Below, piece after piece: positions 1 to 45,582 of a stretch of 45,582 nt of DNA. Both the position numbers and the translations under genes were made by a program. The stretch is from an uncultured Alphaproteobacteria bacterium (GTDB lineage: Bacteria > Pseudomonadota > Alphaproteobacteria > Parvibaculales > Parvibaculaceae), in assembly GCA_903889655.1 (NCBI GenBank), contig CAISYL010000234.1, forward strand, positions 1-45,582, given 5' to 3'. Numbering within the stretch: the stretch's first letter is position 1; each line of letters starts with the position of its first letter. The notes under the pieces are model-generated. The model saw only the letters and a list, made by a program, of their open reading frames with translations, was not told where the DNA came from and searched no databases.

Positions 1-1256
1 ACGTCATTGACCGTGACGCCGCCCGACGTCGTGCGGTCGAGCACGCGGCGCTCTTCCTGTGCATCGTCGCCGAAGTAATAAAGGCCGAGCGGCCGGTCAT
101 GATCGTTGATGTAACCGAGCACCTCGGACATGTCGCGATAGGACTTCACCGGCAGAACCGGGCCGAAGATCTCGTCCTGCATGACTTTCATGTCGTCGGT
201 CGGGTTGACGATGATGGTCGGCGGAATCTTGTGCGCCTGCTGCTGGCTGAAGTCTTCATTGGCCGGATTGATCTCGACGATCTTCGCGCCCTTCGCCTTC
301 GCATCGTCGACATAGGAGTTGATGCGGTCGTAGTGACGCTGGTTGACGATCGACGTGTAGTCCGGGTTGTCCTTGATGGTCGGGAACATCTTCTTGACCG
401 ACTTCGTCGCTTCCGCGACGAACTCGTCGACCCGGCCTTCCGGCACGAAAACATAGTCCGGCGCGAGGCAGATCTGGCCGGCATTGAGTGTCTTGCCCGT
501 CATGATCTTGGCCGCCGTCTCGTCCATCCTGGCCGTCTTCGAGACGATGACCGGCGACTTGCCGCCGAGCTCGAGCGTCAGCGGCACGAGATGCTCGGCC
601 GCCGCACGCATGACGTGATAGGCGATCGAGGTCGCACCCGTGAAGATCAGATGATCGAAAGGCTGCGCGCTGAACGCCTGGCCGACAGCCGGGCCTCCGG
701 TGATGACCGCGACTTCCGTCTCGTCGAAGGCGGAGCGGAACATGCGCGCCATCAATTCGGAAGTCGCCGGCGTGAATTCCGACGGCTTGATCATCGCCCG
801 GTTGCCGGCGGCGAAGACGCCTGCCAGCGGCGCGAAGGTCAGGTTGATCGGGAAGTTCCACGGGCTGATGACGCCGACGGTGCCGAGCGGCTGATACTCG
901 ACCCGCGCCTTGGCACCGAGCAGATTGAGCGGAAACTGCGGCTTGCGCTTTTCCGGCTTCATCCACTGGCGCAGATGCTTCTTGGCATGCTTCAGCGGCC
1001 CGAGCGTACCCATGACATCGGCCAGCAGCGTCTGCTCATGGCTGCGATGGCCGAAATCGGAGGCCAGCGCCTCGCAGATTTCCTTCTGGTTGTCGACCAC
1101 AAGGGCGATCGAACGATCCAGCCAGTCGATACGCCGCTCGGCGCTGAGCGGTCCGTCCTTGATGTGCGCGGCCTTCTGGCGGTCCAGAATTTGGCGAATC
1201 GAGGCCGAAATGGCGCTCAGATCGGCCTCCTGCGGTTTTGATTCGGCCAGGCTCAT
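1..1256 (-). CDS. Coniferyl-aldehyde-type dehydrogenase (3' end missing)
   Basis: NAD(P)-dependent aldehyde dehydrogenase that oxidises an aromatic or aliphatic aldehyde to the acid. The visible 418 codons run unbroken from the ATG at 1256 to the window edge, so the C-terminus is missing. The start follows a strong AGGAGG ribosome site. Visible ALDH landmarks are the cofactor-loop motif SPWNFP, the general-base glutamate in ELGGKSP (about E229), the nucleophile in NAGQIC (about C263) and the EIFGPVLP motif. The overall pattern, including a short N-terminus without a long extension, is that of the coniferyl aldehyde dehydrogenase (CALDH) branch, but substrate cannot be read from sequence. It diverges from the GGDEF gene to its right. 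Family call is firm; the substrate label is by resemblance only. Confidence 0.9.
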   Translation of the reverse strand, partial: MSLAESKPQEADLSAISASIRQILDRQKAAHIKDGPLSAERRIDWLDRSIALVVDNQKEICEALASDFGHRSHEQTLLADVMGTLGPLKHAKKHLRQWMKPEKRKPQFPLNLLGAKARVEYQPLGTVGVISPWNFPINLTFAPLAGVFAAGNRAMIKPSEFTPATSELMARMFRSAFDETEVAVITGGPAVGQAFSAQPFDHLIFTGATSIAYHVMRAAAEHLVPLTLELGGKSPVIVSKTARMDETAAKIMTGKTLNAGQICLAPDYVFVPEGRVDEFVAEATKSVKKMFPTIKDNPDYTSIVNQRHYDRINSYVDDAKAKGAKIVEINPANEDFSQQQAHKIPPTIIVNPTDDMKVMQDEIFGPVLPVKSYRDMSEVLGYINDHDRPLGLYYFGDDAQEERRVLDRTTSGGVTVND

Positions 1257-1526
1257 GTCTTCCTCCTGTTGCGTGCCCAATGGCCCTTTGGGCCACCCGG
1301 ACCGGCCGGGCGAGGCGTGTTTAAGGGAAATATACCTGACAAAGGCCGGCGCTCGTAGCCCCTCGCGACGATCGATTTTAATCGGCCTTACGTAGGGGCA
1401 ACCGCCAAAAAGGAGGCATTCTAAGGGTCCAGTTTACCACGGTGTAACGAAGATCGCCTAGCGTTGGCTCACTGGAGATCTGGCGGTCGCCGCGAAGACG
1501 GGCGACGCCATCGTGAGGGCACGGAC
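1257..1526. other. Divergent intergenic region, no gene seen
   Basis: This 270-base gap separates the divergent aldehyde dehydrogenase and diguanylate cyclase genes, so it should carry both promoters. It contains a perfect 6-bp inverted repeat TGGCCC-TTT-GGGCCA at 1281-1295, close to the dehydrogenase start, and a smaller palindrome CGATT-TT-AATCG near 1372-1383. Either could be an operator. I could not place a convincing -35/-10 pair. Confidence 0.4.
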
Positions 1527-2582
1527 TTGATTTACACCGACGATATGGGCGTTGCCACAGAGTGGAGCATGAAGGCGCTCGGCCTGATGGCGCGGCACGG
1601 CGTTCCCCCGCTGCCCCAGAACTACGATCTCTGGTTTCGTTATGCGTCCGGACAAAGCTCCGATCTCAATGAGGAGATCGACAATCGGCTGAAGGAAGGC
1701 CGCAAGATCGACGATCAACTCTCCGCCGATCTGCATCAGCGTTTCGTCACCCATGCAGCCCTTGCCGAAGCGACGATCGACGCCGGCGACAAGTTGAATG
1801 TCGAAGTCGACAACATCCTGAAACTCGTCGAAGCGGCGGCGGGCGATTCCACCGCCCTCGGCACATCGGTCAGCAAGGCGAGCGCCGAACTGTCGAACCA
1901 GTCCACGCCGACGGACGTTCGCCGCGTGGTCGAGGCGATCGTGACCGCAACGCGCCAGATGGAATCACGCTCGCGCGAACTCGAGGAGCGCCTGCAGGAG
2001 ACCAAGGGCGAGCTCAATACGCTGCAGACGAACCTGACCAAGGCGCGCAACGAAGCGCGTACGGACGGGCTGACGGGCTGCGCCAACCGCAAGGCCTTCG
2101 ACGAAACGCTGGCGCAGGAAATTGCACGCGCAACGTCGAACCGTTCGGCGCTCTGCCTCGTCATGGGCGATATCGATCACTTCAAGCAATTCAACGATAC
2201 ATGGGGCCATCGGACCGGCGATCAGGTGCTGCGTCTGGTCGCAAGCTGTCTCAAGGCCGGTGGACGCGAGACCGACACGGTCGCACGCTATGGCGGCGAG
2301 GAGTTCGCGATCATCCTGCCCGCGATCTCGACCGACGATGCCGAACGTCTCGCCAATGACATTCGCGAGACGGTGCAGGCACGCGAACTCGTGAAGCGCT
2401 CCACGGGAGAATCCCTCGGCCGCGTGACCATGTCGCTTGGCGTGGCGACGCTACGACCGGGCGAAGGCTCCGCAACGCTGATCGAACGCGCCGACGCCTG
2501 TCTTTACGCGGCCAAGCGCGGCGGCCGCAACCGCGTCGTCAGCGAGACGCAGGATGTTTCGCTGAAAGCCAAGGCGAGCTGA
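1527..2582 (+). CDS. GGDEF-domain diguanylate cyclase
   Basis: Predicted to make cyclic di-GMP from two GTP. The N-terminal ~165 residues are helical with no transmembrane segment and contain a PxxYxLWFxYxxG pattern often seen ahead of cytoplasmic GGDEF domains; a coiled-coil-like stretch leads into the catalytic domain. The active-site motif is intact (RYGGEEF, GGEEF at about residues 256-260), and an inhibitory I-site RxxD (RETD) lies exactly five residues before it, so an active, product-inhibited enzyme is expected. No EAL domain is present. The start is uncertain: TTG at 1527 has a GTGAGGG ribosome site 7 bases upstream and is used here, ATG at 1545 is the alternative, and the frame is open back to 1464. 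Confidence 0.88.
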   Translation: MIYTDDMGVATEWSMKALGLMARHGVPPLPQNYDLWFRYASGQSSDLNEEIDNRLKEGRKIDDQLSADLHQRFVTHAALAEATIDAGDKLNVEVDNILKLVEAAAGDSTALGTSVSKASAELSNQSTPTDVRRVVEAIVTATRQMESRSRELEERLQETKGELNTLQTNLTKARNEARTDGLTGCANRKAFDETLAQEIARATSNRSALCLVMGDIDHFKQFNDTWGHRTGDQVLRLVASCLKAGGRETDTVARYGGEEFAIILPAISTDDAERLANDIRETVQARELVKRSTGESLGRVTMSLGVATLRPGEGSATLIERADACLYAAKRGGRNRVVSETQDVSLKAKAS

Positions 2583-2732
2583 AGAAGACGAGCCGAACGC
2601 CGAAGCCGTGTTGACGTAGCGGAAGAGCCTCCGTTCATTCTGGCGCAACGCCCGACGCGCGCGCTCCCTTCCGTCCCGCCTGTCCCGCGTCTATGCTTCC
2701 CGCAAAATCAGAACGGGGAAGAGGCGCCGGCA

Positions 2733-3533
2733 ATGACCGACAGGACAACAATCAAACTCGAGACGAAGGACGGCATCGCCCTCCTCACGCTCAACCGTCC
2801 CGAGGTGCTGAACAGCATCAACATGACGCTGATCGCCGACGTCCGCGCGGCGGTCGCCGAAGTGGCAGCCGACGACAATGCGCGCGTGCTAGTCGTCACC
2901 GGCGCGGGACGCGGCTTCTGCGCCGGGGCCGATCTCGCAGCGCAAGGCCAGCGGCAGGAAGGCATGAGCATCGGCCAGGGCGTCGCGCATGGCATGGAAA
3001 CCGGCTTCAACCCGATGATGCGCGAACTCTATGAGCTGCCGAAGCCGATCATTTCCGCCGTGAACGGCACCACGGCAGGAGGCGGCGTCGGTCTCGCGCT
3101 GGCTGCCGACATCGTGATCGCCGCAAAGTCGGCAAGCTTCATTCAGGTCTTTGGCCCGAAGCTCGGTCTCATCCCCGATCTCGGCACGACATGGACGCTG
3201 CCGCGTCTCGTCGGCCGCGCCCGCGCGCTGGCGCTGACGCTCACCGGCGACAAGCTGCCGGCGGAGACCGCCGCCGAATGGGGCATGATCTGGAAATGCG
3301 TCGACGATGCGAGCCTGATGGACGAAACGATGGCGCTCGCCGCAAAGCTCGCCAAGGGCCCGACCGGCGCCTTCGCCGAAATCCGCAAGGCGATCGACAT
3401 CTCCGGCCACAACACATTCGCCGAACAGCTCGATTATGAACGCGTGACGCAGGGCCGGATGGGCGACCATCCGAACTTCGTCGAGGGCGTCACCGCCTTC
3501 CTGCAGAAGCGCGAAGCCAAATTCAAGCCATAA
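2733..3533 (+). CDS. Enoyl-CoA hydratase/isomerase family protein, PaaG-like (copy 1)
   Basis: Crotonase-fold enzyme of 266 residues acting on an acyl-CoA. The oxyanion-hole segments are present (CAGADL at 63-68 and GTTAGGGVG at 112-120). In the catalytic region it reads GLIPDLGTTW, with an Asp (about D149) where PaaG-type isomerases have Asp, rather than the paired glutamates of classical enoyl-CoA hydratases. This points to a PaaG-like isomerase (ring-epoxide or double-bond shifting) rather than a plain beta-oxidation hydratase. It is followed 17 bases later by a paralogue in the same direction, so the two are probably cotranscribed. Substrate not determinable; no phenylacetate genes (paaABCDE, paaZ) are visible. 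Confidence 0.88.
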   Translation: MTDRTTIKLETKDGIALLTLNRPEVLNSINMTLIADVRAAVAEVAADDNARVLVVTGAGRGFCAGADLAAQGQRQEGMSIGQGVAHGMETGFNPMMRELYELPKPIISAVNGTTAGGGVGLALAADIVIAAKSASFIQVFGPKLGLIPDLGTTWTLPRLVGRARALALTLTGDKLPAETAAEWGMIWKCVDDASLMDETMALAAKLAKGPTGAFAEIRKAIDISGHNTFAEQLDYERVTQGRMGDHPNFVEGVTAFLQKREAKFKP

Positions 3534-3550
3534 GAAAACAGGAGGAACAG

Positions 3551-4342
3551 ATGGATTTCGAACGCGCAAGGCTCGACATCGACGGACCCGTCGCCACGCT
3601 GACGCTGAACCACCCGGAAGTCATGAACGCCGTCTCGCCGGAAATGCTCGGTGGGCTGATGAAGGCGATGGACGAAGTCGAGAATCCGAAGAACGGCATC
3701 CGCTGCCTTGTGATGACCGGCGAAGGACGCGGCTTCTGCACCGGCGCCAACCTGCAGGGGCGCGGCGACAACAATGGCGGCCGCCCCGATGCGGGCTCGG
3801 CGCTTGAGACGATGTACCACCCCTTCCTGCGCCGCCTGCGCAATCTCGCCATGCCCTTCGTCACCTCGGTGAACGGCCCGGCGGCGGGCGTCGGCATGAG
3901 CTTCGCGCTGATGGGCGACCTCGTGCTCTGCGCGAAATCCTCCTATTTCCTGCAGGCCTTCCGGCGCATCGGCCTGGTGCCGGATGGCGGCTCGACCTGG
4001 ATCCTGCCTCGCCTCGTCGGCAAGGCCCGCGCCATGGAACTGTCGCTGCTCGGCGAAAAGCTTCCGGCGGAAACAGCCCTCGCCTGGGGTCTGGTCAATC
4101 GCGTCTTCGACGATGCGGAACTCGCGGCCGAAACGAAGAAGCTCGCGCTCGACCTCGCCAATGGCCCAACCGTTTCCCTGAGCCTCATCCGCAAGCTTTA
4201 TTGGGAGAGCACCGATAACAGCTACGAAGAGCAGCTGAACCTTGAGCGGCAGTTGCAGCGCACAGCGGGCGCCAGCAACGATTTCAAGGAAGGCGTGCGG
4301 GCCTTCCTTGAGAAGCGGCCGGCCCAGTTCAAGGGCGAATAA
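3551..4342 (+). CDS. Enoyl-CoA hydratase/isomerase family protein, PaaG-like (copy 2)
   Basis: A 263-residue crotonase-fold protein, paralogous to the upstream gene and translated from an ATG preceded by AGGAGG. Oxyanion-hole motifs are CTGANL (63-68) and GPAAGVGMS (109-117). The catalytic segment GLVPDGGSTW again carries Asp (about D145) in the PaaG position, and both copies share the following TWxLPRLVGxARA run. The pair probably acts on related acyl-CoA intermediates or forms a mixed trimer; both ideas are inference. A strong imperfect hairpin just downstream may end the transcript. Confidence 0.88.
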   Translation: MDFERARLDIDGPVATLTLNHPEVMNAVSPEMLGGLMKAMDEVENPKNGIRCLVMTGEGRGFCTGANLQGRGDNNGGRPDAGSALETMYHPFLRRLRNLAMPFVTSVNGPAAGVGMSFALMGDLVLCAKSSYFLQAFRRIGLVPDGGSTWILPRLVGKARAMELSLLGEKLPAETALAWGLVNRVFDDAELAAETKKLALDLANGPTVSLSLIRKLYWESTDNSYEEQLNLERQLQRTAGASNDFKEGVRAFLEKRPAQFKGE

Positions 4343-4354
4343 CCCTCCTCATGC

Positions 4355-4390
4355 CCCGGTTTCTTCTCGCGACATGCGGGAGGAACCGGG
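4355..4390 (+). terminator. Hairpin after the tandem hydratase genes
   Basis: Twelve bases after the second hydratase stop, CCCGGT (4355-4360) pairs with ACCGGG (4385-4390), and the inner TCTTCTCGC/GCGGGAGGA arms continue the stem with G-U wobbles around a GACAT loop. There is no U-run behind it, so it may be an RNA-stabilising or Rho-assisted end rather than a classical intrinsic terminator. Confidence 0.4.
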
Positions 4391-4476
4391 CGTCTGGCCT
4401 CGCCATCACGACATTTATCTATTCGTCGTTTTCGGACAAATTTCTCTTTTCGCACACGCCGGTCGCGGCAATTGCC

Positions 4477-4482
4477 TTGACA
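4477..4482 (+). promoter_or_regulatory. Perfect -35 hexamer ahead of the exported hydrolase
   Basis: TTGACA, a consensus -35 element, lies about 90 bases before the epoxide-hydrolase-like gene. No good -10 is seen at 16-18 bases (GAACTG is the 17-base candidate), so this is a weak promoter call. Confidence 0.28.
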
Positions 4483-4568
4483 GATCTGCCGCTGCGCCTG
4501 AACTGTAGACGGACGAATTTTCAGCCGTTGCAACCGCAGCCCGCCAGGCCGCACGCCGGGATTGAACA

Positions 4569-5483
4569 ATGCGCCCGATCATCCGTCGTCTGCTCCGTGT
4601 CACCCTGTATCTCGTCTCGCTTTCGATCTTTGCCGCGCCTGCGTTGGCCGGAACGATCGAGAGCCGCTTTGCCGAAGTGAACGGCGTCCGCCTTCACTAT
4701 CTCATTGCGGGTAAGGGCGATCCCATCGTGCTCCTGCACGGCTACGCGGAATCGAGCCATATGTGGCTGCCGCTGATCCCGAAACTCGCAGTGAATCACA
4801 CCGTCATCGCGCCGGACCTGCGCGGCTTCGGCCAATCCGCCACACCGCCCGACGGCTATACAAAAGCGGTGATGGCGCAGGACATTCACGCACTGACACA
4901 GAAGCTCGGCTACAAGCACGTCGCCGTCGTCGGCCATGACATCGGCTTGATGGTCGCCTACGCCTATGCAGCGCAATACCCCGCCGAAACCGACCGCGTC
5001 GTCTTGATGGACGCCTTTCTGCCCGGCGTCGGCGACTGGACCAAGGTCTGGCTGTTGCGAGACCTATGGCACTTCCATTTCTACGGACCGACCCCGCTCG
5101 CCCTGGTGAAGGGTCGTGAGCGCATCTATTTCGAGCATTTCTGGAATGACTTCGCCGCCGACCCGAAGCACTCGGTGCCCGAGAAGGACCGTGTCTTCTA
5201 CGCGAAGGAATACGCACAACCCGACCATATGCGCGCCGGCTTCGAAGTCTTTCGCGCTTTCGAGCAGGACGCGAAGGATTTTGCGGGCTTCGCGAAGACG
5301 CCGCTGACCATGCCGATGCTGGTGCTGTCGGGCGAAAAGGCGGGCGGCCAATTCCTGATCGATCAAGGCAAGATGGTCGACTCCAATGTCGAGGGCGTCA
5401 TCGTCACCGGCTCCGGCCACTGGCTGATGGAAGAGGCGCCGGACAAAGTGATGCCGAAGCTGGTCGAGTTTCTGAACAAGTGA
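4569..5483 (+). CDS. Exported alpha/beta hydrolase, epoxide hydrolase-like
   Basis: A 304-residue alpha/beta hydrolase with an N-terminal signal peptide (hydrophobic core about 9-22, cleavage likely after APALA-G at 27/28), so it should act in the periplasm. The nucleophile elbow reads VVGHDIG with Asp at about 124, typical of epoxide hydrolases and haloacid/haloalkane dehalogenases rather than serine esterases. The oxyanion segment is HGYAESS (57-63), DLRGFGQS follows at 83-90, and the catalytic His is in GSGHW (about H284). Known relatives hydrolyse epoxides or fluoro/haloacetates; the substrate here is unknown. It is monocistronic, with a likely terminator downstream. An exported member of this usually cytoplasmic group is mildly unusual. 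Confidence 0.85.
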   Translation: MRPIIRRLLRVTLYLVSLSIFAAPALAGTIESRFAEVNGVRLHYLIAGKGDPIVLLHGYAESSHMWLPLIPKLAVNHTVIAPDLRGFGQSATPPDGYTKAVMAQDIHALTQKLGYKHVAVVGHDIGLMVAYAYAAQYPAETDRVVLMDAFLPGVGDWTKVWLLRDLWHFHFYGPTPLALVKGRERIYFEHFWNDFAADPKHSVPEKDRVFYAKEYAQPDHMRAGFEVFRAFEQDAKDFAGFAKTPLTMPMLVLSGEKAGGQFLIDQGKMVDSNVEGVIVTGSGHWLMEEAPDKVMPKLVEFLNK

Positions 5484-5495
5484 TGCGTTTGCAAC

Positions 5496-5518
5496 GCCGG
5501 GAACGCTGACCGGCTTTT
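5496..5518 (+). terminator. Intrinsic terminator after the exported hydrolase
   Basis: GCCGG (5496-5500) pairs with CCGGC (5510-5514) around a 9-base loop, followed by TTTT and another short T-rich stretch. It lies 12 bases after the hydrolase stop and before the next gene's ribosome site. Confidence 0.5.
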
Positions 5519-5568
5519 CATTTCGATGTATGCTTCCCCCGCAATTGCTTTCAGGGGAGGAGGCATTC

Positions 5569-6150
5569 ATGCATCCCGCACTCTTGTTGATATCCGCCTG
5601 GGCCCTGTGGGGTCTGTCGTGGTTCGCGGCCGCAGTCTGGACCGGTCGTACGGAAAATCGTGTTCCGCGCGCAAGCGCCGAAGTCTGGCTCTATCGGACG
5701 CTGGTCACGGTCGGCCTCGTACTCCTCTACTACCGGACCGCATTGGTTCTCCACATGCATCGGCTCTGGCATGTCGGCTACGACGGCGCCTATGCGCTCG
5801 CCTTCGCCGCCATAGCGGGATTCCTTTTCACCTGGTGGGCGCGTGTCCATCTCGGCCGTTTGTGGTCGGGGGCCGTCACCCGCAAGGAAGGTCACTACGT
5901 CGTCGATACCGGCCCTTACGGCATCGTCCGTCATCCGATCTATACCGGCATTCTCGCCGCGACGCTCGCGACCGCGCTGACGCTGGCGACGATCCCCGCC
6001 CTTCTTGGCCTGGTCTTCATAACCGTCGGGCTGTGGCTGAAGGCCAAGATCGAGGAGCGGTTTCTCGCCGCGGAGCTCGGCCCCGATGCTTACGGCGATT
6101 ACCGGCGCAGAGTGCCGATGCTCGTTCCGTTCGGGCCGAAGGGCGCGTGA
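5569..6150 (+). CDS. ICMT-like (isoprenylcysteine carboxyl methyltransferase family) membrane protein
   Basis: Integral membrane protein of 193 residues with about five hydrophobic segments. The C-terminal half carries the signature of the PEMT/ICMT fold: GPYGIVRHPIYTG, followed by a hydrophobic hairpin and an E-E-R-F-L segment that in this family helps bind S-adenosylmethionine. Bacterial members methylate unknown small or lipid substrates; no prenylated-protein role is implied. The ATG at 5569 is chosen over the one at 5530 because GGGGAGGAGG lies just before it and the first hydrophobic helix starts directly there. It converges on the TfoX gene with a 10-base gap. Confidence 0.82.
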   Translation: MHPALLLISAWALWGLSWFAAAVWTGRTENRVPRASAEVWLYRTLVTVGLVLLYYRTALVLHMHRLWHVGYDGAYALAFAAIAGFLFTWWARVHLGRLWSGAVTRKEGHYVVDTGPYGIVRHPIYTGILAATLATALTLATIPALLGLVFITVGLWLKAKIEERFLAAELGPDAYGDYRRRVPMLVPFGPKGA

Positions 6151-6160
6151 TCGCATTTCG

Positions 6161-6610
6161 CTAGGCCTTGCGTCTCGCGGGCTTCTTCTTCGAGGGTGAT
6201 CCCTTGGCGGGCGCGGCTTTCTTCTTCGCGGCGGCCTTCTTGCGCTCGGCGGCGCGCGCCGCCCTGGCGAGCTTCTCGGCCTTCACCGCGCGCATGACGT
6301 CCATCGCCTTCCGCGCCCATTGAACGAGTTCGTCCGGGTCGTCGTAAAGACGTTCAGGCACTTCATAATAATGGAGTGAGCCGGTGCTGCCGTCCGTCAT
6401 CTCGAAGGTGAAGGGCCCCTTGTCCTCGGCCTCGAAGTCGGCGCGGTTGCGGTCGTCGACCTTGAAGTAGAGCGTCTCGTCGAAGATGAGGCCGAACATC
6501 AGATCGTCGAGATAGACGCCAGCGCCCCCGAACATGCCGCGAAAGCGGATGGGACCGAGACGCTCTAGCTGTTCGGCGAGGAATTCCTTGTATTCGGAGC
6601 TGACCGCCAC
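6161..6610 (-). CDS. TfoX N-terminal domain protein with Lys/Ala-rich tail
   Basis: A 149-residue protein. Residues ~1-110 match the TfoX_N fold (RFRGMFGGAGVY motif near 23-34, then FGLIFDETLYFKVD), named after the competence regulator TfoX/Sxy but of unknown biochemical activity in alphaproteobacteria. The last ~40 residues are a basic low-complexity tail of Lys, Ala, Arg and Pro, like histone-H1-type tails and like the tail on the peroxiredoxin at 22870. This could give DNA or RNA binding. It lies 9 bases beyond sufA on the same strand and may be the last gene of the suf transcript. Confidence 0.82.
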   Translation of the reverse strand: MAVSSEYKEFLAEQLERLGPIRFRGMFGGAGVYLDDLMFGLIFDETLYFKVDDRNRADFEAEDKGPFTFEMTDGSTGSLHYYEVPERLYDDPDELVQWARKAMDVMRAVKAEKLARAARAAERKKAAAKKKAAPAKGSPSKKKPARRKA

Positions 6611-6619
6611 GGCCCGGTC

Positions 6620-6979
6620 CTAGAGCCGCGCGGGTTCTATCGTGACGCTCTCGCCGCAGCCGCAGGCGTCCGTCACATTCGGATTGTTGAACTTGAAGCC
6701 AGCGGAGAACTTGTCGGTCTCATAGTCCATCTCGGTGCCGATAAGAAAGAGGATCGCCTTCGGGTCGATCAGAATCTTGACGCCCTTGTCCTCGACTACT
6801 TCGTCGAGCGGCTTTACGGCCTCGGCATATTCCATCGTGTATTCCATGCCGGCGCAGCCGCCGTTCTTCACGCCGACACGCAGGCCCACATATTTGCCTT
6901 CGGAACGCGACATGATGGCCTGCAGATGCTCCGCAGCCCTGTCGGTCAGCCTGATTGCCTTGGGACGTTCTCTCGCCAT
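6620..6979 (-). CDS. sufA: A-type Fe-S carrier protein
   Basis: A 119-residue HesB/IscA/SufA family protein that takes [Fe-S] clusters from the SufBCD scaffold and passes them to targets. The three conserved cysteines are present: one in GGCAGMEY and two in the C-terminal ACGCGES. The gene is the last member of the suf operon, 49 bases after sufT. The acronym is by operon position; by sequence it could equally be called IscA/ErpA-like. Confidence 0.93.
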   Translation of the reverse strand: MARERPKAIRLTDRAAEHLQAIMSRSEGKYVGLRVGVKNGGCAGMEYTMEYAEAVKPLDEVVEDKGVKILIDPKAILFLIGTEMDYETDKFSAGFKFNNPNVTDACGCGESVTIEPARL

Positions 6980-7028
6980 GTTCTTACCTCAGGGCTACAA
7001 ATGGATATTGAGCCCTATTCCTTCAAGT

Positions 7029-7415
7029 TCAATACATGTTGAGCGCGACACGCGCCTCGTCGGACATCCGGCTCGGATCCCAGGGTGGATCGAAGGTCAT
7101 GTTGACCTTGACGTCGCCCACGCCCTCGACCGAGCGGACGGCATCCGCCACCATCTCGGGCATCGTGCCGGCAACCGGGCAGCCCGGCGCCGTCAGCGTC
7201 ATATCGATCAGAATGTCGCGATCGTCGGACACATCGACCTTGTAGATGAGACCGAGTTCGTAGATATCGACCGGAATCTCCGGGTCGTAGACGGTCTTCA
7301 GCGCCGCGACGATGTCGTCGCTGAGCCTGTCGAGCTCTTCCTGCGGAATGGCCGAAGGTGCGGGCACATCGCCCGCCTTCTCAGCCTCGTCCGCCATGTT
7401 TACCTCGTCCGACAT
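7029..7415 (-). CDS. sufT: SUF-associated DUF59/MIP18 family protein
   Basis: A 128-residue protein. After a variable N-terminal 30 residues comes the DUF59 (MIP18/PaaD-like) domain with the motif DPEIPVDIYELGLIY and the cysteine in TLTAPGCP. Relatives assist Fe-S cluster maturation or delivery in the SUF pathway. The start at ATG 7415 is chosen because GAGG lies 8 bases ahead; a TTG five codons upstream (7430) overlaps the sufS stop. It lies between sufS and sufA in the operon, which supports the SufT assignment. Confidence 0.88.
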   Translation of the reverse strand: MSDEVNMADEAEKAGDVPAPSAIPQEELDRLSDDIVAALKTVYDPEIPVDIYELGLIYKVDVSDDRDILIDMTLTAPGCPVAGTMPEMVADAVRSVEGVGDVKVNMTFDPPWDPSRMSDEARVALNMY

Positions 7416-7426
7416 AACCGGAATCC

Positions 7427-8677
7427 TCAACCAAAGAATTTCTTCGCATCGATGAGGGCGGCAACCAGCCGGTCGACCTCCTCATGCGTCGTGTACATCG
7501 CGAAGGAAGCCCGCGCCGTCGCCGTCACGCCGAAGCGTTCCATCAAGGGCTGCGCGCAATGATGTCCCGCGCGGACCGCGACGCCCGCCCGGTCGATGAT
7601 GGTCGCAATGTCATGCGCATGCGCCGTCCCCATCGCAAAGGAAATGATGCCGCCCTTGGTGCGCGACGTGCCGATAATACGAAGATCGTTGATGGCCGAC
7701 AGTCGCTCCGTCGCATAGGCGAGAAGGCTCGTTTCATGCGCGGCGATGCGGGCGCGACCGATGCGATGCACGTAATCGAGCGCCGCGCCGAGACCGATCG
7801 CCTCGACGATTGCCGGTGTGCCGGCCTCGAAGCGATGAGGCGCGGCCGCGTAGGTGACGTTCTCAAGCGACACTTCACGGATCATTTCGCCGCCACCGCG
7901 ATAGGGCCGCATCTTCGCCAGCAATTCTTTCTTGCCGTAAAGAAGCCCGATGCCGGTGGGGCCATAAATCTTGTGACCCGTCACGGCATAGAAATCGGCA
8001 TCGAGGTCGCGCACATCGACGTCGAGGTGAACGGCGCTCTGCGAGCCGTCCACGACAACCGGAATGCCCTTCGCATGGGCGAGCCGGATGATCTCCTTCA
8101 TCGGCGTCACCGTGCCGAGCACGTTCGACATATGCGTCAGCGCGACGATCTTGACCCTGGGGCCGAGCAGCTTCTCGTAAGCTGCCATGTCGAGGTCTCC
8201 CTCGTCGGTGACCGGTACCCATTTCAGAACGGCACCCTGTCGCTCGCGCAGGAAGTGCCACGGCACGATGTTCGAATGGTGCTCCATGACCGAGAGCACG
8301 ATCTCGTCGCCGGGCTGAATCAGCGGCGCAGCATAGCTCGACGCGACGAGGTTGAGCGCATCCGTCGAACCGGAGGTGAAAATGATCTCGTCGGTCGAAC
8401 CGGCATTGAGAAAGGCACGCGCCTTCTCGCGCGCATCTTCGAAGGCCTGCGTCGCGGCATTGGAAAGATAATGAAGCCCGCGATGGACATTCGCGTATTC
8501 GCTTTCCATCGCATGGGTCATCGCGTCGATGACGGCCCTGGGCTTCTGTGCGGAGGCACCGTTGTCGAGATAGACGAGCGGCTTGCCATAAACTTCACGC
8601 GACAGGATCGGGAAATCGGCCCGCACGGCCGCCACATCATAGGGCGCTTCGCCGATGTTCAGGGTCATCTCGGTCAT
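7427..8677 (-). CDS. sufS: Cysteine desulfurase SufS
   Basis: PLP-dependent group II cysteine desulfurase of 416 residues that removes sulfur from cysteine as a persulfide for Fe-S assembly. The PLP lysine is in VTGHKIYGP (about K236) and the persulfide cysteine in RAGHHCAQPLM (about C374), both intact. The start codon overlaps the sufD stop (ATGA, 8674-8677), showing translational coupling, and GGAGAAG provides the ribosome site. No sufE is present in the window, so the sulfur acceptor must be encoded elsewhere or be another protein. Confidence 0.95.
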   Translation of the reverse strand: MTEMTLNIGEAPYDVAAVRADFPILSREVYGKPLVYLDNGASAQKPRAVIDAMTHAMESEYANVHRGLHYLSNAATQAFEDAREKARAFLNAGSTDEIIFTSGSTDALNLVASSYAAPLIQPGDEIVLSVMEHHSNIVPWHFLRERQGAVLKWVPVTDEGDLDMAAYEKLLGPRVKIVALTHMSNVLGTVTPMKEIIRLAHAKGIPVVVDGSQSAVHLDVDVRDLDADFYAVTGHKIYGPTGIGLLYGKKELLAKMRPYRGGGEMIREVSLENVTYAAAPHRFEAGTPAIVEAIGLGAALDYVHRIGRARIAAHETSLLAYATERLSAINDLRIIGTSRTKGGIISFAMGTAHAHDIATIIDRAGVAVRAGHHCAQPLMERFGVTATARASFAMYTTHEEVDRLVAALIDAKKFFG

Positions 8678-9999
8678 GCCGTCTTCTCCCGATGACGCTC
8701 GAACCAGCTCGCGGCAAGCTTACGCAGATCGTCGCGGGCCGCTTCATGCGGCACCGTCTCGAAGGCATCGTCGAGGAAGGCGGAAATCAACAGCTGCCGC
8801 GCGGTAGGTTCATCGATGCCGCGCGAGCGGAGATAGAAGATCGCCTCACGATTGAGCTCGCCAATGGTCGACCCATGCGCGCATTGGACGTCGTCGGCAT
8901 AGATCTCGAGTTCGGGCTTGGCGTTCATCGCCGCATCGCGCGAAAGAAGCAGCGCGTTGGTCATCTGCCGCCCATCGGTCTTCTGGGCATCTGGACGCAC
9001 GATGACCTTGCCCTGAAAGACGCCGGTCGAGGCATTATCCAGCACCGTCTTGAAGAGCGTCCTACTGGAGCAATTCGGCACCGCATGATCGACGATGCAG
9101 AAATGATCGCCATGCTGCGTGCCCGAGAGCGCCGTCGCGCCGTTTACATGCGCCTCCGCGCCCTCGCCCCTGAATGTGACAAAGCTCTGGCTGCGCGACA
9201 GCTTTGCGCCGAGCGTCAGCGAGAAGCTCGACAGCTTCGAGGACGCCGCGAGCTCCGCCGTCAGGCTCGCGAGATGAATGGCGTCCGCCGCCTCGTCCTG
9301 AATCTTGACATGGGTCAGCGCTGCGCCCTTGCCGAGCGAGACGTCGGTGACGTGATCGACGAAATAATTCCTCGCGCCGGCATCGAGATGAGTCTCGAAA
9401 ATCGTCGCTTCCGCACCTTCCTCCAGACGAACGAGATTGCGCACATGAGAGGCGCCGTCGTCGTTCGCGAGGAAGAGAAGATGCAACGGCGTGTCGAGCT
9501 TTGCCCCACGCGCGATATGAAGCCCGATACCGTCGCGCATCAGCGCGGTGTTGAGCGCGATGACATTCCCCGCCTGCGCCTCCACCTTCGTCTCGACCAG
9601 CGGACGAGCCCAGGTCGAATTCAGCGCGTTGCCGAGCGACATGAGCGTCACGCCGGCGGGCAGCTTCGTTCCCGATAGATCACTGCGAAGACGGCCGTTG
9701 ACGAAGACGATCACATGGCGGTCGATGTCGTGGAAAGCAGCGACCGAAGCCCGCTTCGCCGCATCCGGCAGAACCACAGCACCATCCGGCAGCGGCGCTG
9801 GCGAAAGCGTCGCGCCGCCAAGCGCCCGCGAAAGATCGGTGTAGCGCCAGTCTTCGAGCCGGCGATGGGGCAGACCTGCCTCCGCGAAAGCCTTCAACGC
9901 TTCCGCCCGCCGGGCGCCGAGCCATGCGAGGCCCGCGCCCGGCAGCGCCGCGCGCTCCCGCTCGTAGGTCTCGATGAAATTCCGGGCCGCGTCCGTCAT
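8674..9999 (-). CDS. sufD: Fe-S assembly protein SufD
   Basis: A 441-residue SufD, partner of SufB and SufC in the scaffold complex. The N-terminal ~150 residues are variable and helical; the C-terminal beta-helix core contains the conserved VDHAVPNCSSRTLFK and CAHGSTIGELN segments and ends in the helical DEPTARQLLISAF run shared by SufB and SufD. It is separated by 9 bases from sufC and overlaps sufS by 4 bases. Confidence 0.94.
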   Translation of the reverse strand: MTDAARNFIETYERERAALPGAGLAWLGARRAEALKAFAEAGLPHRRLEDWRYTDLSRALGGATLSPAPLPDGAVVLPDAAKRASVAAFHDIDRHVIVFVNGRLRSDLSGTKLPAGVTLMSLGNALNSTWARPLVETKVEAQAGNVIALNTALMRDGIGLHIARGAKLDTPLHLLFLANDDGASHVRNLVRLEEGAEATIFETHLDAGARNYFVDHVTDVSLGKGAALTHVKIQDEAADAIHLASLTAELAASSKLSSFSLTLGAKLSRSQSFVTFRGEGAEAHVNGATALSGTQHGDHFCIVDHAVPNCSSRTLFKTVLDNASTGVFQGKVIVRPDAQKTDGRQMTNALLLSRDAAMNAKPELEIYADDVQCAHGSTIGELNREAIFYLRSRGIDEPTARQLLISAFLDDAFETVPHEAARDDLRKLAASWFERHREKTA

Positions 10000-10008
10000 T
10001 TCGTTCCC

Positions 10009-10749
10009 TTACGCCGCAAATTCGGCATAGCCGGTACGTTCGAGTTCACCCGCGAGTTCCTTGCCGCCCGTACGAACGATGCGCCCCTTCGACAGCACAT
10101 GAATGACGTCAGGCACGATATAATCGAGCAGACGCTGATAATGCGTGATGACGACCATCGCGCGCTCCGGCGAGCGAAGCGTATTGACGCCTTCCGCGAC
10201 GACTTTCAGCGCGTCGATATCGAGCCCGGAATCCGTCTCGTCGAGGATCGCAAGCGACGGCTCCAGCAGCGCCATCTGCAAGATTTCGGCGCGCTTCTTC
10301 TCGCCGCCGGAAAAGCCGACATTGAGCGCCCGTTTCAGCATGTCGTCTGTGACGTTGAGCGGCTTCGATTTCTCCCGCACGAGCTTCAGAAACCGCGGCG
10401 CGTCGAGTTCGTCTTCGCCCCGCGCCTTGCGCTGTGCATTGAGCGCCGTGCGCAGGAACGTCATCGTCGTGACGCCCGGAATTTCGATCGGATACTGGAA
10501 AGCCAGAAACACGCCCGCCGCCGCGCGCTCATCCACATTCATGGCAAGCAGGTCGCGGCCCTTGTAAACGACCGAGCCCTCGGTGACCTCATAGCCGTCG
10601 CGACCGGCCAGCACATAGGACAGCGTCGACTTGCCGGAACCGTTCGGCCCCATGATCGCATGCACCTTCCCGGCCTCGACGGTAAGGTCGATACCTTTCA
10701 GGATTTCCTTACCGTCCACGGCAACATGCAGGTTCTTGATCTCAAGCAT
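10009..10749 (-). CDS. sufC: Fe-S assembly ATPase SufC
   Basis: A 246-residue cytoplasmic ABC-type ATPase that drives conformational change in SufBCD. Walker A is GPNGSGKST (34-42), the signature is FSGGEKKR and the Walker B/D-loop reads LAILDETDSGLD, the usual SufC form. The ATG shares one base with the sufB stop (TAATG at 10751-10747), so translation is coupled; the frame is open further upstream, but that part lies inside sufB and is not SufC-like. Confidence 0.96.
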   Translation of the reverse strand: MLEIKNLHVAVDGKEILKGIDLTVEAGKVHAIMGPNGSGKSTLSYVLAGRDGYEVTEGSVVYKGRDLLAMNVDERAAAGVFLAFQYPIEIPGVTTMTFLRTALNAQRKARGEDELDAPRFLKLVREKSKPLNVTDDMLKRALNVGFSGGEKKRAEILQMALLEPSLAILDETDSGLDIDALKVVAEGVNTLRSPERAMVVITHYQRLLDYIVPDVIHVLSKGRIVRTGGKELAGELERTGYAEFAA

Positions 10750-12203
10750 TAGCCAACGCTTCCTTCCAGACTGATGCCGACGAGCTTCTGGGCCTCGACG
10801 GCAAATTCCATCGGCAATTGCTGCAGCACGTCGCGGCAGAAGCCGTTGACGATGAGCGCGACCGCTTCTTCCTCGGGCACGCCCCGCTGGCGGCAATAGA
10901 ACAACTGCTCTTCACTGATCTTCGAGGTTGTCGCCTCGTGCTCCAGGATCGCGGTCGGGTTCTTCGATTCGATATAGGGAACCGTATGCGCCGAACAACG
11001 GGGGCCGATCAGCAGGCTGTCGCATTGCGTGAAATTGCGGACGTTCTCCGCCTTCTTGTGCACGCTGACGAGACCGCGATAGGTGTTCGACGAACGCCCC
11101 GCCGCAATGCCCTTCGAGATGATGCGGCTCGACGTATTGCGACCGAGATGGATCATCTTGGTGCCGCTGTCGACCTGCTGGTAATTGTTCGAGATCGCGA
11201 TCGAGTAGAACTCGCCACGCGAGTCGTCGCCGCGCAGGATGCAGCTCGGATATTTCCAGGTGACGGCGGAGCCGGTCTCGACCTGCGTCCAGGAAATCTT
11301 CGACCGCGCACCGCGGCAGTCCCCACGCTTCGTCACGAAATTGTAGATGCCGCCCTTGCCGTTCTCGTCGCCGGGAAACCAGTTCTGCACCGTCGAATAT
11401 TTGATCTCGGCATCGTCCATCGCGACGAGCTCGACAACGGCCGCGTGAAGCTGGTTCTCGTCGCGCTGCGGCGCCGTGCAACCTTCGAGGTAGCTCACAT
11501 AGGAGCCCTTGTCGGCGATGATCAGCGTCCGCTCGAACTGGCCGGTCTGCTTCTCGTTGATACGGAAATAGGTCGAAAGCTCCATCGGGCAGCGGACGCC
11601 TGGCGGGATATAGACGAAGGACCCGTCGGAGAAGACCGCCGAATTGAGCGTCGCGTAATAATTGTCGGAGGTCGGCACGACCGAGCCGAGATACTTCTTC
11701 ACCAGTTCCGGATGCTCGCGTACGGCTTCCGAGAACGGGCAGAAGATGACGCCCGCTTCCGCGAGCTTGGTCTTGAAGGTAGTGACGACCGACACGCTGT
11801 CGAAGACGGCATCGACCGCGACACCGGCAAGCAACTGCTGCTCGACCAGAGGAATGCCGAGCTTCTTGTAGGTTTCGAGAAGCTTCGGATCGACCTCGTC
11901 GAGCGAATTGAGCTTCGCCGACTGCTTCGGCGCTGAATAATAATAGGCATTCTGAAAGTCGATCGGCGGATAGGAGACCTTCGCCCATGTCGGCTCTTCC
12001 ATGGTCAGCCAGCGGCGATAGGCCTCGAGACGCCATTCAAGCATCCAGTCGGGCTCTTCCTTTTTTGCCGAAATGAAACGGATCGTGTCTTCGCTCAAGC
12101 CGATAGGCGCCCGCTCGGACTCGATGTCCGTCGAGAAGCCGTATTTGTACTTGTCGCTGGCGACCTGATCGACGGTCTCGACCGTCTCGCGAACCGCTGC
12201 CAT
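10749..12203 (-). CDS. sufB: Fe-S assembly scaffold protein SufB
   Basis: A 484-residue SufB, the subunit on which the nascent cluster forms. Visible hallmarks are [46 protein letters not shown] and the C-terminal [16 protein letters not shown]. The cysteine in [12 protein letters not shown], with nearby acidic residues in [14 protein letters not shown]-like context, matches the cluster/sulfur-accepting region of the family. The start at ATG 12203 is one base after the stop of the upstream cysteine desulfurase and has GGAG 9 bases upstream; a TTG at 12224 is an unlikely alternative. Confidence 0.95.
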
Positions 12204-12204
12204 C

Positions 12205-13389
12205 TCAACTCTCCACTTCTGCAAGCGCAGCCATCGGCGCGCTCGCCGTCGAACTCTTCACCTTGTCGCGCGCGCGGACCGCGGCGCGGGACCAACCCAG
12301 CACCAGCCGGTCGATCTCTTCTTCCGTATTCGCGAGCCCAAGGCTCACGCGGATCGCGCCTTTCGCCAGAGCGTCGTCGACACCCATCGCACCAAGCACA
12401 TGCGATCGCGCAACCTTGCCCGACGAACAGGCGGAACCGGCACTGACCGCGCACCCGTCGAGGTCGAGCGTCATCAGCAAGGTCTCGGCATCGAGACCCG
12501 GCGCCGAAAAGAGGCTCGTATTGGCGAGGCGCGGCGCAGCGTGACCGAAAATCCGCACCTCCGGCACGGCCTCGCGCAACGCTGCCTCGAGCCGGTCGCG
12601 CAACGCCTGCACGTGCGGCATCTCCGCAATTTCCCGCGCGGCGGATTTCGCAGCCGCACCGAAACCCGCAATGCCCGCCACGTTTTCCGTTCCGGAACGC
12701 CGGCGCAATTCCTGGCCGCCGCCACGGATCAGCGCCTCGAACGGCAGGCCGTCGCGGACGATCAGCGCGCCGACGCCCTGCGGCCCGCCGAGCTTGTGCG
12801 CGGACATGCTGATCATGTCGACGTCGAGCGCCGGAAAATCAACCGGCATTCGTCCCAATGCCTGAATGGCATCGGCGAACACCACGGCGCCAACTTGCCT
12901 TGCCATTTGCGCCGCCGCCGCGACCGGCTGCATCACGCCCGTCTCGTTATTCGCGAGCATGACCGCAACCAGCGCCTTGCCGGGCGCATCGAGACGCCGC
13001 GCCAACTCGCCGATATCGACAAGCCCATGCGCATCGACGCCGACGATTTCGACCGGAACGCCGAGCGCCGCCGCGGAGGCCCGCACACAATCATGCTCGA
13101 CTGCCGACAGGATCACGCGCTCGACGCCGAGCGCCGCGCGCGCCGTGTGAAGCGCAAGGTTCGCCGCCTCCGTCCCGCCGCTGGTGAAAACCACCTCGGC
13201 GGGCTTCGCATGAACGAGCGCAGCCACTGCTGCCCTCGCCTCCTCGACGAGTTTCCGCGCCGCCCGCCCCTCGGCATGGACCGACGAGGGATTGCCGCCG
13301 ATGAGCAACGCACGCGCGACCGCCTCCGCCGCCTCGGCGCGGACCGGGGCGGTGGCGTTATGATCCATATAGGCGCGTCTCATCGTCAT
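12205..13389 (-). CDS. Second cysteine desulfurase, NifS/IscS type
   Basis: A 394-residue group I (NifS/IscS-like) PLP desulfurase. The PLP lysine is in [11 protein letters not shown] (about K199), and the catalytic cysteine sits in the long flexible loop [10 protein letters not shown] (about C321), which distinguishes it from SufS. It is the second gene of the operon, between iscR and sufB, an arrangement common in alphaproteobacteria. Having both group I and group II desulfurases in one transcript suggests divided labour (for example tRNA thiolation versus cluster building), which is inference. The ATG at 13389 follows GAGGG by about 12 bases. Confidence 0.93.
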
Positions 13390-13426
13390 TCGCTTCGAAC
13401 CCTCGGGCTTCGGCGCAATCTCTATC

Positions 13427-13903
13427 TCAATCGGCAGCGTTGGAAATCGCCTGCTGGTCGCCCGCGCGGGCGCCTGGATGCGTCGTCGTCACCCGGCCAT
13501 TTATCACGTCGCCAAGCGAAACGGAGCCCAGGAAAAGATGAATCTGATGGCTCAGTTCCGCCCAGAGATCATGCGTGATGCAGCGGCTGGAGGAGTTGCC
13601 CATACAGCCTTTCGGCGAGCCGACCTCGCAGCGCGTCGCCTTGAGCGGCTCGTCCACGGCTAGAATGACGTCCGAAATGCGGATTTCATCGGCATGGCGC
13701 GAGAGCAGATAACCGCCCCCCGGCCCGCGCACGCTTTTCACAAGATCTCCACGGCGAAGCTTGGCAAACAGCTGTTCCAGATAGGAAAGCGAGATTTCCT
13801 GCCGCTCGGCGATGTCGGCCAGGGCCACCGGCCGACCGGTTCCGTAACGGGCCAGATCCGCCATCGCCATCACGGCATAACGTCCCTTTGTGGTGAGCTT
13901 CAC
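13427..13903 (-). CDS. iscR: Rrf2-family Fe-S regulator IscR
   Basis: A 158-residue transcription regulator with an N-terminal winged helix (MKLTTKGRYAVMAMADLA, then the wing RGPGGGYLL) and cluster ligands at about C92, C100 and C108 with H111 (CxxH pattern). E. coli IscR has C92, C98, C104 and H107, so all four ligand types are kept but each Cys gap is two residues longer. It most likely senses Fe-S status and represses the suf genes that follow. The start is GTG at 13903 with AGGAGA seven bases upstream. I found no clear palindromic IscR site upstream. Confidence 0.93.
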   Translation of the reverse strand: MKLTTKGRYAVMAMADLARYGTGRPVALADIAERQEISLSYLEQLFAKLRRGDLVKSVRGPGGGYLLSRHADEIRISDVILAVDEPLKATRCEVGSPKGCMGNSSSRCITHDLWAELSHQIHLFLGSVSLGDVINGRVTTTHPGARAGDQQAISNAAD

Positions 13904-14226
13904 GGACCTATCTCCTTTCGAAACCGCCCGGGAGCCGAGTCCCGAGGCCTAAAACCCTTGCGCAACCGGCACTTGCCTGTGTTAAGAACGAGCGCCTTTC
14001 AGCCCTCGGAAGGCCCGACGCGCCGGATTGGCTGCATTGGGTTGCCGAAGCGGGGAGGATCAAGCGGTCTGGCTTCGGCTATTCCGAGTGCTACAGTCAA
14101 CTACTTAACCGTCTCTGGACATGATTTCCAGCGAAAATGCCAATTGACGGGGAAATAACTCCCAGTCCGGTGGTAGGTTAATGGCCCCGGGATGCCCGGC
14201 GCCTCACAAAGCGAGACGAGAGGGTA
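13904..14226. other. Divergent suf/hydrolase intergenic region
   Basis: This 323-base gap lies between iscR (left) and an alpha/beta hydrolase (right). It should contain the suf operon promoter and operators. On the minus strand a TTGACT element occurs at 14100-14095; on the plus strand TTGACG occurs at 14144-14149. Neither has a good -10 at normal spacing. No gene seen. Confidence 0.35.
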
Positions 14227-14883
14227 ATGCCAGAAGTCATTTTCAACGGTCCCGCAGGGCGTATCGAGGGGCGCTACCACCACAGCCGCAAGGCCAATTC
14301 GCCGATCGCGCTGGTGCTGCATCCCCACCCGCAGTTCGGCGGCACCATGAACAATCCGGTCACCTACACCCTGTTTCAGGGCTTCGTGAACCGGGGCTTC
14401 TCGGTCCTTCGCTTCAACTTCCGCGGCGTCGGCCGCAGCCAGGGCGCCTTCGACTCAGGCATAGGCGAACTTTCCGACGCCGCTTCGGCGCTCGACTGGC
14501 TGCAGGCCCAGAACGCCGATGCCTCGCAATGCTGGATCGGCGGTTTTTCGTTCGGCGCCTGGATCGCCATGCAGGTGCTGATGCGCCGCCCTGAGATCGA
14601 AGGCTTCATCTCGGTCGCCCCGCCGGCCAACATGTACGACTTCACGTTCCTCGCGCCCTGCCCCTCCTCAGGCCTCATCATCAACGGCAGCGCCGACCAG
14701 GTTGCGCCCGCCCCCGATGTGCAGAAGCTCGTCGATCGGCTGAAGACGCAGAAGGGCATCGTCATCGAACATTCGACCATCGACGGTGCAAACCACTTCT
14801 TCGATCAGCACCTCGAACAGCTCGCCAATGTCTCGGGCGCCTATCTCGACAAGCGCCTCGCCGCGCAGGCGCAGAGAGCCTGA
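14227..14883 (+). CDS. Small alpha/beta hydrolase (COG2945-like)
   Basis: A 218-residue cytoplasmic serine hydrolase of the short-lid type. Features are LHPHPQFGGTMNN (oxyanion region, 32-44), RFNFRGVGRSQG, the nucleophile elbow GGFSFGAW with Ser, an acidic residue in NGSADQVAPA and the catalytic His in DGANHFF. The pattern is that of a widespread proteobacterial family of uncharacterised esterase/thioesterase-like proteins. It is followed 28 bases later by the DUF3147 gene and probably cotranscribed with it. Confidence 0.85.
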   Translation: MPEVIFNGPAGRIEGRYHHSRKANSPIALVLHPHPQFGGTMNNPVTYTLFQGFVNRGFSVLRFNFRGVGRSQGAFDSGIGELSDAASALDWLQAQNADASQCWIGGFSFGAWIAMQVLMRRPEIEGFISVAPPANMYDFTFLAPCPSSGLIINGSADQVAPAPDVQKLVDRLKTQKGIVIEHSTIDGANHFFDQHLEQLANVSGAYLDKRLAAQAQRA

Positions 14884-14911
14884 CGTCATCGATATCCGGG
14901 GAGAACCGCCA

Positions 14912-15262
14912 ATGCTCTATGCAGTCGCAAAGGCGCTTCTCTCCGGGGTCATCATCATGGCCGTATCTGAGATCGCGAAACGCAACCCGTCGCTCGGCGC
15001 GCTGGTCGTCTCGCTTCCGCTCATCTCGATCCTCGCGATCATCTGGCTCTGGAACGATACCGGCGACGGCGAGCGTATCGCGGCTCATGCCGAAGCGACC
15101 TTCTGGTACGTGCTGCCGACCCTGCCGATGTTCCTCGTGCTGCCCGCCCTGCTGCGCGGCGGCACCGGCTTCTGGCCCTCGCTCGGCCTCTCCTGCCTGC
15201 TGACCTTCGCGCTCTATCTCGCAACCGTCTGGATCGCGGCGAAGTTCGGCGTGAGGCTCTGA
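14912..15262 (+). CDS. DUF3147 family membrane protein
   Basis: A 116-residue integral membrane protein with four predicted transmembrane helices (about 1-17, 28-47, 63-82, 88-112) and conserved DUF3147 features: SEIAKRNPSLGALVVSLPL after helix 1, WLWNDTGD after helix 2, and LPTLPMFLVLPALL. Function unknown. The ATG at 14912 follows GGGGAG by six bases, which settles the start despite an open frame back to 14786. Confidence 0.82.
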   Translation: MLYAVAKALLSGVIIMAVSEIAKRNPSLGALVVSLPLISILAIIWLWNDTGDGERIAAHAEATFWYVLPTLPMFLVLPALLRGGTGFWPSLGLSCLLTFALYLATVWIAAKFGVRL

Positions 15263-15274
15263 CGGAGAGATATC

Positions 15275-16393
15275 TCAAAACTTCGAGCGGTCAGCCTTGT
15301 GCAGCCGTCCGCCGGGCATCGGTTCCGGCACGCCCGTCGTCGTGGGCAAACTGAGCGGCAGGCCGCGCAGCGAACGGGCCGCGAGATAGGCGAAGGCTTC
15401 CGCCTCGACATCATCGCCCCGCCAGCCGAGATCTTCCGCCGGCAGAACGCCGCCCTGAAGACGCTCGCTCAGCATCCGCATCAACACCGGATTGTGCCGT
15501 CCGCCACCGCAGACGATGAAGCGCGACGGCATGCCGGGAATATGCGCCACGCCGCGCGCGATCGCCTCGACGGTGAAGGCGGTCAGCGTCGCCGCGCCGT
15601 CTTCCGGCGACAGATGCGCGACGGCTTCGGCTGCGCGGGCGAATGAAAAGCGGTCGAGCGATTTCGGCGGCGGAGCCTCGAAGAACTCATGCTGCATCAG
15701 CCGCGACAGCACATCGACATCGACCTCGCCGATTTCCGCTAGCGCCCCGTCCTTGTCGACGGGTTCGCCCGTGTGCCGATGCGCCCAGTCGTCGATCAGC
15801 GCATTGCCGGGGCCGGTGTCGAAAGCGATGAGGCGCCCGTCGAGCCCGACATAGGTGACATTGCCGACGCCGCCGATATTGACGATGGCGACCGGCTCCG
15901 TGATACCGGCGCTCCGCACCAGCGCCTGATGATAAAGCGGCACCAGCGGCGCGCCGTGACCGCCGGCCGCCACGTCGGCAGAGCGGAAGTCGTTGATGAC
16001 GTCGATACCGGTCAGCGAGGCCAGCACGTCGCCCATCCCGATCTGGACCGTGCGCCGGGCCTCCGGCTGGTGCAGCACCGTCTGCCCATGAAAGCCGATG
16101 AGATCGATGTCGGCGGGCTTGAAGCCGGACATGTCGAGAAGTTTCCGGACCGCCTGGGCATGGGCAAGCGTCAGCAGCCGCTCGGCCTCCGCCACCGCCT
16201 CGGGCATGGGCTCGCCTGCGGTCCATGATTTCGAGGCTTCAAGCGCCGCCCGCAGCACAGCCCGCTCTTCCGCCGTATAGGGAACCCCGAGGCTCGGGCC
16301 GGGGCGCACGATATGCTCGCCATCCGTCTCCAGAATGGCAGCGTCGATACCGTCGAGCGAGGTACCGCTCATCAGGCCTATGGCTCGGATCAT
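15275..16393 (-). CDS. anmK: Anhydro-N-acetylmuramic acid kinase
   Basis: A 372-residue kinase that phosphorylates and opens 1,6-anhydro-MurNAc to MurNAc-6-phosphate during cell-wall recycling. Family motifs are [12 protein letters not shown] at the N-terminus (sugar-kinase phosphate loop), [20 protein letters not shown] and CGGGRHNP near the C-terminus. The start ATG at 16393 places the GLMSGTS motif at residue 6 as in other AnmK proteins; the upstream open frame is not conserved-looking. It diverges from tyrS with 86 bases between starts, a pairing common in alphaproteobacteria. Confidence 0.95.
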
Positions 16394-16479
16394 GCGAATT
16401 GGTCCGTTTTTCCCGTCTGGAAAGCGTGATACACCACCGGCTCCTTTATGCCTATGGCAAGCCTTCAACCGAGCCGATC

Positions 16480-17733
16480 ATGAGCAATTTCAAGTCCGAC
16501 TTCCTGCGCGAAATCGAAGCCCGTGGCTTCATCCACCAGATCTCCGATCCGGAGGCCCTGGACGCCTATGCCGCGAAGGAAACCGTGACCGCCTATATCG
16601 GCTTCGACTGCACGGGGCCGAGCCTCCATGTCGGCCATCTGATGGGCATCATGATGCTGCGCCGCCTGCAACAGGCAGGCCACAAGCCGATCGTGCTGAT
16701 GGGCGGCGGAACCACCAAGGTCGGCGATCCTTCCGGCAAGGACGAGTCGCGCCAGCTCCTGACCGACGAACAGATCGCCGCCAACATGGCCTCGATCAAA
16801 ACGGCCTTCTCGCGCTTCCTGACCTTCGGCGACGGACCGAAGGATGCGATCATGGTCAACAACGCCGAGTGGCTCGACAAGCTCGAATACATCGCCTTCC
16901 TGCGCGATTACGGCCGTCACTTCTCGGTCAACCGCATGCTCAGCTTCGACAGCGTGAAGCTGCGTCTCGAACGCGAGCAGCCGCTCTCGTTCCTCGAATT
17001 CAACTACATGATCCTGCAGGCCTACGACTTCGTGGAACTCGGCAAGCGTTACGGCTGCCGCTTGCAGATGGGTGGTTCGGACCAGTGGGGCAATATCGTC
17101 AACGGTCTCGAGCTCGGGCGCCGCGCGGCGGGACTCGACCTCTTCGCACTCACCTGCCCGCTTATCACGACCTCGTCGGGCGCCAAGATGGGCAAGACGG
17201 CGGCAGGCGCCGTCTGGCTCAACGCGGACATGCGCTCGCCCTTCGACTACTGGCAGTTCTGGCGCAACACGGAAGATGCCGATGTCGGCCGCTTCCTGAA
17301 GCTCTTCACCGAACTGCCGCTCGATGAAATCGCGCGTCTCGAAAAACTCGAAGGCGCGGAACTGAATGAAGCGAAGAAAATCCTCGCGACCGAGGCGACC
17401 GCCATGCTGCATGGCCGCGAGGAAGCGGAAAAAGCCGCGAACGCCGCCCGCGCCTCTTTCGAGCAGGGCAGCATCAGCACTGATCTGCCGACGGTGGAAA
17501 TAGCGGGCTTCGAGCTTGAAGGCGGCATGGGCATTCTCAACGCGCTGGTGACGGCGAACTTCGTCACCTCCACCAGCGAAGCCCGCCGCCAGATCAAGGG
17601 CGGCGCGATCCGGCTCAACGATGAAGCCGTATCCGACGAGCGACTGACCTTGACACCCGCGCACCTGACCGACGGGGTCATCAAACTTTCGATGGGTAAG
17701 AAGCGTCACGTGCTGCTGAAGCCCAGAGGCTGA
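16480..17733 (+). CDS. tyrS: Tyrosyl-tRNA synthetase
   Basis: A 417-residue class I aminoacyl-tRNA synthetase that charges tRNA-Tyr. Visible are the HIGH-type motif HVGH (50-53), the tyrosine-pocket residues in YMILQAYDF and GGSDQWGN (198-205), a KMSKS-type loop KMGKT (236-240) and a C-terminal S4 RNA-binding domain (about 345-415, [14 protein letters not shown]). The KMSKS variant KMGKT is common in this subfamily. The ATG at 16480 is chosen by alignment with the family N-terminus. Confidence 0.97.
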
Positions 17734-17740
17734 AGTTCGC

Positions 17741-17770
17741 AAGAAAAAGCCCCCTCCTGACGGAGAGGGC
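17741..17770 (-). terminator. Intrinsic terminator of the ferritin-like gene
   Basis: On the minus strand GCCCTCTCC (17770-17762) pairs with GGAGGGGGC (17757-17749) around a 4-base loop with one mismatch, followed directly by TTTTTCTT. It lies about 67 bases after the ferritin-like stop. The same stem could weakly stop tyrS transcripts from the other side. Confidence 0.72.
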
Positions 17771-17836
17771 CTATTCGCGTCCCACGGGGGCTTGGGGCGC
17801 TTGGGGTTGCCGCGGGTTTTCCCGCTGTTCGTTATT

Positions 17837-18970
17837 CTATTCCGCAGCCGTGCCGCTCAGTGCATAGATCGCCGCTGAACCGCCCGCTCCGTTCAACTCC
17901 TGCAGATAGCGAATGCCTTCCTCGGCAATGTCGTCGCCGATCATGCGGTCGCCTTCGCCGTGAAGTTCGGCCATGTCGACATAGGCGGCATACATCGGCG
18001 CGGTGCGCCTGGTGATGATGCCGGCCTTCAACAGGGTCTTGATCAGCACCCGAAAGATGTTGGTCGATTCCTGCATCGTCGCGCGCATCTGCTTGTCGGC
18101 CAGCGCTTCGGCCAGGGCCCCCTGTACCCAACGCCAGTCGAGCCCGATGCGTTCGTAGATTTCCTTCTTCTGCTCCGGGCCCGTGGAGTTCCGCAAGAGC
18201 TTCATGAAACATTCGAGCGCCCAGTCCTCGATCATATCGCGCTCTTCGGGCGGCAGCTTCGGCACGGTACGGTCTGCCCATATCTTGCCGAACTTGTGGT
18301 GGAAAGCCTCGTCCGTCATGACGAGTTGCATCAGCCGGCGCAGCAGCGGATCGTGCGTCTTGGCATAGAAGGACGCGAAGGCTCCCATCGCAAGCCCCTC
18401 GACGACCATCTGCATACCGACGAGTTTCTTCCAGACAAGCGGCGTCGCCACGATCTCTGTCAGGATTTCCTGAAGCACGACGCCGCAGGCTGTCGGCTTG
18501 CCCCATCGCACCTGGATATATTTCGCAAAGCCGGTGACGTGGCGCGCTTCCTCGCGCGTCTGGTTCGCGGCATATTCCTGCGCGCCGGGATCTTTCAGGA
18601 TGTGGCAAAGGCTCGCCGAGAGCGCGAGCGCACCGGCCTCGCCGTGCAGGATCGACGACATGTTCCAGCGCACTGCTTCGTTGACCAGATAGATTTTCTG
18701 ATCCGTGTTGAGCTTGTCGGAAACGGCCGTCTGCAATTCCATGTTGAAATCGGTCGGGACCAGAAGGTCGCGCTCGATATTCCATGGCGAATTGAAGTCG
18801 ATATATTTGGGGTCGAGCGGATCCCAGAAATGGTCGTGGGTCGCCGAGATGATCTTGTCGAAAGCGGTCGACCGCGCGCCGTAGCGATCGACATCCATCA
18901 TCGCCGGGAAGTCGTCGGGCGCGATGGCCTCATAGGCGGAATCCGTGGTCATGCGTTCGTTCGTGGACAT
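17837..18970 (-). CDS. Di-iron ferritin-like protein of unknown substrate
   Basis: A 377-residue soluble protein with a textbook di-iron four-helix-bundle ligand set: E111 (HGEAGAL), E141 and H144 (EEARH), E191 (VVEGLAMGAF), E221 and H224 (DEAFHH). The two half-sites have identical 30-residue spacing, as in ferritin-like oxygenases of the AurF / R2-like kind. The N-terminal 60 residues (HDHFWDPLDP) are not part of the bundle. The likely role is an O2- or peroxide-dependent oxygenase or oxidase, unassigned. The start ATG at 18970 follows GGAGGAGGAG. It is monocistronic, with its own terminator and an unusual dyad-containing promoter (19010-19040). Confidence 0.8.
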   Translation of the reverse strand: MSTNERMTTDSAYEAIAPDDFPAMMDVDRYGARSTAFDKIISATHDHFWDPLDPKYIDFNSPWNIERDLLVPTDFNMELQTAVSDKLNTDQKIYLVNEAVRWNMSSILHGEAGALALSASLCHILKDPGAQEYAANQTREEARHVTGFAKYIQVRWGKPTACGVVLQEILTEIVATPLVWKKLVGMQMVVEGLAMGAFASFYAKTHDPLLRRLMQLVMTDEAFHHKFGKIWADRTVPKLPPEERDMIEDWALECFMKLLRNSTGPEQKKEIYERIGLDWRWVQGALAEALADKQMRATMQESTNIFRVLIKTLLKAGIITRRTAPMYAAYVDMAELHGEGDRMIGDDIAEEGIRYLQELNGAGGSAAIYALSGTAAE

Positions 18971-19009
18971 CGTCTCCTCCTCCGCTGTCCAGAATGGCAA
19001 TGACACGAG

Positions 19010-19040
19010 TTTATATGCGGAGCGCTGCTCCGCAAATCAA
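19010..19040 (-). promoter_or_regulatory. MerR-type promoter: 19-bp dyad between -35 and -10
   Basis: Reading the minus strand, TTGATT (19040-19035) is followed by exactly 19 bases and then TATAAA (19015-19010). The 19-base spacer is itself a perfect dyad: TGCGGAGC (19034-19027), AGC, GCTCCGCA (19023-19016). Over-long spacers filled by a regulator dyad are the hallmark of MerR-family promoters. It lies 40 bases upstream of the ferritin-like ATG at 18970. A competing reading is an RNA hairpin behind the AsmA-like gene (ending at 19055), but no T-run follows. Confidence 0.6.
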
Positions 19041-19054
19041 ATCGACAACATGGG

Positions 19055-22000
19055 TTATGGTTTCGGCGCGGGATTTACCGGCGCTGCGGGTGTCGGCGTG
19101 GCGGCAGGCGCTGAAGCGGCGGCCGGCGGTGCTTTCTGATTATCGCCGACAGACTTGTCAGCAGGTGCAGCGGCAGGAGGCGCCGGCGAAGCCGGCTGTT
19201 CAGGCGGAAGCGAACTCGAAAATTCGAAAAGACGCCGCAGGAACCCGGGCGCAATCGCCGAGAGCGGATTCACGATCACGCTCGGATTGTCGATATTGCC
19301 CTTCACCGCATAGGTGAAGCCGAAAATTCCTTCGCCTTCGCGACCGACAATGAGCGGCCCGAGCAGCGGCACCTTCCCGAGAACCGAATTCACCGTGTAG
19401 GCGGGGACAAGAGTGCCTTCCATCTGCGCAACATCGGCCGAACGATCGATCTGCCCGTTGAGCGTAAGGCCGATGGCCGGCCCGGACATCCGCGCCTCCT
19501 CGACATGGATGCGGTGGCCGGTGACGCGGAACGGCAGCTTCAGCGTGTCGAAGAAAATGCCTTCGCCAGTCAGCGTGTCGCTGATGCCGGTCAGCGAGCC
19601 GAGCGTCAGGATCTTGGCGAGCACCGGCGCATTGGCGATGCGGAATTTCGATGCGCTGATCTCGCCGGTGAGCGGCGATCCCGGCAACCGGTCGTCGAAG
19701 ACCGCATCGGCGGAGAGATCGCCACCCCGTACGCCTTTGAAGAGGTCGAGTGCTCGGAAGACCGCGCCCGCATCGCTCGACCGCAACGTGAAGCTGCGTT
19801 GGCGGTTCGGCACCTGCGAGATCGATGTCGAAAGCTTGTTGCGCATCTGATCGAGCGCCAGCAGGTCCATCAGGTAGACATCGCCTTCGATCAACGCAAC
19901 GCGCGCATCGAGATCCGTGAACTTCGCATCGTTCTGCGCGGCGACTTCACCGATACGCGCCCGGATCGCGGTCCGAAGCGTCTGGTCCTTCTCCATCTCG
20001 GGCGTGAGCAGGCGCGTCGCCGCCCTCTCCGCCTCGGCCTTGTCGCCATTGCCGGAGATAAAGGCATGAAGCAGGCCGCGCGCGTCGGCCTTCGGCCCCT
20101 CGATATCGACGACGAGTTGTCCGTTCGCATCGCGCTGTGCCTTGAGAGCGATATCGTTGGTCGGCCCGAGTTTCACCGTCGGAATATTCGCGGAAAGAAT
20201 CCGGTTCTTCTTGTCGATGGAGAAGACACCCTTGACGGCTATGCCCTCGCCTGCCATCGCAAAGTCCGTGAAACTGTACGCATCCGGCAGAAAACCGATC
20301 TTGAGATCGACCGTGGCGGGTTTCCCGACCGGCTTCGACCAGCCGAGCTGATCGACCTTCGCGACTGCCTTGGTCAAATCCGCATGGACGACACCGCTGG
20401 CTATGTTGGCGCCTTTGCCCGTCAGCGTCGCGTGAATGCTGGGCGAGCCGATTACCCAGTCGGTCAGGCCGAGGCCGATGGCGGTGCGTTCCGCGTCGTT
20501 GAGCGTGCCGGAAAAATCGAAGCTCGACCCCGGTCCCTTGGTCGGCACGAAACTCTCTGTCCAGACGACCTGTAGCGGCGATGTTCCGTTGAGGCTAACC
20601 TGCCCCTTCGCCTTGAGACCGCTGCGCACAACATCGATGTCGAGCGTGCCATCGGTGATCGAGAGGTCCTTCTGGATATTCGGAATTCCAACCTTCTCGG
20701 CATGCGCCGTGCCGGAGAAATCGACATCGTCCATCTTGACGGTCTTGACCAGCGGCAATCGTAGCTTGGCGCTGAGCGAGCCTGTGCCGCCGATGGTCGA
20801 TGGATCCAGACCGAAGCCACGAATGAGCTTCAGCGGCTCGTGATCGAGGAGACCCAGGATGTCAGCGGTTGCTGCATTGGCTGTCAGCTCGATGTCGCCG
20901 ATACTGTGTTTGTTGGCAAGCTCGCCATCGGCGAAATGGCCGTTCGTGACCGCGATCGGTTTGCCCGGCGCAACCATGACCGTCGCCGAAGAGACCCAGG
21001 CGTCGAAGCGGTTGCCCTGCAAGGTGCCGCGCGCGGAAACGCCGGTCATCGGCGGCATGCCGTCGAGATAGCTGACCTGAGCGCCGCTGACGTTGAAATT
21101 GAAATGAACGCTGTCGTCGGGGATCGCCTTGCCTTCGTCGGCGTCGGCGAACATGTCGGCCGGCACGTCGACGGCGAAGTCGCCCTTTTCGAGCATACCG
21201 CCACGCATGTTCTTGGCGACCCATTCCCGCGCATGGGACGACACCGGTAGCGGCCATATGGCGCGCACCGTATCGACGGGAATGGTCGCCATGGTCCCTT
21301 TCACATGGATGGCGGGCGAACGCGGGCCGGACTCGACCGTGCCCGCCGCGCTGATCTTGCCTCCGGCGACACCGAGCGTGATGTCTTCGATGTCGAGCGC
21401 GCGCTTGTCGAAATCGAGCAGCATCGCGATGCGCGCATTGTCGAGTTCGAAGGGCCCCTCGAAGAAACCCGGAATCTCTGTCGTGGTCTTGCCTGCGCGG
21501 AGATCGACGCGCGCCGTGGATATATCGAGGCCCGTGCCCAGCACATAATTGACGTGACCGCTGAGCGAGGCGCTATGCGGGCCGGCCTGCAGCACGAGTT
21601 GCTTGAGGTCGAGACGCCGCTTTATGGCATCGAGCGTAAGTTCGGCCCGCGCCCGTTCGATCGAAACCGGCGCCTGCTGCAAGCCGGGAAGAACGAAACT
21701 GCCCTTGCCCGCCTCCAGGGTCAGCCGCGCGCCGATTACATTGCCGTTCGGCTGCATGTCGAGCGTGCCGTCGGCATTCAGCGGCGCGTCGAAGACCGCG
21801 TAATTGGCAAAGCTCGGCGACATGCGGGCGAGCGCCGACGGTACGAAGTTGCTGGCCTTCACGGCGACATCGACTGTCTTTCCGTCCGCAGCCAGCGCAC
21901 CGTTGAGATCCAGATGGCTGGTCGTCTCGCCGATCTTCACATCCGCGGCGAGCTGGCCGCTGATCCCGCGACGTCCCCGGTCGAGCAGAAAATGGGCGTT

Positions 22001-22588
22001 GGGTGCTTCGAAGGTGACGCCGTTCACCTCGTCGATGAAATGCAGCGTCGCATTCTGGACGCCGACATGCCGAAGATGTCCCAGGGTCGGATCACTCTTG
22101 CCGCCATCCAGCAGTGCTTCCAGCAGGGGCCCGAGGAAGGCGCCCGCTTCACGCTTTTCGGTCGTCGCGCCCGACGGCGCGAGCCCCAGCGAAATCCCTT
22201 CGGGGCGGCGGACCAGCGTGACGCTCACATCGTAGATATCGATATAGGTCGGCGCGATCCGGCCGATCAGGAGCGCCGGCACGCTCAGCCGGAACGAAAG
22301 TTCCGGAATGGTCGCAACCTCGTTCTGGCCTGCTCCGGTCAGATGCACGTCGACGAGGCGCAGGCCCAACTGCCGCGTCTCGGGGGACCAAAGGAGAATC
22401 GTGTTGCCGATCGTCAGCCGCCCGCCTTCGAGTTCGCCGCGCGCCGAGTCCTCGATGATCTGGCTGAGAATGGGGAGGGGGATCGGCCCGGACGACAGGC
22501 GCCAGGCGAGCACCGCAAGCAGAACCGCCGTCGCCGCAACGGCAACGCCCAGAACCTCAAGCGCAATCTTACTCGTCCGGCGTATCAA
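19055..22588 (-). CDS. AsmA/YhdP-like giant envelope protein (DUF3971)
   Basis: An 1177-residue protein with one N-terminal transmembrane anchor (about 9-30) and a long periplasmic body of repeating beta-rich segments, typical of the AsmA-like superfamily. The size and layout, with a DUF3971-like central region and an AsmA-like C-terminal part (LTLNGQIDRS, then IFGFTYAVKGN), resemble E. coli YhdP (about 1266 residues), implicated in phospholipid transport between membranes. The last ~55 residues are a Pro/Ala-rich tail. The start is TTG at 22588 with AGGAGAT about 10 bases upstream. It reads divergently from the peroxiredoxin gene. Confidence 0.85.
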   Translation of the reverse strand: MIRRTSKIALEVLGVAVAATAVLLAVLAWRLSSGPIPLPILSQIIEDSARGELEGGRLTIGNTILLWSPETRQLGLRLVDVHLTGAGQNEVATIPELSFRLSVPALLIGRIAPTYIDIYDVSVTLVRRPEGISLGLAPSGATTEKREAGAFLGPLLEALLDGGKSDPTLGHLRHVGVQNATLHFIDEVNGVTFEAPNAHFLLDRGRRGISGQLAADVKIGETTSHLDLNGALAADGKTVDVAVKASNFVPSALARMSPSFANYAVFDAPLNADGTLDMQPNGNVIGARLTLEAGKGSFVLPGLQQAPVSIERARAELTLDAIKRRLDLKQLVLQAGPHSASLSGHVNYVLGTGLDISTARVDLRAGKTTTEIPGFFEGPFELDNARIAMLLDFDKRALDIEDITLGVAGGKISAAGTVESGPRSPAIHVKGTMATIPVDTVRAIWPLPVSSHAREWVAKNMRGGMLEKGDFAVDVPADMFADADEGKAIPDDSVHFNFNVSGAQVSYLDGMPPMTGVSARGTLQGNRFDAWVSSATVMVAPGKPIAVTNGHFADGELANKHSIGDIELTANAATADILGLLDHEPLKLIRGFGLDPSTIGGTGSLSAKLRLPLVKTVKMDDVDFSGTAHAEKVGIPNIQKDLSITDGTLDIDVVRSGLKAKGQVSLNGTSPLQVVWTESFVPTKGPGSSFDFSGTLNDAERTAIGLGLTDWVIGSPSIHATLTGKGANIASGVVHADLTKAVAKVDQLGWSKPVGKPATVDLKIGFLPDAYSFTDFAMAGEGIAVKGVFSIDKKNRILSANIPTVKLGPTNDIALKAQRDANGQLVVDIEGPKADARGLLHAFISGNGDKAEAERAATRLLTPEMEKDQTLRTAIRARIGEVAAQNDAKFTDLDARVALIEGDVYLMDLLALDQMRNKLSTSISQVPNRQRSFTLRSSDAGAVFRALDLFKGVRGGDLSADAVFDDRLPGSPLTGEISASKFRIANAPVLAKILTLGSLTGISDTLTGEGIFFDTLKLPFRVTGHRIHVEEARMSGPAIGLTLNGQIDRSADVAQMEGTLVPAYTVNSVLGKVPLLGPLIVGREGEGIFGFTYAVKGNIDNPSVIVNPLSAIAPGFLRRLFEFSSSLPPEQPASPAPPAAAPADKSVGDNQKAPPAAASAPAATPTPAAPVNPAPKP

Positions 22589-22869
22589 GAAACGACTGAT
22601 CTCCTTTCGCTCGCCTTATCCCCGTTCCGCCCCAACTGACGCCCTGCCCCTCGACGCGTCGCTGGATGCGATCCGGGGACGACAGAATGCCGCGACGAGA
22701 TCGCACCCGTTCTTTTACCCGCAGCCACCGACGAAGTCTCCCAAATTGGCGTCACTAACCCGACACGAAGCGATGGCGGTATTTACGATGATGCATTTTT
22801 AGCGCCAAATGTAGGCAAGGGGGCGGCGGCGCCGTCCGACTGGAAAGACATTCGATTGGAGGCGAGGTC

Positions 22870-23844
22870 ATGGCGAAAGCGGTTCGATCCAAGAAGTCTG
22901 GCGTAAAGGCGAAGAAGACGGCACCGAAGGCAAAAGCTGCCAAGGCGAAGAAGCCGACAGCAAAGAAGGTGGCGAAGAAGGCTGTGGCCAAGAAGCCGGT
23001 AAAGCCGAAGAAGGCCACGGCGAAGAAAGCCCCCGCGAAGAAAAAGTCTCCCGCCAAAAAGACCAGGCCGGTCGTAAAGGCAAAAAAGGCGCCCGCCAAA
23101 AAAACTCCGGCCAAGAAAGCAGCTGCCAGGAAGCCGGCCGCCGCGAAAAAGCCGGCGGCGAAAAAAGCGGCCGCAAAGCCTGCGGCGAAAGCCGTGGCGA
23201 AGCCCAAACCAGCCGCCAAGCCGAAAGCAGCCCCGAAACCCGTGGCAGCGGCCGCCAAGCCCAAGGCTGCGCCCAAACCGAAACCGGCCCCCAAGCCCGT
23301 CGCGCCGATGGCGCCCGCAGGCGCGGCCGACCGGCAGACGGCCCCGGCTCCCGCCGCACCTGCGCCAGCCCCCGTCAGCAAACTTCCGGCTGTCGGCGAA
23401 AAGGCGCCCGACTTCTCGCTGCCGGCCGACGATGGCAGCACGATTTCCCTGGCGAGCCTCGCCGGCAAGAAGGTCGTTCTCTATTTCTATCCGAAGGACG
23501 ACACGCCCGGCTGCACCATCGAAGCGATCGCCTTCTCGGCGCAGAGAGCGGCCTTCGAGGAAGCCGGCACCGTGGTCCTGGGTGTCTCCAAGGACTCGGT
23601 GGACGATCACTGCAAATTCCGCGACAAGCACAACCTGACCATCAGGCTGCTCTCGGATGAAAGCGGCAAGATGCTGGAAGCCTATGGCGTGTGGGGCGAG
23701 AAGAACCTTTATGGCCGCACCTATATGGGCATTGAGCGCACCACGTTCCTGATCGACGGCGGTGGCACCATCCGCCAGGTCTGGCCGAAGGTGAGAGTCG
23801 AAGGCCATGCCGACGAGGTCCTCGCGGCGGTGAAGGGCCTCTGA
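22870..23844 (+). CDS. Peroxiredoxin (BCP/PrxQ type) with histone-H1-like N-terminal tail
   Basis: A 324-residue protein. Residues ~1-165 are low-complexity Lys/Ala/Pro (AKK, PAKK and PKP repeats) like eukaryotic H1 tails and bacterial H1-like proteins. Residues ~170-324 are a BCP/PrxQ peroxiredoxin: GEKAPDFSLP, then FYPKDDTPGC with the peroxidatic Cys at 215. The usual resolving Cys five residues later is replaced (TIEAIAF has Ile). A second Cys at 248 (DDHCKF) sits where alternative 'alpha3-type' PrxQ enzymes place theirs. It probably reduces hydroperoxides near DNA or RNA, which is inference. The ATG at 22870 follows GAGGCGAGG. The DUF455 gene follows 30 bases later. Confidence 0.88.
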   Translation: MAKAVRSKKSGVKAKKTAPKAKAAKAKKPTAKKVAKKAVAKKPVKPKKATAKKAPAKKKSPAKKTRPVVKAKKAPAKKTPAKKAAARKPAAAKKPAAKKAAAKPAAKAVAKPKPAAKPKAAPKPVAAAAKPKAAPKPKPAPKPVAPMAPAGAADRQTAPAPAAPAPAPVSKLPAVGEKAPDFSLPADDGSTISLASLAGKKVVLYFYPKDDTPGCTIEAIAFSAQRAAFEEAGTVVLGVSKDSVDDHCKFRDKHNLTIRLLSDESGKMLEAYGVWGEKNLYGRTYMGIERTTFLIDGGGTIRQVWPKVRVEGHADEVLAAVKGL

Positions 23845-23874
23845 GCGGCGGCCCCTCTAACGACGGATAATGAG

Positions 23875-24720
23875 TTGAGCAGCGAAGCCCTTTCCGCACC
23901 CCCGGTTGCCGACGGGGCTTCGCTCGCTGAAGCCGCGCGCAGCGTTCTCGAATGTCCCGATGCGGACGGCAAGGCTGCCCGCGCGCACGAGGTCGCGGAA
24001 CTCTGGCGGAGCGGCCATTTCGGCCTTACCGCAGGCGAGATGCCCGCTCGTCCCTCGCGTCCGGAACGGCCTCCACTGCTTGCACCCAATCAGATGCCGC
24101 GCAGGACCTTCAAGGGTCCGCGCGGGCGCTTCGCTCTGCTTCACGCACTTGCCCATATCGAGCTCAATGCGATCGATCTCGCCTTCGACATAGCCGGTCG
24201 CTTCGCCGGACGGATGATCGACGGCTCATGCCTGCCCCGCGCTTTCTTCGACGACTGGATCAAGGTCGGCGATGAGGAGGCGCGGCACTTCGCCGCCCTG
24301 CAGGCAAGGCTCCGCGCGATGGGTGGATGTTATGGCGATCTTCCCGCCCATGACGGGCTATGGCAGGCCGCCGAGGAAACCAGCACCGACCTTCTGGCGC
24401 GCCTTGCCGTCGTGCCTCTCGTGCTCGAAGCACGCGGGCTCGACGTGACTCCTCCCATGATCTCAAGGTTAACGGAGGCCGGCGATCACGAGAGCGCCGA
24501 AGTGCTCCGCATGATCTATCTCGACGAGCAGCAACATGTTGGGGCCGGTGCCCGCTGGTTCGACTACTTGTGCGAAGCCGGCAAACTCGATCCTGCGGCG
24601 ACATTTCAAATGCTCGTTCGCAGACATTTTCGCGGCATTCTGAAACCGCCATTCAACTTCGAGGCTCGTGACGCGGCGGGCCTTGAGCGCACCTTCTACG
24701 AACCGCTCTCATCGCGTTGA
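23875..24720 (+). CDS. DUF455 ferritin-like protein
   Basis: A 281-residue helical protein of the DUF455 family. It contains a ferritin-like di-iron ligand set: E96 (HIELNAID), E135 and H138 (EEARH), E185 (VLEARGLD) and E218 and H221 (DEQQHVG). The MiaE tRNA hydroxylase group shares this fold, and function in DUF455 itself is not established. The start is TTG at 23875 with a weak GGA upstream. The tight spacing after the peroxiredoxin suggests a joint oxidative-stress or iron role, which is inference. It is the second di-iron ferritin-like protein within 7 kb. Confidence 0.85.
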   Translation: MSSEALSAPPVADGASLAEAARSVLECPDADGKAARAHEVAELWRSGHFGLTAGEMPARPSRPERPPLLAPNQMPRRTFKGPRGRFALLHALAHIELNAIDLAFDIAGRFAGRMIDGSCLPRAFFDDWIKVGDEEARHFAALQARLRAMGGCYGDLPAHDGLWQAAEETSTDLLARLAVVPLVLEARGLDVTPPMISRLTEAGDHESAEVLRMIYLDEQQHVGAGARWFDYLCEAGKLDPAATFQMLVRRHFRGILKPPFNFEARDAAGLERTFYEPLSSR

Positions 24721-24889
24721 AAAGACTTTTCTTTCCCGTCCCATTAAGCGACAGTATTTCCGAACGCCGGGGGCGGCGATAACCGCATCAATGGAATATT
24801 AAGGACACAGGCCAAGACTAAGGGCTGTGTTGAAAGCTTCACGTAAATCCATTGAGATAGGCGCGGGCAAAATTGAGGGGGTATGGCGC

Positions 24890-26284
24890 ATGAGGGGCGT
24901 GCACCATAAGAACTCGGAGTTTGGCGAAACGGTGCGCAAGTTCCTGCGGCACCACTACGTCGAACGCCAGATTTACCTGCGCAGTCATGGTCAGGTTCAG
25001 TTCATATCGCTGTCGCCGTTCACGCAAGCCGTGTTCGCCGCGATCGCATTCGTCTTTTTCAGCTGGGTTGCGTTTTCATCCGTCAACGTCGTCTTCAAGC
25101 AACAGATCATCGCCTCGAAAGAGCAGCGCTATGTGAAGATGCAGGGCGCCTATGAAGAACGGATCGCCCAGCTTCAATCCGCCTACGATCAATTGAACGG
25201 ACAGCTCGTCATCTCCCAGGAGCGTTTCCTCGCGACGACCCGCGAACTGGAAGACAAGCACCGCCAGCTTACTCAACTCATGAGCCAGAGCCAGTCCGCG
25301 AGTTCGGAACTGGACGGCATGCGCCGCCGCTACGCCGCTACCGAGAAGGGTGCCGCCATGGCGGCCCGCGGCAATACGATCCTGATGTCCGTCGATCAGG
25401 ATTCCGACGGTGCCGATATCGGGCATACGACGACCCGGCCCCAGCGGGCAGCCGATGCCGAGAGCTATGTGGTCGATGGCGCTGAAAATGGTGGTCTGGA
25501 CATTGCGGGCCTCGCCGGCGGCCAGGGCGATCACAACGGCACAGCGTCCCAAATTGACGCAAGATTGACCAAACTGGACCGTGCGCAGCAAGGCCTCATC
25601 AATTCCGTCGAGGAAACAACCGACCGCAAGATCAAGGAACTGAAGTCGATCATCGGCATGACCAATGTTGCCGAAGTGAAGACTCTTTCCGGGCAGGCGG
25701 GCCATGCGAAATCGAAAACGCCGATAGCCGAAGGCGGCCCTTTTCTCGGCCTGGCGGAAGGCGAAGCTCTCGCAGGTGGCGATGGCGACAGCGCCTTTTC
25801 GAAACAGCTCTACAGGGTCAGCCAGAATCTCAACACGATGGGCGATCTTGAGAAATACATTGCGAAAATGCCGTTGGCTGAACCTCTTCTCAGCTATCAC
25901 GAGACGAGCGGCTTCGGGCCGCGCGTCGACCCGTTCAACGGGAGAATGGCCTTCCATGCCGGTGAAGATCTGGCGACGGATTACGGTGCGCCGGTCTATG
26001 CGACGGCAGCCGGCACCGTCATCTATGCCGACTGGAAGGGTGCCTATGGCCGCATGATCGAAGTCGATCTCGGCAATGGCTTCCACACCCGTTACGGCCA
26101 TCTGAGCCAGATCAGCGTCAAGGTTGGCCAGAAAATTGCATTTCGAGACGTCATCGGCAGAGTCGGGTCCTCTGGACGCAGCAGCGGGCCGCATCTTCAC
26201 TACGAGGTCTGGTTCGGCGGTATTGTCCGTGACCCCTCCAAGTTCATCGAGGCAGGGCATTATGTTTTCGCGAAACAAGGATAA
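24890..26284 (+). CDS. M23 (LytM-type) cell-wall endopeptidase with membrane anchor
   Basis: A 464-residue protein predicted to cut peptidoglycan cross-links. A short cytoplasmic N-terminus is followed by one transmembrane helix (about 44-66), a coiled coil (about 75-150), a linker, and a C-terminal M23 domain with zinc ligands in HAGED (H356, D360) and HLHYE (H437), plus the H of RYGHLS. All catalytic residues are present, so this is an active-type enzyme rather than an EnvC/NlpD activator. The start at ATG 24890 has GAGGGGG eight bases upstream; the frame is open to 24827. Its 3' end overlaps the bactofilin gene by 23 bases, suggesting a working pair. Confidence 0.9.
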   Translation: MRGVHHKNSEFGETVRKFLRHHYVERQIYLRSHGQVQFISLSPFTQAVFAAIAFVFFSWVAFSSVNVVFKQQIIASKEQRYVKMQGAYEERIAQLQSAYDQLNGQLVISQERFLATTRELEDKHRQLTQLMSQSQSASSELDGMRRRYAATEKGAAMAARGNTILMSVDQDSDGADIGHTTTRPQRAADAESYVVDGAENGGLDIAGLAGGQGDHNGTASQIDARLTKLDRAQQGLINSVEETTDRKIKELKSIIGMTNVAEVKTLSGQAGHAKSKTPIAEGGPFLGLAEGEALAGGDGDSAFSKQLYRVSQNLNTMGDLEKYIAKMPLAEPLLSYHETSGFGPRVDPFNGRMAFHAGEDLATDYGAPVYATAAGTVIYADWKGAYGRMIEVDLGNGFHTRYGHLSQISVKVGQKIAFRDVIGRVGSSGRSSGPHLHYEVWFGGIVRDPSKFIEAGHYVFAKQG

Positions 26285-26846
26285 AGAGACAGACGTGAAG
26301 CCGGCCGCCCCGGTTGTGGCGCCGGTTCCGAGCGCGCCGGTCAAACGGACAGGCGTGCGCACGGCTCCCTCCATCATCTCGAACGATCTCGTGGTGCATG
26401 GAAACCTGACAGCGACCGGCGACATCCAGGTCGATGGCACGGTCGAAGGCGACATCCGCAGCCAGTCGCTGACCATCGGCGAAAAGGCATCGATCAACGG
26501 TGAGATCGTCGCGGAGGACATCGTGATCCGCGGTCGCGTCATCGGCACGATCCGCGGACGTCGCGTGCAACTCGCTTCGACCTGCCATGTCGAAGGCGAC
26601 ATCCTGCATGAAGCTCTCGCAGTCGAAACCGGCGCCTTCTTCGAAGGCAATTGCCGCCACTCCGACGATCCGATCGGCCAGGCCTCCTCTTCGCGCAGCG
26701 CGAACGGCCTTCGCCCGGCCGCCGGCCCGATCGCGACGCCCCGCCCCGCAGCGGCGGCCCCGGCACCGCGCCCCGCCGACCCGGGCGCAAGCCCTGTCGT
26801 CGTTGGCGATGGCGGCGTGGTCGTGAAGCGTCCGGCGGCCCAGTAA
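26262..26846 (+). CDS. Bactofilin family cytoskeletal protein
   Basis: A 194-residue bactofilin. Residues ~40-135 form the DUF583 beta-helix of short repeated turns (VHGNLTATGDIQVDGTVEGD, then IRGRVIGTIRG), flanked by disordered Pro/Ala-rich tails, the C-terminal one about 55 residues long. Bactofilins polymerise without nucleotide and often recruit cell-wall enzymes. The ATG lies inside the 3' end of the M23 peptidase gene, so the two are translationally coupled; similar M23-bactofilin pairs in other alphaproteobacteria control local wall growth. A clear terminator follows. Confidence 0.92.
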   Translation: MFSRNKDKETDVKPAAPVVAPVPSAPVKRTGVRTAPSIISNDLVVHGNLTATGDIQVDGTVEGDIRSQSLTIGEKASINGEIVAEDIVIRGRVIGTIRGRRVQLASTCHVEGDILHEALAVETGAFFEGNCRHSDDPIGQASSSRSANGLRPAAGPIATPRPAAAAPAPRPADPGASPVVVGDGGVVVKRPAAQ

Positions 26847-26894
26847 GGCCGCAACACAAATCTCTCCACTTTGCCCAAAAGGCATCCAAGAATT

Positions 26895-26929
26895 GAGCCG
26901 CGATGGATCGTTCCACCGCGGCTCTTTTT
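26895..26929 (+). terminator. Intrinsic terminator after bactofilin
   Basis: GAGCCGCG (26895-26902) pairs perfectly with CGCGGCTC (26917-26924); a further TGG/CCA pair lies inside, and TTTTT follows at 26925-26929. It closes the M23-bactofilin transcript. Confidence 0.88.
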
Positions 26930-27055
26930 CGATCCGGTGTGTGATCCCGCGACCGCTTGCCGTCGAGCCATTGCGCAGGATCAACGCCACCGTCGCGGAT
27001 GAGCCGTACTGCTATCCCTGATCGCAGATGCCACAATCACATGGGAGAGCGACCG

Positions 27056-27823
27056 ATGAAAAAGCTGGCCCTTCTGCTCGGTGCCCTGACCTTCCTGCTG
27101 GCTCCCTCGGCGTCCCAGGCGCGGGAGGCAAAGTCCGGCTTCGATACCGACGCACGCGTTGCACTCGATGGCTATGAGGCACTCGTCGAGCAGCAACTGG
27201 AATGGACACTCGCCAGCCTCAAGACATTGGCTGCCACGGAGGAAGCCGTTTCCGGTGATTGGGAGCATCTGAAAGGCCCACTCGGAAAACTCGCCGAAGG
27301 CATGCCGACCCATGCCGCGATCTGGTTCGCACGGCCGGACGGTTCGTACTTCACGGTGGAAAAGGGACTGACCGATCAGAATCTCAAGGACCGCGCCTAT
27401 TTTCCCCTCCTCCTCGGCGGTCGGGACGTCGCGGGCGATCTGGTAATCAGCAAATCGACAGGCAAGAAGTCCGTCGTCGTCGCGACGCCGGTCAAGGCAG
27501 ACGGCAAGGTCGTCGGTGCTCTTGGCATCTCCATTAGCGTCGAGCAGCTCGCGCAGCTCGTCGAGGACAGGATGCGATTTCCGAAAGACGTCGCCTTCTA
27601 CGCGCTGGACACCCAGGGGCAAACCGCGCTCCATCGTGAGACGAAGCTGATGTTCGAGTTTCCCTCCGACATGGGGAGCCCGACGCTGTCGGCGGCCGTC
27701 AAGACCATGCTGACTGAGCCGGAGGGCATGGTCAGCTATGAATTCGGCGGCAAGCAGAAGCTCGCTATATTCCAGAAGTCGAAGCTGACCGGATGGGTCT
27801 TCGTCCTGGGCAAGACAAAATAA
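27056..27823 (+). CDS. Secreted cache-domain protein
   Basis: A 255-residue protein with a Sec signal peptide (hydrophobic core 3-15, cut near SASQA-R). The mature part looks like a single extracytoplasmic Cache sensor domain: RPDGSYFTVEKG, then LKDRAYFP and VISKSTGKKSVVVATPV, the pattern of ligand-binding PAS-like domains in chemoreceptors and histidine kinases. Here there is no transmembrane or signalling domain after it, so it may be a free periplasmic ligand binder that docks with a separate receptor, which is inference. The start at ATG 27056 has GGAGAG eight bases upstream; an in-frame ATG at 27041 is an alternative. Confidence 0.75.
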   Translation: MKKLALLLGALTFLLAPSASQAREAKSGFDTDARVALDGYEALVEQQLEWTLASLKTLAATEEAVSGDWEHLKGPLGKLAEGMPTHAAIWFARPDGSYFTVEKGLTDQNLKDRAYFPLLLGGRDVAGDLVISKSTGKKSVVVATPVKADGKVVGALGISISVEQLAQLVEDRMRFPKDVAFYALDTQGQTALHRETKLMFEFPSDMGSPTLSAAVKTMLTEPEGMVSYEFGGKQKLAIFQKSKLTGWVFVLGKTK

Positions 27824-27850
27824 TCCCGCCCCGCCCCGTCGAGGACCGCG

Positions 27851-28979
27851 CTATTCGATATCCTCGACCGCTTCGGTTCCGCCCTTCACGCGTGCGGCAA
27901 GCGCCGCCGCCATGAAGTCGTCGAGATCGCCGTCGAGCACGTCGGAGGGCGACGGGCTTTCGATGCCCGTGCGCAGGTCTTTCACCATCTGATAGGGCTG
28001 CAGCACGTAGGAACGGATCTGGTGACCCCAGCCGATATCTGTCTTGCTCGCAGCCTCCGCCTGCGCCACGGCTTCGCGCTTTTCAAGCTCGAGCTCATAG
28101 AGCCGGGCGCGGAGCATATTCCAGGCGGTGGCGCGGTTCTTGTGCTGCGAACGCTCGTTCTGACAGGCGACGACGATGCCGGTCGGAATATGCGTGATGC
28201 GCACCGCGCTGTCCGTCGTGTTGACGTGCTGGCCGCCGGCGCCCGACGAACGATAGGTGTCGATGCGGCAGTCGCTTTCCTTGACGTCGATGTTGATCGA
28301 GTCGTCGACCACCGGATAAACCCAGACGCTCGAGAAGCTCGTATGCCGTCGCGCGTTGGAATCGTAGGGCGAAATGCGCACCAGGCGATGGACACCAGAT
28401 TCCGTCTTCAGCCAGCCGAAGGCGTTGTGTCCCTTGACGATGATCGTCGCCGACTTGATGCCGGCCTCTTCGCCGTCATGCCGCTCGACCAGCTCGACCT
28501 TGTAGCCCTTGCGTTCCGACCACCGGGTGTACATGCGCAGCAGCATCTGCGCCCAGTCCTGGCTCTCGGTGCCGCCGGCACCCGCATGCACTTCGACGTA
28601 GGCGTCGTTGCCGTCAGCCTCGCCGGCGAGCAGCGTCTCGATTTCGGCTTTGCGCGCTTCTTCGCGCACGCTCTTGAGCGCGGTTTCGGCTTCCTTGACG
28701 ATGCCGGCATCGCCCTCGGCCTCGCCCATCTCGATCAGCTCGATATTGTCGTTGAGGCCGGACTCGAGATGCAGATAGGCGTTGATCGCCTCGTCGAGAC
28801 GCGTACGCTCCGCCATCAGCGAGCGGGCCTTCGCCGGATCGTTCCAGAGATTGGGGTCTTCGGCGCGAGCGTTCAGTTCATCGAGGCGTTTGCGGGCAGA
28901 ATCCCAGTCAAAGATGCCTCCTCAGCAGTCCCAGGGACTGCTTGATTTCATCGGCTATTGCCTGGGTCTCGGAACGCAT
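27851..28979 (-). CDS. prfB: Peptide chain release factor 2, expressed by programmed +1 frameshift
   Basis: RF2 terminates translation at UGA and UAA. The gene is in two frames: a 23-codon leader from ATG 28979 ending CTT (28913-28911) then TGA (28910-28908), and the main frame from 28909 to 27851; skipping the T at 28910 joins them into a 375-residue protein. The catalytic GGQ motif ([10 protein letters not shown]) is intact. The stop-codon recognition tripeptide reads SPY ([15 protein letters not shown]) where E. coli RF2 has SPF. A good ribosome site (GGAGG) precedes the ATG. It follows PBP1A on the same strand and converges on the cache gene. Confidence 0.96.
28907..28922 (-). promoter_or_regulatory. 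prfB programmed +1 frameshift site
   Basis: On the minus strand: an internal Shine-Dalgarno AGGAGG (28922-28917), three bases, then CTT TGA C (28913-28907). This is the classic autoregulatory cassette: when RF2 is scarce the ribosome pauses on the in-frame UGA and slips +1 on CUU to read GAC. Spacing matches the E. coli element. Confidence 0.95.
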
Positions 28980-29067
28980 CGATCTGGCCTCCGTAAATGC
29001 GGGGCGGAAAATAAGCCGAACGCGCGCGGGTGTAAACCCGCCCACGTCCGGTTGCACGATATAGCTC

Positions 29068-31581
29068 TCAGTAAAGTCCGCCCGTACCTGAATCGACCGC
29101 CCCGCCGCCACCCGAAGGCTGGCCGGACGACGTACCGCCATCGAGGCCGGTCACCGGCGTACCCGTGACCACGCCAGCAGACGACGAAGAGGATGACGAT
29201 TGCGGCTCGGTGCCTTCCTTGAAGGCTTCGAGAATGACGTCCGGATCGCTCGATGAGGCGAGCTGCCCCGTCTTGTGATCGATTTTCACGAGACTGATGC
29301 CCGGTGGAATGCGGAACGGAATCGCCGGATCGCTTCCGATTTCGGCCTGCATGATATCGCGGAAAATCGGCGCAGCCGTGCGCCCGCCCGTCTCGGCGCG
29401 CCCGAGGGGCGTCGGATTGTCGTAGCCGACGAAAACGCCGACTACGAGGTTCGGCGAATAGCCCATGAACCAGGCATCGCGCTCGTCACTCGACGTACCC
29501 GTCTTGCCGGCAAGCGGAACAGGCACGACCTTGATCGCCGACCCCGTGCCGCGCTGAATGACGCCTTCGAGCATCGACGTGATCTGATAGGACGTCTGCG
29601 GGCTTTCGATCTGCTCGCGATTGTCCGGCAAGTCCGGCGGCGACTGGTTCGCCCAGTCGGCATTGCAATCGGGGCAGGCGCGATTGTCCTGCTTGTAGAT
29701 GGTCCGGCCCCAGCGATCCTGCACGCGATCGATGAGCGTCGGGGTGACCTTCTTGCCGCCATTATCGAAGACCGCATAGGCGGCGGCGAGACGCATCAGC
29801 GTCGTCTCGCCTGCACCGAGCGACATCGACAGCACCGGCTGCATGTTGTCGATGATGCCGAAGCGATGCGCATAATCGACGACCTTGTCCATGCCGATCG
29901 CCTGTGCGAGCCGCACGGTCATCACATTGCGCGAATGCTCCAGACCGAAACGCAGCGTCGACGGTCCGAAGAAATCGCGCTCATAGTTTTCCGGCTTCCA
30001 CAACGCGAGGCCAGGGCCCTGATCCATGACGAACGGGGCGTCGAGCACGAGGCTCGCCGGCGTGAAGCCATTGTCGAGCGCCGCCGCATAGACGAAGGGC
30101 TTGAACGACGAACCGGGCTGGCGCAGCGCCTGCGTCGCGCGATTGAATTCGCTCTGGTCGAAGCTGAACCCGCCCTGCATCGCAAGCACGCGACCCGTAT
30201 GCGGGTCCATCGCGATGACCGATCCGTTGACGCCCGGAACCTGACGAAGCGCATAGTGATCTGCCGCGCTCGCCCCTTTCTTGAAGATGGGCTCGACATA
30301 GACGACGTCGCCAATGGCCAGTGCGTCCGCCGGCTGCTTCAGCACCGGGCCGAGATACTGATCCTTGATCGACTGACGCGCCCAGCTCATGTCGGCGAAG
30401 GGGATGGTGCCGGTCTTCACATCGGTGGAGAACTTGCCGTTGGGCAGATGCTCAGGCAGCAGACCGACCTTGGCGCTCGTCGGCGTCAGATCGAGCACCA
30501 CGGCAAGCGTCCAGGGCGCGAGATCGTCCGCGAACTTCTGCTTCTCCAGCGCCTCCTGCCAGTTTTCACCGGGCTGCAGCTTGGCGAGCGGCCCGCGATA
30601 GCCGTGGCGCTGATCGTAGTCGACGAGGCCCTGACGCAGCGAGCGGCGAACGATCGCCTGCAGATGCGTGTCGATGGTGGTGCGAACCGACAGGCCGCCT
30701 TCGTAGAGCTTCGCCTCGCCATATTGCGCATAGAGTTCGCGGCGCACTTCCTCGACGAAATATTCCGCATCGGGAAGCTGCACGCCGACGGGGCGCTGAT
30801 AAGTCTCGAACGGCTCGGCCTGCGCCTGTTTCGCTTCTTCGTCGGTGATGAAACCGTCTTCTTGCATACGGCCGATCACCCAGTTCCGGCGCGCAATGGC
30901 ACGGTCGCGATGGGTATAGGGATTGTAGTTCTCAGGCCCTTTCGGCAGCGAGGCAAGATAGGCGACCTGTGCGATCGAAAGCTGATCGAGAGGCCTGTCG
31001 AAATAATTGGTCGCCGCCGCCGCGACGCCGTAGCTGCCCGTGCCGAGATAGATTTCGTTCAGATAGAGCTCGAGGATCTTGTCCTTCGAATAGGCCTTCT
31101 CCATCCGCAGCGAGAGCAGGATTTCCGTAATCTTGCGTTGCGCATTGCGGTCGCGCGTCAGGAGGAAGTTGCGCGCCACCTGCTGCGTGATGGTCGATGC
31201 GCCGACAAGCCGGCGGTCGTTGATGACGTTGAAGACGTTGTCGACCATGGCGCGCGCGATGCCGACAGGATCGACACCGCTATGCGTATAGAAATTCTTG
31301 TCTTCGGCGGCGAGGAAGGCCTGGATCAGCCGCTTCGGAATGGCGTTGATGGGCACATAGATGCGCCGCTCCCGCGCATATTCCGCAATCAGTTCACCGT
31401 CGCCCGCGTGAACGCGGGTCATCACAGGCGGCTCGTAATTGGCCAGCTTCGAATAATCCGGAAGTTCGATGTTCATCTGCCAGAGCAGATAGCCGGCGGC
31501 CAGCAGCCCGCCCGCGACGACGACCAGAAAGATGGCGGATATGACTGTGAGAACTCTCAACATCGGGCTCAAATGCCCCAT
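29068..31581 (-). CDS. mrcA: Penicillin-binding protein 1A (bifunctional transglycosylase/transpeptidase)
   Basis: An 837-residue class A PBP that polymerises and cross-links peptidoglycan in the periplasm. Order: short cytoplasmic start, transmembrane helix (about 10-32), GT51 glycosyltransferase (catalytic Glu in AEDKNFYTHSG, about E93; ASTITQQVARN), an intervening OB-like domain, and a transpeptidase domain with SSFK (S491), SRN (EHSRN) and KTGT (K693). The last ~40 residues are Ser/Gly-rich with no known domain. The ATG at 31581 follows GAGAAGG. The neighbouring amidase, prfB and rne form a synteny block common in alphaproteobacteria. Confidence 0.95.
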   Translation of the reverse strand: MGHLSPMLRVLTVISAIFLVVVAGGLLAAGYLLWQMNIELPDYSKLANYEPPVMTRVHAGDGELIAEYARERRIYVPINAIPKRLIQAFLAAEDKNFYTHSGVDPVGIARAMVDNVFNVINDRRLVGASTITQQVARNFLLTRDRNAQRKITEILLSLRMEKAYSKDKILELYLNEIYLGTGSYGVAAAATNYFDRPLDQLSIAQVAYLASLPKGPENYNPYTHRDRAIARRNWVIGRMQEDGFITDEEAKQAQAEPFETYQRPVGVQLPDAEYFVEEVRRELYAQYGEAKLYEGGLSVRTTIDTHLQAIVRRSLRQGLVDYDQRHGYRGPLAKLQPGENWQEALEKQKFADDLAPWTLAVVLDLTPTSAKVGLLPEHLPNGKFSTDVKTGTIPFADMSWARQSIKDQYLGPVLKQPADALAIGDVVYVEPIFKKGASAADHYALRQVPGVNGSVIAMDPHTGRVLAMQGGFSFDQSEFNRATQALRQPGSSFKPFVYAAALDNGFTPASLVLDAPFVMDQGPGLALWKPENYERDFFGPSTLRFGLEHSRNVMTVRLAQAIGMDKVVDYAHRFGIIDNMQPVLSMSLGAGETTLMRLAAAYAVFDNGGKKVTPTLIDRVQDRWGRTIYKQDNRACPDCNADWANQSPPDLPDNREQIESPQTSYQITSMLEGVIQRGTGSAIKVVPVPLAGKTGTSSDERDAWFMGYSPNLVVGVFVGYDNPTPLGRAETGGRTAAPIFRDIMQAEIGSDPAIPFRIPPGISLVKIDHKTGQLASSSDPDVILEAFKEGTEPQSSSSSSSAGVVTGTPVTGLDGGTSSGQPSGGGGAVDSGTGGLY

Positions 31582-31752
31582 CCTTCTCGTTGGACATCGC
31601 TTGCATGCCCCCGATCCGGCGGCGGGCCGGGATGCAGCGCGACATTTAGCACGGTCTCATTCCGGGAAACCACCCGCGAGTGCATGAAGTATGGTTAACA
31701 CCCCGGGCAGGCCGTCATAGCCGATCGTGACACCGCCGCAATGGCTCCATAT

Positions 31753-33228
31753 TTAGTTGGGCCCCTCGGCCAGCCTGTCATCGAAATAGCGCGCGACGGC
31801 CTTCACGAAGGAGCTCGCCACCGAAGCACGCCACTTGGGCGACGTCAGCCGCTTCTCTTCCGTGCTGTTGGTGAGGAAACCAAGCTCGACCAGCACGGAC
31901 GGCACGTCCGGCGCCTTCAATACGACGAAGCCCGCGAAACGATGCGTCGGCTCCAGAAGCGTCGTCGTCTGCCGGGCGTAATCGACAACCGACTTCGCGA
32001 AATGAACCGAATAATTCTTGGTCTCGCGCTGCGCGAGGTCGATGAGGATGCTGGTGACTTCGGGGGACTCGCCCTTGAAGTCGATGCCGGCAATCGCGTC
32101 GGAGAGGTTTTCCTTGCGCGCCAGCTCCGCAGCCTCCTTGTCGGAAGCCGTCTCGGACAGCGTATAGACCGACATGCCGCGCACATCCGATTTTGAAATC
32201 GAGTCCGCATGGATCGAAATGAAGAGATCGGCCTTGTAGCGCTGCGCGATCTGCACGCGCTCGCGCAGCGGAATGAAGATGTCCCTGTCGCGCGTCATGT
32301 GAACTTCGTAACGCCCCGTCGCCTTGAGGCGTTTGGCAAGTTCCTTGCCGAAGGCCAGCACGACGTCTTTCTCGACAACGCCGCTCTGGCCATGTGTTCC
32401 CGGATCGACGCCGCCATGCCCGGGATCGATGACCACGATACGCCGGCGGTCATGCCGGGCCGAAGGGGCAGCCGGCACGGACTGCACTGGCGTAGCGGCC
32501 GGCGCTTCCGCTGCCACGGCGGCCTTGTCCGAATAAGGCAGCCCGGCCGATTTGACGAAACTGTCGCGGTCCGTCGGTCCGAGATCGATGACGATCCGCC
32601 GCCCGAAACCTCCCTGCGGATCGAGAACGAAGTTCCGCGCAACCGCGACCGGTCCGGTCGTGTCGATCACCACACGGAACGTATCGTCCTGAAATTCGCC
32701 ATAGCGATAATCGGCGATGACGCCGCGCCCCTTCTCGCCCGCATTTTCGGGCAGGTTGGAGCGAAGCTTCGGAAAATCGATGATGACGCGATAGGGATCG
32801 GCCAGCGTGAAGACGTGATACTGGACCGCGCTCGATCCGCTGAGTTCGACCACAAAGCGCGTCTCCGAACCGCGATCGCCGACGCGAATGCTGGAAACGG
32901 CGGCCCCTGTCGCGCCAGCGATAGACGGCACGGTTCCAGTGGCAGGCGTCTGAGGCGCGGTATCGTCGGGCATCGCCGAAGCCGGCGCCGGCAGCGCCGC
33001 TTCATTTACCGCCCCTGTCGCATCGTCCGGATGCGAGGCCTGCTCTGAGCGGGGCGAACTGAGGGGGATCGTTCCGAGGATGCCTTTCTCGGCCCGGGCG
33101 GGGCTCGCGAGCAATGCGGCGAATGCCGCCGTCAGAACAAAAGCCAGGGCGAACGACGACCGGGACGCCTTCGGCATCCTGCTTCCCGCCGGCCGCGCCA
33201 AGGCGGCCCCCTGCCCTTTATTCAGCAT
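31753..33228 (-). CDS. N-acetylmuramoyl-L-alanine amidase, AmiC-like
   Basis: A 491-residue exported amidase that cleaves the bond between MurNAc and the peptide stem during cell separation. Order: signal peptide (AAFAALLASPARA, ending about residue 46), a Pro/Ala-rich linker, an AMIN targeting domain (about 112-215) and a zinc Amidase_3 domain (about 263-480) with DPGHGG (H271), E286, SIHAD (second His) and VELGFLTN with the catalytic Glu. The start is uncertain: ATG 33228 is listed; ATG 33177 would give a more typical 28-residue signal peptide. It is transcribed toward PBP1A, away from rne. Confidence 0.92.
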   Translation of the reverse strand: MLNKGQGAALARPAGSRMPKASRSSFALAFVLTAAFAALLASPARAEKGILGTIPLSSPRSEQASHPDDATGAVNEAALPAPASAMPDDTAPQTPATGTVPSIAGATGAAVSSIRVGDRGSETRFVVELSGSSAVQYHVFTLADPYRVIIDFPKLRSNLPENAGEKGRGVIADYRYGEFQDDTFRVVIDTTGPVAVARNFVLDPQGGFGRRIVIDLGPTDRDSFVKSAGLPYSDKAAVAAEAPAATPVQSVPAAPSARHDRRRIVVIDPGHGGVDPGTHGQSGVVEKDVVLAFGKELAKRLKATGRYEVHMTRDRDIFIPLRERVQIAQRYKADLFISIHADSISKSDVRGMSVYTLSETASDKEAAELARKENLSDAIAGIDFKGESPEVTSILIDLAQRETKNYSVHFAKSVVDYARQTTTLLEPTHRFAGFVVLKAPDVPSVLVELGFLTNSTEEKRLTSPKWRASVASSFVKAVARYFDDRLAEGPN

Positions 33229-34009
33229 AACCTAGCGAATCCCGCCATCCGCAGCCGTTTTCACCGGCGCGGCCGCTCCCCGCTGACAAAGCGGAAGGTG
33301 AATCAGTCGCGTGCAGCTAATCTATTCTGGCGAGAATAGTTTATAAACCATTAGCCAGCCGGAAAACTTCACGCTTTCTCAATGACTAGCATGGTTAATG
33401 GCTTGTATCGGCCTGCCTTGCCGCTTCCCGGCCAAGCCATCGCTTGCCAAATCAGGAGCGCGCAAAGTACAAGACAAAGGCTAGCCGGTTTGGCTTTCCC
33501 TTCGGGTACCCGGTTCTTTAAGCCGGTTCCCTGGTCCGAAGAGCCGGAAGATCACGGCGGACCCCGCCCCCGCGACTGGCGGTGCGGCAGTTTCAGGTTC
33601 GCCCCTTTTGGTTTCTCTGGCTGATTACGACGCCAGACCGCCCGAGCGAGTTCGACGCTCGTCCCGCCTGCCGGCTTCCGATGGAACCGAGGCGGTCACG
33701 ACGATTTCCGCCCGCCCCCGGCGAACAAGGGGGTACCGAAGGTTGAGATGCACGACGCAACCACGCAGATGAAGAAGGCAGAGGCCATAGAGGTTCGCTC
33801 GACACGCGAATTTTCGGCGCTTGCTCTTGCTGCGCGTTACGTGCTCGCCGCCTCCCGATCACTGATCCGATCCGGCTCTCTCGCCGCGCCCATTTCCCAT
33901 GTGGTAGCGGCCCGCCGGGTTCACACAATCGGCGCCCGCCCGCGCCCGCTCGGCCGCATGAATTTGCGCCTTGTCCTGCGTGGCGGCCGGCGCCCCGGAG
34001 ATATTCTCA
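33229..34009. other. 781-base divergent region and likely long rne leader
   Basis: No convincing gene is present between the amidase and rne. The region is AT-richer near 33310-33410, where a compact palindrome cluster sits, and then GC-rich with several short stems, for example CGAGCG/CGCTCG near 33645-33663, and repeated GCCGGTT units near 33484 and 33522. RNase E genes in other bacteria have long autoregulatory 5' leaders, so a structured leader is the likely content. An open frame from 33748 that runs over the rne start lacks a good ribosome site and is not believed. Confidence 0.45.
33316..33355. promoter_or_regulatory. Nested palindromes upstream of the amidase
   Basis: CTATTCT-GGCG-AGAATAG (33322-33339) is a perfect 7-bp inverted repeat. 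Outside it, GCTAAT (33316-33321) pairs with ATTAGC (33350-33355). The site is AT-rich, 90-130 bases before the amidase start on the minus strand, and could be an operator or a promoter-proximal hairpin. Confidence 0.4.
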
Positions 34010-34729
34010 ATGGCCAACAAGATGCTTATCGACGCGACCCACCCCGAGGAAACTCGGGTCGTGGTCGTGGCCGGCAACAAGGTTGAAGAGTTCGATTTCG
34101 AGTCCGAAGCAAGAAAGCAGCTTCGGGGAAACATCTACCTCGCGAAGATCACGCGCGTAGAGCCATCGCTGCAGGCAGCCTTCGTCGAATATGGTGGCAA
34201 CCGCCACGGCTTCCTCGCCTTCAGCGAAATTCATCCCGACTATTACCAGATCCCGGTCGCAGACCGCGAAGCGCTGTTGAAGCAGCAGGCTGCCGCCGCG
34301 CGCCGCGAGGCCGAGGAAGAAGATCGCGACGAGGCGGATGCCTCCCCGGCACAGACGGGCGAGGCGGCTGAGGCCGCGCCCGAGAACGGCGCCGACGCGG
34401 AGACGCATGCTTCCGATGACGGCCATGGCGAAGCCAGGCCCGAAGCGGCGCATGACGAAGAGCATGCGCATGCCGACGACATGCCGGTTGCCCGCGGCGA
34501 GACGGAAATCGTTCACTCCGACGACACGATCGAGTCGGTCGGCGCCGGCGACGTTCTCGAAGAGGCACACGAGGAAGCCCAGCCGCGCAAGCAGCGCCAC
34601 AACTTCCGCAACTACAAGATTCAGGAAGTCGTCAAGCGCCGCCAGATCATGCTGGTGCAGGTCGTCAAGGAAGAGCGCGGCAACAAGGGCGCCGCTCTCA
34701 CGACCTTCCTCTCGCTCGCCGGTCGCTAG
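34010..34729 (+). CDS. rne: Ribonuclease E, N-terminal piece ending at an in-frame amber codon
   Basis: First 239 codons of RNase E, the main endonuclease of mRNA decay. It starts MANKMLIDATHPEETRV, the usual alphaproteobacterial N-terminus, with GGAG nine bases upstream. It holds the RNase H-like start and the S1 domain (RGNIYLAKITRVEPSLQAAF, HGFLAFSEIH) interrupted by an acidic, His-containing insert at about 90-200, as is typical in this class. The frame reaches TTFLSLAGR and then TAG (34727-34729), where homologues have Tyr. The downstream piece continues in the same frame. Either a pseudogene, a readthrough product, a split enzyme or a base-call error. Confidence 0.9.
   Translation: MANKMLIDATHPEETRVVVVAGNKVEEFDFESEARKQLRGNIYLAKITRVEPSLQAAFVEYGGNRHGFLAFSEIHPDYYQIPVADREALLKQQAAAARREAEEEDRDEADASPAQTGEAAEAAPENGADAETHASDDGHGEARPEAAHDEEHAHADDMPVARGETEIVHSDDTIESVGAGDVLEEAHEEAQPRKQRHNFRNYKIQEVVKRRQIMLVQVVKEERGNKGAALTTFLSLAGR
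34727..34729 (+). other. In-frame TAG inside rne
   Basis: The codon is TAG in the context GGTCGC-TAG-TGCGTGCTG. E. coli RNase E reads SLAGSYLVLMPN at this place, so TAG replaces a conserved Tyr codon (TAC or TAT) by one base. No frame change occurs on either side. TAG also ends genuine genes here (sufA, aroQ, accB), so it is not a reassigned codon. Confidence 0.9.
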
Positions 34730-34732
34730 TGC

Positions 34733-36664
34733 GTGCTGATGCCCAACACAGCCCGCGGCGGTGGCATTTCCCGCAAGATCACGCAGGCTGCGGACCGCAA
34801 GAAGCTGAAGTCGATCGCCGAGTCCCTCGATGTGCCGGAAGGCATGGGCCTCATCGTCCGCACGGCAGGCGCCAAGCGCACCAAGGCCGAAATCAAGCGC
34901 GACTATGAATATCTGCTGCGCATGTGGGAAAGCGTGCGCGAACTGACGCTGAAATCGACGGCCCCCGCCCTCGTCTACGAGGAAGGCAGCCTCATCAAGC
35001 GGTCGATCCGCGATCTCTATGACAAGGATATCGACACCGTCTTCGTCGAGGGCGACGAAGGCTACAAGGAAGCCAAGAACTTCATGCGCATGCTCATGCC
35101 GAGCCATGCGAAGAATGTTCAGCAATACAAGGACAAGCTGCCGCTCTTCCAGAAGTTCGGCGTCGAGCAGCAGCTCGATTCGATGTTCAACCCGACGGTC
35201 ACGTTGAAATCGGGTGGCTACATCGTCATCAATCCGACGGAAGCCCTCGTCTCGGTCGACGTCAACTCGGGTCGCTCGACGAAAGAGCGCAACATCGAGC
35301 AGACGGCACTCCGCACCAATCTCGAAGCGGCGGAAGAGATCGCCCGCCAGATGCGCCTGCGCGACCTTGCCGGCCTCGTCGTCATCGACTTCATCGACAT
35401 GGACGAGAACCGCAACAATCGTGCGGTCGAGCGCAAGCTCAAGGATTGCCTGAAATTCGACCGCGCCCGCATTCAGGTCGGCCGTATCAGCCATTTCGGC
35501 CTGATGGAGATGTCGCGTCAGCGCATGCGCTCCGGCGTGCTCGAGGGCTCGACCGTCCAGTGCCAGCATTGCCTCGGCACCGGCCTCGTCCGCTCCGTTG
35601 AATCGATGGCGCTGCATGTGCTTCGCGGCGTCGAGGCTGAAGCGGCCAAGGGTCGCGGCGCCGCCTTCACGGTCAAGGTGCCGGTCGAAGTCGCTGTCTA
35701 CATCCTCAACCAGAAGCGCGCGAGCCTGCTCGACGTCGAGGAGCGTTACGGCACCTCGGTCTATGTCGAGGCCGATCCGACGCTGAAGGGCTCGGAGCAT
35801 CGCGTCGAGACGGCGGAGGCCCGTGCGCTAACGCGCACGCGTCCGGCGCTCGGCGCCATCAACATCGAGACCGCCTACACGGACGAGCCGGAGCCGGTGG
35901 TCGAAGAAGTTGAAATCGAAGAGGACGAAGAGGGCGACGCCGAAGGGCCGTCTCAACCTCGCGAGGTCCGCGAAGCCCGTAGTGGCGATGACGAAGAAGA
36001 AGGGCCGCGCCGCAAGCGTCGTCGTCGCAGACGTCGTGGTGGCCGCCGCGAGGACGGACAGGAGCCGGTTGCCGGCAGCGACAGCGCCCCGGGCGAAGCC
36101 CGTATCGAATCCGTCGACGCGCAGGATGGCGACGAAGGCGATGAAGAAGACGAAGGCGAGGACGGTGCCGAGGGCGCGACGTCCGAAGCCGGAGACGGTC
36201 AGGACCGCCCGCGTAAGCGCCGGCGTCGTGGCCGCCGTGGTGGTCGCCGCAATCGCGGCCGCGAGGAAGGCGGTGCCGAAGCCGGCTCCGACGGCGGACC
36301 TCAGCCCGTAATCGGCGAAGCGGAAGATGCCGAGTCCGAAGCGCCGATCCTGCTCTCCTATTCGCGCGACGAAATCGTCCGCGACGAGGCGGAGCATGTG
36401 GTCGCCGAGGAAACGGAACAGCGGGCCATCGCCGACGGACCCATCGCAGCCGAAACGGCATCGATCGAGGAAACGCCGGTTGAGATCACGCATGCCGAAG
36501 ACGCCGCACCCATGACCGACGAGGATGAAACTCTCGCCGAGGTGAAGGCCGCCGTGGAAACACCCACAGCCGCACCTGAGCCGGTTGTAGGCACAACGGC
36601 GCCGGAGCCCGAAAAGCCGGAAGGCCCCACCCGCCGTGGCTGGTGGCAGCGTCGTTCCGGCTGA
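34733..36664 (+). CDS. rne: Ribonuclease E, C-terminal piece (catalytic domain and Arg-rich tail)
   Basis: 643 codons in the same frame as the N-terminal piece, beginning at GTG 34733, one codon after the TAG plus TGC. It holds the 5'-sensor (GMGLIVRTAG), the DNase I-like domain with metal ligands in SVDVNSG and VIDFIDM, the zinc-link CQHC (tetramer contact), and a C-terminal disordered half rich in Arg (RRKRRRRRRRGG and a second block) and acidic segments for RNA and degradosome contacts. If started independently it lacks the S1 domain. No ribosome site precedes GTG 34733 or ATG 34739, so separate translation would need coupling to the TAG. Confidence 0.9.
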   Translation: MLMPNTARGGGISRKITQAADRKKLKSIAESLDVPEGMGLIVRTAGAKRTKAEIKRDYEYLLRMWESVRELTLKSTAPALVYEEGSLIKRSIRDLYDKDIDTVFVEGDEGYKEAKNFMRMLMPSHAKNVQQYKDKLPLFQKFGVEQQLDSMFNPTVTLKSGGYIVINPTEALVSVDVNSGRSTKERNIEQTALRTNLEAAEEIARQMRLRDLAGLVVIDFIDMDENRNNRAVERKLKDCLKFDRARIQVGRISHFGLMEMSRQRMRSGVLEGSTVQCQHCLGTGLVRSVESMALHVLRGVEAEAAKGRGAAFTVKVPVEVAVYILNQKRASLLDVEERYGTSVYVEADPTLKGSEHRVETAEARALTRTRPALGAINIETAYTDEPEPVVEEVEIEEDEEGDAEGPSQPREVREARSGDDEEEGPRRKRRRRRRRGGRREDGQEPVAGSDSAPGEARIESVDAQDGDEGDEEDEGEDGAEGATSEAGDGQDRPRKRRRRGRRGGRRNRGREEGGAEAGSDGGPQPVIGEAEDAESEAPILLSYSRDEIVRDEAEHVVAEETEQRAIADGPIAAETASIEETPVEITHAEDAAPMTDEDETLAEVKAAVETPTAAPEPVVGTTAPEPEKPEGPTRRGWWQRRSG

Positions 36665-36687
36665 TTTTCGGCTGTTGAAAACAAGAA

Positions 36688-36712
36688 GGGCGCGATCAGA
36701 TCGCGCCCTTTT
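36688..36712. terminator. Bidirectional terminator between rne and the aminotransferase
   Basis: GGGCGCG (36688-36694) pairs with CGCGCCC (36702-36708) around ATCAGAT, flanked by AAGAA on the left and TTTTCATTT on the right, so it can stop rne and, less strongly, the convergent aminotransferase. Confidence 0.85.
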
Positions 36713-36755
36713 CATTTCTGATGCTCGTTCGCGAATGTTGAAACGCCGGTTGCCC

Positions 36756-37922
36756 CTAACTCAACCAGTCCTTCAATCTGGCGACAGCCTCCTCCATGTC
36801 CGCCGTCGAACCGGCGAAGGACATGCGGATGGTGTGCTGCCCGCGCTCCGGATCGAAATCGAGACCGGGCGTCGCGGCAACGCCCGCCTCATGCAGCATC
36901 CGGTGACAGAACTCCGTGCTGTCATTCGTCAGCTTGCGAACATCCGCATAGAGATAAAAGGCGCCGTCGGCGGGCGCAAAACTGTCAAAGCCGGCCTTCG
37001 GCAATTCATCCAGTAAAAGAGCCCGGTTCGCGGCATATCGCGCGACATTGGCGTCTAGCTCATCGGTCGCATCGAAAGCCGCCGCGCCTGCGGCCTGCGC
37101 CACGGATGACGGCGCAATGAAAAGATTCTGAGCCAGCCGCTCCAGCGGACGCACCAGCCGTTCCGGCACGACGAGCCAGCCGAGCCGCCATCCGGTCATG
37201 CAATAATATTTCGAGAAGCTGTTGACCACGATCGCATCCGCGGACGAAGCAAGCGCCGTCACTGTCTCCGCGCCGAAGACGATGCCGTGATAGATCTCGT
37301 CGGAGATGAACCAGCGACCTTGTGCATGACATGACGTTGCCAGCGCCGCGAGCGCCGTCGGCGTCAGCATCGTGCCCGTCGGATTGGCGGGGCTTGCTTC
37401 CAGCACACCGGCAATGCGGCCGTGGCGGCGTTCGGCCTCGTCGATCAATTCCGGCGTCAGCGACCAGCGCGTCTCCGGCCCAACCGGAATGCCGACAGGC
37501 GTCAGGCCCAGCGCCAGAAGGATGTTTCTGTATGCCGGATAGCCGGGCTCCGCGATGGCAACCCGCGCCCCTGCATCGAAGCAGGCGAGAAACGCGAGGA
37601 TGAAGCCGCCCGACGAGCCTGCCGTCACCACCACGCGCTCGGGCACAATGTCGAGATCGTGCCGCTCGCCATAGTGACGCGCGATCCTCTGGCGCAACGA
37701 CAAGAGCCCGAGCGCATCGGTATAGCCGAGCCGATCTCCATCAAGCGCCCGTGCCGCCGCTTCACGCACGAGACGCGGCGCCGGCGTCGAGGGCTGGCCG
37801 ACCTCCAGATGCATGACACGTCGGCCGCCCGCGCTTTCAAGCGCCGTCGCATCCCGCATCACATCCATCGCGATGAAGGGCGCAACGCCGCTGCGCTTCG
37901 AAATCTCCGGTCCGTCGGCCAT
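36756..37922 (-). CDS. Class I/II PLP aminotransferase
   Basis: A 388-residue fold-type I aminotransferase of the aspartate/aromatic aminotransferase-like group. Visible are the AGSSGGF substrate/phosphate region, ASPANPTGT (Asn near PLP), ISDEIYHG (Asp/Tyr to PLP), the Schiff-base lysine in NSFSKYYCMTGWRLGW and the C-terminal RMSFA arginine region that binds substrate carboxylate. Substrate unknown. ATG 37922 is the start because the upstream open frame is not family-like. It is followed on the minus strand by no gene before rne's terminator and lies 11 bases after the gamma-glutamyltransferase gene, so the two may be one operon. Confidence 0.9.
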   Translation of the reverse strand: MADGPEISKRSGVAPFIAMDVMRDATALESAGGRRVMHLEVGQPSTPAPRLVREAAARALDGDRLGYTDALGLLSLRQRIARHYGERHDLDIVPERVVVTAGSSGGFILAFLACFDAGARVAIAEPGYPAYRNILLALGLTPVGIPVGPETRWSLTPELIDEAERRHGRIAGVLEASPANPTGTMLTPTALAALATSCHAQGRWFISDEIYHGIVFGAETVTALASSADAIVVNSFSKYYCMTGWRLGWLVVPERLVRPLERLAQNLFIAPSSVAQAAGAAAFDATDELDANVARYAANRALLLDELPKAGFDSFAPADGAFYLYADVRKLTNDSTEFCHRMLHEAGVAATPGLDFDPERGQHTIRMSFAGSTADMEEAVARLKDWLS

Positions 37923-37933
37923 CCGTTCGGGGA

Positions 37934-39442
37934 TCAGGATCCCGAAGCCACCGCGCCGAAACCGACGCCATCGCTCTTCGGACTGATACCGAGCGAGCAG
38001 CTGCCCTCCGGCAAACCCGTCGGGCACATGATGGCAGCGGCCGGCGAGCGCGCATCCGCCGGGCTCGTCTGCAATGCGCCAAGCGCGGAATTGCCGTCGG
38101 CAAGCGCCGCTTGCGCCGCATGTTCGATTGATGCCGCGCCCTTCGGTGCGCCACCGCCGGCACCGGCGAAATAAAGGTTCTTGTTGTTGGTGTTGAGGAT
38201 GAGAACCGGCGCGAGGAAGGCCGAGGCCAGCCCCTTTGGCGACGAAGGCGACGAGGCGAAGACGACGCCCGTTCCTTCCGCAGCCTGACCGGAACCAAAG
38301 GCCCCGTTCATCGTCACGGCACAGGCAACCGCGCCACCCTTCCCGTCGACCACGGCGAAAGAGGTAGTGCCGAAATCGCTGTCGAGCGGCACGGTCGACG
38401 CACCGAGCGAACGCGCGGTCTTGTTGGCCACTTCCGTCAACGCATCGCCGGAGCTGCCCTGAATGCCGCTCCAGAGAGCACCCGCGAAAGCGCCGCTGCC
38501 GAGGTTGCGCGCCGGTAGCGCGACGAAGACATTGTCAGAAACCATCTGCTGCGCCGGCGCGATTTCAGGCCGGTAATTGAGAAGGTCCGCGCTCGACAGG
38601 CTTCCCCCCTTGGCATGCGACTCGGCGATCAGCTGCTGCGCGGTCTCGCCCGAATAGAAGCCGCCAATGCCCCGGCTGCGAATATGTGCGAGCGTCGTTG
38701 CCAGGCTCACTTGCGCGAAATTATCGAGTTCGCGGTAGCTGCGCGAACCGTCCGCCGTAAAGAGCCTCTGAAGGTCGGGCGAGTTGACGATCGCGAGTCC
38801 ACCATCGGCGAGTTGCCGCCCCGTCGCGCGTGAAACCGGGAAACCGGCCGCCGCCAGACGCTCGGCCGGCGATACGAGTTCCGCCCACGGCTTCGAACCA
38901 TATTTCGCCTGCAGGAGCGCGAAGCCGCGCACGTTGCCGGGAATGCCGAAGGAGCCGCCGCCGATCGGCTGACGGACGAGGAAGGAGATGCTCTCGACGG
39001 TCGCCTTGTCGCTTGCCCGCGCAAGGCAGACGCCGCCGCCGCCCAGTCCGGCGGCCGCCGGATAGGTGACGGACAGGGCGAAATAAAGCGCCGTCGCAGC
39101 ATCGGCGGCATTGCCGCCGCTCTCGAGAATGTTGCGCGCCGCGAGTGCCGCGGTCGGCTCGTCTGCGACAAGTGCGCCGGCGAAGGACGAATCGGATGCG
39201 TCCATCGTCGCCATCTTCTTGCCGCCGAGATCGTCGCGCTGATATTTAGTTTCGACCCCGTTGCTCGTGACCGTCGCACCAAGCGGTGCGTCCGAACGTC
39301 CCACGTCCGGGAGCATCGAGCAGCCCGCCAGTGAACCGGTGACAAGTGAGCCGGCGAGAACCGCATGTCCAAGCAGCGGAAGCGGCCGGGCTTTCGCCCT
39401 GTTCCCGTAAGACCGGGCCCTGCTTAACCAGTTTTGGCGCAC
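37934..39442 (-). CDS. Gamma-glutamyltransferase-family lipoprotein
   Basis: A 502-residue NTN-hydrolase of the gamma-glutamyltranspeptidase family. The N-terminus has a signal with a lipobox (GSLAGC), so it is a membrane-anchored lipoprotein. Self-cleavage should occur before the Thr in DFGTTSFAVVD (about T359), leaving a small subunit of ~144 residues, with MNGAFGSG following. The large subunit is short and its usual Arg-Glu-x-Ala-Pro substrate motif is replaced by FLVRQPIGGG, so substrate preference may differ. The start is GTG 39442, with GGGGGAG seven bases upstream; an ATG at 39517 would add 25 unlikely residues. Confidence 0.85.
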   Translation of the reverse strand: MRQNWLSRARSYGNRAKARPLPLLGHAVLAGSLVTGSLAGCSMLPDVGRSDAPLGATVTSNGVETKYQRDDLGGKKMATMDASDSSFAGALVADEPTAALAARNILESGGNAADAATALYFALSVTYPAAAGLGGGGVCLARASDKATVESISFLVRQPIGGGSFGIPGNVRGFALLQAKYGSKPWAELVSPAERLAAAGFPVSRATGRQLADGGLAIVNSPDLQRLFTADGSRSYRELDNFAQVSLATTLAHIRSRGIGGFYSGETAQQLIAESHAKGGSLSSADLLNYRPEIAPAQQMVSDNVFVALPARNLGSGAFAGALWSGIQGSSGDALTEVANKTARSLGASTVPLDSDFGTTSFAVVDGKGGAVACAVTMNGAFGSGQAAEGTGVVFASSPSSPKGLASAFLAPVLILNTNNKNLYFAGAGGGAPKGAASIEHAAQAALADGNSALGALQTSPADARSPAAAIMCPTGLPEGSCSLGISPKSDGVGFGAVASGS

Positions 39443-39828
39443 GCTTGTCTCCCCCGTTTGGCCGTCTCCGGCCTGTTCACAATTTGGCCTTATTCCCGGC
39501 TTTTCTTGCTCTCGCAAAGCACAGGAACGGCATGTCTGGTGCGTTCTAGAAGATGATCTGGTGGTCGATTGACGGGTCTTTCACTCACCCCTACCGTTTA
39601 GTCGCCCCGCGCCGGGGTTTCAACGGCGATTTGCCGGTCGAACCTTAGCGGGTGATCCCTGAAAGGTGAAGACAGCTAACGGATGGATGCCGCGACTCCG
39701 TCGGTCGTGGATGGGCGCGGGAAGGATCAGGCCGATATTGGCGACACAGATGCACGTCGCCTCGGAACCCGGTTTCGGCATATCTTCGAGGCGGCCTGTC
39801 ATTGCCGCAGACGATGGAAGCTTCATAG
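39443..39828. other. Divergent intergenic region, no gene seen
   Basis: A 386-base gap between the divergent gamma-glutamyltransferase and M48 protease genes. A possible plus-strand promoter is TTGACG (39569-39574), a 17-base spacer and TACCGT (39592-39597). A small hairpin CCCCG-CGC-CGGGG (39605-39617) followed by TTT lies just downstream in the leader of the protease gene. An open frame at 39666 overlapping the protease start has no support. Confidence 0.35.
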
Positions 39829-41301
39829 ATGTTGACGATATCTCCGGTTAAAGCAGCAGGCACGATCTGCCTCTCGGCGTTGCTTGCCCTTTCGAACGTC
39901 GGGACGGCGCTGGCGGACGGCATTTCCCTGGTTCGCGATGCCGAAACCGAGAACATGGTGCGCGAATATGCGACGCCGATCTGGCGGGCCGCCGGCCTCG
40001 CCCCCTCCTCCGTTCGCGTCTATCTCGTCCAGGATCCGAGCATCAACGCCTTCGTCGCCGGAGGCCAGCGTCTCTTTCTCAACACCGGCCTCATTACGCA
40101 GGTCGACACGCCTCTCGAACTCAGCGGCGTCATCGCCCATGAAACCGGGCATATGGCCGGCGGCCACCTGATCCGTGGACAGGAGGCGATGGACAAGCTG
40201 AGCATGCCGATGATCGCATCGATGATCCTCGGTGTCGGAGCCATGGCGGCAGGTGCAGGTGACGTCGGCATGGCCGCCATTGCCGGCGGCGCGACGATCT
40301 CGCAGCGCTCCATTCTGGCCTATAGCCGCCAGCAGGAGGCGAGTGCCGACCAGGCCGGCGCCACCTATCTTCAACGGGCGGGTCTTTCCGGCAAAGGCAT
40401 GCTCGACCTGTTCTCGAAATTCAGGGATCAGGAGGCTCTCTCAAGCACCCAACAGGATCCCTTCATCCGCAGCCATCCGATCTCGGAAGATCGTTTGTCG
40501 GCGTTGGAAGAACGGGTCAAGGCCTCGCCCTTTTATAACAGGGAAGATTCCGCCGCCCGCGTGCACGAGCTGAAAATGATCCAGGCAAAGCTGAACGGCT
40601 TCGTCGACGATCCCGATGTGACGTTCCGCCGCTATCCGGATTCCGATCAGAGCGACTATGCGCGCTATGCCCGCGCGATCGCCTATCACAAGAACGGCGA
40701 CAACGATAAGGCGCAGTCGGAGATCGACAAGTTGTTGCAGAAGGAAGGCAACAATCCCTACATCTGGGAATTGAAAGGTCAGGTTTATTTCGAAGGAGGC
40801 CGCGTCGCGGACTCCATCGCGCCCTATCGCAGGGCGTTGACCCTCAAGTCCGACGAGCCGCAGCTCCAGCTCGAACTTGCCCAGGCGCTGCTCGCCATCG
40901 ACAAATCCGACCTCGACAAGCAGGCGCTGGACGTCACGAGCACTCCGGCAAAAACATCGAAGACGAGCAAGGCCGCCGACACGCCGCCGGCGATGCCGAC
41001 GACCAATGCACCGCAACTGGCACTCGCGCCCAGCGAAGCGCAGCTGACGAAGGAGGCACTCGGCTATCTGCAGGACTCCGTCAAGCGAGATCCCGAGAAC
41101 CCGACAACCTTTTTCCAGCTCGCCATTGCCTATGGCCGCATGAACAATATCGGCATGGCGGAGCTTTCGACCGCCGAGTATTACGAGTCCATCGGCGAAA
41201 TGCGCGACGCGCGAGGTCACGCCGGCGTTGCACAGAAACATTTGAAACAGGGCTCGCCCGAATGGCTGCGGGCCCAGGACATCATGCAGGAAGAAGGTTG
41301 A
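39829..41301 (+). CDS. M48 family periplasmic metalloprotease with TPR, BepA-like
   Basis: A 490-residue exported protein with a signal peptide (about 1-29, cut at TALAD). The M48 domain has HETGH (104-108) and the third zinc ligand Glu in QQEASADQAG. After it come TPR-like helices (about 285-480), and a low-complexity Thr/Lys/Ala linker (about 363-390). E. coli BepA (YfgC) has the same layout and helps assemble and clean up outer-membrane proteins. The ATG follows GGAAG. The DsbA-like gene begins 2 bases after its stop, a coupled pair suggesting linked envelope protein quality control. Confidence 0.9.
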   Translation: MLTISPVKAAGTICLSALLALSNVGTALADGISLVRDAETENMVREYATPIWRAAGLAPSSVRVYLVQDPSINAFVAGGQRLFLNTGLITQVDTPLELSGVIAHETGHMAGGHLIRGQEAMDKLSMPMIASMILGVGAMAAGAGDVGMAAIAGGATISQRSILAYSRQQEASADQAGATYLQRAGLSGKGMLDLFSKFRDQEALSSTQQDPFIRSHPISEDRLSALEERVKASPFYNREDSAARVHELKMIQAKLNGFVDDPDVTFRRYPDSDQSDYARYARAIAYHKNGDNDKAQSEIDKLLQKEGNNPYIWELKGQVYFEGGRVADSIAPYRRALTLKSDEPQLQLELAQALLAIDKSDLDKQALDVTSTPAKTSKTSKAADTPPAMPTTNAPQLALAPSEAQLTKEALGYLQDSVKRDPENPTTFFQLAIAYGRMNNIGMAELSTAEYYESIGEMRDARGHAGVAQKHLKQGSPEWLRAQDIMQEEG

Positions 41302-41303
41302 GG

Positions 41304-42092
41304 ATGCGTCGTATCGGTTTCATGGCCCTTTTCGTTATGGGCGCATTCGCTTTCGTGTCTCTTCTCGATCATTCAGACTCAGCGGCCGCCGGCACACCAA
41401 CGACGCAGAGCGGTTTCGACAACGGCCAGCAACTGCAGATCGAAAAGATCGTGCACGACTATCTGCTTGAGCACCCCGAAGTGCTTCTGGAAGCCATGCA
41501 GGAGCTCGACAAGAAGCAGGCATCCGTCGAAAAGAAGAAACAGGGCGCGGCGATCGCGAGCAACCGCGCCGCCATCTACGACGATCCGCAGAGCTTCGTC
41601 GCCGGCAACCCGAAGGGCGACGTCACCATCGTCGAGTTCTTCGATTACCAGTGCGGCTACTGCAAGCACAGCTTCGGTCCGCTGATGGATACGGTAAGCA
41701 GCGACGGCCATATCCGTCTCATCCTCAAGGAATTCCCGATCCTCGGGCCCGAGTCCGTCACCGCCTCGCGCGCCGCCATCGCGTCGATGAAGCAGGGCAA
41801 GTATTTTGAATTCCACAAGGCCCTGTTCCGTCACAAAGGCGGTCTCACCGACGAGACCATCATGGAAGTCGCGTCCTCGGTCGGCATCGACACCGAAAAA
41901 CTGACGCGCGACATGGCCGATCCGAAGATCGAGGCCCTCATCAAGCGCAATTACGAACTGGCCGATGTCCTGGCTATCAAGGGAACGCCGGGCTTCATCA
42001 TCGGCGGAAAACTCATCCCGGGCGCGCTCGAAAAAGACGAATTCGCCGAAGTCGTCAAGGACGCACGCGAAAGCTGCGGCGCGAACTGCTGA
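41304..42092 (+). CDS. DsbA-family periplasmic thiol oxidoreductase
   Basis: A 262-residue protein with a short signal anchor (3-21), a helical N-terminal region (HDYLLEHPEVLLEAM, shared with the DsbA/ScsC-like 'Com1' group) and a thioredoxin fold with CGYC at 117-120 and cis-Pro in KGTPGF. It likely oxidises or isomerises disulfides of periplasmic proteins. A last cysteine pair (ESCGANC) ends the protein. It starts 3 bases after the M48 stop with AGGTTGAGG as ribosome site. Confidence 0.9.
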   Translation: MRRIGFMALFVMGAFAFVSLLDHSDSAAAGTPTTQSGFDNGQQLQIEKIVHDYLLEHPEVLLEAMQELDKKQASVEKKKQGAAIASNRAAIYDDPQSFVAGNPKGDVTIVEFFDYQCGYCKHSFGPLMDTVSSDGHIRLILKEFPILGPESVTASRAAIASMKQGKYFEFHKALFRHKGGLTDETIMEVASSVGIDTEKLTRDMADPKIEALIKRNYELADVLAIKGTPGFIIGGKLIPGALEKDEFAEVVKDARESCGANC

Positions 42093-42103
42093 GGGGCACC
42101 GCA

Positions 42104-42754
42104 ATGTCGTCCATGGTCGAATACGGCTCGACGGCGCTGCCGCCGGAGATGCTTGAACGTCTGCAGACCGCATCAATCCTGCACGGCTACAAACATCTTC
42201 GCATGGCGAAGAACCCCTTCGACCTCGCCCTCTACCCGCTCCTGCTGTGGCAGGTCAGACCGCGCTCGCTGATCGAGATCGGCTCCTTCAAGGGCGGCAG
42301 CGCCGTCTGGTTCTCCGATCAGGGTGCGGCTCTCGGCCTCGACATGCAGGTCCATTCCTTCGACATCGCTCAGGTGACGGATGTGAAGCATCCAAATGTC
42401 ACCTTCCATGCAGGCAACGCGCGCGATCCGAAGACCGCATTTCCTCTCGACTGGATCGCCTCCCTGCCGCGGCCGTTGATCGTCATCGATGACGCCGATC
42501 ATTTTTACGAAACCACGAAGGCCATCCTCGATCATTTCGCTCCGCTGATGCGGAACGGCGAATATATCGTCGTCGAGGATGGTATCGTCACACCGCTCGG
42601 CGTCGCCGACGAATATGACGGAGGTCCGATACGCGCCATCGCGGAGTTCGTGCCCGCCAACACGGCACGCTTCGAGATCGACCGCCGCTACTGCGATCGC
42701 TTCGGCCACAACGTCACATGGAACATCGACGGCTATCTGAAATGTATCGCCTGA
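42104..42754 (+). CDS. CmcI-family (cephalosporin hydroxylase-like) methyltransferase
   Basis: A 216-residue SAM-dependent methyltransferase-fold protein. SAM motif I is IEIGSFKGGSA; an acidic metal-site candidate follows in VIDDADHFYET, and VEDGIVTP is characteristic of the CmcI/rhamnosyl O-methyltransferase family. Family members methylate sugars or secondary metabolites; the substrate is unknown. It follows the DsbA-like gene by 11 bases with GAGGGG. Its stop lies within a small palindrome shared with the convergent thiG stop. Confidence 0.82.
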   Translation: MSSMVEYGSTALPPEMLERLQTASILHGYKHLRMAKNPFDLALYPLLLWQVRPRSLIEIGSFKGGSAVWFSDQGAALGLDMQVHSFDIAQVTDVKHPNVTFHAGNARDPKTAFPLDWIASLPRPLIVIDDADHFYETTKAILDHFAPLMRNGEYIVVEDGIVTPLGVADEYDGGPIRAIAEFVPANTARFEIDRRYCDRFGHNVTWNIDGYLKCIA

Positions 42755-42766
42755 TCTTTCAGATCA
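42752..42766. repeat. Palindrome covering both convergent stop codons
   Basis: TGATCT-TTC-AGATCA (42752-42766) is a perfect 6-bp inverted repeat containing the CmcI-like stop (42752-42754) and the thiG stop (42761-42759). Too short for a proven terminator, but compact. Confidence 0.4.
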
Positions 42767-43568
42767 AACCCGATAGCGGCGACGACGGATCGGCATATTT
42801 CCTCTTCGGCATCCGTCCGGCGAGATAGGCGAGGCGCCCAGCCTCGACGGCAAGCTTCATCGCCCGCGCCATGCGGATCGGGTCTTTCGCCTCGGCGATC
42901 GCCGTATTCATCAGCACGCCGTCGCAGCCGAGTTCCATCGCGATGGCCGCGTCGGATGCCGTGCCGACGCCCGCATCGACGATCACCGGCACTTTCGTCT
43001 GCTCGATGATGAGGCGAATATTGACCGGGTTCTGGATGCCGAGCCCCGAGCCGATGGGCGCGGCAAGCGGCATGATCGCGCAGCAGCCGAGGTCTTCGAG
43101 GCGCTTCGCCATGATCGGATCGTCGGAACAATAAACCATGATCTCGAAGCCGTCTTTGCGCAGCGCTTCGGCGGCGCGCAGCGTTTCGATCATGTCGGGA
43201 TAGAGCGTCTTCTGGTCGCCCAGCACTTCGAGCTTGACGATATTCCAGCCGCCAGCTTCGCGCGCAAGACGCAGTGTCCGCACGGCATCGTCCGCGGTGT
43301 AGCAACCGGCTGTGTTCGGCAGATACATCACCTTCTTCGGATCGATATAATCGACGAGCATCGGCTCTTTCGGGTTCGTCACATTGACGCGACGCACCGC
43401 GACGGTAACGATCTCGGCGCCGGCCGCTTCGACGGCGGCGGCGTTTTGCGCGAGGTCCTTGTACTTACCCGTGCCCACGATCAGCCGCGACCGAAAGGCA
43501 CGCCCCGCAATCGTGAGGCTGTCTTCGCCCGCCGGCTGCACCGGATTGATCTTCGCCGTTTCCGCCAC
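42759..43568 (-). CDS. thiG: Thiazole synthase
   Basis: A 269-residue TIM-barrel enzyme that builds the thiazole ring of thiamine from deoxyxylulose-5-phosphate, dehydroglycine and ThiS-thiocarboxylate. The Schiff-base lysine is in [10 protein letters not shown] (about K112), and the phosphate-binding PIGSGLG and [11 protein letters not shown] motifs are intact. The start is GTG 43568 with AGGAGA six bases upstream. The open frame continues far upstream through thiS but is not coding there. Confidence 0.94.
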
Positions 43569-43591
43569 CTGATGTCTCCTTGCGCGGGGCT

Positions 43592-43792
43592 TCAGCCGCC
43601 GCCGACAAAATGCACTATTTCCAGCCGGTCGCCATGCCCGAGCTGCGTCTCGCCATAGGTCGAGCGCGGCACGATCTCGAGATTGCGCTCGATCGCGACC
43701 TTGCGAGGGTCGAGTTCGAAACGCTCGATCAGCGCCAGCACCGTCAGCGGCGCCTCGATCTCGTGAATATCGCCATTGATGGTCAGCTGCAT
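43592..43792 (-). CDS. thiS: Sulfur carrier protein ThiS
   Basis: A 66-residue ubiquitin-like protein that carries sulfur as a C-terminal thiocarboxylate to ThiG. It begins [12 protein letters not shown] and ends HFVGGG, the essential Gly-Gly end. It is 23 bases upstream of thiG in the same transcript. No other thiamine genes (thiC, thiO, thiE) and no TPP riboswitch are visible here. Confidence 0.93.
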
Positions 43793-43945
43793 GCCGCGCT
43801 CGCAGGGCCTTGCCGGGCCGTTTCGGGGGTGCCGCAGGGGCATCCCGGTTCTTCATCCGGCCTGTTAACACCCTCCGCTTCGCCGGATAATGGGTGAGCA
43901 GTCCGCGCAATTCAAGCGGTGCCGCCGACAGGGTTAAAGCCTTTC

Positions 43946-43970
43946 GTCCCTTGAGGGACTTGCGTATAAC
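43946..43970 (+). promoter_or_regulatory. Operator-like palindrome and -10 ahead of aroQ
   Basis: GTCCCT-TG-AGGGAC (43946-43959) is a perfect inverted repeat followed by TTGCG and a -10-like TATAAC (43965-43970), about 100 bases before aroQ. A good -35 is not seen (TTTCGT is the 17-base candidate), which fits an activated or repressed promoter. It could also serve the divergent thiS. Confidence 0.35.
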
Positions 43971-44072
43971 TGGACCGCCTCGAATCGGGGATCGGGGCGC
44001 GGGGGCTGACAATCGGACACAATCCCGCCCTTTTCCCACACATAATCCGGAACGCCGGGACCTGGGACGAAG

Positions 44073-44552
44073 ATGGCCAAACGGGCTACCAAATCCGCCG
44101 CCAAGCCGATCGCCAACAAGCCGATCTATGTGCTGAACGGCCCCAATCTCAACCTGCTGGGCCAGCGGGAGCCGGAGATTTATGGCCGCGCGTCCCTCGC
44201 CGACATCGAGAAGATGGTGGCCGCACGCGCAAAGGCGCTGGGCGCTTCCGTCCTCTGCCTCCAGAGCAATCACGAAGGCGAACTCGTCACCTGGATCCAG
44301 GAGGCGCGTACCATGGCGCGCGGCGTCATCATCAATGCCGGTGCCTATTCGCATACCTCGATCGCCATTCACGACGCGCTGGCGATGCTCGACGTGCCGA
44401 TCGTCGAGGTTCACATCTCGAACATCTACAAGCGCGAGAGCTTCCGGCATCACTCGCACATCTCTTCGGTCGCCAAGGGCCTCATCTGCGGCCTCGGCGT
44501 GAAGGGGTATGAGCTTGCCCTCGAAGCGATCCTCACCGACATTTCAAAATAG
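44073..44552 (+). CDS. aroQ: Type II 3-dehydroquinate dehydratase
   Basis: A 159-residue shikimate-pathway enzyme. After a basic N-terminal 16 residues comes the family core: [20 protein letters not shown] with the catalytic Arg-Glu-Pro-Tyr loop, [21 protein letters not shown] and [18 protein letters not shown] with the catalytic His. It forms dodecamers in known members. It leads the aroQ-accB-accC run, with a 79-base gap to accB. Confidence 0.95.
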
Positions 44553-44631
44553 GATTCCGACATTGGCCGCACCACGCCAACCGGCACCCAAATCAGACAA
44601 GTCATCAGCACAAGAGAGTAGCGCAAGCGAG

Positions 44632-45075
44632 ATGAGCAAAGCAGGCGTCGATCAGGAGTTGATCCGGCAGCTGGCGTCTCTCCTCAAGGAGACGGACCTC
44701 AGCGAAATCGAAATCGAAACCGGCTCGCTGAAGCTGCGTGTCGCGCGTCAGGTAAACCAGGTGACGGTTCCCGTCGCCGCGCCGGCAGTCGCGCCGGCCG
44801 CCGCCGCACCCGCGGCTCCGGCGCCCACGGACGCATCGCATCCCGGCGCGCTGACCTCGCCGATGGTCGGCACGGCCTATCTCGCGGCCGAGCCAGGCGC
44901 GGCACCCTTCGTCACCGTCGGTTCCAAGGTGACCGCCGGCCAGACCGTGCTCATCATCGAGGCGATGAAAACGATGAACCACATTCCGGCGCAGCGCGCG
45001 GGAACGGTGACCAAGATCCTCGTCGACGACGGCCAGCCGGTCGAGTACGGCGAGCCGCTCGTCATCATCGAATAG
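44632..45075 (+). CDS. accB: Biotin carboxyl carrier protein of acetyl-CoA carboxylase
   Basis: A 147-residue BCCP. Order: helical N-terminus ([20 protein letters not shown]), an Ala/Pro linker (about 47-67) and a biotinyl domain with EAMKTMN, biotinylated at about K113. The start is not certain: ATG 44632 is listed, but TTG 44564 has AGGA eight bases upstream and would add 23 residues. It is followed by accC seven bases later; the two form the biotin carboxylase half of the fatty-acid-initiating enzyme. Confidence 0.94.
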
Positions 45076-45082
45076 GCCGGAC

Positions 45083-45582
45083 GTGTTCGAAAAAGTCCTC
45101 ATCGCGAACCGTGGCGAGATCGCGCTTCGCGTCCATCGCGCCTGCCGCGAAATGGGTATCAAGACGGTCGCCGTTCACTCGACGGCGGACGCCGACGCCA
45201 TGCATGTGCGCCTAGCCAATGAGAGCGTCTGCATCGGTCCGGCTCCGGCGAGCGAAAGTTACCTGAACATTCCGGCTATCATCTCCGCCTGCGAGATCAC
45301 GGGCGCCGACGCCGTCCATCCGGGTTACGGCTTCCTCTCCGAGAATGCCCGCTTCGCCGATATTCTCGCGGCTCACGGCATCACCTTCATCGGACCGAGC
45401 GGCGATCACATCCGTCTGATGGGCGACAAGATCCAGGCAAAAGTCACCGCGAAGTCGCTCGGCATCCCTTGCGTGCCAGGCTCCGACGGCGCCATCACCT
45501 CCGACGAGCAGGCCTATAAGGTCGCGGACGAAACGGGGTATCCCGTGCTCGTGAAGGCGGCTGCCGGCGGCGGCGGACGCGG
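45083..45582 (+). CDS. accC: Biotin carboxylase subunit of acetyl-CoA carboxylase (3' end missing)
   Basis: The first ~166 codons of AccC, which carboxylates biotin on AccB using ATP and bicarbonate. The N-terminus [16 protein letters not shown] is the family signature; [11 protein letters not shown] and MGDKIQAK follow, and the window ends in the ATP-grasp glycine loop [10 protein letters not shown]. The start is GTG 45083, with GGCCGGA as a weak ribosome site. Cut by the right edge. Confidence 0.96.

Follow-up and report, generated by a model that had tools for sequence, protein, structure and literature searches.

The window, by which we mean the whole 45,582-nucleotide stretch of DNA analysed here, carries on its minus strand an AurF/R2-like di-iron gene (P0001, 17837..18970, ATG at 18970), assigned from Pfam, residue and model evidence and preceded in the sequence by the ribosome-binding site GGAGGAGGAG (18974..18983, minus strand). 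Downstream on the same strand lies a terminator-like hairpin with a T tract (17747..17772, a pattern match only), and upstream a YhdP-family gene (19055..22588) whose stop codon falls 20 nt ahead of a 19-bp dyad (19016..19034, minus strand), TGCGGAGC AGC GCTCCGCA, which we propose, from its sequence and its conservation among orthologues, to be an operator. The di-iron ATG follows 45 nt beyond the dyad. Read on the minus strand from 19040 to 19010, the sequence runs TTGATT (19035..19040), then TGCGGAGCAGCGCTCCGCA, then TATAAA (19010..19015), and the two hexamers match TTGACA at 4/6 and TATAAT at 5/6 positions. The initial annotation regarded them as the -35 and -10 elements of a MerR-like promoter in which two perfect 8-bp arms and a 3-base centre fill all 19 bases between the hexamers, and the sequence bears out this description of the dyad. 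Two further hexamers can be read on the same strand: TAAACT (19008..19013), an alternative -10 of the form TAnnnT, and TTGCGG (19030..19035), which overlaps the left arm of the dyad, lies 16 bp from TAAACT and could possibly serve as a -35, TTGCG being present at this place in 17/17 of the aligned orthologous promoters described below. Elsewhere in the window, positions 6620-13903 hold a gene run that reads, with names given from reading the sequences, as a SUF-type operon for iron-sulphur clusters, at whose head stands a gene for an Rrf2-family regulator (13427-13903, Pfam E 1.3e-37).

The protein encoded behind the dyad matches the Pfam AurF family at E 4.8e-6 with 26.4 bits, below the curated cut-off of 29.6 bits. 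It contains two E...ExxH di-iron motifs, and all 35 sequences compared, among them the protein itself, share E112, E142, H145, E192, E222 and H225 without exception. This is the pattern of an R2/AurF-type di-iron site and suggests that these residues act as its ligands. The predicted model is helical (mean pLDDT 80.8) and, when compared with known structures, finds R2 proteins first, five of them at E up to 0.001 with a TM of about 0.4; AurF itself (2jcd) follows at rank 18 with 11 percent identity, an rmsd of 5.6 and a TM of 0.51/0.60, which is better than that of the top-ranked R2 proteins, even though R2 proteins and an R2-like oxidase rank ahead of it. Searched by sequence against solved structures, the protein alone gave no match, and a family profile gave weak matches only, led by aldehyde decarbonylases and R2 proteins (best E 0.0098). 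The product is thus probably an AurF/R2-like protein of ferritin-like fold and a predicted oxygenase, in agreement with the ferritin-like di-iron protein of the initial annotation. Going by the model, it would share its ferritin-like di-iron fold with AurF, the R2-like oxidases and aldehyde-deformylating oxygenase, while the Pfam score, the low identity and the rmsd all set it apart from AurF.

Taken alone, the dyad is unremarkable, because its frequency matches that of resampled sequence: the window contains 8 perfect dyads whose arms reach 8 bases or more and whose loops span 3-8 bases, where 20 Markov-resampled windows average 8.45, and those with a loop of 3 occur 3 times against 2.0. It is the conservation of the dyad, rather than the dyad itself, that exceeds chance and leads us to take the site as real. 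For the comparisons among genomes, motif 1 was written as TGCGGAGTNNNACTCCGCA and a site was counted at up to 3 mismatches, orthologues were called at 80 percent identity or more, and the genus, taken to be Parvibaculum since the nearest named loci belong to it or to its family, was represented by 27 genomes. An orthologue of the di-iron gene was found in 19/27 of these, the window's own genome included, and motif 1 lies upstream of all 19; seventeen of the promoters were aligned (class 1), and the remaining two, from G015 and G049, were read separately. In P. indicum DSM 25305 this locus has a site with 2 mismatches. A dyad lost where the gene is kept, which the initial annotation had named as the outcome that would speak against its reading, was seen in none of these genus orthologues. 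A wider survey covered 71 genes of the di-iron family from 66 of 80 loci, the other 14 and a gene whose upstream region was short being left out; 17 of the 71 carry motif 1 at the same tolerance within 330 bases upstream, where base-shuffling of the upstream regions of the di-iron family genes leads one to expect 0.16. This conservation marks the dyad as a genuine regulatory element of the di-iron gene.

The exact form of motif 1 is found in 9/40 genomes of the family, one copy in each, and in 0/13 genomes of other genera. Seven of the nine copies precede the di-iron gene and one precedes a second di-iron gene; the ninth stands at a contig end adjoining the YhdP-family gene, with the following gene cut off. 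A looser palindromic pattern gave 73 matches in the 27 genomes versus 29 for a reversed control. Across the sites most arm positions hold about 2 bits of information and most flanking positions less than 1 bit, with the exceptions of -8, -7, -2, -1, 20 and 21, and the consensus of the sites is GAGT-NNN-ACTC. Less favourable to a shared operator, only two motif 1 copies were seen in the window's own genome, G003 offers nothing better than a 3-mismatch site, and no motif 1 site was found in G018. The place of the dyad behind the YhdP-family gene is likewise kept, its start lying 21-51 nt past the YhdP stop in the ten loci checked. It can outlast the gene that it precedes: in G006 and G043 the dyad persists between YhdP and tyrS though the di-iron gene is missing, and in G009 it is followed by a di-iron stub with an early stop (the three dyads lie at L100 1502, L211 4993 and L143 6002). 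In L029, L030 and L031 an extra half-site, TGCGGAGTG, occurs some 20-25 bases upstream of the full dyad. The loose-pattern sites were read together with their genes for a subset, at least a dozen being left out; among those read, every site outside the three target classes (the di-iron gene and the two described below) was either intragenic or unconvincing. Matches set aside as coding or unconvincing are those of L003, which precedes a 3-hydroxybutyryl-CoA-dehydrogenase-like gene, L140, which precedes an acyl-CoA-dehydrogenase-like gene, and L132-L134, L215, L220-L223, L225 and L226.

Motif 1 recurs in front of two other genes. The first is a second AurF-family gene (Pfam AurF, 61.4 bits), of which 15 copies were found and 14 scored, the G049 copy being left out; 12/14 have motif 1 at up to 3 mismatches and the other 2/14 have it at 4. 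In 12/14 copies the end of the dyad lies 23-30 nt ahead of the start codon, a repressor-like place, and in 12/14 the ribosome-binding site starts 8-14 nt past the dyad. Most copies of the gene have as divergent neighbour a zinc-dependent-reductase gene that reads, by its sequence, as crotonyl-CoA-reductase-like, and at L126 3192-16527 the second di-iron gene is found, again by reading, amid ethylmalonyl-CoA-pathway-like genes and the gene of a Baeyer-Villiger-type flavoprotein. In G007 (L135 6044-6936) a Crp/Fnr-family gene (Pfam) stands directly upstream of it on the same strand, with motif 1 between the two. The second gene encodes a ferredoxin reductase (Pfam Pyr_redox_2 and Reductase_C) and has motif 1 at up to 3 mismatches in 15 of the 22 genus genomes that possess it, at 65 to 235 nt from the coding reference; the window's own genome is one of the seven in which the reductase gene is without the motif. 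At two of the reductase loci listed, the next gene reads as a 2Fe-2S ferredoxin. The arm changes in the sites of both co-targets affect one side only, as for a protein site. In one sister genus, two genomes have a reductase locus (L255 2894, L256 2893) with TGCGTTG...ACTCCGCA, a weak motif-1-like site of 3 mismatches and a possible early form of motif 1.

The initial annotation proposed that a MerR-family activator binds the dyad within an over-long spacer of 19-20 bp and untwists the DNA so that the hexamers are aligned. A strong palindrome within a 19-20-bp spacer is indeed the published MerR-type signature (PMC1526738), and the window, where the dyad fills a 19-bp spacer between hexamers with 4/6 and 5/6 matches as in the promoters of MerR, CueR, CadR and ZntR, fits it. 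Over the 17 aligned orthologous promoters the proposed -35 matches its consensus at a mean of 1.71/6 positions, where 1.5 is expected at equal base use, and the proposed -10 at 2.88/6; TAnnnT is absent at the latter place in 17/17, and in 13/17 it is found 2-5 bases further on, at an offset of 21-24 from the first base of the dyad. The exact 19-bp geometry scores 4.59/12, and only in the window, out of the 17, is the dyad flanked by two good hexamers at this distance. The exact fill is thus particular to the window's genome and is not kept in the other aligned promoters. A longer spacer fares better and favours the MerR proposal, since the best fixed pair of hexamers has 20 bp (-35 at -7, -10 at 19) and reaches 6.29/12, by a narrow margin over pairs with 18 bp (-35 at -7, -10 at 17; 6.18) and 16 bp (TTGCGG at -1, -10 at 21; 5.82). 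When the hexamers were placed freely, spacers of 19-20 bp scored 6.71 (null 5.27) and those of 16-18 bp 7.12 (null 5.66), and no shuffle reached either value; this near-equal excess means that hexamers alone cannot separate a MerR-like spacer from a normal one. According to PMC8407463, alphaproteobacterial promoters often have a -10 element without its last T, which casts extra doubt on any -10 call here.

The co-targets are more telling than the hexamers. At the second di-iron gene, a -10 placed behind the dyad would put the start of the transcript inside the ribosome-binding site, and the position of the latter, 8-14 nt past the dyad, therefore leaves no room for a MerR-type promoter; at the reductase gene, the hexamer immediately ahead of the dyad agrees with TTGACA at 0.13/6. 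The distance from the dyad centre to the -35 also differs from that of known MerR-type promoters, being 9 bases in the window and 10 for the 20-bp pair, whereas the rule given in PMC5045206, set for metal-sensor MerR sites of 21-22 bp, is 7-8 bp counted from the 3' end of that box. As the initial annotation had noted, the window is without a MerR gene (none by signature among its predicted genes), and the four MerR_1 proteins that the genome encodes, which favour its proposal, all lie outside it. Motif 1 is carried by 0/24 MerR loci scanned (the four of the window's genome and 20 stretches from six other genomes), with a best match of 4 mismatches at one locus, 5 at eight and 6 at fifteen, no better than in 155 background stretches; the genomes of the family hold further MerR genes beyond these 24 loci. 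The genus does have MerR genes that we take, going by their neighbouring genes, to be LiuR-like, but they follow a dyad of their own that is unrelated to motif 1: TTACGTNNACGTAA or a near form, with TTGACGCTTACGTCAACGT(A/C)AAC at L157 ~1911, L309 ~1282 and L320 ~1778, which is likely an autoregulatory site. An acyl-CoA dehydrogenase gene of the MPSYKAP type adjoins these genes, and a fadE-type gene follows in L157 and L320. Of the MerR promoter, then, the conserved regulatory dyad stands, and the MerR mechanism, weakened by the second gene, the reductase, the centre distance and the MerR loci, we now regard as unlikely.

It is also conceivable, if quite improbable, that a different kind of activator, such as one of the TetR or LuxR type, binds the dyad instead of a repressor. 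The poor promoter hexamers would suit such a protein, and sequence does not tell whether regulation is positive or negative, but the dyad overlaps the likely core promoter or sits behind it, where activators other than those of the MerR kind are rarely found.

A GntR regulator of the FadR subfamily, whose operators have the signature GT-Nx-AC, was considered as the reader of the dyad since the centre of the consensus, GT-N3-AC, resembles that signature. A short GntR protein was read in the window's genome and in G014, was matched in G001 by frame and score and was not seen in G018, the genome without motif 1. The GT...AC positions vary, however: the window has GC...GC, and 5/17 class-1 sites have neither T-A nor C-G there. 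The short protein also occurs in G033, a genome without exact motif 1; no motif-1 site is reported beside its gene, and none was carried by the GntR genes of the six genomes searched, for which nine loci were read. We therefore hold a GntR regulator to be very unlikely.

The reading that we find hardly credible is that of an RNA hairpin, for instance one that terminates the YhdP-family transcript or structures a leader: the dyad closely follows the YhdP stop, its RNA folds as an 8-bp stem with a 3-base loop, and the stem is largely kept in class 1 (pairs 1-7 broken in 2/119 cells, pair 8 in 4/17), but it has no T tract, no terminator is listed at the dyad, the leader has an ordinary fold energy (z -0.55), pair 5/15 is T-C in 15/15 reductase sites, pair 2/18 is broken in 4/14 second di-iron sites, the second di-iron gene is mostly divergent to its neighbour so that the site cannot end an upstream transcript, and Rfam gave no match for the whole window at gathering scores.

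Compared with these alternatives, an operator accounts well for the dyad. It is rather probable, in our judgement, that the dyad is the operator of a dimeric transcription factor, most likely a TetR- or MarR-like repressor, which acts at the di-iron promoter and is released by a ligand. The palindrome lies at the core promoter of its target, before TAnnnT in 13/17 promoters, a trait generic to many regulator families. Operators and small regulons of this sort are common, and the present site resembles those of one-component repressors of the TetR, MarR and GntR families in that a palindrome some 19 bp long recurs at the promoters of a small number of operons with a plausible connection; it differs from them in that no cognate regulator gene was found here among the MerR, GntR and TetR candidates. 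In the mechanism that we infer, a dimeric regulator bound to the dyad would cover the di-iron promoter region and block transcription, and would let go of the dyad in response to a signal derived from the substrate. This one factor would govern a small Parvibaculum regulon made up of the di-iron gene, the second AurF-family gene and, in most species, the ferredoxin reductase, which, together with the ferredoxin encoded behind it where this was read, could supply electrons.

The TetR genes were compared across G000, G014 and G018, and candidates were those whose orthologue is present in the window's genome while none of the 36 TetR genes recovered (of 40) in the site-free G018 matches them well. 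With 41 recovered in G014 (44 matched), seven candidates emerged from this distribution, none of them near a motif-1-like site (best 4-6 mismatches), and none of the MerR, GntR and TetR candidates examined carries motif 1. One of the TetR candidates, in L390/L448, adjoins a flavin-monooxygenase-like gene. In some relatives (L048, L053, L060, L082, L084) a TetR gene adjoins the di-iron family gene. This TetR was set aside as a candidate, its best identity over a long stretch being 35 percent in the six genus genomes searched; in G014, where motif-2 sites (see below) are present, its best match has E 1.1e-10. Another lead is CcrR, the regulator of the ethylmalonyl-CoA pathway, whose binding site was not found in the literature matches listed. 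Nothing relevant to motif 1, its gene grouping or Parvibaculum regulation appeared among the open-licence literature matches listed.

A second palindrome, motif 2 (TGACGN4CGTCA), is more widespread in the di-iron family, occurring at up to 1 mismatch within 330 bases upstream of 47/71 family genes versus 0.66 in shuffles. Both motifs are present at 5 of the 71 genes, motif 1 only at 12, motif 2 only at 42 and neither at 12. Motif 2 is thus found at 42/54 family genes without motif 1, namely at 9/10 in Parvibaculum records, where they are paralogues, and at 33/44 elsewhere. Just beyond the 79-percent set, the six closest relatives (L032-L037, 74-77 percent identity, under other titles) divide evenly: three carry motif 2, and the other three lack both motifs. 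The reductase genes follow suit, with exact motif 2 in 17/22 genus genomes and in 8/8 of those scored from the 13 genomes of other genera. The window's gene has four promoters, those in L021, L023, L025 and L026, that also contain motif 2 with one mismatch, its end lying 10 bases ahead of motif 1. As read from the sequence, this motif 2 runs over the YhdP stop codon, and part of it may therefore be coding. Motif 2 mostly precedes T-rich DNA, for example at L038 ~4870, L053 2772 and L082 4921.

The five genes with both motifs suggest an exchange of operators, in which motif 1 came to stand next to motif 2, the older operator, or on top of it. One could tentatively extend this to a plausible, if still somewhat doubtful, evolutionary scheme: the AurF-like oxygenases and the ferredoxin reductase would form an alphaproteobacterial motif-2 regulon, which Parvibaculum overlaid or replaced with motif 1 and another regulator, leaving some promoters half-way.

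For the reading of promoters, the present case indicates that judging a MerR-like geometry seen in one genome needs co-targets besides orthologues. For the biology of Parvibaculum, the operator that we favour would turn an odd single promoter into a defined regulon in which two uncharacterised di-iron proteins are linked with a ferredoxin reductase. This grouping suggests how the di-iron proteins may be supplied with electrons, and the 19-bp dyad could serve as a bait for their regulator and so lead to its signal.
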